Positions 1 to 64,000 of a DNA stretch of 64,000 nt are shown piece after piece (the first letter of the stretch is position 1; every line of letters begins with the position of its first letter). The position numbers and the translations under genes are program-made. This DNA comes from Neolewinella aurantiaca. GTDB lineage: Bacteria > Bacteroidota > Bacteroidia > Chitinophagales > Saprospiraceae. Under the pieces are notes generated by a model. It made no database searches and was not told the origin of the DNA. It saw only the letters and a program-made list of their open reading frames with translations. The stretch is from NCBI RefSeq assembly GCF_008014675.1, contig NZ_VOXD01000001.1, positions 1 to 64,000 on the forward strand. The letters run 5' to 3'.

Positions 1-343
1 CATAGCCTTCCGGATACTCCTCTTTGTACTCCTCGAAGAGCACTTGCCGTGTTACGTGGGGCCGCTGCAGTTCTTTGATCCAGTAATCGACTTTGCCTTC
101 AAAGATTAACTTACGATCCGCAACGGCACCGGCTTTGTCAGGGTAGAGAATCTGGCGCAACGGCTCGTCGGCTAAGCCAAGTACTATTTCCAGGTCCTCG
201 TTATAAGCGGTGGCTAAACGATAGTAGTGCCGAACGGTGTTCTTTGACACCTTCAGGGTTCTCGCTGTAGCTTTGATTGATTCGGTGGACTGATAAGTCC
301 GGAGAATATTTTTGATCTGGTCCATACGCTTGATTTTGCCCAT
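1..343 (-). CDS. IS21 family transposase IstA, N-terminal part
   Basis: This is the first 114 codons of an IstA-type transposase, read on the minus strand from ATG at 343 and running off the window edge. Residues about 5-45 form a helix-turn-helix (motif 'LKVSKNTVRHYYRLA') like that of IS21 transposases. Around residue 100 comes 'ELQRPHVTRQVLFEEYKEE', the conserved stretch that precedes the DDE integrase core in this family; the catalytic residues themselves lie outside the window. The IstB helper ATPase would be expected further left. No stop or frameshift is visible in the part present, so the transposase may be intact. IstA would bind the repeats at 406-510 and cut and join the element ends. 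Confidence 0.82.
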   Translation of the reverse strand, partial: MGKIKRMDQIKNILRTYQSTESIKATARTLKVSKNTVRHYYRLATAYNEDLEIVLGLADEPLRQILYPDKAGAVADRKLIFEGKVDYWIKELQRPHVTRQVLFEEYKEEYPEGY

Positions 344-405
344 TGTCGCTGCTCTTGATGAGCGGCGAAGATGGGAGGATCAAGCACGAGTCTCCACGTA
401 AACCG

Positions 406-510
406 AGGGGGGCAATACTCCGGAATGTTTTCCACAGGGGGTGGGGTCAATACTCCGGAATTGGGGGGTCAGTACTTTTCGGAACTGGGGGGTCAAAGCT
501 GCCGGAATAC
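406..510. repeat. Four terminal direct repeats of the IS21-like element
   Basis: Four copies of a roughly 20-24 bp word (G-rich start, then TCAATACTCCGGAA or a variant) lie at 406-425, 441-463, 463-486 and 487-510. The last two are more diverged (CAGTACTTTTCGGAA and CAAAGCTGCCGGAA). They fit the multiple transposase-binding sites of IS21 ends. Confidence 0.7.
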
Positions 511-513
511 GCA

Positions 514-610
514 ATGCGGCGAGCATCCGGCCAAGATTCGCTCCCGGGGAGGATTTCGAGTAGGCGTCCAGAGGAGCCATGGTAACGGTAAAAGAGCCGG
601 ATGTTTTCAT
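514..610 (-). pseudogene. 5' fragment of a DUF3224-like gene cut by the IS element
   Basis: From ATG at 610 the minus strand encodes about 33 residues beginning MKTSGSFTVTMAPLD and ending GANLGRMLAA before it runs into the IS21-type repeats. The pairing of a 'GSFTVTMAP' opening strand with 'GANLGRM' resembles the N-terminus of DUF3224 proteins, small beta-barrel proteins of unknown role. The remaining three quarters of the gene would lie on the far side of the insertion, outside the window. The assignment rests on a short match, so another small protein family is possible. The open frame continues into the IS end by chance and should not be read as one gene. Confidence 0.5.
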
Positions 611-649
611 AAGTTATCGTGATGTAAAAGCAAGGTAAGTCAGGTTTAA

Positions 650-1261
650 CTATTCGGTCAGTGTCCACAGGTAGTCTTTGATGCTGGCTTCCTTACCGGA
701 TAGCTCGTAGACTACGTAAATTTTCTGGGAAGAGCTCAAAAAGAAAAGCCCTTGGTAAAACGGATCTCCTCCCAATTGAACGTCGGCCACCATGTATTGA
801 AAATGCATCATGCCGAGGGTGCCGTTGCGCTTAAAGGATTTATTTTTGGTTGTGTAAGCATGCCGCATGTCCGAATCCTGGGCTTTTTTAATCGTGGACG
901 CCAACATCGAGCCAGACTCTTTGCTCAGTGGTATGTATTTAGTGTCAATAATCGCAAGTACTGTCCCTCTATTGGTCGAATCCAGAAACATGTCAATGCT
1001 GCTGTCCTGAAATTTGAGGTTGTCCAGGGTCGTTTGTAAGACAGGGATTGCCCAGTTGGCGAGTGGGGAAGAAGGATCTGCATGGACATACTCTTCGGTG
1101 TCAATACGGACAAAGTCTGTTGGTAGCCTGATGGATGTGCTGCTGTCCAGCAACTGATGTGTGCTGCCTGCTGTTGGCAGTTTTTTTCCGGGATGATCTG
1201 AACTTCCGCAGCCAGACAGGATAAGCAAAAGAACTATTGTTTGAATAATGAAGGATTTCAT
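650..1261 (-). CDS. Lipoprotein of unknown function
   Basis: A 203-residue protein with a lipoprotein signal peptide: basic start MKSF, hydrophobic core, and lipobox LSGC with Cys18. It is therefore expected to be lipid-anchored after signal peptidase II cleavage. The mature part begins with a Ser/Gly-rich linker and then an alternating polar/hydrophobic region with 'RLPTDFVRIDTEEYVHAD' near residues 45-63 and a C-terminal segment 'KIYVVYELSGKEASIKDYLWTLTE'. This has the look of a small alpha/beta protein of the PsbP/'DcrB' type, but that is a guess. It stands alone between the IS end and ahcY. The 335 bp upstream contain one copy of the dispersed 19-nt repeat (1450-1468) in the opposite direction. 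Confidence 0.75.
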   Translation of the reverse strand: MKSFIIQTIVLLLILSGCGSSDHPGKKLPTAGSTHQLLDSSTSIRLPTDFVRIDTEEYVHADPSSPLANWAIPVLQTTLDNLKFQDSSIDMFLDSTNRGTVLAIIDTKYIPLSKESGSMLASTIKKAQDSDMRHAYTTKNKSFKRNGTLGMMHFQYMVADVQLGGDPFYQGLFFLSSSQKIYVVYELSGKEASIKDYLWTLTE

Positions 1262-1449
1262 CCGGGGTCGTTTATTCCGTAAAGATAAGCTTCTAAGCTT
1301 CCGCTCAACTCTTCTAAATCCCTACCAGTAATGATGAACTCCAATGCGTTTCCAACCTCCGTCGCGCCTGGAAGTCGCTCTTCCCGGCTAATCACCGGAG
1401 GTGGGGGTAAGCGGTTTACTGGGTGTGTCCTTGCTCCTTCATCCCTGCT

Positions 1450-1468
1450 TTGCACCCGCGGCCGCGCA
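1450..1468 (+). repeat. Dispersed 19-nt repeat, copy 1
   Basis: TTGCACCCGCGGCCGCGCA, differing from the consensus TTGCACCTGCGNNCGCGCC at two positions. It points toward ahcY and lies about 100 bp upstream of its -7 box. The rest of 1262-1596 shows no convincing gene. Confidence 0.7.
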
Positions 1469-1571
1469 AAAAAATGATTGAAGTGGCTGGTTCCGGCGGA
1501 CGTTGAAGTCCGGCTACAGGAAGAGTGGTGACAAAGTGACACTGTAACAACAAGACTTGACGGTTGAGCCG

Positions 1572-1579
1572 TATCTTTG
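1572..1579 (+). promoter_or_regulatory. -7 box TATCTTTG for ahcY
   Basis: TATCTTTG matches the Bacteroidota TAnnTTTG -7 element, 17 nt before the ATG at 1597. It supports that start over the earlier in-frame codon at 1564, which would lie upstream of the transcript. Confidence 0.65.
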
Positions 1580-1596
1580 CGGCTCATTTAAATCCA

Positions 1597-2916
1597 ATGA
1601 CAATGTCAGCAGTCGCGACCGCTACCAATTACAAAGTAAAAGACATCAACCTTGCAGCCTGGGGCCGCAAGGAGATCCGCCTCGCCGAGGCAGAAATGCC
1701 AGGCCTGATGGCCCTCCGTGAGGAGTTTGGTGCTAAAAAACCACTCAAGGGTGCCCGTATCGCCGGCTGCCTCCACATGACCATCCAAACCGCCGTTCTC
1801 ATCGAGACCCTCGTTGAGCTTGGTGCCGAAGTAACCTGGTCTTCCTGCAACATCTTCTCTACGCAGGACCACGCCGCTGCTGCCATTGCCGCCGCTGGTA
1901 TTCCCGTTTTTGCCTGGAAGGGTATGAACGAAGAAGAATTCAACTGGTGTATCGAGCAGACGCTCCACGCCTTCCCCGGTGGCGAGCCACTGAACATGAT
2001 CCTCGACGACGGCGGTGACCTCACCAACATGGTTTTCGACGACTACCCGCAACTCTGCGAAGGTATCAAAGGCCTTTCCGAAGAAACAACCACCGGCGTT
2101 CACCGCCTCTACGAGCGGATGAAGAAAGGCACCCTCGTGATGCCTGCCATCAACGTGAACGACTCCGTTACCAAGTCTAAGTTCGACAATAAGTACGGCT
2201 GTCAGGAGTCTGCCGTAGACGCCATCCGCCGCGCTACCGACGTAATGATGGCCGGTAAGGTTGCCATCGTTGCCGGCTACGGTGACGTAGGTAAAGGTAC
2301 TGCCGCTTCTCTGCGTGGCGCCGGCTGCCGCGTAATCGTTACCGAGGCTGACCCTATCTGTGCCCTCCAGGCCGCAATGGACGGATTTGAGGTGAAGAAA
2401 ATGATGAACGCTATCCACCGTGCCGACATCATCGTCACTGCTACGGGTAACTTCAACATCCTCACCGAGGAGCACTTCAAGGCGATGAACGACAAAGTTA
2501 TCGTTTGTAACATCGGTCACTTCGACAATGAGATCGACATGGCATGGCTCAACGCTAACTACGGTGATACCAAAGATGAGATCAAACCTCAGGTCGATCT
2601 GTATAACGTTGAAGGTAAAGACATCATCATCCTGGCCGAAGGCCGCCTCGTCAACCTTGGTTGTGCTACCGGTCACCCGTCTTTCGTAATGTCCAACTCT
2701 TTCACCAACCAGACGCTTGCGCAACTGGAACTGTGGGAAAACAGCGACAACTACGAAAACAAGGTGTACATGCTGCCTAAGCACCTCGATGAGAAAGTTG
2801 CCCGCCTGCACCTCTCCAAGATCGGTGTTGAGCTCGAAGAACTCTCTACCGCACAGGCCGAGTACATCGACGTACCGGTTGAAGGCCCTTACAAGCCAGA
2901 GCACTACCGCTACTAG
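1597..2916 (+). CDS. ahcY: Adenosylhomocysteinase
   Basis: S-adenosyl-L-homocysteine hydrolase, 439 residues, close to the usual 430-470. It cleaves SAH to adenosine and homocysteine in the cytoplasm, relieving product inhibition of methyltransferases. Visible hallmarks are the substrate-domain '[16 protein letters not shown]' and '[16 protein letters not shown]', the lysine/aspartate stretch '[20 protein letters not shown]', the NAD-binding '[16 protein letters not shown]', '[10 protein letters not shown]'-type sequence ('[13 protein letters not shown]') and the C-terminal 'PYKPEHYRY' that reaches into the neighbouring subunit's NAD site. The start at 1597 is chosen because of the -7 box; ATG 1603 is an equal alternative. 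The gene appears monocistronic and ends in a tandem-repeat spacer and terminator. Confidence 0.97.
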
Positions 2917-3040
2917 GAGTTAGGGAATTAGGAACTAGTGAACTAGGAACTAGAGAACTAGGAACTAGGAGCTAGAGAACTAGGAGCTAGAGAACTAGGA
3001 ACTAGAGAGTTAGGAACTAGAGAACTAGGAACTAGTGAAA
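2917..3040. repeat. GAACTAGG/GAACTAGA tandem microrepeat
   Basis: About fifteen imperfect copies of an 8-bp word (GGAACTAG, GAGAACTA, GGAGCTAG, GAGTTAGG) fill the space between the ahcY stop and the terminator. No hairpin or coding role is evident. In-frame reading gives low-complexity peptide such as SSLVPSSLAP and is not a gene. Confidence 0.9.
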
Positions 3041-3044
3041 ACAG

Positions 3045-3079
3045 AAAAACCCGTACGAGCGATGCTTGTACGGGTTTTT
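3045..3079. terminator. Bidirectional intrinsic terminator
   Basis: A 12-bp stem AAAAACCCGTAC / GTACGGGTTTTT with an 11-nt loop. It has A and T runs on both sides, so it can end transcription of ahcY (plus) and of the convergent ChaN-like gene (minus). Confidence 0.88.
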
Positions 3080-3102
3080 CATTTTTCAGCAGGAAGAAAG
3101 AG

Positions 3103-3969
3103 TTAATACGTCTTCCCCAAAAACTCCGAAACAACAATCGTGAAGTCTGCCTTGCCACGGTTTTCAGCGCTGAGGGTGGAGGGATCGCTTTCTTCGATGG
3201 TCGTAATCGTGAGCACCTTCAGCTCCGGCGCGTATTTTTTGAGGTACCAACCGATGCCTTCGTAATCGTTGGAGTGGTAGCTGCCGTTGAGGTGGAGGAA
3301 GGGCACGCCTTCTTTCTTGTTTACTACGATGAAGTGGGCCATTGTGGCGTCTTTGATGGCCTGGGCCATAGGAAAGGTTTCGCCGCCGTGCCCGCCGGGC
3401 ATCATCTCCAGCATTTTGACGTAGCCGGGCAGCGTGGCGTCGTACGGAACAGGTAGGGTAGGGAGGAACTGCTTCTCTTCGGCGGGGAGGTCGTTCAGGG
3501 CATCGAGGCCACCCTTAAAAACCACGCGGGCGTATCTGCGGGGAACGTTGGTGGCGATGACGGCTACGTCGTTTTGGGCGGCCCAGTCTACTACCGGTTT
3601 GTAGTCGGTTTTGAAGTTGTTCCACAGCCCTTCACCGACGGAGTCGATGGCGGAGGCTTCGACTTTCCCGGCGAGGTAATCGTTGAGGACCGCTTGCTGA
3701 TCGGACTCGAACATCTCCATGCCAATACTTAGGGGGGCGGCGGCGCGCAGGTGCAGGGCGAGGTTGTACTGAAGCCAGTGTACCACGGCATCGTTATGGC
3801 TTTCTCCGAAGAGGATTACGTCGGCCTTCCGGGCTTCCTTGACGAGTTTTTTGAACTTCGTTTGCTTGCCGTCCTGATTGAACAGGGCGTACGGGCTGGG
3901 GTCGGACTGGGCAGTTAGGGCAGCACTCATGATGGTCAGTAGAAGGATAGAAAGAAAGATTCGTCGCAT
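3103..3969 (-). CDS. ChaN-like (DUF399 family) exported protein
   Basis: A 288-residue exported protein starting at MRRIFLSILLL, with a cleavable signal peptide ending near TAQS. The longer frame back to 4029 is rejected because a minus-strand -7-like box (3987-3994) lies inside it. The mature part shows the ChaN/DUF399 pattern: 'VILFGESHNDAVVHWLQ' near residue 50, 'GMEMFESDQQAVLNDYLAG', 'VVIATNVPRRYAR', 'AQAIKDATMAHFI' and 'FLHLNGSYHSNDYEGI'. The family is known from a haem-binding lipoprotein, and the conserved Glu/His residues fit a metal- or haem-linked role. No lipobox is present, so this one is probably periplasmic. It converges on ahcY across a shared terminator. Confidence 0.82.
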   Translation of the reverse strand: MRRIFLSILLLTIMSAALTAQSDPSPYALFNQDGKQTKFKKLVKEARKADVILFGESHNDAVVHWLQYNLALHLRAAAPLSIGMEMFESDQQAVLNDYLAGKVEASAIDSVGEGLWNNFKTDYKPVVDWAAQNDVAVIATNVPRRYARVVFKGGLDALNDLPAEEKQFLPTLPVPYDATLPGYVKMLEMMPGGHGGETFPMAQAIKDATMAHFIVVNKKEGVPFLHLNGSYHSNDYEGIGWYLKKYAPELKVLTITTIEESDPSTLSAENRGKADFTIVVSEFLGKTY

Positions 3970-3986
3970 TGTTTGTAGGCTTTGGG

Positions 3987-3994
3987 CGAATATA
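3987..3994 (-). promoter_or_regulatory. -7-like box TATATTCG for the ChaN-like gene
   Basis: On the minus strand TATATTCG lies 17 nt before the ATG at 3969, a near match to TAnnTTTG. Confidence 0.45.
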
Positions 3995-4024
3995 CGACCC
4001 TGCCTTGCTCTTTTACGCTTGCCC

Positions 4025-4042
4025 TGCACCTGCGGCCGCGCC
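4025..4042 (+). repeat. Dispersed 19-nt repeat, copy 2
   Basis: TGCACCTGCGGCCGCGCC, an exact match to the consensus apart from its first T. It lies in the divergent spacer and points to the gene at 4140, about 100 bp away. Confidence 0.8.
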
Positions 4043-4139
4043 CCGCACCAGGCGTCTCGTGAGGCACACGTCCATTGTCTGGGGGCTTCAGAGTCTGGTT
4101 ACCTTTCACTATTTTCGCGTCCAACAAACCAAAAAGATT

Positions 4140-4670
4140 ATGTCAGAAACCACCACCCTTGGCGTCGGAAGCCGCGTTCGTCACCCTGCTTACGGAGAAG
4201 GTGTAGTCGTCAAGCTCTACAAAGCTGCTTACGACGTAGTGTTTATGTCTCACGGAATGAAGCCCGTCGGCCGCGATTTTTCCGGCTGGGACGTGATCGA
4301 GCGGATAGAACCCGACGAGGCTGTTTCTTTCAACGAAGCCGAAGAGGCCCTCGTCCGCATTCTGCGTACCTACAACGGTATTCAGGAAACTACTGAACTC
4401 GGCGATCGTTGGGACGGCGGCACCCTCATCCTGAAGCCAGGGGAAGAAGGGATGGCCACCAAGGAAATGCCCATCGATACTTTCTTCCACAAAATCGTAA
4501 TGGTCCGCGACCGCCTGCGGGTAATGGAACAGCGGATCAACTCCAGCAGCATGACCGACGAAGAAAAGGTAAATCTGCAGCAGTACATCACCCGGATCTA
4601 TGGTTCACTGACTTCTTTCAACGTCCTCTTCCGCCGGAAGGAAGATCACTTCAAAGGAAGTAAGGGATAA
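4140..4670 (+). CDS. Tudor/SH3-like domain protein of unknown function
   Basis: A 176-residue cytoplasmic protein. ATG 4140 is preferred to the long in-frame extension from 3969, which overlaps the divergent promoter region and reads like non-coding sequence. Residues 8-50 ('GSRVRHPAYGEGVVVKLYK') resemble the small Tudor/SH3-like module at the end of UvrD/PcrA helicases, where it contacts protein or nucleic acid. Residues 95-170 are helical, with a long amphipathic segment 'MVRDRLRVMEQRINSS' and a basic tail ending FKGSKG. There is no signal peptide or membrane segment and no enzyme motif. A role in binding RNA polymerase, DNA or ribosomes is only an inference. It is separate from the exported deformylase homologue 64 bp downstream. 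Confidence 0.75.
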   Translation: MSETTTLGVGSRVRHPAYGEGVVVKLYKAAYDVVFMSHGMKPVGRDFSGWDVIERIEPDEAVSFNEAEEALVRILRTYNGIQETTELGDRWDGGTLILKPGEEGMATKEMPIDTFFHKIVMVRDRLRVMEQRINSSSMTDEEKVNLQQYITRIYGSLTSFNVLFRRKEDHFKGSKG

Positions 4671-4734
4671 AGTTACTGGCACCCGGTTTTCGGCCCATAC
4701 AGAAACGGGCAAACAAGCAGATAAAGACGTACGT

Positions 4735-5361
4735 ATGAAACTGATACCATACTTCCTCGGGGGGCTGTTGATGCTTGTTGTAATGGGGTGCCGGCCAACC
4801 TCTCCGGCTGGCTTTACGGCCGCTCAATCCGTAATGATCAACAACGGTGATGCAGATACACCAATGCGGGTCTTCAAGATCACCAGCAGTTCTGACTCGA
4901 CCTTACTCAGGACGGCAAGTACCGACGTAAAAGCAGATCCCTCCGATCCTCTGCTGAAACTGTTTGTCGACCGCCTCTACGCTACGGTTCGGGACAGTAT
5001 GTCTCTCGGTGTAGGGATTGCCGCTCCGCAGGTAGGAATTCTCAAAAACATCATCTGGGTACAAAGATTGGACAAAGAGGCAGAAGGTTTGCCCTTCGAA
5101 GTCTACCTGAACCCTAAAATAGTGGAGTACTCGGAAGAAACGCAGCGGTCTCGCGAAGGCTGCCTGTCTATACCCAACCGCAGGGGCAATTGTATCCGGT
5201 CCAAATGGATCATCCTTGAATACGACCGGATGGATGGTAGCCACCACCGGGAGAAGATATCTGATTTCACAGCTGTGATCTTCCAACACGAAGTAGACCA
5301 CCTCAACGGAATTCTTTACTTAGACCACCTTGCGGAACATCAGACGGGAGCCACTCCCTGA
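4735..5361 (+). CDS. Peptide-deformylase homologue with lipoprotein signal
   Basis: A 208-residue protein with all three peptide deformylase motifs: 'GVGIAAPQVG' (motif 1), 'EGCLSIP' (motif 2, metal-binding Cys) and 'QHEVDHLNG' (motif 3, two metal His and catalytic Glu). Cytoplasmic deformylase removes the formyl group from nascent proteins. This one instead begins with MKLIPYFLGGLLMLVVMGC, a lipoprotein signal with Cys19, followed by a roughly 40-residue low-complexity linker, so it should be anchored outside the cytoplasm. Its substrate there is unknown. Since the active-site residues are intact, it is probably an enzyme. The cytoplasmic housekeeping def must lie elsewhere in the genome. 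Confidence 0.88.
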   Translation: MKLIPYFLGGLLMLVVMGCRPTSPAGFTAAQSVMINNGDADTPMRVFKITSSSDSTLLRTASTDVKADPSDPLLKLFVDRLYATVRDSMSLGVGIAAPQVGILKNIIWVQRLDKEAEGLPFEVYLNPKIVEYSEETQRSREGCLSIPNRRGNCIRSKWIILEYDRMDGSHHREKISDFTAVIFQHEVDHLNGILYLDHLAEHQTGATP

Positions 5362-5378
5362 GACTGAAGTCAAGCAGT

Positions 5379-5386
5379 TATCTTTG
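5379..5386 (+). promoter_or_regulatory. -7 box TATCTTTG 4 nt before the RDD gene start
   Basis: TATCTTTG at 5379-5386 is followed by CCCC and then the GTG at 5391. With transcription expected to start a few bases after the box, the message would be leaderless or nearly so. Confidence 0.6.
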
Positions 5387-5390
5387 CCCC

Positions 5391-5957
5391 GTGCAAAATA
5401 CTCCACATATCAACCCCGAAACGGGAAGTCCCGATCCCGCTCCTCTTCAGCGTCGCTTTATCGCATGGCTCTTAGACCGTGCTGTGCTTTTACCACTGAC
5501 GGGAGGTCTGCTTTATTCGATCATTGAGCTCAAATCCCTGCCCTTCGCCATCCTCATGCTGCTGGTCGAGGCGATCTATAAGCCGATCATGGAAGGGCTT
5601 TACGGGCAAACGCTCGGCAAAAAGTGGATGAACATCCTGGTGGTAAACCAAAAAGGCTTTGGCCCCATTTCCTGGAACCAAAGCCTTCTGCGGTATCTGC
5701 CGTGGGCAGCGGTGTTTTACGCTACCGTTTTCATCATCGTCCGGCACTTTCAGGCCGACGGTTTCATGGAGGTAGACTCCTGGCCGGCCTACATCGAGTT
5801 TGGCCGCAAACATCCCCTGGGCGAGAATCTGATCATCGCTATGATCAATTACCTACCACTGTTTTCGGTGATGTGGGTAATTTCTGACCCTATGAAACGG
5901 GCGTTGCACGACCGGGTAGCGGGAACGGTTGTTCTCAAGAGCCTGGAGTCTGCTTAG
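5391..5957 (+). CDS. RDD family integral membrane protein
   Basis: A 188-residue membrane protein with GTG start at 5391, set by the -7 box just upstream and by the lack of any other start before the RDD domain. Residues 19-30 'LQRRFIAWLLDRAVLL' carry the Arg-Asp signature of the RDD family. Three to four hydrophobic segments follow (about 28-45, 100-120 and 148-168), with 'GQTLGKKWMNILVVN' in between and the closing 'DPMKRALHDRVAGTVVL' typical of the family. RDD proteins have no general assigned function; some take part in ion tolerance. There is no operon partner: the upstream gene stops 29 bp earlier but this gene has its own promoter. Confidence 0.88.
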   Translation: MQNTPHINPETGSPDPAPLQRRFIAWLLDRAVLLPLTGGLLYSIIELKSLPFAILMLLVEAIYKPIMEGLYGQTLGKKWMNILVVNQKGFGPISWNQSLLRYLPWAAVFYATVFIIVRHFQADGFMEVDSWPAYIEFGRKHPLGENLIIAMINYLPLFSVMWVISDPMKRALHDRVAGTVVLKSLESA

Positions 5958-5983
5958 TCGTGAGTCAGAAGTTGCTACCGCTC

Positions 5984-6362
5984 GCTCAAGGTAAGCAAGC
6001 GTAGCGCCGCGAATCTCGCATGCGGCAGCGACTCCCGACTCCCGACTCGCTCAAGATAAGCAAGCGTAGCGCCGCGAATCTCGTACGCGGCAGCGACTCC
6101 CGACTCCGGACTCCAAACTCCCGACTCCAAACTCGCTCAAGATAAGCAAGCGTAGCGCCGCGAATGTCGTATGCGGCAGCGACTCCCGACTCCGGACTCC
6201 AAACTCGCTCAAGATAAGCAAGCGTAGCGCCGCGAATCTCGTACGCGGCAGCGACTCCGGACTCCGGACTCCAAACTCACTCAAGGTAAGCAAGCATAGC
6301 GCCGCGAATGTCGTACGCGGCAGCGACTCCCGACTCCAAACTCCCGACTCCAAACTCCCTAC
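5984..6362. repeat. Five-unit intergenic tandem repeat
   Basis: Five units of about 63-87 bp start near 5984, 6048, 6134, 6207 and 6279. Each opens with GCTCAAGATAAGCAAGCGTA or a close variant, then a GCCGCG...CGCGGC hairpin with a 9-nt loop, then a variable run of GACTCCC/GACTCCG/AACTCC words. The last unit reaches the stop codon of the minus-strand gene at 6359. Unit length varies only through the number of ACTCC words. Translated frames are repeats of the same DNA and are not counted as genes. Confidence 0.93.
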
Positions 6363-7177
6363 TCCGCAGGAGCCTCAGCCAAAGTAAACGTCCGTGTTAC
6401 CGGATTGAGCGGAGCGTCCACTTTTTCGCCGTCTTTCATGAGGGTCAGCTCAACGGTGTTTTCGCCCATTGGGAGGTTTTTGAGGTAGTACGGCTGCCAG
6501 GTGTCGATCATGAATTCTTCTTTACCGTTTACGACCGCTTTTACCTGGTATTCGTTGGCTCCGAGGGGAGCGTTTACCGGGTAGAAGTCGAGCATTACGT
6601 TTTCGGTTTCTTTCTTACCGGTGTACGTTCCTTTGGGGCGGCTGTAGAAAAGCATTGGGTCAGAGATCGGAGCGGTTTTCACGAAAGCTCCGTTCTTTAC
6701 GCTTGCCATTACTGCGCGGTGTGCCGCAGGGGTTTTGATAGACTCGTGGTAAGAGCGGCTCAGGAAAGTAAGGATGTGGTGGTAACCGTCTTCGATGCTT
6801 TGCTCGAAGCTGGGCTCGTACTTTGCGATATACGGCTCATTATCGATGATGAGGTGAGCGTGCTGGCCTTTGCCGGAGTTGGCGCACATCAGTGCATCGG
6901 CATCCGGCGTTGGTACCGCAAACTCGTAGCCGGAAGTCTCGTAATTGAACTTACCGTCGGTGTAGGTCCAGTCAGAAATAACGGCATCCTGGAATTCCTG
7001 CGTTGCGGGCATGGGTTCGAGGGAAACATCTACGATGCTGCCTTCGGTCATAGTCATTGCTGAATCGTCGGCCTTCATGGCGTTGTCTTCAGAGGTGTGG
7101 TCTGCCTCGGTACGGTTACCACAGGAGGTGGCAAGCAAGGCAAGACAAATAAAGGTGAGAAAGCTGTAAAAGCGCAT
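6359..7177 (-). CDS. Conserved lipoprotein, unknown function
   Basis: A 272-residue lipoprotein (MRFYSFLTFICLALLATSC, Cys19) that is expected to be lipid-anchored. An acidic and methionine-containing linker (residues 20-50) precedes a globular part with 'GYEFAVPTPDADALMCANS', 'GKGQHAHLIIDNEPYIAKY' and 'HHILTFLSRSYHESIKTP'. The 'GQHAHLIIDN' strand recalls small beta-sandwich domains that present His for metal or ligand binding. The C-terminal 80 residues (from 'NVMLDFYPVNAPLGANEY') look like an immunoglobulin-like fold. It is divergent to the copper-type P-ATPase with 152 bp between the starts, so a link to metal handling is possible but unproven. Confidence 0.75.
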   Translation of the reverse strand: MRFYSFLTFICLALLATSCGNRTEADHTSEDNAMKADDSAMTMTEGSIVDVSLEPMPATQEFQDAVISDWTYTDGKFNYETSGYEFAVPTPDADALMCANSGKGQHAHLIIDNEPYIAKYEPSFEQSIEDGYHHILTFLSRSYHESIKTPAAHRAVMASVKNGAFVKTAPISDPMLFYSRPKGTYTGKKETENVMLDFYPVNAPLGANEYQVKAVVNGKEEFMIDTWQPYYLKNLPMGENTVELTLMKDGEKVDAPLNPVTRTFTLAEAPAE

Positions 7178-7329
7178 AGTGGGGGAATTGTGTCAAATAG
7201 CCGGTCAGTCGGCTGGTTTGCAAAGATGTTCACTTTTGTGAAACCAGACGACTGGCCAACTGATAATGTTGGTTAACTAATTACGGGACTACCGTGTTTC
7301 TATAAAAACCGATAAAACCACATAAGTTC

Positions 7330-9477
7330 GTGAATAAGCAAAGGGAAATTATCGAATTGAAGGTTGATGGCATGGATTGCAACAATTGCGCCATGTCTAT
7401 TCAGCGCTTTCTTGAGCGGAAAGGCCTTACTGATGTGCTGGTGAACTTCCAGACCAAAGAAGTCCGTTTTCGGGAAGATAACGAGGCAATCGATCTGGCT
7501 ACCGTTCGTGCTGGTATCAACCGGCTGGGCTTCACCGTGCTGGAGGAGGATGCTCATGATCACGCAGGCCACGATCATGCGCACGAACACGAAGGCAAGG
7601 CGCGGCGGCGTTTGCTCTTCTGTGCAGTTCTGACTGCACCTCTGCTTCTCGCTCACCTGCTGATGACATTCGGCCTGGAAATCGGCCTGATGCACAACGG
7701 CTGGGTACAATTAGCGCTGGCCGGACCAGTGTACGCGGTTGGCGGCCTGTATTTCGGTAAATCGGCCTTCGCTGGCCTCCGCGAGCGGATGCTGAACATG
7801 GACGTGCTGATCTTCATCGGTGCAACGGCAGCCTTCGTTTACAGTATCGTGGGGCTGGTCTGGCAAGACCCTGATTACTACTTCTTCGAAACGGCTGCAA
7901 CTATCATTACGCTCGTTCTGATTGGAAACTGGCTGGAAGCCAGAGCAGTAGAGCGTACTACGACCGCCATCGGCGCGCTGTCTGATCTTCAGGAAGAGAA
8001 CGCACAGCGGGTGACGAAGAGCGGAACGGTAGTAAGTATACCGGTTGAGGACGTAGCCATTGGCAACAGATTGCGGGTGAACACCGGCGACAAGGTTCCG
8101 CTGGATGGTGAAATCCTGGAAGGGGCCGTAACGGTCAACGAAGCGATGCTGACCGGTGAAAGTATGCCGGTGGAAAAAAGCGTGGGAGAGCGCGTTCTTG
8201 GCGGAAGCATCATTACTTCCGGACAAGCGACTTTTGCCGTCACGGCTGGCTACAAAGACGGGACTTTGGCCAAAATCATCGATTTGGTTAAATCGGCACA
8301 AGCGGACAAGCCCGACCTGCAAAGACTCGCCGATAAGGTCAGCGCTGTTTTTGTTCCGGTGGTACTTGTCATTGCGCTGCTGACTTTTCTCATCGGCTGG
8401 GGTGGTGGCTTCTTCACGGCGACCAAAGCCCTGATGAACGCCATTGCCGTGCTGCTGATCTCGTGCCCGTGCGCGATGGGGCTGGCTACGCCTACGGCCG
8501 TGATGGTCGGGGTAGGACGGCTGGCGCGTTTAGGAGTGCTGGTTCGGGGCGGGAGCACCGTGGAGCGCTTTGCCGGAATTGAACGGATGGTATTTGACAA
8601 GACCGGGACGCTCACCACGGGTGATCTCCGGGTCGGAGATTTTACCGTAGCCGAAGGAGCAAACGAAGCTGAGGTCCGCCGCATCATTTACGATATGGAG
8701 CAGTTCTCGAGCCACCCGATTGCGGCTTCGATCACTGCCTTTTTGAAAACGACCTCCCTTGCACCTGCTGCCGGGCCCCTCACTGTTTCGGAGACGCCCG
8801 GTTTGGGCCTCAATGCAACCGACAATGTGGGCAATCACTACTATCTGGGGGCCGCCCGCAAACTGCCCGCCGGCGTAAATGTACCGGCAAACGCAGATGT
8901 GATACTGCTGAAAAACGATGAATTCCTGGCCAGCTTATCGCTCGCTGATGATTTGAGAAAGGGGGCGCGGACGCTGGTGCAAAGTTTGGACGAGGCAGGC
9001 ATTGAAACCACTCTTCTGACCGGAGACCGGCGGGCAAAAGCCGATGCTGCCGCCAAAGAGCTGGGCATAAAATCGGTTTACGCCGAACAGCTTCCGTCAC
9101 AAAAATTAGAACGAATCGCGGCCCTGTCTGCCGAAAAACCTACCGCGATGGTCGGCGACGGCATCAATGATGCCGCAGCGCTTTCCCGTGCTGATATCGG
9201 CATCTCGCTTGGCGGCGGCTCCGCCGCCGCACTCGACGCCGCACAGATTGTCCTCCTCCGCGACGACCTGAGCCTGCTCACCGAAGGCCGAAAGGTGGCT
9301 GCTCTTACGCTCCGTACGATCAAAGAGTCTTTATTCTGGGCTTTCAGTTACAATATCGTTGCGATTCCGCTCGCCGCAATGGGTTTCCTCAACCCGATGT
9401 GGGCGGCTTTATTCATGGCTTTCTCCGATGTGGTGGTGATTGGGAATGCTATCCGGTTAAAGTCCCGAAAAGCGTAA
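7330..9477 (+). CDS. Heavy-metal P1B-type ATPase, probably copper
   Basis: A 715-residue P1B ATPase with GTG start. Residues 5-68 form an HMA domain with 'GMDCNNC' (Cys17, Cys20). A histidine-rich linker 'DAHDHAGHDHAHEHEG' (about 76-91) follows. Next come paired membrane helices, the actuator 'TGES' ('LTGESMPVEK'), the metal-site CPC at 379-381 in 'SCPCAMGLATPT', the phosphorylated Asp423 in 'DKTGTLT', and the hinge 'GDGINDAAAL' near 609. The CPC and 'YN' of the next helix fit Cu(I) export. The usual 'MxxSS' of the last helix is 'MAFSD' here, which may alter affinity or specificity. Export from the cytoplasm is assumed. It is transcribed alone and followed by a palindromic element. Confidence 0.92.
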   Translation: MNKQREIIELKVDGMDCNNCAMSIQRFLERKGLTDVLVNFQTKEVRFREDNEAIDLATVRAGINRLGFTVLEEDAHDHAGHDHAHEHEGKARRRLLFCAVLTAPLLLAHLLMTFGLEIGLMHNGWVQLALAGPVYAVGGLYFGKSAFAGLRERMLNMDVLIFIGATAAFVYSIVGLVWQDPDYYFFETAATIITLVLIGNWLEARAVERTTTAIGALSDLQEENAQRVTKSGTVVSIPVEDVAIGNRLRVNTGDKVPLDGEILEGAVTVNEAMLTGESMPVEKSVGERVLGGSIITSGQATFAVTAGYKDGTLAKIIDLVKSAQADKPDLQRLADKVSAVFVPVVLVIALLTFLIGWGGGFFTATKALMNAIAVLLISCPCAMGLATPTAVMVGVGRLARLGVLVRGGSTVERFAGIERMVFDKTGTLTTGDLRVGDFTVAEGANEAEVRRIIYDMEQFSSHPIAASITAFLKTTSLAPAAGPLTVSETPGLGLNATDNVGNHYYLGAARKLPAGVNVPANADVILLKNDEFLASLSLADDLRKGARTLVQSLDEAGIETTLLTGDRRAKADAAAKELGIKSVYAEQLPSQKLERIAALSAEKPTAMVGDGINDAAALSRADIGISLGGGSAAALDAAQIVLLRDDLSLLTEGRKVAALTLRTIKESLFWAFSYNIVAIPLAAMGFLNPMWAALFMAFSDVVVIGNAIRLKSRKA

Positions 9478-9484
9478 CTCGTCC

Positions 9485-9626
9485 GTTTTCGCTAAAACTC
9501 GCCAGTCGAATCCTTTTTTGTCGCTCCTATGAAGGATTACACTGTTTGTACGACAATCGATGATCTCGGATCAAAGCGAGCAATGCATTAAACAAAAAAG
9601 TTCGCCTGTCGAGTTTGGCGTAGAAC
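9485..9626. repeat. Imperfect palindromic element, 142 bp
   Basis: Arms 9485-9521 and 9592-9626 are inverted copies of each other with about 29 of 37 positions matching, including CTTTTTTGT and AAACTCG. They enclose about 70 bp. The element fills most of the spacer between the P-ATPase stop and sdaA. It could be a small non-autonomous insertion or a structured RNA end. Confidence 0.7.
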
Positions 9627-9659
9627 AAGTATTTATCTTGCGACCTTAAGACCATAAGC

Positions 9660-11084
9660 ATGCAAATCATCTCCGTCTTCGACATCTTCAAAATCGGCGT
9701 AGGCCCGTCCAGTTCTCATACTCTGGGCCCTTGGAAAGCGGCTTTAGCATTTAGGGAGTTGTTGCCGGAGTTGCTGGAGGTTGTCTCCGTTAAAGTCTTG
9801 CTTTATGGTTCGCTGAGCAAAACGGGCATCGGACACGGAACGGACATCGCCGTTCAGCTGGGCCTCGAAGGTTTCGATCCGGAAACCATCGAAACGGCGG
9901 ACATTCCTTTTCACATCGGCCGAATTAAGGCAAACCGACTGCTGCAATTGGCACAGAGAGCCGACGGGCCGGTGAGTGTACCGTTCGACCCGGCAAAAGA
10001 CATCATTTTTGAACAGCGTAGCCGTACTTTTCATCCAAACGGCTTAACGTTCATTGCCCGCCTTCGCTCCGGGCGAAAAGTGCGTCGGACGTACTATTCC
10101 ATTGGCGGCGGATTCATCGTGCGGGAAGGTTCCGTCAGCCAGTTGGAAACCCGGAAACGGATACCGTTTCCTACGGAAACCGCCGAAGAGTTGTTGCATT
10201 ACTGCCGCTCCTCCGGCAAATCCGTCGCAGAGATTGTCCGGGCGAATGAACTACGGGAATACACCGCAGATGACCTCAACGCAAAAATCGATCGTTACCT
10301 GCGGGTGTTCGCTGGTGTTGTCCACAAAGGCTGTATTGCACCGGAGGTAAACCTGCCCGGAGGGCTGAGCGTAAAGCGCAGAGCGCGTAAGATGGCGGCC
10401 CGGCTGCTGGGCGCGCCGGCTTCTTCTGATCCCGCCGCCTTCGATGCCCAATTACGGGCTATTTCTCCTGACTTTACCACCGTCACCAGCTGGGTGAGTT
10501 GCTTCGCATTGGCCGTTAATGAGGAAAACGCGGCCTTGGGCCGCGTCATCACCAGCCCGACCAACGGTGCGGCCGGAGTGATCCCCGCCGTGTTGTTCTA
10601 TTACCGCTATTTCTGCAAGGGCGCGAGTCCCGCTACTGAGCGCAATTTCTTTCTCGTCGCCGGAGAGATCGGTTCTCTGTTCAAGAAAAACGCTACCATT
10701 TCCGCCGCCGAAGGCGGCTGCCAGGCCGAGATTGGCGTGAGTTCGGCGATGGCCGCAGCGGCCCTGACCGAAGCCCTGGGCGGCACCCCGGAGCAAACCC
10801 TGATGGCCGCCGAAATTGCGATGGAGCACCACCTTGGCCTCACCTGTGATCCCATCGGCGGCCTGGTACAAATCCCCTGCATCGAACGCAACGCAATGGG
10901 CGCAATGAAGGCCATCACCGCCGCTAACCTCGCCTTGCAGTCTGAAGCCGATGACGCAGTTGTTGACCTGGACTCGGTCATCCGAACCATGCTGGATACC
11001 GCCCGCGCCATGCACGAAGACTATAAAGAAACGGCTGAAGGTGGGCTGGCGGTTAGGGTTTCTGTTGCTGCGGCTAGTTGTTAG
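9660..11084 (+). CDS. sdaA: L-serine ammonia-lyase, iron-sulfur type
   Basis: A single-chain L-serine dehydratase of 474 residues, converting L-serine to pyruvate and ammonia in the cytoplasm. The N-terminal beta domain starts '[17 protein letters not shown]' and the alpha domain contains the cluster ligands: Cys in '[10 protein letters not shown]' and two in '[19 protein letters not shown]'. These would hold the [4Fe-4S] cluster that activates serine. '[15 protein letters not shown]' is a further family signature. Length is near the usual 455-460. A weak -7-like TATCTTGC at 9635 supports ATG 9660. There is no partner gene. Confidence 0.95.
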
Positions 11085-11121
11085 CTGGAGGTGTCTTTCA
11101 CAGTAGGCTCGGCTTTAGCCG

Positions 11122-11589
11122 ATGCTTTGGAGCTTAAATGATGTCAATATTACCAAACTAATGGATGATGACGTATTAGACAGCTTCCTGCTACCAAATA
11201 CCCCTTCAGGAAAACGCTGCACAAGGCTTCTTGCTGACGGGAGAGTCGTTGTATTCGAATCCGTATTGAATTTACTTGGCGTTGGTAATACACTGATGCT
11301 GAATGGAGGAAAAGCTCTGGATGGCAGGTACACACTTAAAGACGGTGTTACAAGGTTTGAAGTGTTGGGAGGCGTCGTCGTTCACGAATACTATATTGAA
11401 GGTTATCCACATAAAGGAAGGATCATCTTAGTGGATTGCAGCAGAATGAATGGATTTGGTAGCGGCTGTGCTATTTACACCAAAGAGGGCCCTTTATCCG
11501 ACGGCGTTTACAGACTTAAACGCTTTAAGTGGGTGAAAGTGGAGAACGGGTTGATTGTGCAGACGAGTATATTTCGCATCAAACAATAA
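11122..11589 (+). CDS. Hypothetical protein with two internal repeats
   Basis: A 155-residue protein that I do not recognise. It has no signal peptide or membrane helix. Two similar modules are visible: 'ALDGRYTLKDGVTRFEVLGG' near residues 67-86, and 'LSDGVYRLKRFKWVKVENG' near residues 125-143, each followed by a hydrophobic strand. This suggests a duplicated small beta fold. ATG 11122 is used; ATG 11161 (MDDDVLD) is also possible. The base composition is more AT-rich than that of its neighbours and it lies 38 bp after sdaA, so it may be acquired DNA. It ends before a strong bidirectional terminator. Confidence 0.6.
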   Translation: MLWSLNDVNITKLMDDDVLDSFLLPNTPSGKRCTRLLADGRVVVFESVLNLLGVGNTLMLNGGKALDGRYTLKDGVTRFEVLGGVVVHEYYIEGYPHKGRIILVDCSRMNGFGSGCAIYTKEGPLSDGVYRLKRFKWVKVENGLIVQTSIFRIKQ

Positions 11590-11616
11590 ATCCTCCGGTG
11601 AAGGTGCTCGCAAAAA

Positions 11617-11654
11617 GAAACAGCCACGAACGTGCGTTCGTGGCTGTTTCTAAA
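11617..11654. terminator. Bidirectional intrinsic terminator
   Basis: A 16-bp perfect stem GAAACAGCCACGAACG / CGTTCGTGGCTGTTTC with only 2 nt between the arms, flanked by AAAAA on the left and an AT-rich TAAATTTT on the right. It separates the convergent hypothetical gene and lpdA. Confidence 0.88.
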
Positions 11655-11698
11655 TTTTAAAGGCCGCGGCTGAAGCCGCGCCTGCTCTAAACACTGTA

Positions 11699-13096
11699 CT
11701 AGAGGTGAATAACCTCGCCGTAAGCAGCGGCGGCAGCTTCCATGATCGCTTCCGACATGGTAGGGTGGGGGTGAACCGACTTAACGATCTCCATTCCTGT
11801 GGTTTCCAGCTTGCGGGCTACGACCACTTCAGCGATCATTTCGGTTACGTTGGAACCGATAAAGTGAGCGCCGAGGAACTCGCCGTACTTGGCGTCGAAG
11901 ATCACCTTTACGAAACCTTCCTTGGCGCCGGCGGCGCTTGCTTTCCCGGAAGCACTGAAGGGGAATTTACCTACTTTGAGCTCGTAACCAGCCTCCTTGG
12001 CGGCAGCTTCGGTGTAACCTACGCTGGCAATTTCGGGGACACAGTACGTACAGCCGGGGATGTTGTTGTAGTCGATCGGATCGGGGTGGTGACCGGCGAT
12101 AGCTTCGACACAGGTAATAGCTTCAGCAGTAGCGACGTGAGCGAGGGCCTGACCTTTGGTCACGTCTCCGATGGCGTAAACGCCGGGAACGTTGGTGCGG
12201 TACATTTCATCCGTCTCGATGAGCCCGCGATCGGTTTTGATCCCCAGGTCTTCCAGCCCGATGTTTTCGGTGTTGGGGGCAACTCCGGCGGCGGAGAGAA
12301 CGACGTCACATTCGATGACTTCTTCCTTCTCTGTTTTACGGTTTTTGGTAGTTACCTTAAGGACTTTCTTGCTGGTGTCAACACTTTCCACGCTGGTGTT
12401 TGCCAGTACGTTGATGCCTTTTTTCTTGTAGATCTTGGTGAGTTCTTTGCTCACGTCGGCATCTTCGCGGGGCACGAGGCCTTCGGGCATGTACTCAACG
12501 ATGGTTACTTCGGTACCGATGCTGTGGTAGAAGTAAGCAAACTCGACACCGATGGCGCCGGCTCCAACTACAACCATACGCTTGGGCTGCTTGGGCAGGG
12601 TCATTGCTTCGCGGTAGCCGATGATTTTTTCACCGTCGATAGGCAGGTTCGGCAGTGCGCGGGCGCGGGCGCCGGTTGCAACGATGATGTGTTCGGCATC
12701 GTAAGTCGTTGATTTGCCGGAAGGGGCGGTCACTTCGACCTTCTTGCCGCGGACCAACTTACCGGTTCCTTCAATAACTTCGATTTTGTTTTTACGCATC
12801 AGGAAGTTAACTCCTTTGCTCATTCCATCGGCGACGGAACGGCTACGGCCGATCATGGCTCCGAAATCTGCTTTGGGTTTGCCAATCTTGATACCGTAGT
12901 CTTCAGCATGGTTGATGTACTCGAATACCTGAGCGCTCTTGAGAAGCGCCTTGGTTGGGATACAGCCCCAATTCAGGCAGATGCCACCGAGGTTTTCGCG
13001 TTCAACGATTGCGACTTTCATGCCAAGCTGCGAGGCACGGATGGCGGCGGGGTAACCGCCGGGGCCGCTGCCGATTACGATGAGGTCGTAAGCCAT
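11699..13096 (-). CDS. lpdA: Dihydrolipoyl dehydrogenase
   Basis: The E3 flavoprotein of 2-oxoacid dehydrogenase and glycine cleavage complexes, 465 residues. It reoxidises dihydrolipoamide and passes electrons to NAD+. The FAD-binding 'VIGSGPGGYPAAIRAS' is at the N-terminus, with the redox disulfide 'GGICLNWGCIPTKALL' near residues 38-53, the NAD-binding 'VVGAGAIGVEFAYFYHSIG', the second FAD contact 'GVYAIGDV', and the C-terminal catalytic 'HPHPTMSEAIMEA' from the partner subunit. All key residues are present. It is transcribed alone, from a -7 box at 13125-13132. Its E1 and E2 partners are not in the window. Confidence 0.97.
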   Translation of the reverse strand: MAYDLIVIGSGPGGYPAAIRASQLGMKVAIVERENLGGICLNWGCIPTKALLKSAQVFEYINHAEDYGIKIGKPKADFGAMIGRSRSVADGMSKGVNFLMRKNKIEVIEGTGKLVRGKKVEVTAPSGKSTTYDAEHIIVATGARARALPNLPIDGEKIIGYREAMTLPKQPKRMVVVGAGAIGVEFAYFYHSIGTEVTIVEYMPEGLVPREDADVSKELTKIYKKKGINVLANTSVESVDTSKKVLKVTTKNRKTEKEEVIECDVVLSAAGVAPNTENIGLEDLGIKTDRGLIETDEMYRTNVPGVYAIGDVTKGQALAHVATAEAITCVEAIAGHHPDPIDYNNIPGCTYCVPEIASVGYTEAAAKEAGYELKVGKFPFSASGKASAAGAKEGFVKVIFDAKYGEFLGAHFIGSNVTEMIAEVVVARKLETTGMEIVKSVHPHPTMSEAIMEAAAAAYGEVIHL

Positions 13097-13124
13097 AGTT
13101 GTTCTGATTTTTGCGTTTGGGAGG

Positions 13125-13132
13125 CAAAGGTA
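13125..13132 (-). promoter_or_regulatory. -7 box TACCTTTG for lpdA
   Basis: On the minus strand TACCTTTG lies 28 nt before the ATG at 13096 and fully matches TAnnTTTG. Confidence 0.6.
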
Positions 13133-13363
13133 GGAAATTAGACTTTTAGTAGGACGGGATGCCGGTAAATGTGTGTTTCACTATTGGCTCATACAGCTTG
13201 CTTTTTTGACGGCCACCAGCAACCGAATCAGTGGCCGGAGCCAAGGCCAAAGTCGCTTCGCAATAAAAATAGTCGTAAGTGTCGGTGGAGGGGTTGTACT
13301 CCGACCGACCCCCTACGCGCCTGTTACGCGACCAGAGGTCGCTCATCTCCGCTGTTCACCAGA

Positions 13364-13394
13364 GGTGAAGGCGACCGGACCAAAGATTTTCCTG
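13364..13394 (+). repeat. 31-nt direct repeat, left copy
   Basis: It begins GGTGAAGGCGACCGGACC and ends TTTTCCTG; 28 of 31 bases match the copy at 13728-13758, which lies 364 bp downstream. Confidence 0.8.
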
Positions 13395-13483
13395 AACGCT
13401 CTAAGCTCCGTAATTGAAAGCAAAGCACAGAGCTCCGACACTCCGGCCTCGGCCTTGGCCTTGGCACCGGCAGTAGAATGCAG

Positions 13484-13624
13484 TTTTTGAAGCCGTTAAA
13501 AAATGGAAACTGTCTGAGCGTTCTCAAGGCCTAGGACGCAGCTACCCGGATTTCAACGAACCGATGGGGGTATAAGCAACCTGATCAACGCTAACGCGAG
13601 TTTTTCCATTTTAGGCTTCAAAAA
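13484..13624. repeat. Palindromic element, 141 bp
   Basis: Inverted arms 13484-13510 (TTTTTGAAGCC, then AAAAAATGGAAAC) and 13600-13624 (GTTTTTCC, then GGCTTCAAAAA) match over about 23 positions and enclose about 90 bp. The size is almost the same as that of the element at 9485-9626, but the arm sequences differ. Confidence 0.7.
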
Positions 13625-13727
13625 TTGGATTCCACAATCAGCCGGTGGCACAGCCTTGATTTTTTGGTTCGTTTTTTATCAAGAAAAAATGAACGGGCAA
13701 AAGGGGAGAACTCAGTCTTTGGGCATC

Positions 13728-13758
13728 GGTGAAGGCGGCCGGACCATAGCTTTTCCTG
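13728..13758 (+). repeat. 31-nt direct repeat, right copy
   Basis: The second copy of the repeat at 13364-13394, with three substitutions. Confidence 0.8.
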
Positions 13759-13868
13759 GGTACACATCTAAAATGTAAGCAGTGATGGGGGGGGAAGATG
13801 TCGAGCGCCAGAGACACTTAAAATTGTAGCGGACCATTGTGATACACACCCGGTAAACGGCACTTTCG

Positions 13869-14519
13869 TCAACGAACCAATATCCTGTCTGCCACAATTT
13901 TACTGAAGACCACGTTGTCGTGACCTGAATATGATACGGTTAGGGAACCATCAAACGCCTCCCGGTGATGAATGGTTAAAACCGACTTCAGCTTGAGGTC
14001 CCGGTCATTGAGGAAATGCAGAAATTCGTTGGAGTCGTGAGCCAGGGCAACGATGGTGACCGTTTGCCCGCTGTCGCAATCGCTAAGACGCCGGTGGTGC
14101 GTTTTTACGTAATTACCGTCTTTATCGGGGATGGGAGATCCGTGAGGGTCGATAGTGGGAAAGCCCATGAGTTCATCCATCCGGGAGAAGAAAACAGGCG
14201 ACTTAACGTGTTCGATCTGCTCGGCAATAGCGTGAACTTCTTCCCAGCCGAAGCCCATTCGTTCAACAAGGAACATCTCAGTCAGGCGGTGTTTCCGCAC
14301 GATGAGCGCGGCCGCTTTGCGGCCGGCCGCAGTGAGGCGCAGGGGTTTGTACTTCTCGTAGCGCACAAGGCCGGCGTCGGCGAGCTTTCGGACCATGCTG
14401 TTGGCCGAAGGCTTGCTTACACCAAGGGCGCGCGACAGTTCAGAAACTGCAACTTTGTCCTCGGCATCTGCCAGAGAGATTAATGCTTTAAGATAGTTTT
14501 CTTCCGTTACGGTTGCCAT
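13869..14519 (-). CDS. DtxR/MntR-family metal-dependent repressor
   Basis: A 216-residue regulator with the full DtxR plan. A winged helix-turn-helix fills residues about 5-60 ('VSELSRALGVSKPSANSMV' as recognition region). A dimerisation and metal-binding domain spans 65-130 ('RKHRLTEMFLVERMGFGWEEV' and 'AIAEQIEHVKSP'). A C-terminal FeoA/SH3-like domain begins near 145. The family binds Fe(II) or Mn(II) and then represses metal uptake genes; which metal is used here cannot be told by eye. No obvious target gene adjoins it, and the nearest metal gene, the copper ATPase, is 4.4 kb away. The -7 box at 14528-14535 is 8 nt from the start codon. Confidence 0.92.
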   Translation of the reverse strand: MATVTEENYLKALISLADAEDKVAVSELSRALGVSKPSANSMVRKLADAGLVRYEKYKPLRLTAAGRKAAALIVRKHRLTEMFLVERMGFGWEEVHAIAEQIEHVKSPVFFSRMDELMGFPTIDPHGSPIPDKDGNYVKTHHRRLSDCDSGQTVTIVALAHDSNEFLHFLNDRDLKLKSVLTIHHREAFDGSLTVSYSGHDNVVFSKIVADRILVR

Positions 14520-14527
14520 GGGAAATG

Positions 14528-14535
14528 CAAAGATA
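14528..14535 (-). promoter_or_regulatory. -7 box TATCTTTG for the DtxR-type gene
   Basis: The box lies only 8 nt before the ATG at 14519, so the message has a very short leader or none. Confidence 0.6.
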
Positions 14536-14742
14536 AACAGGCCAATCTTTAGTTAGGGACTCTTGAGCCAACCATCGCAAATTTCGATTAATTACCACGT
14601 TCAGCAGCTTGGCGATCTTTTCAACAGCCTGCGTTGCAACAGCTATCCCGAACCGTCGTTAGAATACCATTTGAAGCCTGAGACCACAGAATACACAACA
14701 AAGCACTACCTTTTACTGTCTTTACTGTATTATCTTTCAACC

Positions 14743-15552
14743 ATGATGCGTCCACTTTCCCTTCTTGTATTGTGTTTCCTTTTAACGAGTGTTGTTGCTG
14801 CGCAACAACGATTGCCAGGAAACAGCAACATTTACGGTGCAACCGGAAAAGGGCTGGTGTACGATAATGAGTTGACGTTCAATATGTCACTCGCTTCGCC
14901 ACGTAACTTCCTGATCGGAATGCGTTCGGGGAAGCTTGTTACTTTCGACGAAATGAAATTCTGGTCGCTTTCTTTTGGTGATTTACGGCACAGCCGGGAG
15001 CGCCGGGAGAATCCCGATCGGATCAATCTGCTCACCAACCGGGTGAGTCGCGCCTATGTCTTCGGTAAGCAGAATCAGTTGTATGCACTTCGGGTGGGCT
15101 TCGGTAAACGAAAATACCTGAGTGAAAAGGCCCGCCAACGGGGAGTTGCGGTTGGTTACTCCTACGAATTCGGGCCAACCATCGGCTTCCTGAAACCTTA
15201 CTACCTGGAAGTTGACGCGGGGGAACCCAACAGTAACCGGATTGTCGATATCAAGTACACCGGAGACAACGCTTCCGACTTCCTCAACCAGGACCGAATC
15301 TTTGGCGCATCGGCATGGACTCAGGGCATCGATGAAATTTCTATCCGCCCGGGGATCCACGCGAAAGTAGCTGCACATTTCGGTTTCGGAGCTTACGATG
15401 AGATGGCAAAATCGCTTGAGGCAGGTATTTCTGCAGATTATTTGCTGGGCGATACAGATATTATGATCGAAAGTGATCTTACTCCCGGAGTCTCCAACAG
15501 CCCACTGCATGTGAGCCTGTTTATCAACGTGCAATTGGGTAAACGCTGGTAA
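14743..15552 (+). CDS. Exported beta-barrel-like protein, unknown function
   Basis: A 269-residue exported protein starting MMRPLSLLVLCFLLT, with a cleavable signal peptide ending VVAAQQ. The in-frame extension back to 14563 is rejected because a TATCTTTC -7-like box sits at 14731-14738, just before this start. The mature protein has alternating strands with many aromatics ('YSYEFGPTIGFLKPYYLEV', 'VAAHFGFGAYDEMAKSLEA') and ends 'VSLFINVQLGKRW', a terminal strand of the kind seen in outer-membrane barrels. I do not recognise the family. It stands alone, divergent from the DtxR-type gene. Confidence 0.75.
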   Translation: MMRPLSLLVLCFLLTSVVAAQQRLPGNSNIYGATGKGLVYDNELTFNMSLASPRNFLIGMRSGKLVTFDEMKFWSLSFGDLRHSRERRENPDRINLLTNRVSRAYVFGKQNQLYALRVGFGKRKYLSEKARQRGVAVGYSYEFGPTIGFLKPYYLEVDAGEPNSNRIVDIKYTGDNASDFLNQDRIFGASAWTQGIDEISIRPGIHAKVAAHFGFGAYDEMAKSLEAGISADYLLGDTDIMIESDLTPGVSNSPLHVSLFINVQLGKRW

Positions 15553-15699
15553 AAACAGACCGCAATAATGGTTGGCAAATTCGTCACTTTCAAGAAGTTA
15601 GTTCTCCGTTGTTGCTGAAATTACCCTCTAAAAAATGGCATATTTATAATTTTAAGATATGGGCATGCTTTTGCGCTTTTAGCTGCCGCACCATTCACC

Positions 15700-15718
15700 T
15701 TGCACCTGCGTCCGCGCC
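15700..15718 (+). repeat. Dispersed 19-nt repeat, copy 3
   Basis: TTGCACCTGCGTCCGCGCC, identical to the copy at 58642. It points to the FG-GAP gene and sits 43 bp upstream of that gene's -7 box. Confidence 0.88.
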
Positions 15719-15761
15719 GGATTGGCCTGCCTGACCACCGTGTAAGCCGGGTAAACATCAT

Positions 15762-15769
15762 TACATTTG
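15762..15769 (+). promoter_or_regulatory. -7 box TACATTTG for the FG-GAP gene
   Basis: A full match to TAnnTTTG, 22 nt before the ATG at 15792. Confidence 0.6.
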
Positions 15770-15791
15770 CGAGCATATCAGCTAAGTTAAT

Positions 15792-18700
15792 ATGAATATG
15801 TTTCGCTTTTTTCTACTGATCACACCAGTACTTTTTGTTCTGTCTTGTGATCAGGATACCTCTTTTGAAGCCAATGATATTAGTCCGGTTCCCGGCCCGG
15901 TAAATGGCTTGTTCGCCGAACAAAAACCGGGTGAGACGGGGATTGATATTGTCAATTCCTTAGAAATCACCTCGGAGTTGAATTACGTCAACTACGCTTA
16001 CATCTTCAACGGTGGAGGGGTTGCTATGCTTGACTTTGACCAGGACGGTCTGATGGACCTTTACTTTGTGAGCACCCAGAAGGAGAATAAACTGTACCGG
16101 AACGCGGGAAATTGGAAATTTGAGGACGTAACCTCCACGGCCGGCGTGGCCGCCAGCGGCGGCCTTAAATCGGGCGTAAACGTTGTCGACGTAAACGCAG
16201 ACGGTTATCCTGACATCTACCTGGCCCGAACCGGGCTGCAGAAAGGAGAAGGAGCTCAGCCCGCAAGAAGCAACGAACTTTTCATCAACCAGCAAGACGG
16301 AACCTTCAAAGAAGCCGCGGCACAGTACGGCCTGGACAGCGACCGGGCGACCAACCACGCAAACTTCTTCGATTACGACGGCGATGGCGACCTTGACTGT
16401 TACCTGCTGAACATTCCGACCGATTTTGCCTCGGTCAATAAAATTCGCGCTCAACAAACTCCAAACGGAATACAGCGGATTACCACCCCCGTGCATGCCT
16501 ACCAATCTGATCAACTGCTGCGCAACGATGGTACGCACTTTACGGATGTAACCATGACGGCGGGTATTTATAACTATGGCTACGGGCTCAGTTCATTGGT
16601 CCATGATTTCAACAGCGATGGTCGTCAGGATATCTATATTTCAAATGATTATATCGACGCAGACAAGCTTTACATCAACCAGGGAAACGGAACGTTCACC
16701 GATCAAAGCCAAAACTACTTCCGTCATACCTCTCTTAACTCAATGGGCAGCGACCTGGCTGACCTGAACGGCGACGATTTGCCGGATTTGGTTACTGTTG
16801 ATATGCTTGCGGATGATATGGTTCGCCTCAAGAGCCTTGAGAACGGAATGAGGCCCGATCGTTACAATACCCTTACCCGCCTGGGCTACGGGCACCAGAT
16901 GATGCGCAATCAGATGCAAATCAACAACGGGAACGGCTTCTCGGAAGTAGGGCAGTTGGCCGGAATTGCCGCCAGCGACTGGAGTTGGGGCCCATTATTA
17001 GTAGATTTTGATAACGATGGAAATACGGATGTCTTCATCTCTAACGGCTACCGCTATGACGTTACGGATATGGACTTCATCGCTTTCACTTCTGATTCTC
17101 TTGTCGCTTCCGGCTTGCTCAAAAAGGCCGACGTTGAGGCGTACAATTCTTACCTGTCGCATATCCCTACTGCTCCGCAGTCCAACCACATGTACCGAAA
17201 CCTTGGCGACCTGAAGTTTGAAAATACAACCGAAAATTGGGGGCTTGGTGGCAACAATTACTCCAGTAGCGCCATCTACGGAGACCTCGATAATGACGGT
17301 GATGCGGACCTGGTAGTTGCTACTCTGGATGCTCCCCCGCTCGTTTATCGGAATCAGGCCGTAGAAAAAGGAGTTGGAGGTAGTTGGTTCCAAATCAGTG
17401 CTGTAGGAAGTGAAGAAAACCCTGGGGGTTACGGCCTGAAAGCGACGGTAGTAGCCGGTAACCGCCGGTTTACACGGGAGCTACAGCCGGTTCGGGGATT
17501 TCTGGGGTCTGTCGATCCCGTACTGCAATTCGGCCTTGGTGCTGTTGGCCAGATTGACCGCATTGAATTGAACTGGGCGGATGGCAAAACACAGGTAATC
17601 GAAGATATCGCCGTAAACCAACGCCTGACGGTAAATTATCAGGATGCAGGCAACGCGAAATTGCAGGGCGCGGCCGCAGGTGCAAAGCTGTTCTCTTTCC
17701 CGCAGGACCAGCGCGGACTAAAGTTCGTTCACCGGGAAAACACGTTCGATGACTTCGATCGTCAGGCCCTGATCCCCAGAATGCTGAGCAGAGAAGGTCC
17801 TGCCCTGGTAACCGGAGACCTGAACGGCGATGGCCTGGACGATGTGTTCCTGGGGGGAGCCGCCGGTACTGAGTCTTCAGTTTTCCTGCAGCAGGCCAAT
17901 GGTACACTAAAGGAAGCAGCCAACCAACTCCCGAAAGCAGATAACCGCTACGAAGACGTGAATGCGCTGCTCCTGGATTTTGATGGCGACGGCGACAACG
18001 ATCTTTACGTAACCAGCGGAGGAAGCGCCTTCCCCAACGGATCAGACCGCTACCAGGATCGACTTTACCGCAACGACGGTGGCAAACTGGTAAGAGCCGC
18101 TTTACCAACTATGCCGACCAGTACGGGCGCGGTTGTCGCTTTAGATTATGACGCCGACGGCGACCTTGACATCATTGTAGGAGGGCGATCTGTACCCGGA
18201 GGGTATCCGAATATCCCGAGGTCTTACCTGCTGGAAAACAATAACGGAGAGTTTTCCGACGTAACGGAGCGCGTAGTACCTGAATTTGCCAACATCGGCA
18301 TGGTAACGAGCATCGCCGTTGGCAATATCGAAGGAGATGACCGGCCAGAAATAGTGATTGGTGGCGAATGGATGCCAATCACCATTTTTACTGCTGGAGA
18401 CAACGGTTACGTGCGGTCATCTAGTAGCCCTGCCGGCTCCGCCGGCAACTGGCAAAGCCTGCTGATTACGGACCTGGACGGCGACGGACAAAACGAAATA
18501 GTGGCCGGAAACGAAGGAACCAACAGCCGGTACAAACCTTCACCTGAACGCAAGGTCAGACTTTACGCCGACGATTTCGACGGAAACGGAATGGTAGACC
18601 CCATTCTGACCGTTTCGGACAAAGACGGCCGCATGGTACCAATGACAACCAAGGCGCAGTTTTTGAAACAGTTGCCCGGCATGAAAAAGAAATTCGTCCG

Positions 18701-19151
18701 TACCAAAGATTACGCTAAGGCATCAGTGAAGGAGATCTTCACCGCAGAACAACTTGCGGAAGCCTCCACCTTCGAGCTGGAAACAGTTACTTCGTCGGTC
18801 TTCCGTAAGTCTGACGACCGTTGGGCAGCTACGGCTTTGCCCTCAGTGGTACAGGTGTCTGCGGTACGGGCCATCCGGGCTGCTGATTTCAACGGAGACG
18901 GGCAGACCGACTTATTACTGGTCGGTAACGACTACTCCCTCAACGTGGAGACAGGCCGGATGGACGGCGGTAACGGGGTGCTTCTGCTGAACGACGGCGA
19001 AGGGGGATGGACGACCCCGCCGAACCGTGACCACGGCCTGTGGGCCAGCTTGGACGCCCGGCGCCTGGCGCCGATCAGCTTCGCAGACGGACGAACCGGA
19101 TGGATCGTTGCCAATAACAACGGCCCGGCCGGTCTGTTCCTGGAAGAGTAG
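15792..19151 (+). CDS. FG-GAP / ASPIC-UnbV repeat lipoprotein
   Basis: A 1119-residue lipoprotein (signal ending VLFVLSC, Cys19). Two FG-GAP/VCBS propeller regions (about 60-510 and 640-1119) carry many calcium-binding-type loops such as 'DFDQDGLMDLYFV', 'DYDGDGDLDCYLL' and 'DLDNDGDADLVVA'. Between them (about 535-612) lies an ASPIC/UnbV domain ('GGYGLKATVVAGNRRFTREL', 'GLGAVGQIDRIELNWADG'). Such CRTAC1-like proteins are common at the Bacteroidota cell surface, often beside SusC/SusD pairs, and are thought to bind glycans or proteins; that pair is absent here. Copy 7 of the dispersed repeat lies in frame at 17667-17685. There is no type IX sorting domain at the C-terminus. Confidence 0.92.
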   Translation: MNMFRFFLLITPVLFVLSCDQDTSFEANDISPVPGPVNGLFAEQKPGETGIDIVNSLEITSELNYVNYAYIFNGGGVAMLDFDQDGLMDLYFVSTQKENKLYRNAGNWKFEDVTSTAGVAASGGLKSGVNVVDVNADGYPDIYLARTGLQKGEGAQPARSNELFINQQDGTFKEAAAQYGLDSDRATNHANFFDYDGDGDLDCYLLNIPTDFASVNKIRAQQTPNGIQRITTPVHAYQSDQLLRNDGTHFTDVTMTAGIYNYGYGLSSLVHDFNSDGRQDIYISNDYIDADKLYINQGNGTFTDQSQNYFRHTSLNSMGSDLADLNGDDLPDLVTVDMLADDMVRLKSLENGMRPDRYNTLTRLGYGHQMMRNQMQINNGNGFSEVGQLAGIAASDWSWGPLLVDFDNDGNTDVFISNGYRYDVTDMDFIAFTSDSLVASGLLKKADVEAYNSYLSHIPTAPQSNHMYRNLGDLKFENTTENWGLGGNNYSSSAIYGDLDNDGDADLVVATLDAPPLVYRNQAVEKGVGGSWFQISAVGSEENPGGYGLKATVVAGNRRFTRELQPVRGFLGSVDPVLQFGLGAVGQIDRIELNWADGKTQVIEDIAVNQRLTVNYQDAGNAKLQGAAAGAKLFSFPQDQRGLKFVHRENTFDDFDRQALIPRMLSREGPALVTGDLNGDGLDDVFLGGAAGTESSVFLQQANGTLKEAANQLPKADNRYEDVNALLLDFDGDGDNDLYVTSGGSAFPNGSDRYQDRLYRNDGGKLVRAALPTMPTSTGAVVALDYDADGDLDIIVGGRSVPGGYPNIPRSYLLENNNGEFSDVTERVVPEFANIGMVTSIAVGNIEGDDRPEIVIGGEWMPITIFTAGDNGYVRSSSSPAGSAGNWQSLLITDLDGDGQNEIVAGNEGTNSRYKPSPERKVRLYADDFDGNGMVDPILTVSDKDGRMVPMTTKAQFLKQLPGMKKKFVRTKDYAKASVKEIFTAEQLAEASTFELETVTSSVFRKSDDRWAATALPSVVQVSAVRAIRAADFNGDGQTDLLLVGNDYSLNVETGRMDGGNGVLLLNDGEGGWTTPPNRDHGLWASLDARRLAPISFADGRTGWIVANNNGPAGLFLEE
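17667..17685 (-). repeat. Dispersed 19-nt repeat, copy inside a coding region
   Basis: GGCGCGGCCGCAGGTGCAA lies in frame within the FG-GAP gene and encodes QGAAAGAK in the linker after the ASPIC domain. It is the only full-consensus copy found deep inside a gene. Confidence 0.8.
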
Positions 19152-19173
19152 GTCATCGTTCGCGAAGGAGAAA

Positions 19174-19779
19174 TCAGAGCAGGAACTCAATTTCTCCATC
19201 GCTGCCGTAGCGTGCGCTTACGGCGCGGAAACGCCCAAGCTCTTCGCGTTGGCGCCGGGTAACGGTGTAATCCGCCGCACGGAGTACATCGGATCGGATT
19301 TTGCCGAAGCTTGAGGGCAGGCCACTCGCCCCCTGGCCAATGGCCATGCAACAGACGAGGGGAGCTTCGAGGTCTTCGCAAAGGCGGTAAACGAAACTAT
19401 CCATCGCCAGCCGGACAGCCACTTCGCCCCGGGAGTCGATGAGCGCCAAGGGTATGTTGGGGCCAGCGGGCACCAACAGCGTTAGCGGACGCTTGTGGTA
19501 AGACAGCAAGGTGTACAGTCTGGGGTGAATCTGAGGGCACCATTCGAAGAGTGTTTCCTGATCGGCAAAGACCAGCTCTGGGCGGTTAACCGGAGAAGGG
19601 GGGCAGACAGTTAGCAGGTTACGAACTGCGTTGGGGTGCTGAACGTGCGCGGAGAGTTGCCAGAGATTGGCAGTAGGCAGAAGCACCAGGCCACCAGAAT
19701 GAAGGGTTGGCAGGGCCTGAGCGCCCCTGGGAGGCAACGGGTGGTGCATCTCTGAGAAAATATTAGTCCTTATGTTCAT
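19174..19779 (-). CDS. Divergent YrdC/Sua5-domain protein
   Basis: A 201-residue protein with the YrdC/Sua5 fold outline: 'GGLVLLPTANLWQLSAHVQ' replaces the usual 'PTDTVYGLG', 'KRPLTLLVPAGPNIP' matches the conserved 'P.T.vv' strand, and 'EVAVRLAMDSFVYRLCED' matches 'vavRiP....'. True TsaC/Sua5 makes threonylcarbamoyl-AMP for tRNA t6A37. Several ligand-binding positions differ here, so this may be a paralogue with another or no activity. The start at 19779 (MNIRTNIF) is chosen over 19833; MHHPL is also possible. The C-terminal end 'YGSDGEIEFLL' converges on the FG-GAP gene with 22 bp between the stops. Confidence 0.72.
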   Translation of the reverse strand: MNIRTNIFSEMHHPLPPRGAQALPTLHSGGLVLLPTANLWQLSAHVQHPNAVRNLLTVCPPSPVNRPELVFADQETLFEWCPQIHPRLYTLLSYHKRPLTLLVPAGPNIPLALIDSRGEVAVRLAMDSFVYRLCEDLEAPLVCCMAIGQGASGLPSSFGKIRSDVLRAADYTVTRRQREELGRFRAVSARYGSDGEIEFLL

Positions 19780-20029
19780 ATTACTTATTGGAAAGGCGGA
19801 CCGCTCAAATCGGGGCGGTGGCCGGGGTTTCATTATATTCGTGAGAGTTGTGCACTACGCTGTTGCCGGAGGGTGAGGCCGGTGCTGTTGAACACAAATT
19901 TTAACTTTCGGGACTACAATTTTGTCTGCTACCACCAATATAGGTTAGTTTTTAAGGCGTTGGTTGTAGCTTTCAGACTAGGAACCCTTATTTTACCGTT
20001 CAGATTGTACTGTCCCTAAAATTTAAAGA

Positions 20030-22378
20030 TTGAGCTTCCCTAAACTATCACCCAAAGGCCTTTTACTCCTTCTGGCACTAACATTTGTTCCCTTTTCAGA
20101 GGTTTTAGCCGATCATATTGTTGGAGGAGAGTTTACATACTCCTGCCAGGGCTGGCTTAATGATGACCCGAGTACAGGGATTAAGGTCTACGCGTGTCAG
20201 ATAAATATGTACCGCGACTGTATTGGCGACGGAGCTTATTTTGATGGCGTAGCGTTAACCACTTCTACCGGGCCCGATGGCTTTTCGAGCTCTCCGATGC
20301 ACATTTCGATTTATCGAGGTAATAATACAACGCCTTATGAGGCAACCAGATCGTTGCTGCTGGGGCCGGTGGCGGATGTTCCCATCAATTTGGGTAACCC
20401 TTGCCTTGAGTTCAACGAAGAGGTGTGTCAGCAGATCGGGGTATACGATTTTGAGATTCAGTTACCGGTATCCGATGAGTCCTACACGCTCACCTACCAG
20501 CGCTGTTGCCGTAATATGACGATTCTCAACCTACTCAACCCAAGCGAGATTGGTTCTACTTACTTTATTGAGATTACTCCCGAAGCACAGCAGCGGTGCA
20601 ATGAGAGCCCTAAATTCAACATCAACCCTCCGATTGCACTGTGTGCTAATGCTGATTTCCAGATTGACCTTGGGGCTACGGAACGGGAAGGGGACAGTCT
20701 CGTTTATAAATTCTGTGATCCTATTGTTGGTGGAGGGCAAGACGGAAGCATGCAGACTCCATCCTCCTTTGATGATGTAGTACCTTTGGTTGAGTCGCCG
20801 CCGCCTTATACTTCTGCTGGCTTTCGGATGCCTCAGTTCAATGTAAACAACCAGCTTGGTGTAGGCAGTACACTCAACCTGGATCCGGAAACAGGGCTGA
20901 TGTCAGGAAATCCGATCTTCCGGGGCACTTTCTCGCTTGCAATTTGTGTAGAGGAATGGAGCCGGGACAGCGTCCCGGTACTGCTCAGTGAAACAAAGCG
21001 GGAATTTCAGATGACGGTAGACCTGTGTGGTAACCAGGTGTTTGCGGATTTGCTGGAGACGGAAATAGACGACCAGGGGCGGTTCTTTATCCGCCAGTGC
21101 GGACCGGGGCAGAACACTATCATCAATGAAAGTACCGTCGAGCGCTTCATTACCGAATACAACTGGGAGCTTGATGGTCCGGAAGGCCTGATCACCGGCA
21201 GTAATCGTGATTTCTCTTCCACGATAAACGAAGTTGGGGTTTACGAAGGAACGATGATTCTGAACCGAAGCTCTATTGCCGATAATTGCCGGGATACGGC
21301 GTTCTTCCTCCTGGGTGTCTTCCCGGATACAGAGCCTGACTTTGAATTCACCGTACCGGGATGCGACGATGAGCCCATTGACTTTACGGATTTGTCCGTT
21401 CCGCTGGGGGACAACACCATTGTAAACTGGTCGTGGGACTTCGCGGATAACTCCAACGAAGACACGCGGCAAAATCCCCGCCACCGGTACAGCATTCCTG
21501 GTAGTTTTGACGTCACCCTCACGACAACGGACAACAATGGGTGTACTGCGATTGCAACGAATAATCTCGACTATTTCCCCAGCCCACGGACGATTCTGAT
21601 TGAACCGGATGAAGGATTCGGGTGCGTACCTTTTACCAAAGACTTCATCAACCTGAGCCAACCGATAAACGACGATTACATCTTTGAATGGGAGTTTGGC
21701 GACGGAGGTATGGCTGATATTGCAAGCCCGACCTACGTGTATGAAAACAGCGGAGTTTATGATGTGTACCTCGGCATCACGAGCCCTACGGGATGCTTCG
21801 TGGATACCACCTTCGTAAGCCTGGTTGATGTTCGGGACGCACCCGAAGCCGATTTCATCTGGACTCCGGATGAACCCACCAACATCTTACCTGATATTCG
21901 GGTGCTCGACCAAAGTGTCGGAGCCAATCAGCGACGGTACGTTTTGCGGAATGCAGCGGGAGATCAGCTCTTTACCACGCCCGCGCAGGATTTCGATTAC
22001 ACCCTTCGGGATACCGGTCAGGTATTCATCACCCAGTTTGTCACCCACCCGAGCGGATGTGTGGACACCATCACGAAAGACCTGAGGCTGAGGCTGATCA
22101 ATACTTACTTTTTGCCGGATGTATTCACCCCGAACGGTGACGGCCTGAACGACGCATTTGTTCCTGTCGGGCTGCTCAACGGAGTAACAAACTACCGCCT
22201 GCGCGTCTGGACCCGCTGGGGAGAACTCGTGTTCTCGACCAACGTCATCAAGGACGGCTGGGACGGTACTTTCAACGGCCGGGAGAGCCCCGGAGGGGCT
22301 TATTTGTGGGACGTACAGTACACTGATGTAAACGGAGATGCAGAAGCCCTGAAGGGTGGGGTAGTATTGGTCCGTTGA
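20030..22378 (+). CDS. Secreted PKD-repeat protein with type B T9SS sorting domain
   Basis: A 782-residue secreted protein, TTG start, with a signal peptide ending EVLADH. The N-terminal 440 residues contain Cys-rich stretches ('YACQINMYRDCIGDG', 'YTLTYQRCCRNMTI') and no recognised enzyme motif. Two PKD domains follow, at about 460-505 ('VNWSWDFADNS') and 550-590 ('FEWEFGDGG'). The last 87 residues are a gliding-motility-type C-terminal domain: 'VFTPNGDGLNDAFVP', then 'WTRWGELVF' and 'GGAYLWDVQYTD'. That domain directs export by the type IX system and surface attachment. Its role may be adhesion or matrix formation. It is not in an operon. Confidence 0.93.
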   Translation: MSFPKLSPKGLLLLLALTFVPFSEVLADHIVGGEFTYSCQGWLNDDPSTGIKVYACQINMYRDCIGDGAYFDGVALTTSTGPDGFSSSPMHISIYRGNNTTPYEATRSLLLGPVADVPINLGNPCLEFNEEVCQQIGVYDFEIQLPVSDESYTLTYQRCCRNMTILNLLNPSEIGSTYFIEITPEAQQRCNESPKFNINPPIALCANADFQIDLGATEREGDSLVYKFCDPIVGGGQDGSMQTPSSFDDVVPLVESPPPYTSAGFRMPQFNVNNQLGVGSTLNLDPETGLMSGNPIFRGTFSLAICVEEWSRDSVPVLLSETKREFQMTVDLCGNQVFADLLETEIDDQGRFFIRQCGPGQNTIINESTVERFITEYNWELDGPEGLITGSNRDFSSTINEVGVYEGTMILNRSSIADNCRDTAFFLLGVFPDTEPDFEFTVPGCDDEPIDFTDLSVPLGDNTIVNWSWDFADNSNEDTRQNPRHRYSIPGSFDVTLTTTDNNGCTAIATNNLDYFPSPRTILIEPDEGFGCVPFTKDFINLSQPINDDYIFEWEFGDGGMADIASPTYVYENSGVYDVYLGITSPTGCFVDTTFVSLVDVRDAPEADFIWTPDEPTNILPDIRVLDQSVGANQRRYVLRNAAGDQLFTTPAQDFDYTLRDTGQVFITQFVTHPSGCVDTITKDLRLRLINTYFLPDVFTPNGDGLNDAFVPVGLLNGVTNYRLRVWTRWGELVFSTNVIKDGWDGTFNGRESPGGAYLWDVQYTDVNGDAEALKGGVVLVR

Positions 22379-22471
22379 CGCACAGCTGAAGAAAACGGAA
22401 GTGGGGCAAATGATTGCTCGTTGCCGGAGCGTTTTTGCTGCTGACGAAGTTGCGTTCCCCCTCAACCTGCT

Positions 22472-22490
22472 TTGCACCTGCGTACGCGCC
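22472..22490 (+). repeat. Dispersed 19-nt repeat, copy 4
   Basis: TTGCACCTGCGTACGCGCC, a full match, pointing to the secreted caspase-like gene 107 bp downstream. Confidence 0.88.
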
Positions 22491-22596
22491 ACCAAATTGC
22501 CCTTAACATTTGGGAAACACACTACGGAAGATCGAACTTTCGTTAGTGTATAACTTCCCACGATTACTATCCAAATACCTGAACAAATCCCTACTC

Positions 22597-23673
22597 ATGC
22601 TGCTGCAGAGATTGCTCCTTCTGTGCCTGTGCACCACCTTTTTTACCTCTTTATACGCGGAAACCCGCCACATTCATGTTATCCAAATGCTGGATGATAA
22701 CAGCCCGACTTATCTGATTCGGGAAGGCTCGCGGAGCATCGATTACGGTGTGCAGCGCGAAGTGGACCGGATGCAAAAAGCCCTGGGTATTTCCGATGTG
22801 CACTATTACCGCCTTAATGGTCATAATTTCAACCGGGAAGCGCTTGATTTTGTGGTGGATTACCAGCTCGCGTATCAGGAGCGTGACATCATCATTTTTG
22901 TTTACACCGGGCATGGGTTTCGGGATGCCGGGAGCTCCGGTCAGTTGCCAAAGTTGTATTTCGGAGGCTACGAAAACGCCATGGAAGGCGATGAGTTACG
23001 CTTTCGGTTGCTGGAGAAAAACCCCAGCTTGTTGATCAATCTGGTGATTGCATGTAACTCGACTCAGGTAGACCAGCGGGTTGCGCCGGGGCGCCCGGAA
23101 GACAGCGCTCCTTCCAGCGGACGCCTGGCATCGGTCCCTACCGGTGACCGACCTTATCATGTTCTGTTCAGCGATCAACCCGGGTACACCAAAGTGATCG
23201 ATCTCGTGAGTGCTGACCGCGAATACGAGACATTTCTGAGTAGAGATGGTGGTATCTTCTTCAGCGAGGTACTTTACGCGCTGCAGGAAGTATTCGCCGA
23301 TCAACGGCTGACATCGTGGCCAGGAATCTGCAGCTATATTCAGGAGCAAACCCTGCTACGTACACAAGAGCGCGGACTTCGCCAGAAGCCCTACTGTGCC
23401 TACAATGTGTTCAAGGCGATGGACAACGAGGTGCCAACAATTATAGTTGCCGGTGGAGGTGATGCGATTTCCTGTCGTCTGGCCCGCAAAAATCTGCGCC
23501 GTGATCAACGCGCGGAATTGAAGGCACTGCGCCGCCGTCACCGCCAGGAAATCCGATCTCTGCGGGGACGTGATGTCCGGCGATTGGCTAATATGCGCCA
23601 GCGGCAGGAAGTAGGCAAGATGAAATATGTGCACTTACAGGCCTATCAGCGTAAATCGGATGCCTGCAAATAG
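22597..23673 (+). CDS. Secreted caspase-like (C14-type) protease
   Basis: A 358-residue protein with a signal peptide (MLLQRLLLLCLCTTFFTS, cleaved near LYAET). A caspase-like fold follows. His106 in 'FVYTGHGFRD' and Cys153 in 'NLVIACNST' form the expected catalytic dyad, and 'YHVLFSDQPG' and 'GGIFFSEVLYAL' fit the later strands. After about residue 320 comes a strongly basic helical tail ('NLRRDQRAELKALRRRHRQ'), unusual for the family. The in-frame extension upstream (from 22510) lacks signal-peptide character. Substrate, activation and partners are unknown. It is separate from the cytoplasmic caspase operon 7.4 kb away. Confidence 0.82.
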   Translation: MLLQRLLLLCLCTTFFTSLYAETRHIHVIQMLDDNSPTYLIREGSRSIDYGVQREVDRMQKALGISDVHYYRLNGHNFNREALDFVVDYQLAYQERDIIIFVYTGHGFRDAGSSGQLPKLYFGGYENAMEGDELRFRLLEKNPSLLINLVIACNSTQVDQRVAPGRPEDSAPSSGRLASVPTGDRPYHVLFSDQPGYTKVIDLVSADREYETFLSRDGGIFFSEVLYALQEVFADQRLTSWPGICSYIQEQTLLRTQERGLRQKPYCAYNVFKAMDNEVPTIIVAGGGDAISCRLARKNLRRDQRAELKALRRRHRQEIRSLRGRDVRRLANMRQRQEVGKMKYVHLQAYQRKSDACK

Positions 23674-23790
23674 GCTTGCACCTGAAGGCCGTTTGCCAGT
23701 GTATGTTCTCCGCTTTGAAGTAATTTGAAAGGCGAACTATACCAGCTCAGGCGTTGTGTATCTGCCTAAGAATCTGATCAGGGAATAAGC

Positions 23791-24414
23791 TTACTTCCCG
23801 TCTTTCTTCCAGAATTTCCAGCCATTGGGGTCTTTTCCTTCCTTGATGCGCTGTTTGCGTTTTTTCTCGCGTTCGCGCTCACGACGATTCTGGTTACGCT
23901 CTTTGTTGTTGGCGCGTTCCTTCTTCTTGTCCCAGATGTCGTTGCGTTTGGCGATAACGTACCGCACGCTGATGGCGGTCTGAATAGAGACGGGGAAAGC
24001 GTCGCCACCGAAGTTGATGGCAGGCTTGAAGTCGTAGGAAACGTTGATCTTGGCAAAGGTGGCTTCGGCGCCCAGAACTCCATCGATGCCGAAGGGGCGA
24101 CCGTAGACTTCGCCGGTTTTGGTGTTGATCTCGTCGGTCCAGCCCAGGTGCATTCCTGCTCCGTAGAAAATATTCAGCCGACGGCTCAGGATGTTTTGAT
24201 GTTGTTTGCCCAACAGGGTAAACGAACCTTCGTTACGGCGAAGGCTCTGGTGAATTATACCTTCGGCGACAAAGTTTTTGTGGACGACGGGAAGTCTCAA
24301 CTGGGCGGTTGCTCCAATCTCTGTGCCAAGTCTGAGCCCCAGTGAGGCGTCGTATGATTGAGCGGTGATAAGTAGCGGGAAAGTCAATAAAAAAACGAAG
24401 AGTAGTCTGTTCAT
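23791..24414 (-). CDS. Exported beta-barrel-like protein with basic tail
   Basis: A 207-residue protein with a signal peptide (MNRLLFVFLLTFPLLITAQ). Residues 20-155 alternate in barrel-like strands ('YGAGMHLGWTDEINTKTG', 'FAKINVSYDFKPAINFGG', 'IQTAISVRYVIAKRND'). The last 45 residues are almost all Lys, Arg, Glu and Asn ('NRREREREKKRKQRIKEG') and end 'WKFWKKDGK'. A charged tail after a barrel is odd and could reach into the periplasm to bind the cell wall or nucleic acid. I do not recognise the family. It is transcribed alone; no terminator was evident downstream. Confidence 0.7.
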   Translation of the reverse strand: MNRLLFVFLLTFPLLITAQSYDASLGLRLGTEIGATAQLRLPVVHKNFVAEGIIHQSLRRNEGSFTLLGKQHQNILSRRLNIFYGAGMHLGWTDEINTKTGEVYGRPFGIDGVLGAEATFAKINVSYDFKPAINFGGDAFPVSIQTAISVRYVIAKRNDIWDKKKERANNKERNQNRREREREKKRKQRIKEGKDPNGWKFWKKDGK

Positions 24415-24491
24415 GTGGCTTGAAACGGATTTCTGCAGGCGAATGTGATTCTGAAGAGTATATTTTTAGAGGATATTAATCCGATGCGTCT

Positions 24492-26078
24492 TTAAGCTCC
24501 CGCCGCTACCAGTCGTTTTCCCATCGGGCTGGCCGGAGCGGCGAAGATCGCTTTTGCGGCTCCTTGCTCCACGATACGCCCGTCTTCCATAATGATTACG
24601 CGGTCGGCGCGGTCGGCGACGAGCTTTAAATCATGGGTAATAAAGAGTAACGCAATACCCTGTTCCCGACGGAGCGTATCCAGGAGATCGAGTATGTCTT
24701 TTCTCAAAGGAACATCGAGGGCAGATACGGCCTCGTCGGCGATGAGCACCGTAGGGTTTGCAGCGAGTGCACGGGCGATGGCTACCCGCTGTCTTTGGCC
24801 TCCGCTGAGGGCCTGGGGCCGTCGTTCGGCAAAAACATCGGCCGGGAGCCCGACCTGATCGAGAAAGCGCCCTGCCTCCTGTTCGTAGGTTGCTTTCTTC
24901 TTACCCGGGAGTCTGATGCGTAGTACTTCCATTATGGCGCGCCGAATGGTATGAGCGGGGTTGAGAGAACTGAAAGGATCCTGAAAAACAAGTTGAATAC
25001 TACCCCTGCTACCCAGTTCAACAGAGCCCTCAGTAGCGGGGAGAAGCCCGGAAAGGCAACGGGCAATGCTGGTCTTACCGCAACCGCTCGGACCAACAAT
25101 GGCCAGCCATTCGCCTGCCTGCAGGGAAAAGCTAACGTCATTGACTACGCTTTTGGGCAGGGGGGAGGACCAGGGGTATGTTTTTGGAACAGGGTAAGAA
25201 ATGGTCAGGTGATTAACGGAAAGAGCTTCGGTTGTCTCCTGGGAGCTTTCAGCATCATCTGCATGATTGTTGTCCGCAAAGTGGGGTGCTCCGGTGGGGG
25301 AAATGGGAGATATTTCGCTGTTGAAAACGTTTTCTCCGGCTTTCAGCAATTCTTCCGCAGGGCCTTGTCGTACGGCTTGTCCGGCTTTCATTACCAGCAG
25401 GTCATCGGCGCTGCGAGCCATAACGTTTAGGTCATGAGTAATGAAAATGGTGGTCATGCCGAGTTCAGTTCTCAGTTTTTCCAGGAGGCGCAGAATGCCT
25501 GCTTCGGTGATGGTGTCCAGTGCGGTAGTAGGCTCATCGGCGATGAGCAGGCGCGGAGCGCCGAGCAGCGCAAGGGCGATGAGCAACCGTTGGCGCTGCC
25601 CACCACTCAGCTGGTGCGGATAGGACAGGAGGATACGTTCCTGATCGTCGGGGAGTTCCACCCGCCGTAGCCATTCGTTGATATGCTGCAGCCGCGCTGC
25701 GGCTGTTGTGAGCTCCGGGCAGAGGTAGCGGGCAGCCTCAAGAAGCTGGTCTCCGGTGGTTTGTACAGGATTGAGTGCCGTGAGGGGTTCCTGGAAAACA
25801 AGACTGATTTCCCGTCCCCGTAGCTTGCGCCATTCTTTTCCATTGAGGCGAAGAAGATCGAGAGGCGCGCCATCCTGAGGTTGGTACCAGGCTTCGCCGG
25901 CGTCAATTCTGGCCGTCGGCGGCAGGAGGCCCAGCAAGGCAAGTGCCGTAAGGCTCTTACCCGAACCGGACAAGCCGAGCAGGCCAAGCCGGTGGCCAGC
26001 CTCTAACTCGAAACTCAGATCGTTCACCGCAGGCGGTTGATCGGGGAAACTTATGGTCAGACCGGATACCTTCAGCAT
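24492..26078 (-). CDS. ABC transporter ATPase, duplicated, peptide-uptake type
   Basis: A 528-residue protein made of two ABC ATPase units fused in one chain, as in YejF or GsiA-type dipeptide transporters. Unit one has Walker A 'GLSGSGKSLTA' near residue 38, signature 'LSGGQRQRL' and Walker B 'LLIADEPTTALD'. Unit two has Walker A 'GPSGCGKTSIA' near 328, signature 'LSGGQRQRV' and Walker B 'VLIADEAVSALD'. Both are intact. It should power import of oligopeptides or nickel-like substrates, but no permease or binding-protein genes adjoin. ATG 26078 is used; TTG 26087 would add three residues. Copy 5 of the dispersed repeat lies about 64 bp upstream. Confidence 0.93.
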   Translation of the reverse strand: MLKVSGLTISFPDQPPAVNDLSFELEAGHRLGLLGLSGSGKSLTALALLGLLPPTARIDAGEAWYQPQDGAPLDLLRLNGKEWRKLRGREISLVFQEPLTALNPVQTTGDQLLEAARYLCPELTTAAARLQHINEWLRRVELPDDQERILLSYPHQLSGGQRQRLLIALALLGAPRLLIADEPTTALDTITEAGILRLLEKLRTELGMTTIFITHDLNVMARSADDLLVMKAGQAVRQGPAEELLKAGENVFNSEISPISPTGAPHFADNNHADDAESSQETTEALSVNHLTISYPVPKTYPWSSPLPKSVVNDVSFSLQAGEWLAIVGPSGCGKTSIARCLSGLLPATEGSVELGSRGSIQLVFQDPFSSLNPAHTIRRAIMEVLRIRLPGKKKATYEQEAGRFLDQVGLPADVFAERRPQALSGGQRQRVAIARALAANPTVLIADEAVSALDVPLRKDILDLLDTLRREQGIALLFITHDLKLVADRADRVIIMEDGRIVEQGAAKAIFAAPASPMGKRLVAAGA

Positions 26079-26083
26079 AGTTG

Positions 26084-26091
26084 GCAAGGTA
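26084..26091 (-). promoter_or_regulatory. -7-like box TACCTTGC for the ABC gene
   Basis: It lies 5 nt before ATG 26078 and fits TAnnTTTG except at the seventh and eighth positions. It implies a near-leaderless message and argues for the ATG start. Confidence 0.4.
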
Positions 26092-26141
26092 CGTGCTTAT
26101 GTTTTACGGATTGAAATCAGGTGCCAAAGAAATTATTTTGC

Positions 26142-26162
26142 GGGCGACGGTGCGCAGGTGCA
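26142..26162 (-). repeat. Dispersed repeat, variant copy 5
   Basis: On the minus strand TTGCACCTGCGCACCGTCGCC, with one extra base against the consensus. It points to the ABC gene, 64 bp from its start. Confidence 0.6.
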
Positions 26163-26217
26163 ATGAGAGTTGTTGCGCTGCCAGCCCGTCAGGAGAGCCG
26201 TTGCCGGAAGAATATCT

Positions 26218-26694
26218 TTACCTCCACTCGGGCACAGCATCCAGAAAGCGGTAGTCCTCGGCGGCAAAATCGATCTCTGCGATTATACTTTGCCGGCCGT
26301 TACTAATCATGAGGTAGGGTACGCGAAGCGGACCGTTGTAGGTGGCCGCCTGCCGGAAAACGGAGGTGTCCAGTTCTACCCGTGGCTCTTTGCACTCAAT
26401 GAGCATGAAAGGCCGCATATCGTCATCGAATATAAGGATATCGGTACGCCGCGCTTTGGTGTTGACGGTCACGCCGCGTTCTACGGTGATCCGGTTGCGG
26501 TTGTAGCGCATGTCGTTGATGAGGAAGTGGACGAGGAGTTGGCGGACAAACTCTTCCGGCTGTAAGACCAGCCATTTTTTACGGATCGCGCCGAAGACCA
26601 TACGTTTCCCGGCCTCCTGCTTTACGTTAAGTTGGGAGCTGAAGCGATCCAGGCGCAGATCGATGGGTCTTGGTGGGGTCTGATCGGTAGGCAT
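26218..26694 (-). CDS. Stand-alone HsdR N-terminal-domain protein
   Basis: A 158-residue protein resembling only the N-terminal domain of type I restriction enzyme HsdR. It shows 'GKRMVFGAIRKKWLVLQP' then 'EEFVRQLLVHFLIND', and a PD-(D/E)XK-type core: 'RRTDILIFDDD' and 'FMLIECKEP', where Asp, Glu and Lys fit the nuclease triad. No helicase, methylase or specificity subunit is present. Stand-alone proteins of this kind are common in Bacteroidota and their role is not established. The start at 26694 overlaps the end of the gene upstream by 68 bp; ATG 26601 would avoid the overlap but remove conserved residues. It is co-transcribed with that gene. Confidence 0.82.
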   Translation of the reverse strand: MPTDQTPPRPIDLRLDRFSSQLNVKQEAGKRMVFGAIRKKWLVLQPEEFVRQLLVHFLINDMRYNRNRITVERGVTVNTKARRTDILIFDDDMRPFMLIECKEPRVELDTSVFRQAATYNGPLRVPYLMISNGRQSIIAEIDFAAEDYRFLDAVPEWR

Positions 26695-27256
26695 CGGCGA
26701 GTGTTTGTAGTCGGGGAAACAGCGCAAGGAAGGTCTGGTTGAATTCGTCGTGGTATTCTGTAATACTTTCGTTTACGCCATCGAGCAACTCCGGTTTGCT
26801 GAGGCGGGGCCGCAGCCGCTCGAATACATGGGCCATCCCTTCGGGGCTTTGGTACAGGGTCAGCCAGTCGTGGTTCAACATCCCCTGAATGTAGCCCCGA
26901 ACCCGGCCCGACATCGAACCGCGGCGGGCGTGCAGCGCCCAGTAGGTTCCCACCCGAAAACCATCAAACTCGAGCGGGCCGAACTGTTCCCAGTTGAGGC
27001 AAAGAAAGTGGTCGAATCCGATGTCTGTTATCACGCTGGCATAACGGCCATGACGGTTGGTAAGAAGGTGGTTGAGTGCCTTCACGTCCGGGTCGGTGTC
27101 GGTCATTGCGTCAATTGCGCGGTGCATATCGATGCCGCGCTGGACACCGACGGGGAGCTCCGCTTTGGCTTTGCCCTTAACGAAGTCACCCAGGAAGTTT
27201 CCGGCCTGAAGGTCGGTGTTGAAGTAAGAAAGAGTGAGGTGAGCCAGGAAGTTCAT
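26627..27256 (-). CDS. acpH: Acyl carrier protein phosphodiesterase homologue
   Basis: A 209-residue AcpH/DUF479 family protein. Family marks are the start 'MNFLAHLTLSYFN', 'AGNFLGDFVKGK' with metal-binding Asp, 'GVQRGIDMHRAIDAMTD', and 'DIGFDHFLCLNW'. AcpH in other bacteria removes 4'-phosphopantetheine from acyl carrier protein, a metal-dependent HD-like reaction. Eight residues at the N-terminus of the longer frame (from 27280) are dropped because MNFLAHL is the conserved start. It overlaps the HsdR-N-like gene by 68 bp, so the two are likely co-transcribed. Function is inferred from the family. Confidence 0.86.
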   Translation of the reverse strand: MNFLAHLTLSYFNTDLQAGNFLGDFVKGKAKAELPVGVQRGIDMHRAIDAMTDTDPDVKALNHLLTNRHGRYASVITDIGFDHFLCLNWEQFGPLEFDGFRVGTYWALHARRGSMSGRVRGYIQGMLNHDWLTLYQSPEGMAHVFERLRPRLSKPELLDGVNESITEYHDEFNQTFLALFPRLQTLADAYRSDPTKTHRSAPGSLQLPT

Positions 27257-27276
27257 AGAAGAAGAGTCAACGTTGA

Positions 27277-27330
27277 GCAATCAGCATTCGGGGTATCTAT
27301 TAACATCGCGCAAGCCTGAATGCTGATTGC
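27277..27330. terminator. 13-bp inverted repeat between ppk and acpH
   Basis: Stem GCAATCAGCATTC (27277-27289) / GAATGCTGATTGC (27318-27330), loop 28 nt, without a T run. It may slow or end transcription leaving ppk. Confidence 0.45.
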
Positions 27331-27349
27331 CTGCCGTCAAATGTTTGAA

Positions 27350-29422
27350 CTACCTCTCAATAATGTCGTCCCGTCGCTCGAAGTAACGGTAGAGGTCGGT
27401 TTGCGCCCGGAAGACTCCTTCGCCACCTTTACGGAATTCGTTGAGTCGGCCGTAGGATAGGAAGCGGGCCTTCTGGTTATCTCTCCACTGAATGTCCAGA
27501 ATACGCCGCATTTCGAGGCGAAGGATCGGATCTTCTACGGGAGTAACAACTTCTACGCGGCGGTAGAGGTTTCTGTCCATCAGGTCGGCGGAGCCCATGT
27601 AGACTTTCTCCACGTCGCCACCGCCGAAGATGTACACCCGGGCATGCTCCAGGAAACGATCTACGATGGAGATTATTTCAATGTTTTCCTCCGGCCCCGG
27701 TTGCAAGCGGCAAATGCCCCTGACGATCAGTTTTACGTCAACTCCGGCGGCGGCAGCCTCCCGGATTTTATTGATCATTTTTTCTTCTTCGAGGCTATTC
27801 ATTTTGAAGAAGAGGTAAGCCGTTTCTCCTGCTTTGGCCCTTTTAATCTCTTCGTCGATCATGTCGCTGATGCCACGGGCAAGTGTGAAAGGAGCAACGA
27901 GAAGTTTTTTACAGTTAGGCAGGATGAGGTTTCCCTTCAGCAGCTGAAAGACTTGCTGTACGTCTTTCCCGATTCGTGGCCGGCAGGTGAGCAGGGCGTG
28001 ATCGGTATATATTTTGGCGGTTTTTTCGTTGAAGTTGCCCGTTCCGATATAAGTGTAGTGAACGGTTTTCTGGCCAGGGATTTCCCGCTGAATATGCAGG
28101 AGTTTGGTGTGTACCTTAACGGCAGGGTAGCTGTAGCGAACGTAAGCGCCAGCCGCTTCAAGCTGCTTGCCCCAGTACAGGTTGCTGGCCTCATCGAAGC
28201 GCGCTTTGGTTTCCACAAACGCTTCTACCTCCTTGCCTTTTTCGAGGGCCCGGAGCAGCTCGGTAACCACGGCAGATTTGCCGGCTACCCGGTAAAGGGT
28301 AATCTGAAATTTGGTGACCTCAGGGTGGTCTGCGGCTTCCCTGATCAGTTTCGGGACGTAATCGTACTTCTGATAGGGGAAATGGAGCAGCAGGTCGCTG
28401 GCGTCCATCGATTCCATAATGGAATCCTCGCTGTTCAGGCGGGGGTGGGGCAGTGGGGGCAGGTCTTCGTAAGCGAGGTCTTCGCGGCCGGGCGGTAGCG
28501 GGAAGCTGAAAAAGTCCATGAAATTCTGGTACCTGCTGCCGGGGATCATGTCGTACTTACTCAGGCCGAGGGTGTTTTTGAGCCGTTTCCGCATCCATTT
28601 GGGCATATTGGAGTCGTAAAGAAAGCGGGTAGGGAGACCATCTTCGCGCTGGGAAAGCCGGTGCTCAATTTTGCGGTGCAGCTCTCCGTCAAATTCGTTT
28701 TCGATGTATAATTCGGCGTCGCGGCTGAGCTTAAAGCTATACCCGAAGGCGACCTTGCGGCCGATCCACCGGGCGAGGTTGGCACGGACTATGCTGTCCA
28801 GAAAGATGACGTAGTAACCGTCAGGGTCACTCTCCGGGTTAGGCAGGACGATGAAACGCGGTTGCTTCTTGGTGGGTAAAGGGACCAGGGCAATCTCTTC
28901 GGTTTCGCGGGCGGTTTCTTCGTCGAGTTCAACGGCGAGACAGAGTTGCCCGCTTTTCAGGAAAGGCAACTCCGAAGACGCCACCTGCTCCGCGGGCAGC
29001 CAGTGCAGATCGAGGTGAGGTTTGATCTCTTTATCGAAATAGCCCGCGGCAAACTCGGTCTGGTTGGGGCTCATCTCGTTCCAGTGAAGGAGGTGAATGT
29101 TCTCCTTTTTCAGCTGGGGAAGAATCTGGCCCCGGAATATCTGTCCGAATTCTTCCTGTTGGGCTGCCACTATTTTCCGGATGGATTTAAGTTCCCGCTT
29201 CGGTTTGAAGTTGAAAAGTTCCCGCCGGTCGGCCTTGTCAAGTTTTTTGAACTGACGCAGGCTGGCAACCCGAACGCGGTAAAACTCGTCGAGGTTAGAG
29301 CTGTAGATCGCCAGAAATTTTATGCGTTCGTAAAGCGGAACACGCTCGTCAGCAGCTTCCTGCAGTACACGGGCATTAAAATGCAGCCAGGAAGTGTCTC
29401 GTTTAATCAGTTCAGTCAGCAA
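27350..29422 (-). CDS. ppk1: Polyphosphate kinase 1
   Basis: A 690-residue PPK1. It reversibly transfers the gamma phosphate of ATP onto inorganic polyphosphate. The start is TTG 29422; a stop lies just upstream in frame. The N-terminal domain begins 'RDTSWLHFNARVLQEAAD', followed by the SIR2-like family pattern 'FLAIYSSNLDEFYRVRV'. Catalytic histidines are in 'KVHTKLLHIQRE' and 'LEHARVYIFGGGDVEKVY'. The phospholipase-D-like C-terminal domain includes 'TYIGTGNFNEKTAKIYTDH' and 'NLYRRVEVVTPV'. Length matches the family. It is transcribed alone; phosphate genes are not adjacent. A copy of the dispersed repeat lies 94 bp upstream. Confidence 0.97.
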   Translation of the reverse strand: MLTELIKRDTSWLHFNARVLQEAADERVPLYERIKFLAIYSSNLDEFYRVRVASLRQFKKLDKADRRELFNFKPKRELKSIRKIVAAQQEEFGQIFRGQILPQLKKENIHLLHWNEMSPNQTEFAAGYFDKEIKPHLDLHWLPAEQVASSELPFLKSGQLCLAVELDEETARETEEIALVPLPTKKQPRFIVLPNPESDPDGYYVIFLDSIVRANLARWIGRKVAFGYSFKLSRDAELYIENEFDGELHRKIEHRLSQREDGLPTRFLYDSNMPKWMRKRLKNTLGLSKYDMIPGSRYQNFMDFFSFPLPPGREDLAYEDLPPLPHPRLNSEDSIMESMDASDLLLHFPYQKYDYVPKLIREAADHPEVTKFQITLYRVAGKSAVVTELLRALEKGKEVEAFVETKARFDEASNLYWGKQLEAAGAYVRYSYPAVKVHTKLLHIQREIPGQKTVHYTYIGTGNFNEKTAKIYTDHALLTCRPRIGKDVQQVFQLLKGNLILPNCKKLLVAPFTLARGISDMIDEEIKRAKAGETAYLFFKMNSLEEEKMINKIREAAAAGVDVKLIVRGICRLQPGPEENIEIISIVDRFLEHARVYIFGGGDVEKVYMGSADLMDRNLYRRVEVVTPVEDPILRLEMRRILDIQWRDNQKARFLSYGRLNEFRKGGEGVFRAQTDLYRYFERRDDIIER

Positions 29423-29515
29423 GATCAGATGATGTTTTTCCTAAAAGTACGTTACGTGGCCTTAGGTTCGGCGGCCCGGCGTATTCTTTAGGTTGTGGAA
29501 AGCGAACATTTTTTC

Positions 29516-29534
29516 GGCGCGGTCGCGGGTGCAA
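29516..29534 (-). repeat. Dispersed 19-nt repeat, copy 6 (toward ppk1)
   Basis: On the minus strand TTGCACCCGCGACCGCGCC. It faces ppk1 and is one of a pair with the copy at 29606, one for each divergent gene. Confidence 0.8.
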
Positions 29535-29605
29535 TGAAAAGGTAGGGGGTCGCCTCTCCGAACGAATGTTTGGTGGTACTTCCCTTGCCTTTTAACTACC
29601 TTGCC

Positions 29606-29624
29606 CTGCACCTGCGTTCCCGCC
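29606..29624 (+). repeat. Dispersed 19-nt repeat, copy 7 (toward the DinB-like gene)
   Basis: CTGCACCTGCGTTCCCGCC, two differences from consensus, ending 4 nt before the -7 box at 29629. Confidence 0.75.
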
Positions 29625-29628
29625 CCGG

Positions 29629-29636
29629 TAGTTTTG
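29629..29636 (+). promoter_or_regulatory. -7 box TAGTTTTG for the DinB-like gene
   Basis: A full match to TAnnTTTG, 15 nt before ATG 29652. Confidence 0.55.
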
Positions 29637-29651
29637 CGTAAAACTAGCATT

Positions 29652-30104
29652 ATGTCTCAAATATCTATTCTCAGATCACTATATATTCGTGACCTCGACC
29701 GACTGCATCAGGAAATATCCGATTACGCTGTTGAAAGTAACATCTGGCGGGTACTGCCCGGTACTGCCAACCCGGGCGGAAACCTGGCGCTCCACCTCGT
29801 GGGGAACCTCAATACGTTCATTAGTGCCGAGCTCGGTAATTCGGGCTACGTCCGCAACCGTGATGCTGAGTTTAACCTGAAAGACGTTCCCCGTGCCGAC
29901 CTCCTGCAGAAAATAGCTGCTACTAAAACTGAGGTGATCGCTTGTATCGATTCTCTCTCCGAAGAACAATTGTCTGAACCCTATCCTCTGCGGGTATTCT
30001 CTGAACCAATGACCGTCGGGTGGTTTCTTTTTCACCTGGCAACCCACCTTGCCTATCACCTCGGTCAGGTTAATTATCACCGGCGTATGGCGGACGCGGG
30101 CTAG
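29652..30104 (+). CDS. DinB-like four-helix protein
   Basis: A 150-residue soluble protein with the plan of DinB/YfiT four-helix metalloproteins. It has a helix 'LRSLYIRDLDRLHQEISDY' at the start, then 'GNLALHLVGNLNTFISAEL' and 'TVGWFLFHLATHLAYHLGQ' with 'VNYHRRM', where conserved His residues would bind a divalent metal. Relatives include thiol S-transferases. As the bacillithiol gene bshB1 lies in this genome (63606), a bacillithiol-linked transferase is plausible but unproven. ATG 29652 is chosen over 29601, which lies in the repeat upstream of the promoter. The convergent CHAT gene ends 4 bp downstream. Confidence 0.8.
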   Translation: MSQISILRSLYIRDLDRLHQEISDYAVESNIWRVLPGTANPGGNLALHLVGNLNTFISAELGNSGYVRNRDAEFNLKDVPRADLLQKIAATKTEVIACIDSLSEEQLSEPYPLRVFSEPMTVGWFLFHLATHLAYHLGQVNYHRRMADAG

Positions 30105-30108
30105 CTCA

Positions 30109-31032
30109 CTAGAATGTCACTTCTTTTCCATCGAGAAATAATTTAGGGATCTGTGCCTGCTCAAAGCCTTCCATCAGGAGGCTGTTGACCGCCATTTCGT
30201 AAGCAAAAGGTATGTCGTCGGGGCTTTCCGCCAGGCCAAGGTAAAACCCACCGGCGAAGGAAATGGCTGCCGGGTCCGGTATCTCTTCGGCCATCCCGAT
30301 CGTGTAGATTCCGTTGGTCGAAATCGCCCGTGCCTGTTCGGTGCTCTCACAGGCGTTGAGGACGACGGCTTTGATCGCAAAGCGCTTTTTCAGTAGTCGG
30401 AACATGTTGGCAAGAGCTGTTCCGGTTACTATTTTAGGATTACGCTCGCGGTCTTCGAGCACGATGCCTGCAGGGTTGAATTCGTCACTTGCGCCAACGC
30501 CATGCCCCGCAAAATGCACATATGCCGGCCGTTCGTCCAGGATGGTTTTGGTCAGGGTGTCCGGTCGTTGCTCAAACTTGAGTTCAAGCCTGAAGTTGTC
30601 CGTCTTATCGTCCAGGTGGGTTCTGATTTTTACGAACTCTTCGTGGAGTTTCAATTCTCCCATTCCCCGCGGGTCGGAGGCCAGGAAGAGGATGCATGGT
30701 TTGTCGGCGGGCGTGGTCTGCAACGCAGGATCGGGAACCGTATCCATGGGGAGCCGGACTTTAGCCGGCGGTGCCTCTACGTGAGTGATGTTATGCATCT
30801 GACTGAAAGATAGAATGCTTCGCCGCATTTTTGCTTTTGCGCGCTGAAGAGATTCGGGGCTTTCTGTGCCTTCTATCTCGTTTCGCTCAATGTCGTTCAG
30901 CGTCCCAGTCATCATGTTGATAGCCCGGCTGTAGTTTTCGTCTCCTTCCTCGCTTCGGGGGTGACTGGTCAGGCCGCTCAGTGCATCTCTTACCCGTCCT
31001 TCATTTACCAGATCATTAATATCAGTGAGCAT
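30109..31032 (-). CDS. CHAT protease with N-terminal effector-associated domain
   Basis: A 307-residue protein. Residues 1-80 look like an effector-associated domain of the EAD11 type: 'INDLVNEGRVRDALSGL', then 'LNDIERNEIEGTESPES' and 'MRRSILSF'. Such domains recruit effectors to partner proteins in bacterial conflict systems. Residues about 110-290 are a CHAT caspase-like peptidase. His177 in 'VHFAGHG' and Cys228 in 'VVLNACES' form the dyad, and 'FAGGFYLGLAESPDDIPFAY' is the closing motif. It follows the caspase-hydrolase gene by 5 bp, so both proteins come from one message. Cleavage target and trigger are unknown. It may be switched on by the partner or by an invading phage; this is inference. 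Confidence 0.9.
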   Translation of the reverse strand: MLTDINDLVNEGRVRDALSGLTSHPRSEEGDENYSRAINMMTGTLNDIERNEIEGTESPESLQRAKAKMRRSILSFSQMHNITHVEAPPAKVRLPMDTVPDPALQTTPADKPCILFLASDPRGMGELKLHEEFVKIRTHLDDKTDNFRLELKFEQRPDTLTKTILDERPAYVHFAGHGVGASDEFNPAGIVLEDRERNPKIVTGTALANMFRLLKKRFAIKAVVLNACESTEQARAISTNGIYTIGMAEEIPDPAAISFAGGFYLGLAESPDDIPFAYEMAVNSLLMEGFEQAQIPKLFLDGKEVTF

Positions 31033-31037
31033 ATGTA

Positions 31038-34000
31038 TTACTTGGCGGTGAACAGAGCAGGAAGGTAACCCTCCAGAACCTCAACGGAGGATTCGTTGAT
31101 GAAATAACTGAGGTGGTCGCTGCCAATGGCGTCGGGCAGGTTTTGAAGGCCGGGAATGTCTTGTTGGCTTTTTACCGACACCGCAATATCAGTAGGCGCC
31201 ATGAAAAAGACGGCGTCGAGCGCATCCCGCCAGTCGAGTTTGGCAATAATTCGCTGGTAAAAATTGAGATCTTCAGTTGTTACGTCCGGCATCAAGCGGA
31301 TATCTCCATTGATAACAGAGTAGGGGACGTTGCCCCGAACACCTTCTTCTTTCAGCATTTTGAGGAAGTCAGATCCGGTTTTCATCTGCTTCAGTGTTTC
31401 GAGAGCGTTGTTGATGAACCAACGCAGACCAAGCAGAGGGGCGAGGTATGGTTGGTAGGCTGCTCCGCTCGCCAGAGCCCGCGACAACAGGGGGGTGACC
31501 CACTGGGCAACGTTGCCGTAGGGGCTGCCGCCGTTCGGGGTGCCGAACTGAAGCAGGTGCGTTACCACATCTCTGCCGCTCAGCATTTCGATGAAGCAAC
31601 GGCTCACCAACCCGCCCATGCTATGACTGTACACGTGCAACGTTTTGCTGTGGCCCGCTGAAAGACCGATCTCCGTGAGCTGTTTTTGCAGGTCGCGGGC
31701 GGTATCCATCAGTGGCGTTTTCAGGTTTTCGTAATCATAGGTCAGCAGGAGGTCGTACTGGGCGTAGAGTTCGCTGCTGTCTGCCATTTTCGCCCGGCGC
31801 AGGATCGCCGGAGCGGTGGTGGTATCCCCAATGATTCCGTGGATGAAAAGTGCGATTGGTTTTTGAGCCGCCGCAACTTTATCGGTCAGTGCTTTGGTGT
31901 TGTCGGTGAGGTAATTCACCTTCAGATCGGGCGTTACCTCCGCCTGGCGGAGTTTATTGACCGATCCGTCGAGCCAGGGCACGGCGTCGACGACAACCTT
32001 ACGGAAAAAGAGCTTGATGGAGCCTCCGAGGCTGCGAGAGTATTGTTCCGGCTTTGCCTCCGGTTGGGGAAGTTGTTGTACCACCAGGGTATTGCTGTCC
32101 CGGTCGGGGAAACCGACGGGGTAATAGCGTTTGGCTACTTCGTCGTACGCGAAGATCAGACAACCATCTTTAGCCAGGTCACCGGCTTTCAGGCGCATGG
32201 GGCTCCGGGCGGTTACCTGGTCTCCGTTGGTGAGCCCGGTCAGGTGAACCATGTCCAGAGGCGTTTGGCTGGCCATGACATCCCGGCTGTTGAACATGTT
32301 GGCCGGTGCCATGCCGAAGCCTTCGGTGGGCAGGGCCGGAGCGGCCGTACTGGTCAGTGCCCGGCTGGAACTCATCGAGCAGTCGAGCACGATGTCGTTG
32401 AAGGACACGCCGTCGGGCATTTGCTCAACGGTAATTACTGAGCTACCGTCCGGGTGAGTCACTGCTCCGGACATTAGTGGCCGGTAGATGGTGATGGGGA
32501 TGTTTTTTACGCCCCAACGGTCTCGTCGCTCTTTGCGTTTGACCCTGGGCACTCCGGCGCCACGGAGGGTTTCCTTTTCTTTCTTTTCCTGCAATAACAG
32601 CCCGGGCTGTTCGTACTCCGCCAGCGTAAACTCAGACTGGGATACGATAACTTTGAGATAATTAGTGATCTCGGTTAGTCCCCAGCTTTGTAGTTGATCC
32701 GGAAGGCTCAGGGCAATATGGTTAAAATAGTACGAATCTCCGTTCTCGTCTTCGCCGGAGAGGCGGGTCAGGTAGGGCGATTGGTCCTCGTCGGTCAATC
32801 GCTTTACGGGCATGGCTGTACCGGAGACGGAGAACGCTTCATCAAGGTAAAGCATGCCAACGTAAAGCGGACCCTGACCAGGCTTCACCTTCACCCCGAG
32901 GCGAAGGAGTGGTTGGGCCAGGTCTCCTTCTTCGTCGCGGGTATAGGAGAATACGGCCGTGCCGTCGGTGGGTTGTTCCTGATTGTCGGCGGTGATTTCC
33001 TCGCCGTACACGTCGGTCGCAATCTGTTCGAGCTTGATTTCTACGGCCGTTTCCAAATTTAGAACCCGGGTTGTGGGACCGAGCTTCAGAACGTTTTCGT
33101 AACCGGAGACTTGGCTGATTTTACGGATGAACCGTCCGGCCCAGCCGTCTTGCCTGATGTCTTCACCCTCAAATAATGGTCGCTGCTCGTCGGGCAGGCT
33201 CAGCACCACGCCATATTCTTTGAGGTAGGTGATCTGGTATTTTGCGTCCTTCAACTCATCCGTGATGAGGAGTTGACCATTGGTATCTTCAATGGCGTTG
33301 GCGAGGAGTGCATTATAGGTCTGGTTCGGAAAATCAGCGGAGAGGTAGAGTTTCAGGACTTTCTTTTCGTTACCGAGATAGAGCAGGGGGTAGGGGGTAC
33401 GGTCAGGGTTCATCCATTCTTCTGCCCGGATGTAGGACCGGCCACCATCCACTCTGTTTACGGTGATCTCGCGCTCTGTTTCGCCGTCCAGAACAGTACC
33501 CGTTGTGCCAGCCGAACTCCCCGAGATTTCTCCCTGGGGAACGAACCACCCACCAGGCTGGGCGTAATCCAGGCACAACGAGCGGTTTTGCTTCAGGTTG
33601 CCGCTGAGGAAATACTGGTTCATATCAGCCTTTCCCGTAGCAACTGAATGAGCGTCCTGGTTACGGTAATTGTTTTTAATGCGAACGCGGACGCGGTCGG
33701 CGAGCCCGGCATAACTGATTTGTGAGAGGTCGACGCTGTTCATTGTTGCCAGAAGGTGGTAGGTGAACAGGCCCCGCGGAGTACCGTTGAAGGGCATCTC
33801 CATGGCCAGCTGTTCGGCGCGGCAGGCGGAGAGCGTTACGTGGTCGCGAACGGGCGGATGGCGGAACTCTCCTTCGGTGCGGTAGCTCTCGTGGCCCAGG
33901 AAGTCCTGAAACCGGACATCTGCATTAGCGTCCGGTGCCATGCGGGGAACCATTTGCGCGGTGCGGGTGATGGTACCCGAGTGGCAGCTGTCTGAGATAG

Positions 34001-34415
34001 CGAGAACCTGCCCGGCGGCCTTGGTGTGGGTGGCCAGCAGGTAGCTGATTTCCTTGTCTGCAAGGTCTCTGCCGCCGGGTAGCCGGCTGTCGTACAACAC
34101 CCAGGTTTCGCATTTCCGGTCGGTTTCCTGGTCCCAAAATTCTCTCGGGGCCGGCATCTGGGCTCCGTGGCCGCTGTAGTAGAGCAGGCAGACGTCGTCA
34201 GGACCGGCAGCAGAAAAGTGAGAAAATCCGGCAATGACTCCTTCTCTAGAGGCTTGGTCGTCGAGCAGCGATTTTAACTTGATTTCTACGCCATTTATAC
34301 GGGCGTATTCAGTAAAAAACGTGGCGACGGCTTTGAGGTCTTCGGCACAACCGGGGAGTTTGGTGATTGGTGCGGGATAATCTGCAACGGCAATCATCAG
34401 AGCGTAAATGGTCAT
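31038..34415 (-). CDS. Caspase / alpha-beta hydrolase fusion
   Basis: A 1125-residue cytoplasmic protein (no signal). Residues 1-260 are a C14 caspase: His83 in 'LLYYSGHGAQ' and Cys144 in 'ISDSCHSG' are the dyad. The middle (about 290-820) has several beta-rich parts without enzyme motifs. Residues 852-1125 are an alpha/beta hydrolase: 'ALFIHGII' oxyanion region, nucleophile Ser932 in 'YSHSMGGLVSRC', likely acid Asp1076 in 'APTDIAVS' and His1101 in 'GSDHLSYF'. A lipase/esterase joined to a caspase suggests a protease-triggered membrane or lipid attack. First gene of the two-gene operon with the CHAT gene. A hairpin lies about 100 bp upstream. Confidence 0.9.
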   Translation of the reverse strand: MTIYALMIAVADYPAPITKLPGCAEDLKAVATFFTEYARINGVEIKLKSLLDDQASREGVIAGFSHFSAAGPDDVCLLYYSGHGAQMPAPREFWDQETDRKCETWVLYDSRLPGGRDLADKEISYLLATHTKAAGQVLAISDSCHSGTITRTAQMVPRMAPDANADVRFQDFLGHESYRTEGEFRHPPVRDHVTLSACRAEQLAMEMPFNGTPRGLFTYHLLATMNSVDLSQISYAGLADRVRVRIKNNYRNQDAHSVATGKADMNQYFLSGNLKQNRSLCLDYAQPGGWFVPQGEISGSSAGTTGTVLDGETEREITVNRVDGGRSYIRAEEWMNPDRTPYPLLYLGNEKKVLKLYLSADFPNQTYNALLANAIEDTNGQLLITDELKDAKYQITYLKEYGVVLSLPDEQRPLFEGEDIRQDGWAGRFIRKISQVSGYENVLKLGPTTRVLNLETAVEIKLEQIATDVYGEEITADNQEQPTDGTAVFSYTRDEEGDLAQPLLRLGVKVKPGQGPLYVGMLYLDEAFSVSGTAMPVKRLTDEDQSPYLTRLSGEDENGDSYYFNHIALSLPDQLQSWGLTEITNYLKVIVSQSEFTLAEYEQPGLLLQEKKEKETLRGAGVPRVKRKERRDRWGVKNIPITIYRPLMSGAVTHPDGSSVITVEQMPDGVSFNDIVLDCSMSSSRALTSTAAPALPTEGFGMAPANMFNSRDVMASQTPLDMVHLTGLTNGDQVTARSPMRLKAGDLAKDGCLIFAYDEVAKRYYPVGFPDRDSNTLVVQQLPQPEAKPEQYSRSLGGSIKLFFRKVVVDAVPWLDGSVNKLRQAEVTPDLKVNYLTDNTKALTDKVAAAQKPIALFIHGIIGDTTTAPAILRRAKMADSSELYAQYDLLLTYDYENLKTPLMDTARDLQKQLTEIGLSAGHSKTLHVYSHSMGGLVSRCFIEMLSGRDVVTHLLQFGTPNGGSPYGNVAQWVTPLLSRALASGAAYQPYLAPLLGLRWFINNALETLKQMKTGSDFLKMLKEEGVRGNVPYSVINGDIRLMPDVTTEDLNFYQRIIAKLDWRDALDAVFFMAPTDIAVSVKSQQDIPGLQNLPDAIGSDHLSYFINESSVEVLEGYLPALFTAK

Positions 34416-34514
34416 TGGCTATGGGGGTGTGTTCAGAAGGGTGAATATAAGGTTTTACTTAGTTGCGGGGTCGGGCAACAGTAAGGAAGTGTCCGGTTGT
34501 TACGGGAACTAAAA

Positions 34515-34544
34515 CTCCCCGCCTGTAGTGTTACCGACGGGGAG
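34515..34544. terminator. Hairpin about 100 bp upstream of the caspase gene
   Basis: Stem CTCCCCG / CGGGGAG with a 16-nt loop, with AAAA before and CAAAAA after. On the minus strand it is followed by TTTT, so it is terminator-like in the leader of the caspase operon, or ends an unknown transcript. Confidence 0.6.
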
Positions 34545-34859
34545 CAAAAACCTGCTTTCAAAAATTAAATCTACTTATCGTTCTGTGAAGGTTCTTATGC
34601 ATGAGAAGCCCGGTCTTAGCTGAGCTGCCGTTCTGGTATTGTTCTTTGGCCTTGTTGAAAGTAAGGTTGGCAGGCCTTTTCAGAGAAGAATGAAATCAAT
34701 TACACCTACGGAGTATGTGTTGGTCGTGATGGCCATGAAATCTTTTGGGGCTAATGGTGTGTAAGGGGTAAAACTGAATCCCAAAGTAATGGGGCTCGTT
34801 GTTTCAGGAACTGTTGAGTTAGGTGACAGAGGTTGGTTGGTGCCGCACACTACCAGGCA

Positions 34860-34917
34860 TTTTTGGTTCCCTCTCCAACATGCTTCGTGTAAAGCTCAGC
34901 GGAGAGGGAACCAAAAA
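34860..34917. terminator. 17-bp perfect hairpin with A and T tails
   Basis: TTTTTGGTTCCCTCTCC (34860-34876) pairs perfectly with 34901-34917 and encloses 24 nt. T and A runs at the stem ends make it a possible bidirectional terminator, though no gene ends here. Confidence 0.65.
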
Positions 34918-35103
34918 AGTCCATTTGTGTGGAGTTGCCGATAATCAGCATGCGAATTTATAATTTTGCAGCTTGTTTTAGAACTTTAACGTGAGGTTCC
35001 GGTGGCTCTACCGGCAAAAACAGGGGTTTTTACCTGTTGGTGCAGGGTTGTACTCCCTTGCCAGAAGAGGTATTTATCCGCAGGGGGCGGATCGTTTTCT
35101 GGT

Positions 35104-35122
35104 GGCGCGGCCGCAGGTGCAA
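35104..35122 (-). repeat. Dispersed 19-nt repeat, copy 8
   Basis: GGCGCGGCCGCAGGTGCAA, a full match. It points toward the caspase operon, 0.69 kb away, and pairs outward with the copy at 35198. Confidence 0.85.
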
Positions 35123-35197
35123 AATGAGTTGTGCGGAAAAATACGCTTGTATCAACTTGAGTCGAATGGCTATACGGAGCCTGTTAAAACCACGCCC

Positions 35198-35215
35198 GGC
35201 ACCTGCGTTTGCGCC
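35198..35215 (+). repeat. Dispersed 19-nt repeat, copy 9
   Basis: GGCACCTGCGTTTGCGCC, a close variant, pointing to the operon at 35676. Confidence 0.7.
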
Positions 35216-35675
35216 CTTAGTGGTCTGGTTGCAGTAAGTCGCCGATGAGTGGAATTACCCGTTTGAGCGAGGGAAAGTACCTGGATTTACACCAGGTGCC
35301 TGCGAAATCAGCAGGAACGGTTCGTTATTGCGGGCAATTCATTAATCTGTCGGAGCTGTGTTAGCTCCCTAACCCATGTTTGCTACACGGTGCAGCACCT
35401 GCCGGGGCGTTCGGATCGGTGCAATTGGCTCGCTGTACAAATCAGTCATACTTTGAAAATTATACTCCCTTGAACGAATTTTTGTCGCCGAAGCCATCGA
35501 TTTAGGGTGGCTTCGGCATTTTACCCCCTTCTATCGCGCATTTGTAGGTAGAAATACGGTATTGAATAGGTATAAATACCTATTTTGGACCTGGTGCCTT
35601 GTAATGCAGGGTTGCACTGGCCTTTCTTGCGAGCGCAACCCTCCAGAAATACACCCACCCATAATTTAGATTTTG

Positions 35676-36485
35676 ATGATTGAACGAGAACACATTGCTG
35701 TGGAAGACGCTGTCAAAAATTGGCAGCGCTGCCGCCAGGAAGACCTGCCGCGGGCCTTTTACGCGTACGATGATGAAGAATGTCAGAGTGAGCGCGTTGT
35801 AACCTACCGGATCGGCCGCGAGGACATGGAGGACCTCATCAGCAACGTCGTGACCAATGAAGAGGGAATGCCCACAAAGGACTTCCATTTCAAAATTCAC
35901 CTCGGTTTGCGTAAGGATTTGCTCACCGATGAAATTCCGGAGTACCCCGCATTTACGCTCTTCATGCAGGCGCTGAATCACTACCCGGCCAAAGGGCAGC
36001 AACTTTGTGCGGACGATTACGCCGGAAGCGTAGAGCTTATTTGGGAGAAAAACAGCCGCTTCAGCGAAACGATGGGCGAAGGAACCGAAAGCGACAAGAA
36101 CGCGCTTTCGGCGGCCGGAGCTTATTTATTCATCCACAGCTGGATGGAATTGCCTGAAGAAGTCCTGGCTGAGCCCTTTACTGCGGTATCCAAAGTACTC
36201 GGTAAAAGAGTACGGTCTTATCGTTTTGCCGAAGCCGAAAGTGCAAGTATCTACCAAGATATTCTGAACAGCCTCAAGAGCGATGCCCCCATGCTCGATG
36301 TACATATGGGCAACGGTATGGCTGTTTGGCAGCACCCTTTCAGCTTTCGTCCCGTCATCGAGGTGAAGGATGTTCTGAAGAATGCCGAAAGTCCGCGAAT
36401 GGCAGGAATCAATAGTACTGCAAACAGCGAAGGGGATACCTTTTATGACTTTGGAGGCCCTGAACCGCCTCCAAAAGAACTATGA
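35676..36485 (+). CDS. Unknown protein, first gene of a signalling operon
   Basis: A 269-residue cytoplasmic protein that I do not recognise. No signal peptide or membrane segment is seen. It contains 'VVTYRIGREDMEDLISNVV', 'HFKIHLGLRKDLLTDEIP', a Trp/acidic region 'SAAGAYLFIHSWMELPEE', and a Pro/Gly-rich C-terminus 'FGGPEPPPKEL'. Its stop overlaps the start of the next gene by 4 bp (ATGA), so the two are translationally coupled. It may be an input or adaptor for the histidine kinase of the same operon, but no motif supports this. The start is ATG 35676; TTG 35673 would add one residue. Confidence 0.8.
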   Translation: MIEREHIAVEDAVKNWQRCRQEDLPRAFYAYDDEECQSERVVTYRIGREDMEDLISNVVTNEEGMPTKDFHFKIHLGLRKDLLTDEIPEYPAFTLFMQALNHYPAKGQQLCADDYAGSVELIWEKNSRFSETMGEGTESDKNALSAAGAYLFIHSWMELPEEVLAEPFTAVSKVLGKRVRSYRFAEAESASIYQDILNSLKSDAPMLDVHMGNGMAVWQHPFSFRPVIEVKDVLKNAESPRMAGINSTANSEGDTFYDFGGPEPPPKEL

Positions 36486-37186
36486 TAGACTATTTGTACA
36501 ATCCTGACTTTTGGGCATTGGAATGGACATGGAGATCAGTCAGTCGTAAGACGCTGCTACTGCCAATTATAGTAGCTTTGATCACAGGCCATTTCAGGCA
36601 TCCTGTACACCTTAAGATCATATTTTTTTCCGGATATTCTTTGTTAATGGAGCACTGCTCCACCGACAATGACCTCAAAAATCTATTCAACGATGAGACC
36701 AATTCACCCTGGTACCATCTGCTTACTCCGGTCTTGTTTTTTTTACTTACCAGGTTTTTTTCAGAGTACCTGGATCATGGAAAGTACAGATTTTTGCGCT
36801 GGCTTCTACCGTTGGCGTTCTTGATTCTCGTTATCCTGAACATCATTTCGGAGGGAGGGCTGGAGGTTTTTCCCAGCAAGATTGTAGGCCTTTATTCGAT
36901 TGCGGGCATCATCCTTTCTGTGGGCTACTTCCTTTACCTGCTGCGTACTCTTACCGACTACTACATCGAAAGAAAGCCGATGTTTTGGGTCAGCTCGGGG
37001 CTGTTGATCTATTTCGCCGGGAATTTTTTACTCTGGATAGGTTTGAATTTTATCACTTACGACCGTGACTTCTTTTACTCGATTTACCGGATCAATTCTA
37101 TCGTGACGGTTTTGCTTTATGTTTTCTTCACGATAGCAATCTTTCTTAATCCTCATGATGAAAATAAACACAGGTCACCTAATTAA
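36482..37186 (+). CDS. Multi-spanning membrane protein of the signalling operon
   Basis: A 234-residue inner-membrane protein with about six to seven hydrophobic helices (for example 'TLLLPIIVALITG', 'LLTPVLFFLLTRFF', 'WLLPLAFLILVILNII', 'FAGNFLLWIGLNFI', 'VTVLLYVFFTIAIFL'). It starts in the 4-bp overlap with the upstream gene and ends 5 bp before the histidine kinase. Membrane proteins of this size often precede LiaS/NarX-type kinases in Bacteroidota and are taken to be the sensor part, since the kinase has only one helix. The polar N-terminus 'MIDYLYNPDFWALEWTW' and conserved acidic positions may be the sensing face. Family not identified. Confidence 0.8.
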   Translation: MIDYLYNPDFWALEWTWRSVSRKTLLLPIIVALITGHFRHPVHLKIIFFSGYSLLMEHCSTDNDLKNLFNDETNSPWYHLLTPVLFFLLTRFFSEYLDHGKYRFLRWLLPLAFLILVILNIISEGGLEVFPSKIVGLYSIAGIILSVGYFLYLLRTLTDYYIERKPMFWVSSGLLIYFAGNFLLWIGLNFITYDRDFFYSIYRINSIVTVLLYVFFTIAIFLNPHDENKHRSPN

Positions 37187-37191
37187 CGAAA

Positions 37192-37980
37192 ATGATTGTT
37201 TTAGCCAATCTTAGCGGAGAGTACCTGAACTTATTCCTTGCCGGAATATTTGGCATGGTCTTGTTAAGCATCGCTCTCGTGGTGTTTTTCGTGGTGTATC
37301 AGCGGCGAATCTTCGCGCAGGAAAGAAAAAGAGAAGAGGAAGAAAAGGCACATCAGAAGGAATTGCTGATAGCTGCAGTAGAAGTACAGGAGGCAGAACG
37401 ACGCCGAATTGCCGGAGACCTCCACGACGATATTGGCAGCCTGCTGTCCGCTACCCGGCTTTATCTGCGTCAGCTTAAGGCTGATGCACCCATCGAAAAA
37501 AATACAGAAATAAGAGACCAGGCACTTTCCATCCTCGACGAAATGATCCAGAATACCCGCCGGATCACCCACGATCTGTTGCCTCCCACACTTGAAAAGT
37601 TCGGACTTCAGGCCGCCGCTGAAGATATGTGTGAACGAATCAATAAGAGCGGCGGAATAAAGGTTAACTTCCGTTCTGACACGGATGTAAGGCTCGATCC
37701 TAAAAAGGAAGTGGCCATTTACCGCGTACTGCAGGAGCTTTTCAACAACACCCTGAAGCACGCCAAGGCTAAAACCATCGATGTATCCATCGGGCAAAAG
37801 CAGGACAGCTTCAGCTTTGTTTACGCTGATGATGGAAAAGGTTTCGACCCCGCAGCTATAGAAAGCGTCGGTCTCGGACTGCGCAACATCGAGAGCCGTG
37901 TTTCCCTGATCGGGGGGAATTTGAAATCCACGACCTCTCCCGGCAATGGCCTCACCGTTACCGTGACATTAACGACATAG
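37192..37980 (+). CDS. Histidine kinase, HisKA_3 (NarL/LiaS) type
   Basis: A 262-residue sensor kinase. One membrane helix near residues 13-36 is followed by a short charged coiled coil ('QERKREEEEKAHQKELL'). The dimerisation/phospho-acceptor region is 'AERRRIAGDLHDDIGS' with His78. The ATPase domain shows the N-box 'QELFNNTLKHAKAK' and G1/G2 motifs 'DDGKGFDP' and 'GLGLRNIESRV'. There is no extracytoplasmic sensor domain, so sensing probably depends on the membrane protein encoded just upstream. It should phosphorylate the regulator 34 bp downstream, completing a two-component system. Confidence 0.92.
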   Translation: MIVLANLSGEYLNLFLAGIFGMVLLSIALVVFFVVYQRRIFAQERKREEEEKAHQKELLIAAVEVQEAERRRIAGDLHDDIGSLLSATRLYLRQLKADAPIEKNTEIRDQALSILDEMIQNTRRITHDLLPPTLEKFGLQAAAEDMCERINKSGGIKVNFRSDTDVRLDPKKEVAIYRVLQELFNNTLKHAKAKTIDVSIGQKQDSFSFVYADDGKGFDPAAIESVGLGLRNIESRVSLIGGNLKSTTSPGNGLTVTVTLTT

Positions 37981-38014
37981 AAAACAAGGACCCTGTTAGC
38001 GAAATACTGTTCAC

Positions 38015-38683
38015 ATGAATAACCTGCATACCATGACTTCCACCACTCCTATTCGCATCGCATTGGTCGATGATCAGAAACTATTTCGCGGAGGCTTACG
38101 GATGATCCTGTCCGACAATGAAAATTTCAACGTCGTTTTTGAGGCGGGCAACGGCAAACAGTTTTTCGAACGCCTCGCCTTCGAGCCAGTTGACGTCGTA
38201 ATCCTCGACGTCGAGATGCCCATAATGGACGGTATCGAAACCCTGAAACTGATCAAAGAAAAGTATCCAGAGGTTCATGTCATCATGCTGACCATGCACG
38301 ACAACGACCGGCTCATCAATCACCTTATGCAAGAAGGGGCGAGTGGTTTTTTGCTCAAAGATGAGAACCCCGAGGTGGTACGCACTGCCGTGGAAAGGGT
38401 TGCCCAGGAGGGCATCTACTTCCGCGATTACGTCTCCAAGGCACTGCTCAAAGGAGGGCGCCAAAAGTCAGATTCCGCCAGTTACGGCGGGCCCGAAATA
38501 ACCGAGCGAGAACGTCAGGTCCTCTGCCTCATTTGCCAGGAGTTCACCAGCAAGGAGATCGCCGAAAAACTCTTCATCAGCGCCCGTACGGTAGAAGGAC
38601 ACCGTCGGAGCCTACAGGACAAGACCGGGTCGCGCAACATCGTTGGACTCGTCCTTTATGCTGTCAAAAACGGGATCGTCTGA
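38015..38683 (+). CDS. Response regulator, NarL/FixJ family
   Basis: A 222-residue regulator. The receiver domain has 'IALVDDQKLFRGGLRM', the phosphorylated Asp in 'VVILDVEMPIMDG' (Asp65), Thr in 'IMLTMHDND' and Lys in 'GFLLKDENPE'. A C-terminal LuxR-type helix-turn-helix follows ('ITERERQVLCLICQEFTS' and 'ISARTVEGHRRSLQDK'). It pairs with the histidine kinase 34 bp upstream. The targets are unknown, but autoregulation of the operon is common in this family. The start at 38015 is used; ATG 38033 (MTSTTPIRIA) is an equal choice. Confidence 0.93.
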   Translation: MNNLHTMTSTTPIRIALVDDQKLFRGGLRMILSDNENFNVVFEAGNGKQFFERLAFEPVDVVILDVEMPIMDGIETLKLIKEKYPEVHVIMLTMHDNDRLINHLMQEGASGFLLKDENPEVVRTAVERVAQEGIYFRDYVSKALLKGGRQKSDSASYGGPEITERERQVLCLICQEFTSKEIAEKLFISARTVEGHRRSLQDKTGSRNIVGLVLYAVKNGIV

Positions 38684-38685
38684 AA

Positions 38686-38761
38686 GTAATTGGTTCGTTG
38701 GGGCGTTGGAATTTTGAGACGTGCTAACTCCAACGAACCAACGCCCCAACGAACCAATTAC
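38686..38761. terminator. 24-bp perfect inverted repeat between convergent genes
   Basis: The left arm 38686-38709 starts GTAATTGGTTCG and the right arm 38738-38761 is its exact inverse. The loop is 28 nt. The right arm overlaps the stop codon of the minus-strand gene at 38758. It probably ends transcription in both directions. Confidence 0.75.
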
Positions 38762-39519
38762 TTCTTCCCCTTCGCCGCCCAGAAAATGCCTCCGTAGAGG
38801 TGATCGAGGAAGTCTTTGTCGCTGAATACAGCCGGAACGTGCCCGAAGTTGGTGTACCATGCACGTCCTCCATCATAATTGTGGTACCATGACATTGGGT
38901 GGAAATCACCATGCCCGCGCGATTTGTTGTCTCCCCATTGAGCCTCTGTATTATAGGTGGTTTCGTCTACGGTAATGAGGTAGTTGAATCCGGGTCTGCG
39001 GGTTCCGTCTTTATATTCGTAGAATTCGTCGGTCCACATCCGGCGTTTGGGCCAGGTGTTCAGTCCGGGGAAGCTATTGTCGTGAACATCCACCATTGCG
39101 GTTTGAACTACAGGGTGGATTTTAAACATATGGCCCACCATATCCGTGTACCATTTCCAGTCGTATTCGGTATCGGAGGCGGCATGAACACCTACCCAAC
39201 CCTTACCGGCCTGGATGAATTTCTCGATGGCAGCTTGCTCGGCGTCGTTGAAAACATCACCGGTAGTGTTGATCATGATAATCACGTCGTATTTAGCCAA
39301 CCACTCGTCGTTTAAGCGCATCGCTTTTTGTTTCAGCTCCACTTTGAAATCGTGTCGGGATGCCAGCTTGTGCATTGCCGGAATGGCGTCGAAACTGCTC
39401 TCGTGCTGCCAGCCGGCCGTTTCGGTGATAAGGAGCGCGCTGAACTGTTGGGCGCTCAGGAAGGAACACATCAGCGCGAGGACGCAGGTGCAAATAAGGT
39501 TTTTTGAGAAGCTGTGCAT
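38758..39519 (-). CDS. ThuA domain protein, exported
   Basis: A 253-residue ThuA-type protein (trehalose utilisation family, class I glutamine amidotransferase-like fold). It has a signal peptide (MHSFSKNLICTCVLALMC) whose codons contain a copy of the dispersed repeat. Family marks are 'ALLITETAGWQHESSFDAIP', 'YDVIIMINTTGDVFND', 'AIEKFIQAGKGWVGVHAAS', 'HPMSWYHNYDGGRAWYTNFGH' and 'FLDHLYGGIFWAAKG'. Members are often domains of larger sugar-oxidising or carbohydrate-degrading proteins; this one stands alone. The role is uncertain. The exported location is inferred from the signal peptide. Confidence 0.9.
   Translation of the reverse strand: MHSFSKNLICTCVLALMCSFLSAQQFSALLITETAGWQHESSFDAIPAMHKLASRHDFKVELKQKAMRLNDEWLAKYDVIIMINTTGDVFNDAEQAAIEKFIQAGKGWVGVHAASDTEYDWKWYTDMVGHMFKIHPVVQTAMVDVHDNSFPGLNTWPKRRMWTDEFYEYKDGTRRPGFNYLITVDETTYNTEAQWGDNKSRGHGDFHPMSWYHNYDGGRAWYTNFGHVPAVFSDKDFLDHLYGGIFWAAKGKK
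39473..39492 (-). repeat. Dispersed repeat inside a signal peptide (ThuA)
   Basis: On the minus strand TTGCACCTGCGTCCTCGCGC, read in frame as I-C-T-C-V-L-A-L in the signal peptide of the ThuA-type protein. Confidence 0.75.
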
Positions 39520-39647
39520 GTGGGATCGATTGTTTGTTAACGACGGGTCAAGGTAGGAAAAAAAGTAATCGGGGTCACAGCAAAAAGTACGCTGAAGTCA
39601 ACAGATCACCAGCAACCGGGGTTAGAGGAATGCTAAACCTTCCGTAA

Positions 39648-40451
39648 TTGTCTACTTCCATCATCCTGGCCGCCATTGCGGTCGTCGTCCTTTTCGCAGC
39701 ATTGCTGTACTGGATCTTTCGCCCCAAACCGCTGGAGCCGCTGCCCGAGTTCAAGGAAACCTGGCGGGACACCCTCGAAGAAAAAGTCAACTATTACCGT
39801 GAACTGGACGACGAAGACAAGAGCCGATTCCGTCAGCGAATGCGGGACTTCCTGCGCAGGGTCGAGATAACGGGTATCGGTACCGAGGTGACCGAAACTG
39901 ACCGGGTGTACGTAGCGGCGAGCGGCATCATCCCTACCTTCGGTTTTTTGAAGTGGAACCAGTACCCGAAGCTGAACGAGGTTCTGCTGTACAAAACTTC
40001 CTTTCGCGAAGGAGACTTCGCTACAACCGGTGCCGACCGCCGCGTTGCCGGCATGGTGGGTGGCGGATTCATGAACGGAAAATTATTGCTTTCGCGGCCG
40101 TCCCTCCACCAGGGCTTCGAACATGCGGGCAGAGGCAACACCGGAATCCACGAGTTTGCCCATTTGCTGGATAAAGCCGACGGAGATACCGATGGTATCC
40201 CCGCCTATTTTATGGACAATAGTTACGTTCTCCCCTGGTTGGAGATGATCCGCAGCGAAATGGAAGCTATCGAGCGCGGGGAATCCGATATCGACGATTA
40301 TGCGACCACCAATAAAGCCGAATTCTTCGCCGTAGTAGCCGAGTATTTCTTCAACCGCCCGGCGGCCTTTGCCGAGCATCATCCCAAAATGTTCCGCCTG
40401 CTCGAAAAGGTATTCCAGCTGGATATGGACGATGACGGCGTGATTGGCTAA
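39648..40451 (+). CDS. mtfA: MtfA-type zinc-dependent peptidase
   Basis: A 267-residue membrane-anchored zinc peptidase. A single helix (residues 4-24, 'ILAAIAVVVLFAALLYWIF') is followed by 'LDDEDKSRFRQRMRDFL' and the metal-binding 'NTGIHEFAHLLDKADG' with HEFAH. Other family signatures are 'EVTETDRVYVAASGIIPTF' and 'FFAVVAEYFFNRPAAFAE'. MtfA in Escherichia coli interacts with the glucose repressor Mlc, but Bacteroidota copies carry the membrane helix and their targets are unknown. TTG 39648 is the start; no ATG fits. It is transcribed alone. Confidence 0.92.
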   Translation: MSTSIILAAIAVVVLFAALLYWIFRPKPLEPLPEFKETWRDTLEEKVNYYRELDDEDKSRFRQRMRDFLRRVEITGIGTEVTETDRVYVAASGIIPTFGFLKWNQYPKLNEVLLYKTSFREGDFATTGADRRVAGMVGGGFMNGKLLLSRPSLHQGFEHAGRGNTGIHEFAHLLDKADGDTDGIPAYFMDNSYVLPWLEMIRSEMEAIERGESDIDDYATTNKAEFFAVVAEYFFNRPAAFAEHHPKMFRLLEKVFQLDMDDDGVIG

Positions 40452-40685
40452 GGCCAATCTTTCAGTTTGAGGTGTTCGTCTGAATCGGGGATGACTTTTC
40501 TTAAAGTCTGGTTAAATGTCTGGCATGGAGTATTGCAGGACGTCAGCGTAGTCTAATTTAATGTGAGATTTGAAGACAGGAATCCAGAGGGCAAAGGAAG
40601 CGATGGCTTTGTCTGTCGTCTTCGTTGTTTTGCTTTGGAACCCGGTCTCCGCCTAACGTTGATTCAGAACAAATACCCTTTACCT

Positions 40686-41642
40686 ATGCCCCGATTATTA
40701 ACCCTGCTTTTCTTATCCCTTCTTTGCACCTGCGTTTTCGCCCAAACAGACGCCGGATCAACCGGAATTCCACGCGGCTCCGCGAGTCTGCTCGTCGAAT
40801 TCGGAGACGGGACCTGGGAGCTTTCACTTTCCAGCAGTACGCGTTTCCAGAAATATCGGTACGTAACCCAGGCGAACTATGACCGGAGACCGGCTGTGTT
40901 TAAGAACTATACCATCGTGCCGGGCACCGACCGCTTCGACCTGAGAATGGTCCACGACCTGCTCGATGAACTGAGACGGGAAGGATGGCAAATTACCGCA
41001 ACCAACTACAACCGCTCTCAGTCGGCAAACGAAATGGGAACCTCTTACCGTGAAAGCATTTTCTATCATTTCTCAGTACCTGTTCTTCCGGAAAATCCGG
41101 AAGACGGAAAGGCCGACGACGAAGTCCTCCTTGAGGTGAGCGTAGCCGAGCGCGATAACCTGTTGCTGCGCGGAAGAATGAGCAAGTCGGCCTCAGGGGA
41201 GGCGACCCTCGTAATGGAACGAATGACGAACGATGGCTGGAAAGCTTTCTACACCCTCGGCAGCGAGAGTATGCTGACCGATGAACTCGTTCCCCGCATC
41301 GAAGAAATAAATGCCTCAAAGGACAAGCTGAGTTTTCGCGTTGCGATGGCCAACGGCAGGTACGATTACCACTTCGACCGGAAAGTGAACGATGAGTATT
41401 ATTTCACCGGTCTTCGCTTTGAGAGCTCTGAAGTCTGCGGGTTGTTTCAGTACGACCTGAAACTGTCGAACGCCATCGACGCTCAGTTGAACGGGTTTTA
41501 CCGGCCAGCGTCCTGCGATGCCGCAGAAAAAGCCAAAATCGTATATGGGCGTTATGAAGTGTTGCGGACGAGCCTGAAAGATTTTCAGCCCGGAGCGCAA
41601 CGTATTGAGCTGAAAAAACCGGAACAAACTATCTTTTATTGA
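40686..41642 (+). CDS. Exported protein of unknown function
   Basis: A 318-residue protein with a signal peptide (MPRLLTLLFLSLLCTCVFAQ) encoded partly by a copy of the dispersed repeat. The mature part has mixed strands ('ASLLVEFGDGTWELSLS', 'GWQITATNYNRSQSANEMG', 'YYFTGLRFESSEVCG') and no recognised enzyme motif. It looks like a soluble periplasmic or surface protein with two Cys that could pair ('EVCGLF' and 'PASCDAAEK'). The longer frame from 40563 is rejected as it lacks signal-peptide features. It is 87 bp upstream of the ATP-grasp-like gene; whether both share a message is not clear. Confidence 0.78.
   Translation: MPRLLTLLFLSLLCTCVFAQTDAGSTGIPRGSASLLVEFGDGTWELSLSSSTRFQKYRYVTQANYDRRPAVFKNYTIVPGTDRFDLRMVHDLLDELRREGWQITATNYNRSQSANEMGTSYRESIFYHFSVPVLPENPEDGKADDEVLLEVSVAERDNLLLRGRMSKSASGEATLVMERMTNDGWKAFYTLGSESMLTDELVPRIEEINASKDKLSFRVAMANGRYDYHFDRKVNDEYYFTGLRFESSEVCGLFQYDLKLSNAIDAQLNGFYRPASCDAAEKAKIVYGRYEVLRTSLKDFQPGAQRIELKKPEQTIFY
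40724..40742 (+). repeat. Dispersed repeat inside a signal peptide (40686 gene)
   Basis: TTGCACCTGCGTTTTCGCC, read in frame so that TGC-ACC-TGC-GTT-TTC-GCC encodes C-T-C-V-F-A before the Gln at the cleavage region. Confidence 0.85.
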
Positions 41643-41729
41643 TCTTTGGGGGGCAAACATCGGGCCAAAGACTCCGTTAAGGGAACTGGCTGCCGAACAG
41701 TAAAGCGTGTCAACCAATACCCCCCCATA

Positions 41730-42920
41730 ATGATCAAGGACCTCCGCCGTAAATTCAATGCTGATTTCACTGAAGCTAATTATACCGCCATGTTGGAATG
41801 GCTGAGCAATCAGTACAATCACCGACCTAACTTCCACGTCGCCGAAACGCCGGTGTTCATCCCCGATACGCTGAAACGCGATTTGCTGACTGCCTGTGAC
41901 GACATCCTTGCGGTCGTTACCCGCGAAGATTTTGCGGAGCGTTCCCGTGCCGCCATCCCTCCCGGAGAATTCGTGCCCGGGCAAAACGAACACCCCCTGT
42001 TCATGCAGTTCGACTTTGGGATTTGCGAAGGGGAGGATGGCGGAATTGCTCCGCAGCTGATCGAGTGCCAGGGGTTTCCATCGCTGTACTTTTTCCAGTT
42101 TCTGCTCAACCGCAGCTACCGGAAGTTCTATCCGATCCCCGATGATCGTACGTGCCTGTTTGGCGGGATTGACGAAGAAGAATACCTCCGCATTTTTCGG
42201 AAAGCCATCCTCGGAGATCACGCTCCGGAAAACGTAATTCTGCTGGAGGTAGACCCCGTAGGCCAGAACACCAGAATTGACTTCATCGTCTGCTGCGCAG
42301 AACTTGGCATTGCGGAAGTCTGCATCAGTGACGTAGAGCTCGAGAACGGTAAACTATACCACCGGATCGATGGCGAACGACATGAGGTGAAGCGGATTTA
42401 CAACCGGGTGATCTTCGATGAGCTCAAACTTCGTACGGACCTGAAGCGCACCTTCAACATGATCGAGGAGGTGGACGTAGAGTGGGCCGGCCACCCGAAC
42501 TGGTTCTTTCTCTTGAGTAAGTACACCCTGCCGATGATCGACAGCAAGTTTGTGCCCGATACCCGCTTCCTGCATGAAGTGACCGAACTGCCGGACAACC
42601 TTGAAGATTACGTCCTGAAACCACTTTACAGTTTTGCCGGGGCCGGAGTAGACCTGCACCCCACGGCTCAAAAAATCGCCGCCATTGAGCAGCCTGAGCA
42701 CTTCATCCTGCAGAAAAAAGTGAATTACCTGCCATTGGTAGAAACCCTGGATGACCCGGCACGGGTAGAAATCCGGATGATGTTCGTCTGGCCCGAAGAC
42801 GAAGAACGGCCCCGTCTGGTCAACAATCTCGTTCGTCTCTCGAAGGGAGAAATGATCGGCGTGAAGTACAATAAGGATAAGACCTGGGTGGGAGGCTCCA
42901 TTGGGTACTTTAAAGCGTAG
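41730..42920 (+). CDS. Putative ATP-grasp-like enzyme
   Basis: A 396-residue cytoplasmic protein. Its C-terminal half resembles ATP-grasp ligases. 'EDYVLKPLYSFAGAGVDLHP' near residues 295-315 fits the Lys and glycine-rich loop that hold ATP. 'ARVEIRMMFVW' and 'NNLVRLSKGEMIGVKYN' fit the downstream metal- and substrate-binding strands. The N-terminal half ('FFQFLLNRSYRKFY', 'QLIECQGFPSLYFFQ') is not recognised. If correct, it would join a carboxylate to an amine or thiol using ATP. No partner gene suggests a product. The start is ATG 41730, not the earlier in-frame 41646. The assignment is by eye and could be wrong. Confidence 0.5.
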   Translation: MIKDLRRKFNADFTEANYTAMLEWLSNQYNHRPNFHVAETPVFIPDTLKRDLLTACDDILAVVTREDFAERSRAAIPPGEFVPGQNEHPLFMQFDFGICEGEDGGIAPQLIECQGFPSLYFFQFLLNRSYRKFYPIPDDRTCLFGGIDEEEYLRIFRKAILGDHAPENVILLEVDPVGQNTRIDFIVCCAELGIAEVCISDVELENGKLYHRIDGERHEVKRIYNRVIFDELKLRTDLKRTFNMIEEVDVEWAGHPNWFFLLSKYTLPMIDSKFVPDTRFLHEVTELPDNLEDYVLKPLYSFAGAGVDLHPTAQKIAAIEQPEHFILQKKVNYLPLVETLDDPARVEIRMMFVWPEDEERPRLVNNLVRLSKGEMIGVKYNKDKTWVGGSIGYFKA

Positions 42921-43052
42921 TAATGCTCCTTCGTTTTCTTCGTCAACTTCTGCACGCCTAGTGTACTGAGGCTAATCCGGTATTGTCATTTACATGGCAA
43001 AGCGCCTTTGGGATATAACTCTATCTTGCGTTTTCACCAAAGCAACCGTAAG

Positions 43053-44450
43053 ATGAAGCCCACCAGCCGCCGAAACTTTCTTAAGAAATCATCCCTCTCC
43101 GGAGCCGCACTCGTCGCCGGAGGACTATTGTCGGACTGCACGGCGGCCAAACAGGTGCCCGCCCGCGAAGGCGAATACATGGGCGACTACGCCGCCCCGC
43201 CCATTCCCGACCTGCGCGCCGCCTTCATCGGCGTAGGCGCCCGGGGTGGCTACCACCTGAAGTTTCTCGCCGGCCTGCCCAATACCCGGGTGGTCGCCAT
43301 CAGCGACCTGTACGAAGACAATGTGATGAAATGGAAAAAGGTCGCCGAAGAGGTAGGGAAGGGGACCCGCCATCAGGAAATAGAGACCTACTACGGTGGT
43401 GAAAACCGCTGGAAAGCGATGCTGGCCGAAGTGAAGCCCGACGTTGTCTTCATCGCCACCAACTGGGCCAACCATGCCCCGATGGCGATTGCGGCGATGG
43501 AAGGCGGTGCCCATGCATTCGTTGAAGTTCCCATCGCGGTAACCATCGATGAAATGTGGGCAATGGTGAATACCTCCGAGCGGACCCGTAAGCACTGCAT
43601 GATGATGGAAAACGTGAACTACAGCCGCGACGAGCTGATGTTCCTCAACATGGTTAGACAGGGCGTGATCGGAGAGCCGCTGCACGCCGAGGCGGCTTAC
43701 ATCCACGAACTACGGTTCCAGATGGAAGAGCAGGAGCGGGGCACCGGATCCTGGCGAACCCATCATTACGCCAACCGCAACGGAAACCTGTACCCAACCC
43801 ACGGCCTCGGGCCCGTGGCGCAGTACATGAACATTGGCCGGACCGACGATAACTTTCAGAGCATTGTGTCTTATTCCACCCCGGCCCGTGGACGCCAGCT
43901 GTACGCGGAAAAAAATTACGCAGCCGACCACAAATGGAACAAACTCGATTACAAAGGCGGCGACCTCAATACCTCCATCATCAAAACGGCGCTCGGCCGG
44001 ACGATCATGGTGCAGTGGGATGAAACCAGCCCCCGCCCGTACAGCCGACACAACCTTATTCAGGGGACAAGAGGCTGCCTGGCCGGCTTCCCGACCCGTG
44101 TTGCGCTCGAAGGCGGGGTGCCGGGTGCCACCGATAGCCACCACAGCTGGGCGCAGGGCGAGCAACTCGCCGAATTGCGCGACAAATACGATCATCCGCT
44201 TTACAAACGACTCGTCGCGGCAGCCGAAGGATCAGGACACGGTGGCATGGATGGCATCATGATGTACCGGATCGTAGAGTGCCTGCAAAAAGGATTGCCG
44301 CTCGACCAAAACGTGTACGAAGGGTGCCTCTGGAGTGCCGTCGCTCCATTGTCGGAAGCTTCGGTTGCTAACGGAGGAGCTCCCCAGGAGTTTCCGGATT
44401 TCACCCGGGGCAATTGGCGAAGCACCAGCCCGTTGGCCATCATCGCATAA
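43053..44450 (+). CDS. Gfo/Idh/MocA oxidoreductase, GH109 type, Tat-exported
   Basis: A 465-residue oxidoreductase-fold protein with a twin-arginine signal 'TSRRNFLKKSSLSGAALVAG' (residues 4-23). The NAD-binding domain follows ('AAFIGVGARGGYHLKFLAG' and 'VVAISDLYEDNV'). Family-typical substrate-domain motifs are 'GAHAFVEVPIAV', 'RTRKHCMMMENVNYSRDEL' and 'ANRNGNLYPTHGLGPVAQY'. The last is characteristic of GH109, which removes N-acetylgalactosamine or similar sugars using bound NAD. The exact sugar is unknown, and exported forms occur in polysaccharide degradation. Start at 43053 where the Tat signal begins. It is not in a visible sugar operon. Confidence 0.9.
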   Translation: MKPTSRRNFLKKSSLSGAALVAGGLLSDCTAAKQVPAREGEYMGDYAAPPIPDLRAAFIGVGARGGYHLKFLAGLPNTRVVAISDLYEDNVMKWKKVAEEVGKGTRHQEIETYYGGENRWKAMLAEVKPDVVFIATNWANHAPMAIAAMEGGAHAFVEVPIAVTIDEMWAMVNTSERTRKHCMMMENVNYSRDELMFLNMVRQGVIGEPLHAEAAYIHELRFQMEEQERGTGSWRTHHYANRNGNLYPTHGLGPVAQYMNIGRTDDNFQSIVSYSTPARGRQLYAEKNYAADHKWNKLDYKGGDLNTSIIKTALGRTIMVQWDETSPRPYSRHNLIQGTRGCLAGFPTRVALEGGVPGATDSHHSWAQGEQLAELRDKYDHPLYKRLVAAAEGSGHGGMDGIMMYRIVECLQKGLPLDQNVYEGCLWSAVAPLSEASVANGGAPQEFPDFTRGNWRSTSPLAIIA

Positions 44451-44500
44451 GTGGGAATCCGGTCCCTGGTAGCCAAAAAACGGATTGTAACAATATCCGG

Positions 44501-44518
44501 GGCGCGGCCGCAGGTGCA
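44501..44518 (-). repeat. Dispersed 19-nt repeat, copy 12
   Basis: GGCGCGGCCGCAGGTGCA, 51 bp after the GH109-type stop and facing back toward it. It makes an outward pair with the copy at 44685. Confidence 0.85.
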
Positions 44519-44627
44519 GGGCGGGTAATCAGCACAGGATAAAAAGGAAAATACTGCAAAGCAGTATCCGAATAAGCCTGTGAGAAATTAAATGTTAGAA
44601 TAGACTAACTTTTATTTTAGGAGAATG

Positions 44628-44635
44628 TATCTTTG
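44628..44635 (+). promoter_or_regulatory. -7 box TATCTTTG upstream of the TonB receptor
   Basis: A full match to TAnnTTTG. It predicts a leader of about 75 nt that contains the repeat copy at 44685-44703. Confidence 0.6.
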
Positions 44636-44684
44636 TCGCGAGGGAGTTGCCGGTTGAAAGTTCAACCAGCCCGAGAACCCATTT

Positions 44685-44703
44685 TTGCACCCGCGTTCGC
44701 GCC
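44685..44703 (+). repeat. Dispersed 19-nt repeat, copy 13
   Basis: TTGCACCCGCGTTCGCGCC lies in the predicted 5' leader, 13 nt before the ATG of the TonB receptor at 44717. Confidence 0.82.
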
Positions 44704-44716
44704 AAAAAACACATCA

Positions 44717-47005
44717 ATGCGTTTTGTTTTTTTACTCATTCAGCTTTTTCTTTTTAATGTTTTGATTGCTCAGTCGGCAACGATCACAGGTCGGATCATT
44801 GACGGAGAAGGCGACACCGTTCCCTTTGCCTCTGTTGGTGTTCCCGCCGAGGGCGTGGGCGTACTGGCGAACGAAGACGGTGATTTCCTTCTGGAGAATC
44901 TCCGGGCCGGGCGTGTGGAACTGATTGTTTCGGCACTTGGGTTTGCGCAGCAAACCATATCTGTCGAACTCGCTGCAGACATAACCGAAAGGGTAGAGGT
45001 AGTGCTGGTGGCCACGGGAGAAACCATAGAGGAGGTAGTCGTTACCGGTACGATGAAAGCAGTTAGCCGAACCAACAGTCCGGTTCCGGTGGAGGTGTAC
45101 ACCGCAAATTTTTTCCGCTCCAACCCGACGCCGAGCGTATTCGAAAGCCTGCAAACCGTCAATGGTGTCCGGCCACAACTCAACTGTGCGGTTTGCAATA
45201 CCGGCGATATTCACATCAACGGTCTTGAAGGCCCGTATACCATGGTACTCATCGACGGTATGCCTATCGTTTCGGGCCTGAGCACGGTTTACGGGCTCAC
45301 GGGCATTCCGCAAAGCCTGATTGACAGGATTGAAGTAGTGAAAGGGCCCGCATCGACGCTCTACGGATCAGAAGCAGTAGGTGGGCTTATCAACGTAATT
45401 ACCAAAAATCCGGACAATGCACCAGCGTTCTCTGCTGATGTGATGGCATCTGGCTGGGGCGAACTGAACACCGACCTTGGGTTCAAGGCAACCGTTGGTG
45501 GCAAAGCTCATTCTCTGCTGGGCGTCAACTATTTTCGTTACCAAAACCCGATTGACAACAACGGAGACGGTTTTACGGATCTGACACTGCAGGACCGCAT
45601 CTCCGTCTTCAATAAATGGTCTTTTGACCGCGCGGAGGGTAGGGTGTTTACCATTGCCGGTCGCTATGTATACGAAGATCGCTTTGGCGGGCAGTTAAAC
45701 TGGGACCGGGCCCTGCATAGGGGAGGAAATGAGGTGTACGGCGAAAGCATTTACACCAACCGCTGGGAGGCATTCGGCACTTACCAGCTCCCCGTCAGGG
45801 ATAGGGTGATGTTTCAGTTTTCGGCCAATGGCCACGACCAGAATTCGGTCTACGGAGAAACCTTCTACGATGCCACTCAGTATGTTGGCTTCGGTCAGTT
45901 GAGTTGGAATAAAACCTTATTTGGCAGCCACGATGTATTGCTCGGCGCTTCTTACCGCTATACCTGGTACGACGATAATACACCGGTGACGGCTGGTTTT
46001 GGGGATGACATCGGTACCAACAAACCATCGCTCATTCACCTGCCTGGTGCCTTCCTTCAGGACGAAATTCGTCTTGGCAGCCGCGATGTACTACTCCTCG
46101 GCCTGCGGTACGATTACAATTCGCTGCACGGCAGCATCGTTACGCCGCGCCTCAACTACAAATGGAACTCGAAGAGCTCGAAGGATGTGGTACGCCTGAG
46201 CATTGGCAACGGCTACCGGGTCGCCAACGTGTTCACCGAAGACCACGCAGCACTCTCGGGAGCGCGTGATGTTATCTTCGAAGACGAACTTCTGCCTGAA
46301 ACCAGTTGGAACGCAAACCTGAATTACACTAAAAAAATATTTTCGCACAGCGGGACCGTTCTCAGTCTCGATGGGTCGGCCTTCTATACCTACTTCACTA
46401 ACCGGATTCTGCCGGATTACGAAACGAACCCTAACGCTATCATCTACGCTAACCTCGACGGCTCAGCGGTGTCTCGTGGCTTCAGTTTAAGCTCCGATGT
46501 GAGCTTCCGGAAAGGTACCAACCTCAATGTGGGGCTTACCGTTCAGGATGTCTACACCGACGAGGATGGTGTCAAAGAGCGGCAATTACTGACCGAGTCG
46601 GTCTCCGGCGTATGGCGTTTGAGTGTTCCTCTGCTTCGCTACCAAATGAAGATTGATTATACGGGCAACGTCTACGGCCCGATGGACCTGCCGCTACTCG
46701 GCGAACTGGATGAGCGCCCGGCTCAATCGCCATGGTTCTCGACTCAGAATCTGCAACTCTCTAAGACTTTCCTCAATGGCATGGAGATGTACGGAGGGGT
46801 GAAAAACCTGCTGAATTATACGCCTCCGGCGAACAGTATCGCCCGGGCCTTCGATCCTTTTGACCGTGAGGTCGAATTCGACGCTGAGGGCCAGGCGTTG
46901 GCTACGCCCGGTAACCCGCAGGCGCTCACGTTCGACCCCACGTACGTTTATGCTTCCAACCAGGGACGCAGGTTTTTCGTTGGCTGGCGCTGGGCGCTGA
47001 AGTAG
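44717..47005 (+). CDS. TonB-dependent outer-membrane receptor
   Basis: A 762-residue receptor with a signal peptide (MRFVFLLIQLFLFNVLIAQ). A carboxypeptidase-regulatory-like domain (about 20-100) precedes the plug (about 105-230), then the beta barrel. The plug has 'RPQLNCAVCNTGDIHINGLE', a CxxC pair typical of a subset of FecA/BtuB-like receptors, and 'YTMVLIDGMPIVSGLSTVYG' and 'IDRIEVVKGPASTLYGSEAV'. Such receptors import iron chelates, cobalamin or metal-organic ligands using energy from TonB-ExbBD, whose genes are not here. The start at 44717 is set by the signal peptide; the extension to 44633 lies within the predicted leader. Confidence 0.93.
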   Translation: MRFVFLLIQLFLFNVLIAQSATITGRIIDGEGDTVPFASVGVPAEGVGVLANEDGDFLLENLRAGRVELIVSALGFAQQTISVELAADITERVEVVLVATGETIEEVVVTGTMKAVSRTNSPVPVEVYTANFFRSNPTPSVFESLQTVNGVRPQLNCAVCNTGDIHINGLEGPYTMVLIDGMPIVSGLSTVYGLTGIPQSLIDRIEVVKGPASTLYGSEAVGGLINVITKNPDNAPAFSADVMASGWGELNTDLGFKATVGGKAHSLLGVNYFRYQNPIDNNGDGFTDLTLQDRISVFNKWSFDRAEGRVFTIAGRYVYEDRFGGQLNWDRALHRGGNEVYGESIYTNRWEAFGTYQLPVRDRVMFQFSANGHDQNSVYGETFYDATQYVGFGQLSWNKTLFGSHDVLLGASYRYTWYDDNTPVTAGFGDDIGTNKPSLIHLPGAFLQDEIRLGSRDVLLLGLRYDYNSLHGSIVTPRLNYKWNSKSSKDVVRLSIGNGYRVANVFTEDHAALSGARDVIFEDELLPETSWNANLNYTKKIFSHSGTVLSLDGSAFYTYFTNRILPDYETNPNAIIYANLDGSAVSRGFSLSSDVSFRKGTNLNVGLTVQDVYTDEDGVKERQLLTESVSGVWRLSVPLLRYQMKIDYTGNVYGPMDLPLLGELDERPAQSPWFSTQNLQLSKTFLNGMEMYGGVKNLLNYTPPANSIARAFDPFDREVEFDAEGQALATPGNPQALTFDPTYVYASNQGRRFFVGWRWALK

Positions 47006-47271
47006 CCCCGGCCGATGCACTCTCCGGGCGCGATTTTACACAGTAGATTGTTAGAGTTCGGTCCTCAAAACACGTATCGTCTGTGCGCAAAGAGCTACTT
47101 CCAAATGTTTTTCCTCGTTAGATTATTTGGGGGTACCGCAGATGGCTTTCTGCTTTCTGAACTTCGAAGGTGACATTAATCGAAGATTCCATATGCTGTG
47201 GTTGTCGAACTACAAACTCGCTGCTGCAGGCAGCTCCTGCCGCTCGCACGCGGAGCATGCTTCGACCAGAC

Positions 47272-48912
47272 TTACTCTTGCTCCGTTCCCGGCCGCGCGG
47301 CAATCATCACGTCTGGTTCTTCCATTAACCGCAGCGCTTCGAGTACCACAGGGTCTTCTTCGTTGAGGACCTGAAAGAAAGCAGAGTTGTCGAACAACTG
47401 ACGCGCCAACCGGGCGCGGAAGAACAGGGCGAGCTCTGGGCGGAGGCGGGCCGGCAGGGGGCCGATCCCCTCGTCGTAATCCTGAAGTGCGCGCTTGGTT
47501 AGTTCGGGGATGACGTCATCCAGTTGCAGGCGGTAACCGGCAAGAAAGTCTTCCAGAGTTTCGTACTGCTTGAGAGATGGGTTCTCCCGGATGTACTGGA
47601 ACAGGTAAGCCGGAACCTGCTGCCGGAGACGAAGGAAAGTCTCGTTGTTGAGGGAAGTATCGAGCGGGACGAAGTAATCGGGCGTGATGCCTCCACCACC
47701 AAAGACGGCGTGGCCGGAGTTGGTGTAGTAAATTTCTGAACTATCCTGAACTGCTTCAGAGCCGCCGGTTAGTTCTCCGTTATTGAACCGCCGGTTGAGG
47801 TCGGAGCGGTAGTCGTCTTCTCCATCTTCATAAGAGCGTTGGATACTGCGCCCTGAGGGCGTATAGTAGCGCGCAACCGTTAGCCGGAGAGCTGAGCCAT
47901 CGCTGAGTGGGTATTGTTCCTGCACCAAACCTTTACCGAAACTACGGCGGCCGACAACAATGCCGCGGTCCCGGTCCTGAACTGCTCCTGCAATGATTTC
48001 ACTGGCGCTGGCGGAGCCTTCGTCAATCAAAACAGCAACGTTCTGAATGTTGTAGAACGCGCGGCCGTTGGTTTTGTATTCCACCCGGCGGGAGTTGCGT
48101 CCTTCGGTGTACACCAGCAGTTGCCCTTTCTGAGGAAACAACTGACTGAGGATCTTGGTGGCCTGCTGGAGGTAGCCCCCGGGGTTGTCGCGCAGGTCAA
48201 TGACGAGGTTGCGGGTACCGCCGTTCTCCATATTTTCTTCCAGAGCTTTCACGAATTCATCGTAGGTCGTTGCGCTGAAGCGGTTGATTTTGACGTAGCT
48301 GGTAGATTCGTTGAGGTTGTAAGCGGCGTCTACGCTGTATACGGGAATTGGCCCGCGGGTGATGTTGAATCCGATCAGTTCGGGCTCGCCGGGGCGGCGC
48401 ACGGTGATGTTTACGTCGGTATTGCTGACGCCCCGCATCAGACTGGCGGGGTCGATGCCGTGCTCGTTCACGCCCGTTACGAGGCTGTCCTCCACCATGA
48501 GGATCTGATCTCCGGACTGAAGGCCGGCCACGGAACTTGGTCCGTCGGGCAAAACGGATACCACGGTTATGGTGTCGTCGACAACCAGAAATTCAATGCC
48601 TATCCCTTCAAAGTTTCCCTCCATGGATTCAGTAAGGGCCAGCAACTCATCCGCCGGGATGTAGCTGCTGTGCGGATCCAGTTCGGAGAGTACTGCCTCG
48701 ATGGCTACCTCGTGGAGGTTGTCGGTGTCAGCATCATCAACATAACGGGCTTCGATGAAACGAAGCAGTTCTTCCACGCGTCCTCCTCCGGAGGAATCCG
48801 TGCCGGTAGCGATCAGGGGAGCACTGCTTTGCAAGCGGTAACCGATAAACAAGCCGATCGCGAGCGTAAGGGCGAAGAGCAGCGGGGTCCAGATGTTGGT
48901 AGGTTTTGCCAT
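47272..48912 (-). CDS. S41 C-terminal processing peptidase (CtpA type)
   Basis: A 546-residue protease with an N-terminal membrane anchor (residues 8-28, 'WTPLLFALTLAIGLFIGY'). A PDZ domain (about 85-170, 'FEGIGIEFLVVDDTITVV') follows, then the S41 serine protease with the catalytic Ser in 'GSASASEIIAGAVQD' and Lys in 'GRRSFGKGLVQEQY'. The C-terminal 150 residues are helical. CtpA-type enzymes trim C-termini of periplasmic or envelope proteins. It should act outside the inner membrane. A -7-like box (48929-48936) lies 16 nt before ATG 48912. Confidence 0.94.
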   Translation of the reverse strand: MAKPTNIWTPLLFALTLAIGLFIGYRLQSSAPLIATGTDSSGGGRVEELLRFIEARYVDDADTDNLHEVAIEAVLSELDPHSSYIPADELLALTESMEGNFEGIGIEFLVVDDTITVVSVLPDGPSSVAGLQSGDQILMVEDSLVTGVNEHGIDPASLMRGVSNTDVNITVRRPGEPELIGFNITRGPIPVYSVDAAYNLNESTSYVKINRFSATTYDEFVKALEENMENGGTRNLVIDLRDNPGGYLQQATKILSQLFPQKGQLLVYTEGRNSRRVEYKTNGRAFYNIQNVAVLIDEGSASASEIIAGAVQDRDRGIVVGRRSFGKGLVQEQYPLSDGSALRLTVARYYTPSGRSIQRSYEDGEDDYRSDLNRRFNNGELTGGSEAVQDSSEIYYTNSGHAVFGGGGITPDYFVPLDTSLNNETFLRLRQQVPAYLFQYIRENPSLKQYETLEDFLAGYRLQLDDVIPELTKRALQDYDEGIGPLPARLRPELALFFRARLARQLFDNSAFFQVLNEEDPVVLEALRLMEEPDVMIAARPGTEQE

Positions 48913-48928
48913 GGGGGAAGGGTTGGCG

Positions 48929-48936
48929 CGAAGGTA
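48929..48936 (-). promoter_or_regulatory. -7-like box TACCTTCG for the S41 peptidase gene
   Basis: On the minus strand TACCTTCG lies 16 nt before the ATG at 48912, one base off TAnnTTTG. Confidence 0.45.
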
Positions 48937-49005
48937 GGGAAATTGTATATTAGTCTTTTGTCGGCGGGGCGGCGGCTGAGCGAGGCCTGCACTTCAACCA
49001 AACCA

Positions 49006-49024
49006 GGTACCTGCGCGCCGCGCC
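49006..49024 (+). repeat. Dispersed repeat, variant copy 14
   Basis: GGTACCTGCGCGCCGCGCC, with TGCAC displaced to about 48988-48993 by an apparent insertion. It points to the lipoprotein gene at 49139. Confidence 0.5.
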
Positions 49025-49107
49025 CGGATAGAGGAACGCTTCACCCGCAAGAGTGTTGGATTTTGAAGCATAACTTTACCATAACACAGCCCGAGACCCA
49101 AAAATAC

Positions 49108-49115
49108 TATGTTTG
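49108..49115 (+). promoter_or_regulatory. -7 box TATGTTTG for the 49139 gene
   Basis: A full match to TAnnTTTG, 23 nt before the ATG. Confidence 0.6.
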
Positions 49116-49138
49116 CATAGTGATCAACCCATTGCTTT

Positions 49139-50326
49139 ATGAGAAACCTGATTTACTTGCTCTTGATGGGGCTGTTTTGCCTGACTACCGTTTCCTGCGG
49201 ACCTAAAGTACAAACCCTGGTGGACCAGGGGAACTACGATGAAACCATTCAGGTGGCCAAACGAAAACTTGTCGGAGAACGGAACAAAAGCCCAAAATAC
49301 GTGGCTGCCTTAGAAACGGCCTTCAACAAAGCTAACGACGAAGACCTCACCAGGGCACGCCGTATAGAAACCAGCGGAAACCCAGATTGGAAGCAGATTC
49401 ATAGCTATTACCGAAGCATAAGAAACCGGGCCGACGAAGTGAGGCCCCTCACGCCGCTGATAGATAAGGATGGCCATCAGGCCGTGTTGCGGTTCGTGGA
49501 AGTCAACAGCCAGTTGAACGATGCAGCGGGCAAAGCCGCTGAGCAAATGTACCTCGAAGGCGAGCGGCTACTCGAACTCGGCCGGCAGGGCGATAAAGCC
49601 GCCGCGCGCGAAGCCTACGAGACTTTTGAGGGCATTGCGTACTACCGCCAGGGCTACAAAGGCGCCAACCTCTACATGACTGAAGCCGAAGAGCTGGGCA
49701 TGCTCTACATCACCGTCGAGATGCGCAACGAAAGCGGAGCCTACCTTCCTGCCGGTTTCGAAGAAGCTCTTTTCCGCATCAACGCCGTAAATATGGAGGA
49801 CCGTTGGCGGAAATTCGAAACCACCCGCAAACCCGACCGGCAGTACGATTACGTAGCCCGGATCATCATGCGCAACATCGATGTGAGCCCCGAGCGCAGC
49901 AGCGAACGGCAGTACACCGACGAAAAAGAAATAACGGACGGCACTGAGTACGTGCTCGACGAAAATGGCAACGTCGCAAAAGACAGTCTGGGCAATGACA
50001 TTACCCAACCCAAAGAAGTAATTGTCCGCGCCGATGTGATCGAGGTGCTGCAAACTAAAGTGGCGTCCGTAACTGCCGGCTTCGAGCTTTACGACGTTCG
50101 CAACCGCCGCATAGTCGATCAGGGAGAACTGACCGCTCAGGCAAATTTCGAAAACTACGCTTCGACTTTTCAGGGAGACCGCCGTGCACTCAGCTCCGCT
50201 TCGGCCCGAAACATCGGTAACCGCCCGGTGGAATTCCCCTCCAACGAACAACTCATCCTCGATGCCGCAGAAGTGCTCAAGGATGTCCTGAGCGAGCAAA
50301 TTGCAACCAGCTATAAACTGATTTAG
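49139..50326 (+). CDS. Bacteroidota lipoprotein of unknown function
   Basis: A 395-residue lipoprotein (signal ending CLTTVSC, Cys20). The N-terminal 180 residues are helical with repeat-like pairs ('DQGNYDETIQVAKRKLVG', 'EAYETFEGIAYYRQGYKGAN'), as in TPR proteins. The second half is strand-rich with an Asp/Thr-rich insert ('DGTEYVLDENGNVAKDS') and 'DVIEVLQTKVASVTAGFEL'. It could scaffold a cell-envelope complex. I do not recognise a named family. It is monocistronic and ends in a repeat-rich convergent spacer. Confidence 0.8.
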   Translation: MRNLIYLLLMGLFCLTTVSCGPKVQTLVDQGNYDETIQVAKRKLVGERNKSPKYVAALETAFNKANDEDLTRARRIETSGNPDWKQIHSYYRSIRNRADEVRPLTPLIDKDGHQAVLRFVEVNSQLNDAAGKAAEQMYLEGERLLELGRQGDKAAAREAYETFEGIAYYRQGYKGANLYMTEAEELGMLYITVEMRNESGAYLPAGFEEALFRINAVNMEDRWRKFETTRKPDRQYDYVARIIMRNIDVSPERSSERQYTDEKEITDGTEYVLDENGNVAKDSLGNDITQPKEVIVRADVIEVLQTKVASVTAGFELYDVRNRRIVDQGELTAQANFENYASTFQGDRRALSSASARNIGNRPVEFPSNEQLILDAAEVLKDVLSEQIATSYKLI

Positions 50327-50341
50327 CTTTGCGTAAGGCCG

Positions 50342-50520
50342 GGTAGAATGTAGTGCGTGGAATGTAGTAGGTAGTGCTGTGCGGATATCCGGTTCAGCAG
50401 CACTACCTAATCAGGCAATCGGACGAGTCAGAGTTAAACAACATGGTCGTTATGATCGTAGCCTCCAACGTGTGGCAGCCACTACCAACTACCTTCTACA
50501 CTCTACCCACTACCTACTAC
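50342..50520. repeat. Convergent spacer with inverted repeat words
   Basis: The 190 bp between stops hold a hairpin GGTAGTGCTG (50370-50379) / CAGCACTACC (50398-50407), and a longer imperfect inverse relation between GTAGAATGTAGTGCGTGG-like words on the left and CTACCAACTACCTTCTACAC-like words on the right. Together they probably end both genes. Confidence 0.7.
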
Positions 50521-51446
50521 CGAGCGTCCACTTTTCGGTAAGCCTCCATCACAGCCAGTTCTCCTGCTTTACCGTCCATGCTGTTTCCGTGTTCCATTCC
50601 GTAGATGCCAGTAAAGCCTTTGCTGTGAATGTGCGCAAGTACACGTTCGTAATTGATTTCCCCCGTTGTTGGTTCTTTGCGGCCGGGATTGTCGCCGATC
50701 TGGTAATAAGCGATCTCGTCCCACGCAGCATCGATATTGGGGATCAGGTTGCCTTCCTGAATTTGCTGGTGGTAGATATCGAACAGAATTTTACAGGCCG
50801 GACTGTCGACAGCCTTACACAAAGCGTAAGCCTGCGCCGCCTTGGTCAGGAAAAGGCCGGGGTGGTTGCGGTAATTCAGGGGCTCGAGTACGATGGTGAG
50901 GCCGTGCGGCTCCAGAATGGCAGCACCCTGTTTAAGGGTTTCCATAACGTTGGCGAATTGGTAAAAGGGTTCGAGGCGCAGGTCGGTGAAGCCGGGGACG
51001 ACAGTCATCCATTTGGCGTTGCAGCGTTTGGCAACCTCGACGGAGTCGCGGATGCTTTGCAGGAATTCTTCGCGGTGAATACCGGCGCCGAGCACGAGGG
51101 TAGGTTCTTTCCAGTTGATTTTGTTAGCCACGAACACGCCCATTCGCATGTTGTTTTTGGCGAGCAGATCTCCGATTTGAGCTTGTAGTTCCGGCGTCCG
51201 GTTGAGCATGCCGTTGTCTTCCCAGGCCGTAAAGCCCTGGTCGGCGGCCCACTGAATCTGATCAAGGATGTCTGCTCCTGCGTGCGCCTTAAACATGCCT
51301 GCGTGCGGAGCAAAGGCCAGTTTGAAGGGCTCGGCAGCAGGTGCCGTGGAAGGTTTAGGAGCATTGGCTGTCGTAGCACAAGCGGAGACCTCTGCTGCCA
51401 GGAGAGGTAGGGCGGCGGTAAGGCGGAGGGCGTTTCGACGTTGCAT
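50517..51446 (-). CDS. Sugar isomerase-like TIM-barrel protein, exported
   Basis: A 309-residue protein with an export signal starting MQRRNALRLTAALPLLAAE, which has RR but not the full Tat motif and ends at 'SACATTANA'; Cys24 might also be a lipobox. The TIM-barrel part fits the AP endonuclease 2/hydroxypyruvate isomerase family: 'FAPHAGMFKAHAGADILDQI', 'LTIVLEPLNYRNHPG', 'ILFDIYHQQIQEGNL', 'YYQIGDNPGRKEPTTGEINY' and 'GIYGMEHGNSMDGKAG'. Glu, Asp and His in these would bind a divalent metal. Substrate unknown. It is probably part of carbohydrate turnover outside the cytoplasm. Confidence 0.88.
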   Translation of the reverse strand: MQRRNALRLTAALPLLAAEVSACATTANAPKPSTAPAAEPFKLAFAPHAGMFKAHAGADILDQIQWAADQGFTAWEDNGMLNRTPELQAQIGDLLAKNNMRMGVFVANKINWKEPTLVLGAGIHREEFLQSIRDSVEVAKRCNAKWMTVVPGFTDLRLEPFYQFANVMETLKQGAAILEPHGLTIVLEPLNYRNHPGLFLTKAAQAYALCKAVDSPACKILFDIYHQQIQEGNLIPNIDAAWDEIAYYQIGDNPGRKEPTTGEINYERVLAHIHSKGFTGIYGMEHGNSMDGKAGELAVMEAYRKVDAR

Positions 51447-51655
51447 GATTTTTTATTGATCAAGATAAGCAATTGCTGTTCGGCAGCCTTCAGGCTGCGC
51501 TTTTTCCGGGCTTTAGCCCGTAGGGTGTTCTTACCGGTCAGATCACGCTGAGGCATGATGAACAGTACTCTAAATGGGTGTTGAAAAACATCAAGACTTC
51601 GTAAACCTGAAAATGATGATCTCCCGCCCCGGCCTCACCCTCCCGGGCAATGGCT

Positions 51656-51663
51656 TATCTTTG
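51656..51663 (+). promoter_or_regulatory. -7 box TATCTTTG for the haloperoxidase-like gene
   Basis: A full match, 59 nt before ATG 51723. The rest of 51447-51655 shows no gene. Confidence 0.55.
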
Positions 51664-51722
51664 CCTGATCGAAAGAGAGCGCTCTCAACCATTCAATCGG
51701 AAATAAAAACTGTCTCAGAACT

Positions 51723-53096
51723 ATGAAGATACTAAGTCGAATCTGTTCACTGCTTGTTCTTACAGGCTTGTTTCTCTCCTGCGGAGAAGAAGTAAATCCC
51801 AACTTTCAGGAAGAAGTAGCCCAGCCGGAGTTTTACCACCGCTCGGTGAAGAAACTGACCGATGTGATCGTTCACGACATCTTCAGCCCGCCGCAGGCGG
51901 GCCGTATTTACGCTTACTCCAGCATCGCGGGCTACGAAGCGTTCGCTGCCGGAGACCCAGGCCTGAATACCCTCGCTGGTCAGATTCCTCACCTCCAGCC
52001 GTTACCTCAGCCCGCAGATGTGTCGGGCGATGTTGAGATCGCTTACCCCATCGCCGCCGTCGCTGCCCAACTCAAAGTTGGCAAGAGCCTCATCTTCAGC
52101 GAAGAAAAGATCGAAGCTTTCGAGGACGAGATCTTCAAAGAATTCGCCGCCATCAAAGTCCCGGCCGCCACCCTGCAGGCTTCCATCGATTACGGCCACG
52201 CTGTGGCCGATCACGTCATTAAATGGTACGACGGCGATACCTACAAGCAGTCGCGTACCTTCCCCAAGTATTCGATTTCCGCCGATCCCAGCAAGTGGCA
52301 ACCTACTCCTCCGGATTATATGGATGGCATCGAGCCCAGCTGGTCCAAAATCCGCCCTTTCGCCCTCGATCGCTCCGATCAGTTCAAGCCGCTTCCCCCA
52401 ACCAAATACAGCGAAGAGAAGGGGAGTGACTGGTGGACTGAAGTCGAGGAAGTCTACAACGCACTCAAAACTGAAGATGATTCAGAACGGGAAGAGCGAA
52501 CCGCAATCGCCCAGTTTTGGGACTGTAACCCTTACGTGAGCCACCACGTAGGCCACGTAATGTTTGCCACTAAGAAGATTACGCCTGGTGGCCACTGGAT
52601 CAATATCGCCGCTATCGCTGCCCGTAAAGCCGGTGCTGATTTTAAAACCACCACCCACGCCTACGCAATGACCAGTATGGCGATGCACGATGGCTTTATC
52701 AGTTGCTGGGATGAGAAGTACCGCTCGAGCCTTGTTCGTCCGGAAACCTTCATCAACCGTCACCTCGACGAAGACTGGCGCCCGCTGCTCCAAACACCTC
52801 CCTTCCCCGAGCACACCTCAGGGCACAGTGTCGTGAGCCGCGCCTGCGCCGTCGTCCTGACCGACATCTTTGGTGATGACTTCGCCTTCACTGATGACTC
52901 TGAAGTAGAGTACGACCTGCCGGAGCGCAGTTACAACAGTTTCCTGGAGGCTAGTGAGGAAGCCGCCCTCAGCCGACTGTACGGTGGCATTCATTACCGC
53001 CCTGCTATCGATTACGGCGTAACGCAGGGAGAAGCTGTCGGCAAACACCTGCTCAGCCGGGTACAGCCACGGGCAAACCTGACCAAAAAGAAGTAA
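51723..53096 (+). CDS. Vanadium-haloperoxidase/PAP2 family lipoprotein
   Basis: A 457-residue lipoprotein (signal ending GLFLSC, Cys20). The C-terminal part has the three vanadate/phosphate-binding motifs of the vanadium haloperoxidase and PAP2 superfamily: 'KYRSSLVRPETF' (Lys and Arg), 'PPFPEHTSGHSVVSRA' (motif 2 with His) and 'ALSRLYGGIHYRPAIDYG' (motif 3 with Arg and His). The first 200 residues are helical, as in bacterial members of this family. It may be an oxidase of halides or a phosphatase; the sequence does not decide. It sits on the outside of the cell by its lipid anchor. Confidence 0.9.
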   Translation: MKILSRICSLLVLTGLFLSCGEEVNPNFQEEVAQPEFYHRSVKKLTDVIVHDIFSPPQAGRIYAYSSIAGYEAFAAGDPGLNTLAGQIPHLQPLPQPADVSGDVEIAYPIAAVAAQLKVGKSLIFSEEKIEAFEDEIFKEFAAIKVPAATLQASIDYGHAVADHVIKWYDGDTYKQSRTFPKYSISADPSKWQPTPPDYMDGIEPSWSKIRPFALDRSDQFKPLPPTKYSEEKGSDWWTEVEEVYNALKTEDDSEREERTAIAQFWDCNPYVSHHVGHVMFATKKITPGGHWINIAAIAARKAGADFKTTTHAYAMTSMAMHDGFISCWDEKYRSSLVRPETFINRHLDEDWRPLLQTPPFPEHTSGHSVVSRACAVVLTDIFGDDFAFTDDSEVEYDLPERSYNSFLEASEEAALSRLYGGIHYRPAIDYGVTQGEAVGKHLLSRVQPRANLTKKK

Positions 53097-53171
53097 CCGC
53101 CTTTTATTCTCCCGAAACTTCAGGCTGTGCAGCAGTATGTGGTTGCCTGATTATACGATAGTGACCTCTGT

Positions 53172-53435
53172 ATGAATACAATCCTGATGATTCTCGGCCA
53201 GGTGATTATCTATGGCTTGCTGCTCTTATTCGATGAGTATGCAGGGTTTATGCTGGCAGTCATTCTGGGAAGCATAGCCTTTTTTGTGTGGCTTATCAGT
53301 TACATCGTGGAATGGATTCAGCCGAGCCGGGTAACCCATAACTATTATGGTTTTGTATTGTCCTGCTGGGTAGGCCCACTAATTGCGTTGCTGGGCTTTA
53401 TAGCGCTGAGAGGGGAGGTAGGCTGGTTATCCTGA
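53172..53435 (+). CDS. Small membrane protein, unknown
   Basis: An 87-residue protein with three hydrophobic segments (about 3-19, 27-48, 62-79) and a short polar stretch 'EWIQPSRVTHNYYG'. No family is recognised. The frame fits the codon use of its neighbours and it lies 75 bp after the haloperoxidase-like gene, with no terminator between. It may be carried on that message. Confidence 0.6.
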   Translation: MNTILMILGQVIIYGLLLLFDEYAGFMLAVILGSIAFFVWLISYIVEWIQPSRVTHNYYGFVLSCWVGPLIALLGFIALRGEVGWLS

Positions 53436-53471
53436 ACAGAATTTGCGGATTGTATCGTGCCAAAAGAACAA

Positions 53472-53500
53472 GTGCCCTGCCGAGATAATCGACAGGGCAC
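53472..53500. terminator. 8-bp hairpin between convergent genes
   Basis: Stem GTGCCCTG / CAGGGCAC, loop 13 nt. No T run follows, so termination is likely weak. Confidence 0.5.
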
Positions 53501-53601
53501 CGGCATGTAGGGAAAGATCAATCGAATAACACAAGCATGGAATTGGTTTCGTTACCGTTGACAGGCTTGTGGTTCGCTTCTAAGCCCTGAGTCCTTTGAT
53601 C

Positions 53602-54228
53602 TTATTGTCCGATCGGAAGGCGGACACCAGCGTTGATGCCGATGGAATTCCATTTAGCCTTTACATCGTTACCTTCCTCCTCATTTAAGGAGCTGAGACC
53701 AAGCATGTAACGCGCCTCAACGAAGAAATTTTTCGCAAAAGTGACACCGCCAACGCCCGCGAGGCTGAGGTAAGTTCGGTTGAAACCGTCTTCGTCATCA
53801 AATTCGATGTCTTCCTTTACACCACCAAATTCAGATGTACCACTGAGGGCATATCCGAGGACGGGGCCGGCTCCGATGTAAACACCGATGGACTCATTGT
53901 CTACGAGTTGGTATTTAGCCAGGACGCCCAGGTCGATGTAGTTGATGGTCGCTTCGCTGTCCAGGTCTGGGCCGAAAAAGTCTTCGGAATACTTGTAGCC
54001 CCGGCCCAGGTAGCTTACTTCGGGGGAGAGGAGGAGGCGGTCTGCTACCGGTAGGTCGAAAAATGCGCCAAACATGAGCTTGACTTTGGCGTCGTAAGTA
54101 ATGGAAATACCATCGGATTCGAACTTGAGGCTGGAGGAGTTGGCGCCAGCTCGGAGGCCGATGCTTTGCGCTGAAAGGCTGCCTAAAGTGCAGGCGAGCG
54201 CGAAAAAGAGGATGGAGAGGATACGCAT
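53602..54228 (-). CDS. Outer-membrane beta-barrel protein (porin-family type)
   Basis: A 208-residue protein with a signal peptide (MRILSILFFALACTLGSLSAQS). The mature chain has eight to ten predicted strands ('IGLRAGANSSSLKFESDG', 'LLLSPEVSYLGRGYKYSED', 'GVYIGAGPVLGYALSG', 'FFVEARYMLGLSSLNEEEG') and ends 'GINAGVRLPIGQ', like the OmpX/opacity-protein-type barrels common in this phylum. The role is unknown. The start at 54228 removes an uncharged extension that lies in the divergent promoter region. Confidence 0.88.
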   Translation of the reverse strand: MRILSILFFALACTLGSLSAQSIGLRAGANSSSLKFESDGISITYDAKVKLMFGAFFDLPVADRLLLSPEVSYLGRGYKYSEDFFGPDLDSEATINYIDLGVLAKYQLVDNESIGVYIGAGPVLGYALSGTSEFGGVKEDIEFDDEDGFNRTYLSLAGVGGVTFAKNFFVEARYMLGLSSLNEEEGNDVKAKWNSIGINAGVRLPIGQ

Positions 54229-54419
54229 TTGTTTGGGTTTTAAGGCGTTTAAATATGGTGCTAAATTATAGCAATTCTGGCGTATGTCCAAACTAATCTT
54301 CAGGGATAACTTTTAATTAGTAATTTGCCCACGTCTGCCTCCCTGTGTCCGGAACCGGATTGGTGTCAGGGTGAAAGAAACAACGTTAAGCAACACAGCG
54401 AACAGATTAAGTCGTATAG

Positions 54420-55301
54420 ATGAAAAATGATTTGATAACAAGGTTAACAACGGTCCTTGCCGGCACCCTTGAGTTAGATGGCGGAGCCATGTTTGGTGTC
54501 GTCCCTCAATCGGTATGGAGCAAGGCATACCCACCGGAGCCGGGAACCAACCGCTGTACCTGGGCCATGCGGTGTCTGTTGATAGAGACAGGTGATGGCC
54601 GTAAAATACTGGTAGACACCGGAATCGGGGAAAAAGACGACGAGCGTTTCCGCAAGCATTTTAATCCGAGTGTACCGCAGGTGTTGGCCTCCGGGCTGAA
54701 AGAAGCCATGATCCGGCCTGAAGAAATTACCGACGTCCTGTTCACCCATTTACACTTCGACCATGTGGGGGGAGCAAGCTACCTCGACGAAAAGGGGAAG
54801 GCGCACCTCACTTTCCCCAACGCAACGCATTGGGTAAGCGGAAAACACTGGAACTGGGCCAATACGCCTAATGCACGCGAAGCCGCCAGTTTTTTACCTT
54901 CTAACCTGAACCCTCTGAAGGACAGCGGCAAACTCCGTTTTCTTCCCGATCAGGATTCTGATTTTGAGTGGCTGTCAGGGATTCGCCTGCGGACCGTATA
55001 TGGCCACACTGAGGCTATGCAGTTGCCCTTGATCGACCTGCCCGACGGGCGCAAACTGGCTTATTGTGCAGACCTGATCCCCAGCGCCGCTCACCTCAGT
55101 TTGCCCTGGGTGATGGCTTTCGACGTCCGCCCGCTGAGCACGCTGGAGGAGAAGAAACGGCTGCTCAGAGACGCCCTGGCCGGAGACTGGACGTTACTGC
55201 TCGAACACGACGCCAAAGTGGCCGGAGGACGTTTGGCCGAGAATGATCGTGGCCGGCTGACGCTGACGGATACTTTTGATAGTTTCAATTATAAAGGGTA
55301 A
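54420..55301 (+). CDS. Metallo-beta-lactamase fold hydrolase
   Basis: A 293-residue cytoplasmic hydrolase with the MBL signature 'VLFTHLHFDHVGGASYLDE' (HxHxDH, here His-Leu-His-Phe-Asp-His), a later His in 'VYGHTEAM' and 'AYCADLIPSAAHL', and Asp/His near the C-terminus ('TLLLEHDAK'). Two zinc or iron ions are expected. Members cleave lactones, thioesters or phosphodiesters; 'CTWAMRCLLIETGDGRKILVDTGIG' is typical of the quorum-quenching/SoxH-like group. Substrate not assigned. It ends four bases before a reverse copy of the dispersed repeat. Confidence 0.9.
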   Translation: MKNDLITRLTTVLAGTLELDGGAMFGVVPQSVWSKAYPPEPGTNRCTWAMRCLLIETGDGRKILVDTGIGEKDDERFRKHFNPSVPQVLASGLKEAMIRPEEITDVLFTHLHFDHVGGASYLDEKGKAHLTFPNATHWVSGKHWNWANTPNAREAASFLPSNLNPLKDSGKLRFLPDQDSDFEWLSGIRLRTVYGHTEAMQLPLIDLPDGRKLAYCADLIPSAAHLSLPWVMAFDVRPLSTLEEKKRLLRDALAGDWTLLLEHDAKVAGGRLAENDRGRLTLTDTFDSFNYKG

Positions 55302-55304
55302 CCG

Positions 55305-55322
55305 GGCGCGGCCGCAGGTGCA
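55305..55322 (-). repeat. Dispersed 19-nt repeat, copy 15
   Basis: GGCGCGGCCGCAGGTGCA begins 4 nt after the stop codon of the MBL gene. It pairs outward with the variant copy at 55413-55438. Confidence 0.85.
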
Positions 55323-55412
55323 CTACAAGGTTGGAAGGAGCCAGGTTGAAGGGGAGAGGAGATCTCCCTCCGCACCGTACCGATTTCCGGGGCTGCAACT
55401 TTGCCCGAAAAC

Positions 55413-55438
55413 GTGCACGGCATCCTGCGTCCCCGCCG
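55413..55438 (+). repeat. Dispersed repeat, variant copy 16
   Basis: TGCAC, then 5 extra bases, then CCTGCGTCCCCGCC. It points to uvrC, 53 bp away, and keeps both halves of the consensus around a short insertion. Confidence 0.6.
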
Positions 55439-55490
55439 GATTATTCCCTTCCGCTTCAAACGATTTGTTAGAGCAACTGTTACTTCAACC

Positions 55491-57311
55491 ATGACCACCG
55501 AAGATTTCAAGGCCATTGCCGATACCATACCCAAACAACCCGGTGTCTACCGGTTCATCAATTCGGATGATAAGATTATTTACGTGGGTAAAGCGAAGGT
55601 TTTGCGCAACCGGGTGGCCAGCTATTTTGGGGAGCGTAAAGACCGTTTGCACCGCACCCGGATTATGGTCCGAAACGCCAGCCGGATCGAATTTACCATC
55701 GTAGAGACCGAAGCCGACGCTCTACTGCTGGAAAACGCACTGATCAAAACCCACCAGCCACGCTACAACATCCTGCTCAAAGACGATAAAAGTTACAGCT
55801 ACATCTGTGTTAAAAACGAGCGCTTCCCCCGGGTGTACGTCACCAGAAATGTGGTCAGAGACGGCAGCAGTTACTTCGGGCCGTATACGAGCATTACCCA
55901 GCGCAAAATCATTCTGGGGCTGATTAAAGAACTCTTCCCGCTCCGAACGTGCAACCTCAATCTTTCCGAAAGCAACATCGAAGAAGGTAAGTTTAAAGTC
56001 TGCCTCGAGTACCACATCAAAAATTGCGAAGGACCCTGCGTTGGTGAAGAAACGGAGGAAAGCTACAACGCCAAGATAGACCAGATCAAGAATATCCTGA
56101 AGGGTAATTTCGCCGAAGTGAAGCGGCACCTGCAGGCAAATATGGAACGCTACGCCGAAGAGATGGAATTCGAAAAAGCGCAGCAGCAAAAAGACAAGCT
56201 GAATGCCCTGAAGAACTACCAGAGCAAATCGCAGATTGTCTCCATCACCATCAAAGACGTGGATGTGTTCGGCCTCGCTATCGACGAAAAAGAAGCCTAC
56301 CTCAACTACATCAAAATCGTGAACGGAAACATCATCAACACCGATACCCGGGAAATTGTGATGAACCTCGACGACGACGCCGAGAGCCTGCTCACCTACG
56401 CCATCCCCGCGATGCGCGACCGCTTCAACAGTATCGCCCCGGAGATCATCCTCGACCAGGAAATGGACCTGCCCGGCGTAGACGCAGAGATCGTGGTTCC
56501 CAAAATCGGGGATAAAAAACGCCTGCTGGAACTCTCCCAAAAGAACGCCAAATACATGCTGCTGCAGCGCAAAAAGCAGCGCATCAGCCACCAGAACAAA
56601 CAAACGCCGGCCGAGCGTATTCTCCGGACCCTCCAGTCGGACCTCCAGATGAACGAGTTGCCGATGCACATCGAGTGTTTCGATAACTCCAACATCCAGG
56701 GAACCAATCCGGCAAGTGCCTGCGTGGTCTTCAAAAACGCGAAGCCAAGTAAGAAGGACTACCGCCACTACAACATCAAAACCGTAGTGGGGCCGGATGA
56801 CTTCGCCAGTATGAAGGAAGTCGTTTTTCGCCGCTACCGCCGCTTGCGGGACGAAAACGAGCCCTTCCCGCAGCTGGTCATCATCGACGGTGGTAAAGGT
56901 CAGCTGAGCCACTCTATGGAAGCAATCGATGAGCTTGGTCTGCGCGGAAAAATGGTAGTGGTGGGCATCGCCAAACGATTGGAGGAAATCTATTTCCCCG
57001 ATGATTCCGTTCCGTTGCACATCAATAAGAAATCGGAATCGCTTCGGCTCATCCAGCAGTGCCGTGACGAAGCTCACCGTTTCAGTTTGCGCCATCACCG
57101 CAACAAACGGAGCATCGGTATGGTCGGTACCGAACTGCACGAAATCCCCGGCATCGGAGATAAGACGGTGCAGAAACTGATGGCCCACTTCGGTAGCCCC
57201 AAGAAAGTCCGTAATGCCCTCGCGTCGGAGATTGCGGAGGTGACGAACCTAAGTACCGCAAAAAAGATCCTCGACTACTACCGGCGGAAGGACATCATTG
57301 AGGGCGAGTAA
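55491..57311 (+). CDS. uvrC: UvrABC system protein C
   Basis: A 606-residue nucleotide-excision-repair nuclease that cuts on both sides of a lesion held by UvrB. The N-terminal GIY-YIG domain ('GVYRFINSDDKIIYVGKAKV') makes the 3' cut. A UVR motif (about 200-235, 'MEFEKAQQQKDKLNALKN') binds UvrB. The RNase H-like domain with 'ECFDNSNIQGTNPASACVVF' and 'IDGGKGQL' makes the 5' cut. A helix-hairpin-helix ('HEIPGIGDKTVQKLMAHF') closes the protein. All parts are intact. The start is ATG 55491; the longer frame from 55401 reads through the repeat region. It ends 24 bp before the ketoacyl synthase gene. Confidence 0.97.
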   Translation: MTTEDFKAIADTIPKQPGVYRFINSDDKIIYVGKAKVLRNRVASYFGERKDRLHRTRIMVRNASRIEFTIVETEADALLLENALIKTHQPRYNILLKDDKSYSYICVKNERFPRVYVTRNVVRDGSSYFGPYTSITQRKIILGLIKELFPLRTCNLNLSESNIEEGKFKVCLEYHIKNCEGPCVGEETEESYNAKIDQIKNILKGNFAEVKRHLQANMERYAEEMEFEKAQQQKDKLNALKNYQSKSQIVSITIKDVDVFGLAIDEKEAYLNYIKIVNGNIINTDTREIVMNLDDDAESLLTYAIPAMRDRFNSIAPEIILDQEMDLPGVDAEIVVPKIGDKKRLLELSQKNAKYMLLQRKKQRISHQNKQTPAERILRTLQSDLQMNELPMHIECFDNSNIQGTNPASACVVFKNAKPSKKDYRHYNIKTVVGPDDFASMKEVVFRRYRRLRDENEPFPQLVIIDGGKGQLSHSMEAIDELGLRGKMVVVGIAKRLEEIYFPDDSVPLHINKKSESLRLIQQCRDEAHRFSLRHHRNKRSIGMVGTELHEIPGIGDKTVQKLMAHFGSPKKVRNALASEIAEVTNLSTAKKILDYYRRKDIIEGE

Positions 57312-57320
57312 TCAAAATCG

Positions 57321-57328
57321 TACCTTCG
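57321..57328 (+). promoter_or_regulatory. -7-like box TACCTTCG for the ketoacyl synthase gene
   Basis: It is 7 nt before ATG 57336 and differs from TAnnTTTG at one position. A near-leaderless transcript is implied. Confidence 0.45.
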
Positions 57329-57335
57329 CGCCCCG

Positions 57336-58484
57336 ATGAAAATTAATATCCACGGATACGGCAGTATTTCAGCGGCGGGCGGCAGTTCTGCAGCCGCCTG
57401 GAAGACTTACGTGCAGGGCACGCCCAGTTGGTCGGTCGACGAACCAACCGGCATGCCGGTTTACAAGATCAAAGAACTCCCCGGCCACAACCAAATCGAG
57501 GCCTTCACCGAGCGAACGGACCCCGACCGAACTACCGTTCTCGCGCTCCATGCCGCCGATGAGGCGGTGCAGCAAGCGGGCTGGTTGGGCCAGGATTTCA
57601 GCATCATCGTAGGCTGCTCGCGCGGACCAACGGAGAGCTGGGAAGAAGGCTTTGTTCATTACCTCGAGAAGGGGGAGGCGCGCTTGCGCACCTCACCAAA
57701 AACGACGCTGGGCAGCATCGGCTTCGCGCTGGCCGACTTCTTCGATACATCGTCGCCGGCGAGTAGCATGAGCATGACCTGTTCGTCGGGGATGCACGCA
57801 ATCCTGCACGGCATTGCCCTCCTGAAATCGGGCATGGCCGAGCGGGTACTTGTCGGCGGAGCCGAAGCCCCGATCACCGACTTTACGCTGCGCCAGATGG
57901 AGGCACTTCGCATCTACGGCAAGGTTCCCGCTACGGGGCAACACGCCTGTCGGCCGTTGTCTGCGCCTCCCTCCGGGATGGTGGTAGGGGAGGGCGCGGC
58001 CTTCCTTGCGCTGTCGTTGGAGGATTGCCCGGCAGGTACGGGTACCTGTGTCGAGAACATCGCTTTTACCCGCGAAAGTACCCCGACGCCCACCGGAATA
58101 AGTGCTCGAGGTCAGGGATTAGAAAAAGCTATGCATGAGACAGTTGAATCGTATGGATTGCCCGATGCCATTGTGGCACACGCGCCGGGAACCAAACGGG
58201 GCGATCAGGCGGAACGGCACGCGATCGGTAGCCTGTACGCCGGGGTTCCGGAGGATGAATGTGTGACCTCCTTCAAGTGGGCGACAGGGCATACCTTCGG
58301 AGCCAGCGGTCCGCTGGCCATCACGGCAGCGTTGGAAATGTTGAAGGCGGAAAAGTTTTGCCCGATGCCGTGGCGGGAGGCTCCGGAGGTCGTCCGGGAT
58401 GTCAAACGAGTGCTGGTAAACGCTACCGGTTTTGGTGGTAATGTGGCAAGTATCATGGTGGCGCGAACGCAGGATGCAAAGTGA
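57336..58484 (+). CDS. Beta-ketoacyl synthase-like enzyme
   Basis: A 382-residue thiolase-fold condensing enzyme. The active-site Cys is in 'MSMTCSSGMHAILHG' and the two His in 'IVAHAPGTKRGDQAE' and 'FKWATGHTFGASGPLAI', with the glycine-rich end 'NATGFGGNVASIMV'. This is the C-H-H triad of KAS I/II enzymes that extend acyl-ACP with malonyl-ACP. It is shorter than FabF (about 410) and no ACP, ketoreductase or dehydratase gene adjoins, so it may serve a secondary lipid, pigment or polyketide-like pathway elsewhere. The final codons include a variant of the dispersed repeat (58460-58479). Confidence 0.86.
   Translation: MKINIHGYGSISAAGGSSAAAWKTYVQGTPSWSVDEPTGMPVYKIKELPGHNQIEAFTERTDPDRTTVLALHAADEAVQQAGWLGQDFSIIVGCSRGPTESWEEGFVHYLEKGEARLRTSPKTTLGSIGFALADFFDTSSPASSMSMTCSSGMHAILHGIALLKSGMAERVLVGGAEAPITDFTLRQMEALRIYGKVPATGQHACRPLSAPPSGMVVGEGAAFLALSLEDCPAGTGTCVENIAFTRESTPTPTGISARGQGLEKAMHETVESYGLPDAIVAHAPGTKRGDQAERHAIGSLYAGVPEDECVTSFKWATGHTFGASGPLAITAALEMLKAEKFCPMPWREAPEVVRDVKRVLVNATGFGGNVASIMVARTQDAK
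58460..58479 (-). repeat. Dispersed repeat, variant in the 3' end of a gene
   Basis: GGCGCGAACGCAGGATGCAA, with one inserted base. It encodes the end of the ketoacyl synthase and pairs outward with 58642-58660. Confidence 0.5.
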
Positions 58485-58606
58485 GGGTTATAGGAGCGAT
58501 TCTTTAATCTCTGCACATCGGTACGCCACGGCGGAATCCCCTGGTGAAGCACTGCTAAGTCATTTAACGACGCTTACCTTGCAGCCGAATTTAACAGCCC
58601 CAATCA

Positions 58607-60643
58607 ATGCGTTTCTTTACCCTGCTCCTTGTTCTTTTTTATTGCACCTGCGTCCGCGCCCAAACAGCGGATACGTTAAGGGTTTACGATGCCCCAACGG
58701 CCACCGTACGCGCCTACGGTGACGGACCACAAGCAAACACAGCCGCTCCCGTCGTCAGGCTTCCGAACTACGAAATTGAACGCTACGATGAATCGTCACT
58801 GCTCTCCGGCCTCAACCGCATCCCCGGCGTCCGCTTCGAAGAGCGGGCCACGGCGAGCTACAGAATCGCCATCCGCGGAGCTTCGCTCCGCGCACCCTTC
58901 GGTGTCAGAAATACCCAGGTGTACTGGAACGGCATCCCCTACGGCGATCCGGGAGGGGACGTGCCGCTGAATTTTCTGGACGCCAGCAACATCGACCGGG
59001 TAGAGGTAATCAAAGGCCCGTCCGGAGGGTTTTACGGCCCCGGAACCGCCGGTACGCTCTTGCTGGAAACGGAATCCATCCGGCAGGAAGGACTGTTCCC
59101 ATCCCAAAAGAGATACGGAGAAGCCAGCATCACCGCCGGCTCGTTCGGTTACCTGCGGGCAGACCTGACGCTGCAAAAACAGCAGGAAGAAAATACGAAC
59201 TACAGCCAGTTTCGTGCCGGTTACCAACGAACCGACGGCTACCGCGACCACAGCGCAATGGACCGCCTTACCCTGCAGTACTCTTCGGTGATAGCGGGTA
59301 AAAAGCAGGGCGACGAAACCAAACTCCACGCCCTTTACACTAAGCTGGATTACGAACTCCCCGGCGGGCTGACCGCAGAGCAATACGCCGACAACCCGCG
59401 CCAGGCACGCCCGGGAAGCGCCGATAAAAATGCCTCGATCCATTACCATAACTTACTGCTTGGCCTGACGAATACGAAGTACCTCGGCCGCTGGAAAGCA
59501 GAAACGGCACTCTATACCACCGGCTTTTACTTCGACCATCCCTTCAACTTCGATTACAAACGCGAGGCCAATCTGGGTGCCGGTGGACGGGTAGCACTTC
59601 GGCGACTGCTGCGTAATGACCTCGACTTTGCCCTGGGTGTGGAAAGCAAACTCCAGTACCGTACCGGTCAGAATTTCACTAACCCCGACGGAACCCGCCC
59701 CGGAGAGCTCAACTTCAGCGACGAGATACTGAGTCAGGAGGGGCTGCTTTTCGGCCAACTGAACTATACCCCCGGAGCGTGGGATTTTCACCTCGGCCTC
59801 AGTAGCAGCCAGCTGGATTATACCATCGACCGAACCTTCGACGCCGACGGAAACACCGGCGAAACAGAGTTCAGTGCCAACCGTCCGCTTTCCCTGCGCT
59901 TAGCCGCAGGGCGTTCCTTTGATTTTGGCTACCTGTACTTCAGCCGGACCGACGGTTTCAGCCCCCCAACCCTCGATGAATTCCGGACCAACGAAGGAAG
60001 CCTCAACGTCAGCCTCGATCCGGAAGTTGGGACGAACTACGAAGTCGGATTCAGAACCAGCATCAGCGATAAGCTCAGTGCTGAGATCAACGTCTTTTAT
60101 TTTGCCCTTGACGAAGCCATCACCAGTTTCACGGACGAGCGGGGAACCCAGTTGTTCCGGAATTCAGGTAAGACGAAACAACAGGGAGTCGAAATTGCGG
60201 CTACGTATCAGGCTCTGAACAGCACGGACCATTCGGTCGATCTGGACTTCTACGGTAGCTACACTTACTACGATTTCACCTACGGCGATTTTCAACAGGG
60301 AGATACTGATTTTACCGGCAACGACATCCCCGGCGCAGTGCCGCAAACCATCAACCTGGAAGCGAACCTTAGCCTGAAAAACGGCCTCTACCTGAACCTT
60401 TTTCACAATTACACCGATGCTGTTCCGCTGAACGACGCGAACGACGTGTTTGCCGATAGTTTTCATCTGCTGCGCGCAAAAATAGGCTGCACATTCAAAG
60501 GCTTTGATGTATTTCTGACGGGGTCCAACCTGCTCGATCAAAAGATGAGCTTTGGCAACGACCTCAATCCTGCCTTCGGCAACCGTTATTACCAACCCGC
60601 TCCGGGCCGAAACTTCCAGGCAGGCATCAGGAAAAGCTGGTAG
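58607..60643 (+). CDS. TonB-dependent outer-membrane receptor
   Basis: A 678-residue receptor with a signal peptide (MRFFTLLLVLFYCTCVRAQ) that carries the dispersed repeat. The plug follows directly, without the carboxypeptidase-like domain ('SLLSGLNRIPGVRFEERA', 'NIDRVEVIKGPSGGFYGPG'). Then comes a 22-strand-type barrel with 'DRLTLQYSSVIAGKKQGDE' and 'TNYEVGFRTSISDKLSAEI', ending 'YQPAPGRNFQAGIRKSW' with the terminal aromatic residue expected for barrel assembly. It should import an iron chelate, vitamin or oligomer using TonB. No substrate clue is near. It is separated from the lactonase gene by 81 bp. Confidence 0.93.
   Translation: MRFFTLLLVLFYCTCVRAQTADTLRVYDAPTATVRAYGDGPQANTAAPVVRLPNYEIERYDESSLLSGLNRIPGVRFEERATASYRIAIRGASLRAPFGVRNTQVYWNGIPYGDPGGDVPLNFLDASNIDRVEVIKGPSGGFYGPGTAGTLLLETESIRQEGLFPSQKRYGEASITAGSFGYLRADLTLQKQQEENTNYSQFRAGYQRTDGYRDHSAMDRLTLQYSSVIAGKKQGDETKLHALYTKLDYELPGGLTAEQYADNPRQARPGSADKNASIHYHNLLLGLTNTKYLGRWKAETALYTTGFYFDHPFNFDYKREANLGAGGRVALRRLLRNDLDFALGVESKLQYRTGQNFTNPDGTRPGELNFSDEILSQEGLLFGQLNYTPGAWDFHLGLSSSQLDYTIDRTFDADGNTGETEFSANRPLSLRLAAGRSFDFGYLYFSRTDGFSPPTLDEFRTNEGSLNVSLDPEVGTNYEVGFRTSISDKLSAEINVFYFALDEAITSFTDERGTQLFRNSGKTKQQGVEIAATYQALNSTDHSVDLDFYGSYTYYDFTYGDFQQGDTDFTGNDIPGAVPQTINLEANLSLKNGLYLNLFHNYTDAVPLNDANDVFADSFHLLRAKIGCTFKGFDVFLTGSNLLDQKMSFGNDLNPAFGNRYYQPAPGRNFQAGIRKSW
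58642..58660 (+). repeat. Dispersed repeat inside a signal peptide (TonB receptor)
   Basis: TTGCACCTGCGTCCGCGCC, identical to copy 3. It is read in frame as C-T-C-V-R-A at the end of the signal peptide. Confidence 0.9.
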
Positions 60644-60650
60644 GTTGAAG

Positions 60651-60707
60651 GCAGCGTACTGAAGGTAGAATGACCATGTCAATATTATTCTTTTTTCTGT
60701 ACGCTGC
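60651..60707. repeat. Short inverted repeat before the lactonase gene
   Basis: GCAGCGTAC (60651-60659) and GTACGCTGC (60699-60707), with GAAGGTAGAATG and CATTCTAACTTC words beside them. It may end the TonB-receptor transcript. Confidence 0.5.
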
Positions 60708-60724
60708 ATTCTAACTTCACGCCC

Positions 60725-61873
60725 ATGAATCGCAACCAGTTATACTTCTGCCTCTTCCTTCTGTCCGGCTTTTTCCAGACCTGTACGCCGAAAGCCGTTG
60801 TTACGGAAGGCATCATTAACAATACCGCCTACATCGGGGCTTACACCCGTGATGAAGGTTGGGTGCACGGAAAGTCAGATGGTATATCTCAGATTACCGT
60901 TGATCCGGAGAGTGGCAGGATTTTGTCGAAGCGATCAATTGCCAGTATGGTGAATCCATCCTTTGTTCTGGAATCGGAGAGCGGCGATTATCTCTACGCG
61001 ATCAGTGAGATGGCCCGCAAGGGCGAGCCGTCCGGTTCCCTGGTTGCGCTCGACATCAACGATGGTTACCGCAAGCTTTCGGAACTGCCAACGGGAGGGA
61101 AAGCTTCCTGTCACGTTGAAGTGGACGGAACCGGGAAGATGCTCATGACCACCAACTACCTGGGGGGCGTGGCGATGGCGTTTCTGCAGAAAGATGATGG
61201 CACACTCGTCGAGACCGACAAGTTTGTCGTGCCCGAAGGCGTAATGCCGGGCAAACAGCCGCACCTTCATTCTTCCAACTTCTCGCCTTCTAACCGCATC
61301 GTTGCGGTAGCGGATCTGGGTCTAGACCGTGTTTGGCTTTTTTACCCGAACCCCGTTACCGGTAAGATCACTCCGCACGCCCAGGGCCACGTACAATTGG
61401 CAAGCGGGGCGGGGCCCCGCCACACGGAATGGTCGGCCGACGGGCAATTCCTCTACGTCATCAACGAACTCAACGGTACGGTAAACGTGCTGAGCTACAA
61501 CGGTGCGGAAGACCGCTTTAACAACATCCAGACGATCTCTACGCTGCCTGAGGGCTTCAGTGGAAAGAACTCCTGTGCCGACATTCACCTTCATCCCAGC
61601 GGCAACTTTCTTTACGGTTCGAACCGGGGGCACAACAGCATCGTAGCTTATACCGTAGACAAAAACAGCGGTAAGCTGGAACTGATTGGTCATCATTCCA
61701 CCGAGGGCGATTTCCCGCGCAACTTCGCCATCGCGCCCTCCGGGAAATTTCTGTACGTTGCCAACCAGAATACCAGCAATATTACCGTACACAGCATCAA
61801 CCAGAAGAGTGGAAAGCTCAAGTCTTTGGGGCAATCCTTCGACATCGCCACGCCAGTCTGCATTGAGTTTTGA
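60725..61873 (+). CDS. Lactonase, 7-bladed beta-propeller family
   Basis: A 382-residue lipoprotein (signal ending FFQTC, Cys19) of the lactonase family that includes 6-phosphogluconolactonase Pgl. Repeated propeller strands are visible, such as 'GQFLYVINELNGTVNVLSY', 'GNFLYGSNRGHNSIVAYTV' and 'GKFLYVANQNTSNITVHSI', with 'PHLHSSNFSPSNRIVAVADL' and 'GPRHTEWSADGQFLYV', which supply the His/Arg of the family. It opens lactone rings to acids. Since it is exported, its substrate is probably an external sugar lactone rather than 6-phosphogluconolactone. Transcribed with its own upstream region after the TonB receptor. Confidence 0.92.
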   Translation: MNRNQLYFCLFLLSGFFQTCTPKAVVTEGIINNTAYIGAYTRDEGWVHGKSDGISQITVDPESGRILSKRSIASMVNPSFVLESESGDYLYAISEMARKGEPSGSLVALDINDGYRKLSELPTGGKASCHVEVDGTGKMLMTTNYLGGVAMAFLQKDDGTLVETDKFVVPEGVMPGKQPHLHSSNFSPSNRIVAVADLGLDRVWLFYPNPVTGKITPHAQGHVQLASGAGPRHTEWSADGQFLYVINELNGTVNVLSYNGAEDRFNNIQTISTLPEGFSGKNSCADIHLHPSGNFLYGSNRGHNSIVAYTVDKNSGKLELIGHHSTEGDFPRNFAIAPSGKFLYVANQNTSNITVHSINQKSGKLKSLGQSFDIATPVCIEF

Positions 61874-61973
61874 GCAATCGGGTTGTTTTCTGATTTAAGT
61901 TGACGTAGCGGTATCTGGCCGCCAGGAATACCCCTGAGAGCAACACGTAGCGTAAACTCTGCGGCGGTCAGTG

Positions 61974-61981
61974 TAACTTCG
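61974..61981 (+). promoter_or_regulatory. -7-like box TAACTTCG, 4 nt before a start codon
   Basis: It is followed by CCCC and then ATG 61986, the same layout as before the RDD gene at 5391. Confidence 0.45.
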
Positions 61982-61985
61982 CCCC

Positions 61986-62564
61986 ATGATTTTACGCTAC
62001 CTCGTTCTCTTCGGCGGCATTGTATTGATGATCACAGGCTGCAACAGCCTGGTGAGCCAAAACTTCGGCACTCATCGTTTGCGGACGCTTGATGTCACAG
62101 AAGCGGACGCCCAGGCCATCGGTGAGGCAGATTTTATCGAGGTCGCAGGTGCAGTGATGGCTAAGGTGGCCGTTACGACCTCAAAGAAAGATTTCTGGGG
62201 CAACACGACCGTTTGTCGCCCGCTGCTCAGTCCCGGACAGCAGCAAAGCCTGAACGCAGGAACCGCCATTGAAACTCAGCTCGTTGTCTGCTTCAAAACC
62301 GAAGACCCGGCTTGCCACGAAGATCCTGCCTGCCTTCCGTACTCAGGAACCAGAGCCATCGGCCTGGTCGGTGAACCGCAAGACGCAGAACAACTGCTGG
62401 CGCAGTTGGCCCAACATCAGATCAGGCTGAAGTCCCCGGTGGTCTTCCTCCAACTGGGAGAAAAACCAATGGCGTGGTACTGGAATTTGCTGATCTTTGT
62501 CGGGGGCATCTGCCTGGCCTTTATTCCGGAGGCGATTCGTCATAACCGCAAAGCATCACCTTGA
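61986..62564 (+). CDS. Membrane-anchored lipoprotein-like protein, unknown
   Basis: A 192-residue protein whose N-terminus MILRYLVLFGGIVLMITGC has a lipobox with Cys19. A second hydrophobic helix near the C-terminus ('WNLLIFVGGICLAFIPEA') ends in a basic tail. Between them is a small Cys-containing domain ('VCFKTEDPACHEDPACLPYS') with several Cys that may pair or bind metal. No family is recognised. The double anchor suggests it sits between membranes or close to the inner membrane. Confidence 0.72.
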   Translation: MILRYLVLFGGIVLMITGCNSLVSQNFGTHRLRTLDVTEADAQAIGEADFIEVAGAVMAKVAVTTSKKDFWGNTTVCRPLLSPGQQQSLNAGTAIETQLVVCFKTEDPACHEDPACLPYSGTRAIGLVGEPQDAEQLLAQLAQHQIRLKSPVVFLQLGEKPMAWYWNLLIFVGGICLAFIPEAIRHNRKASP

Positions 62565-62710
62565 TTCTTTGTCTTTCATTGATACAACTTTTGCAATTAG
62601 CGCAAACTCTCTTAAGGGAGATCGCTTCCCCCGGAAGTACAGCCTTGTTATTCACAATCCTTCCTCTAAAAGCGTTCTTCTGTTTACTTTCCCCCCAATC
62701 AAAATCAACT

Positions 62711-63274
62711 ATGAAACAGTTTTTACTCTTTTCCCTGGCTCTGACCATTACGCTCTTCTCTGCCTGTGGCGACGACGATGATGTGAGCCCTCTTGTCTTC
62801 ATCGGGAACCCCGATGGCTGGATGATCGAAACCATAGAGAGCGATTACCAGGCTCAGGCCGACGCTGCCATTGCGGGTGTTACCGACGAAGAGTTTGCGG
62901 CCGCCGGCCGCACCCGCGCCGGGGTGGCCGCAGAATACGACTCTTTGGTAGCAATTGTGACCCTGGTTGAACCCTGCGATCAGGACGATGGCCTTTTCTT
63001 TTCCGTTGAGGGAGCAACCCAGTTGCTGCGTCGCTTTGAGATTTGCGAAAACGGCGACCTGAACGTCCTCGATGTGTTTCACGCCCGGGCTTATGCACTG
63101 AATGCCAGCGCTACAACGATCACCTTCAGGGATGTAACGGGGGCGAACCCGGTAGTGTACGACGTCGATGAACTGAGCGAAAACAACCTTAGTTTTAGCG
63201 GAACGCGTATGGTTTCCGATACCATTGTCGGAGACTTTTCCTACGATATTCAGTACAACCTGATCGCGAACTAA
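62711..63274 (+). CDS. Lipoprotein of unknown function
   Basis: A 187-residue lipoprotein (signal MKQFLLFSLALTITLFSAC, Cys19), followed by an Asp run 'GDDDD' and 'SPLVFIGNPDGWMIETIES'. It has a helical stretch near residues 45-70 and strands after. Two Cys ('EPCDQDDG' and 'FEICENGDLNVLDVFH') could pair. The C-terminus 'TIVGDFSYDIQYNLIAN' is strand-like. The longer frame from 62561 is rejected. No function is seen. Confidence 0.72.
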   Translation: MKQFLLFSLALTITLFSACGDDDDVSPLVFIGNPDGWMIETIESDYQAQADAAIAGVTDEEFAAAGRTRAGVAAEYDSLVAIVTLVEPCDQDDGLFFSVEGATQLLRRFEICENGDLNVLDVFHARAYALNASATTITFRDVTGANPVVYDVDELSENNLSFSGTRMVSDTIVGDFSYDIQYNLIAN

Positions 63275-63283
63275 AAACCTTCT

Positions 63284-63344
63284 GAGCTTCTGGGGCGGGC
63301 CAAAAGAACCGCGCGCAAGCCGGGAACTCCCGCCCCAGAGGCTC
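63284..63344. terminator. GC-rich hairpin after the 62711 gene
   Basis: CTGGGGCGGG (63290-63299) pairs with CCCGCCCCAG (63329-63338) and is extended by GAGC/GCTC across a 2-nt mismatch. The loop is 29 nt. It probably ends the upstream gene. Confidence 0.65.
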
Positions 63345-63348
63345 GGGT

Positions 63349-63389
63349 TGGTTCCAATGTTGCACCGCAGGTGCAATTATACCGGAACC
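63349..63389. repeat. Nested hairpin containing the repeat core
   Basis: TTGCACCGCAGGTGCAA (63360-63376) is a palindrome made of two facing halves of the dispersed repeat. It is enclosed by GGTTCC (63349-63354) and GGAACC (63384-63389). Confidence 0.65.
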
Positions 63390-63542
63390 AAAGTGGTTTG
63401 GGACTTTATCGCTTGTTATCGCGGCGTCTGGCGGCGTTGCTGAAAACCTTACCTGGCTCAGGCCAGGCGCGGCTTTCAGCGCCTTACCAGCCACCACGCT
63501 AACGGCGCGCTAATTGTTCCAAACCACTTCGTTTCCGGTATA
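63378..63542. repeat. Almost fully palindromic 165-bp element
   Basis: Read from its two ends, this segment is an imperfect inverted copy of itself along the whole length. The outer 27 bp (TATACCGGAA, then AAGTGGTTTGG) match closely, the middle matches with many G-T-type changes, and the centre is CCTGG-CTCAGG-CCAGG. It separates the 62711 lipoprotein gene from bshB1 and has no open frame. It could fold as one long RNA hairpin, or be a small insertion element. Confidence 0.8.
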
Positions 63543-63605
63543 CCGTCGGGGAACCAAAAACCTTCAGCCGGCAAAAATCGTTTCTTTCCCTTTACCCCGT
63601 GCCTT

Positions 63606-64000
63606 ATGAAAGTAGATATTCTTGCCATCGGCGTCCACCCCGACGACGTCGAGCTCAGCTCCTGCGGAACCCTTCTTCGCCACGCCGATCTCGGCTATAC
63701 CTTTGGCTTGCTCGATCTCACCCGCGGTGAACTCGGAAGCCGTGGTACCGGCGAAATCCGAACCGTAGAAGCGTATAACGCTGCAAAAAAGATGGGCGCG
63801 AAATTCCGGGAAAACCTGGACCTGCCCGACGGGTTCATGACCTATAGCGAGGAAAACCTGCGCAAGATCATTACCGTTCTTCGCCGCTGCCAACCGAAGA
63901 TTGTTCTCGCCAATGCACTTGGCGACCGGCACCCGGACCACGGGCGCGCCGCCAAACTCGTTGCCGACGCCTGTTTTTATAGTGGCCTCGTTAAGATCGA
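63606..64000 (+). CDS. bshB1: N-acetylglucosaminyl-malate deacetylase, 5' part
   Basis: The first 131 codons of BshB1, cut by the window edge. It carries out the second step of bacillithiol synthesis, removing acetyl from GlcNAc-malate to give GlcN-malate. The zinc-binding start 'DILAIGVHPDDVELSSCGT' is clear (His and two Asp), followed by 'LLDLTRGELGSRGTGEIRT' and 'AKKMGAKFRENLDLPDG', and then the His of 'GDRHPDHGRAAKLV'. This indicates that the organism makes bacillithiol as low-molecular-weight thiol, as many Bacteroidota do. Neighbouring bsh genes would be expected to the right, outside the window. Confidence 0.93.
   Translation, partial: MKVDILAIGVHPDDVELSSCGTLLRHADLGYTFGLLDLTRGELGSRGTGEIRTVEAYNAAKKMGAKFRENLDLPDGFMTYSEENLRKIITVLRRCQPKIVLANALGDRHPDHGRAAKLVADACFYSGLVKI

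Follow-up and report, generated by a model that had tools for sequence, protein, structure and literature searches.

In Neolewinella aurantiaca a lipoprotein gene ends at 63274 and bshB1 starts at 63606, and the segment that separates them raises a question of identity: is the long fold-back found there a snap-back miniature insertion or a structured leader of bshB1, the two readings offered by the initial annotation? By the window we mean the whole 64,000-nucleotide stretch of DNA that was analysed. Folding of positions 63360-63560 gave an energy of -96.5 kcal/mol, whereas shuffled sequences averaged -63.96 (sd 4.49, z -7.25), and 0 of 200 shuffles reached as low an energy. Indeed, the fold-back nature of the segment was borne out, as was its extent, the repeat unit shared by near-identical copies being exactly 63378-63542 (165 bp, TATACC...GGTATA). 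No credible gene was found inside it, where the open reading frame list contains only one antisense frame that crosses the segment, in agreement with the claim that it encodes nothing. An Rfam search of the segment returned no family at or above the gathering score; two CRISPR-repeat models below threshold (E 0.53 and 0.81) were set aside as chance. A small TTGCACC...GGTGCAA hairpin at 63360-63376 abuts the element. A motif resembling GCACCTGCG lies between genes at several loci (near L041, L056, L060 and L078) and may be a small repeat in its own right. The parts of the element are as follows.

63378-63542, minus strand (the best folder): whole element, 165 bp, as defined by copy boundaries and folding.
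63378-63404, plus strand: left terminal arm, TATACCGGAACCAAAGTGGTTTGGGAC, which resembles the ends of IS630-family insertion sequences (IS).
63516-63542, minus strand: right terminal arm, reading inward TATACCGGAAACGAAGTGGTTTGGAAC, identical at 23 of 28 positions to the IS630 end in L139.
63378-63379, no strand assigned: left outer TA, a putative target duplication, more variable than the inner TA.
63541-63542, no strand assigned: right outer TA, likewise a putative target duplication and more variable than the inner TA.
63405-63515, minus strand: conserved structured core, which covariance model R1 aligns over its full length with 105.3 bits, a score obtained with this core itself among the 19 rows used to build R1.
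63452-63467, no strand assigned: apical stem-loop, CCTGGCTCAGGCCAGG, where four of 11 copies carry a two-sided change.

A DNA search of the organism's own genome (G000) recovered 11 copies, including 63378-63542, at 95-100% identity, along with weaker or partial ones. Ten of the 11 are full length, the other (L024) having a damaged left end, and their mean pairwise identity is 96.8%. Their ends read TATACC...GGTATA with a single exception, one right end being GGTATC. The copies sit in unrelated flanks and, by inspection of open reading frames, appear to be intergenic with unrelated genes as neighbours; the two-sided apical-stem change common to four of them converts a G-C pair to A-T on the minus strand. 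When the flanks of copies were joined, no convincingly interrupted gene emerged, and plasmid and phage searches gave zero matches to the element. At L026:1586-1594, an amine-oxidase-like frame runs into an inserted element, whose opening bases supply the stop codon TAA (TATACCTAA). Two loci of the same genome, L067 (C19) and L030 (C18), carry an IS with GAGCGTGTC ends, which we take to be IS5-like, and at L067 this IS seems to be placed inside a hairpin arm.

A scan for the arm motif (up to three mismatches) found 65 places, as compared to 0 for a reversed control, and these include both ends of most full copies, 163-bp relatives and shortened hairpins of 70-79 bp, of 50 bp and of a minimal 28-30 nt. 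The shortened hairpins look like internal deletions with differing breakpoints. Minimal hairpins with TATACC-type ends occur at L056, L057, L059, L060, L065, L070, L071 and L031, where the breakpoints differ as if the bulk had been deleted between short direct repeats. The element is thus short, non-coding, present in many copies and fixed in its ends, as is typical of miniature inverted-repeat elements (MITEs).

To ask what the interior contributes, we compared elements beyond this genome. Elements in G005, G007 and G010 have a related core with different ends, TAGTG...CACTA, and among 19 full-length elements from six species two-sided changes occur in 18 of 36 consensus pairs. The covariance model R1 describes the core only (109 positions, 38 pairs, minus strand) and was trained on 13 TATACC and 6 TAGTG-type rows. 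Its sole match in the 64-kb window is the 63378-63542 copy. Against 120 genomes of the order (Saprospirales), the element's own included, R1 found matches at E 0.001 or better in at least 48, corresponding to at least 42 of 105 good genomes, at least 30 of 89 genera and at least four family codes; these counts are lower bounds, since no more than 31 candidates were scored in any genome, a number that the element's own genome reached. An alignment, A4, was assembled from 112 matches (110 distinct rows) in 100 chosen sources, namely 99 loci and the window, with near-copies and some other loci (e.g. L119, L160, L199 and L287) omitted; 12 of the 112 rows are second or opposite-strand matches, and all rows enter the pair and covariation counts. 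Two-sided changes occur in 36 of the 38 pairs, 87.2% of cells are paired as compared to 62.0% after shuffling, and the covariation score is 0.683 as compared to 0.220 for shuffled alignments and 0.10-0.16 for versions slid by 1-3 columns. These figures lean toward the structure, A4 being fitted to the model and containing the R1 training rows, and the shuffles leave row relatedness in place. Despite that lean, compensatory changes exceed both the shuffled and the slid controls by far. The core belongs to an order-wide family held by compensatory changes, and the core fold itself, preserved beneath so many kinds of ends, probably does something. Since both a second copy in the genome and a conserved structure in relatives were found, the observation made in the initial annotation stands. 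Second core matches lie about 50-150 bp from the first at L262, L159 and L179, so elements can lie side by side. The open literature yielded no description of such a family in Saprospirales, which does not prove its absence there.

The fold is not equally good on the two strands. For this copy the minus strand folds to -98.5 kcal/mol and the plus strand to -84.5, and the minus strand (in the window's frame) gave the lower energy in each of the 22 elements that were folded, with DNA parameters in agreement; one of the 22, L164, was counted by its folding strand as set by the R1 match. The arms had been described as differing by T for C against G, a change that keeps pairing in RNA, and one private change in this copy is of that kind (63518, consensus C, here T). 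Over the family, the reverse complement is the better-pairing strand. Within columns of Watson-Crick majority in the 19 elements, G-U occurs in 33 and A-C in 11 (P 0.0013), a difference that holds with pairs chosen from plus-strand folds, with the caveat that shared descent makes the columns non-independent. Helices 1 and 2 of A4 contain 233 G-U and 21 A-C pairs (best row per source, 100 sources). A symmetric arm alignment, which does not favour G-U, comprised 103 elements (the 100 sources and 4 further copies, less one with a short flank) and gave a weaker result. Overall there were 558 G-U vs 435 A-C; the basal arms had 203 vs 79, and the core, internal loops included, showed no bias (355 vs 356). 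The direction of the excess was the same by element (67 vs 21, with 15 ties) and by genome (20 vs 7, P 0.019). Little bias is evident in the changes that separate the 11 recent copies (8 G-U, 4 A-C), and the orientation of flanking genes, in a set of 114, showed no significant preference (50 sense, 69 antisense, P 0.10). From these sequence comparisons the folded core is probably strand-specific.

An alternative is that the element is a plain MITE whose fold is under no selection, in which template switching copies one arm onto the other and the covariation is mutational rather than functional. Such copying has a likely case in L028:2486-2535, a 50-bp form in which the outer 18 nt of the right arm exactly mirror the left arm and which looks like quasi-palindrome correction by template switching; similarly, L164 can be matched to a relative in either orientation, a pattern suggestive of one arm having served as template for the other. 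However, arm copying would erase conserved mismatches and wobbles, so it counts against this explanation that two wobble pairs of the minus strand have persisted, 13:153 (G-U in 18 of 19) and 50:118 (U-G in 17 of 19). A symmetric copying process also predicts no excess of G-U over A-C, an argument that is weaker in the symmetric alignment. We regard this explanation as unlikely.

The ends, unlike the core, differ among branches of the family. Elements in G077, G023, G019, G008 and G025 carry GTAATGG, GGAATG or GGAAC-type arms, and in 19 of the 28 copies whose two ends fit this pattern identical three bases stand on both sides, a 3-bp TWA duplication (10 TTA, 6 TAA, 1 TTT, 1 TAT and 1 ATA). The shuffled mean was 8.3 and the maximum 17 in 20000 reshufflings; the 3-bp idea arose from 20 of the 28 copies, and 5 of the remaining 8 match. 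IS630 elements insert at TA and duplicate 2 bp, and the 3-bp duplication of the TWA class is unlike this habit. Eight DDE_Tnp_1 (PF01609) loci in four genomes were inspected for a transposase of the TWA class, and none had matching ends. Different arms can nonetheless frame closely similar interiors. For example, an element with TATACC ends (G018) and one with TWA ends from another genus (G077) form hairpins of 163 and about 161 nt, respectively; their tips occupy the same position with respect to the core and are 89% identical over 64 nt, whereas no similarity was found between their arms. Likewise, in one core half and the tip the window element resembles an element of G005 that belongs to the TAGTG class (75% over 77 nt, E 3e-5), yet its arms are of the TATACC class, and going by this alignment the window element may be a recombinant. 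Several end classes occur within one genome, e.g. G011 and G019. In the latter, the near-identical pair L223 and L224 has a different stem-loop as its apical loop (CCCGTACTTAGTCGGGA) and resembles L221 in its arms. Mapped onto a tree of 100 cores, the 6 end-class labels require 20 changes, as compared to a shuffled mean of 52.2, so that members of a class tend to group together although the class has to change repeatedly; the tree is built on few columns and carries script-assigned labels, at least 3 of 100 of which are wrong by eye (L155, L161 and L261), and therefore bears no finer conclusion.

For the TATACC class the ends point to a candidate mover. The element's own genome has a single DDE_3 match, at a contig end, with TATACCAGTTAGGAAGTGGTTTGGGACAA adjoining the stop codon of the gene. 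Its protein and a relative in G014 are IS630-family transposases (NCBIfam IS630 equivalog; L139 and L141), the gene in the element's own genome being 5'-truncated and lacking the N-terminal part that in the G014 protein bears HTH_23, a match slightly below the family cut-off. G014 holds three full-length IS630 copies with a 355-aa frame, in which TATACC and TATACG ends lie about 1.12 kb apart within differing flanks. We slid the element's own 28-nt ends along the IS630 loci, and the best places scored 19-23 of 28, with 15-17 for the next best (L139, L141 and L142). These best places coincide with the two IS borders of L141, the two of L142 and the sole border present in L139. In a G020 fragment (L147) the two ends scored 22 and 21, the next best being 18 and 16. 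Therefore, both ends of the element resemble, in their sequence, both ends of an IS630-family IS of the same genus, and these shared terminal inverted repeats are a further MITE trait. The R1 core had no match in L139, L141 or L142, so the sharing is limited to the ends. No DDE_3 match was found in any of the seven other carriers searched, all drafts (G002, G004, G005, G007, G010, G011 and G018). G012 has five DDE_3 matches and G020 the IS630 fragment with a TATACC end, and neither genome has a core match. Among 19 elements, 6 of 38 cells of the outer TA and 2 of 38 of the inner TA differ from the commonest pair, a contrast weakly suggestive of the outer TA as target sequence. No close enough empty site was found, the bshB1 regions of relatives being too diverged to align, and for this reason a TA target duplication is unproved for the TATACC class.

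A second alternative is that only decayed copies remain of an ancient transposon family that is now immobile. The assembly lacks an intact transposase, and many copies are divergent or shortened. However, the mean pairwise identity of the 11 copies argues for recent movement, as do copies in G077 with identical scores and matching TWA flanks, and we consider an immobile family quite improbable.

Less probable still is that the element is of the REP/BIME type and that a RAYT (Y1) transposase moves it. The element's own genome has four Y1_Tnp matches, and the same ends are found on hairpins as short as 28-30 nt; however, TATACC ends were missing from the examined flanks of all four Y1 loci, the element ends match IS630 instead, and another end class, TWA, shows target duplications, which to our knowledge Y1 enzymes do not make. 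These four RAYT-like matches are L123-L126, and a repeated stretch just upstream of the one at L125 hints at REPs of its own.

That the segment is a structured leader, a cis-regulator of bshB1, is suggested by its position between the lipoprotein gene and bshB1 and is scarcely credible, since the element is absent from bshB1 loci in 23 relatives by DNA search (one 18-nt chance-level match, E 0.40) and by covariance model alike, other copies adjoin unrelated genes, and the better folding strand is antisense to bshB1. Nine upstream regions were compared by DNA; the lipoprotein gene is retained only in L078, where it is 70% identical over 573 bp, and the element was not found there either. The alternative reading of the initial annotation, a snap-back miniature insertion, is supported by 11 near-identical copies at unrelated sites with IS630-like ends. 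Taken together, the dispersed copies, the IS630-like ends and the absence of the element beside bshB1 in relatives suggest that the 63378-63542 copy is most plausibly a MITE that an IS630 transposase, acting in trans, inserted at TA.

The explanation that we favour, and consider likely, is a non-autonomous, MITE-like mobile hairpin with IS630-type ends, a core selected across the order and changeable ends. Its dispersal with fixed ends is seen in the element's own genome and in relatives, and elsewhere in the family the ends differ, one branch showing 3-bp TWA target duplications. An IS630-family transposase would bind the TATACC arms and insert the element at TA; since the sole transposase gene in the assembly is 5'-truncated, the source of that enzyme would have been lost, be unassembled or have been active earlier. 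The core would be kept by selection if one strand, here the minus strand, must fold for a lineage of copies to spread, the folding species being presumably RNA or single-stranded DNA, and the arms would change to suit whichever transposase is at hand. Selection would then act on lineages that go on spreading, rather than on each inserted copy, and single copies would decay, several of them down to hairpins of 28-79 bp. A more tentative extension is that a single structured, strand-specific hairpin lineage of about 160-170 nt is an order-wide parasite of several unrelated transposases, with the folded core as the unit that is inherited and its arms re-tailored to TA-type IS630 ends here and to 3-bp TWA-type ends in other genera. 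In a bolder form, the paired arms would give a single folded strand a double-stranded transposon end, so that the element may move, by excision or insertion, in the form of folded single-stranded DNA. MITEs are usually seen as deletion scraps of one transposon, with irrelevant interiors. Here the interior is shared across at least 30 genera and the ends vary in sequence and apparently in target duplication length. If true, small DNA hairpins would be long-lived replicators able to switch transposases, and a defined fold would make the function of such repeats directly testable.

Several known repeats share part of this design. Those of the REP/BIME type with RAYT are likewise dispersed intergenic hairpins, whereas the present element has IS630-like ends and no RAYT beside it in the flanks examined. 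RUP of Streptococcus pneumoniae, a 107-bp repeat linked to IS630-Spn1, is similarly non-autonomous, with IS630-like ends and a TA target; it differs in that the cited passages report no other signature of structure or function and no change of end class (PMC2229807). The Correia/NEMIS elements of Neisseria are also small (about 107 and 155 bp) and TA-ended, with repeat transcripts that form long stem-loops; they belong to another taxon, and no single interior under different ends is reported in that part of the source (PMC2229807). ERIC/IRU of enterobacteria are intergenic repeats with TA termini and an orientation-dependent RNA effect, and the same account, in its passages on them, reports no end swapping (PMC2229807). 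The BOX repeats of streptococci are small modular repeats with a predicted RNA fold in which the same interior, boxB, lies within different outer modules in S. suis; as described in the cited section, however, boxB modules stand in tandem rather than forming one long hairpin, and the outer modules are not tied to types of target duplication (PMC3049150). In its workings the element thus resembles MITEs of the RUP/Correia kind that IS630 moves, and it departs from that kind in keeping a conserved folded core under different ends with apparently different target duplications, an order-wide structured core wearing different transposon ends being unusual.
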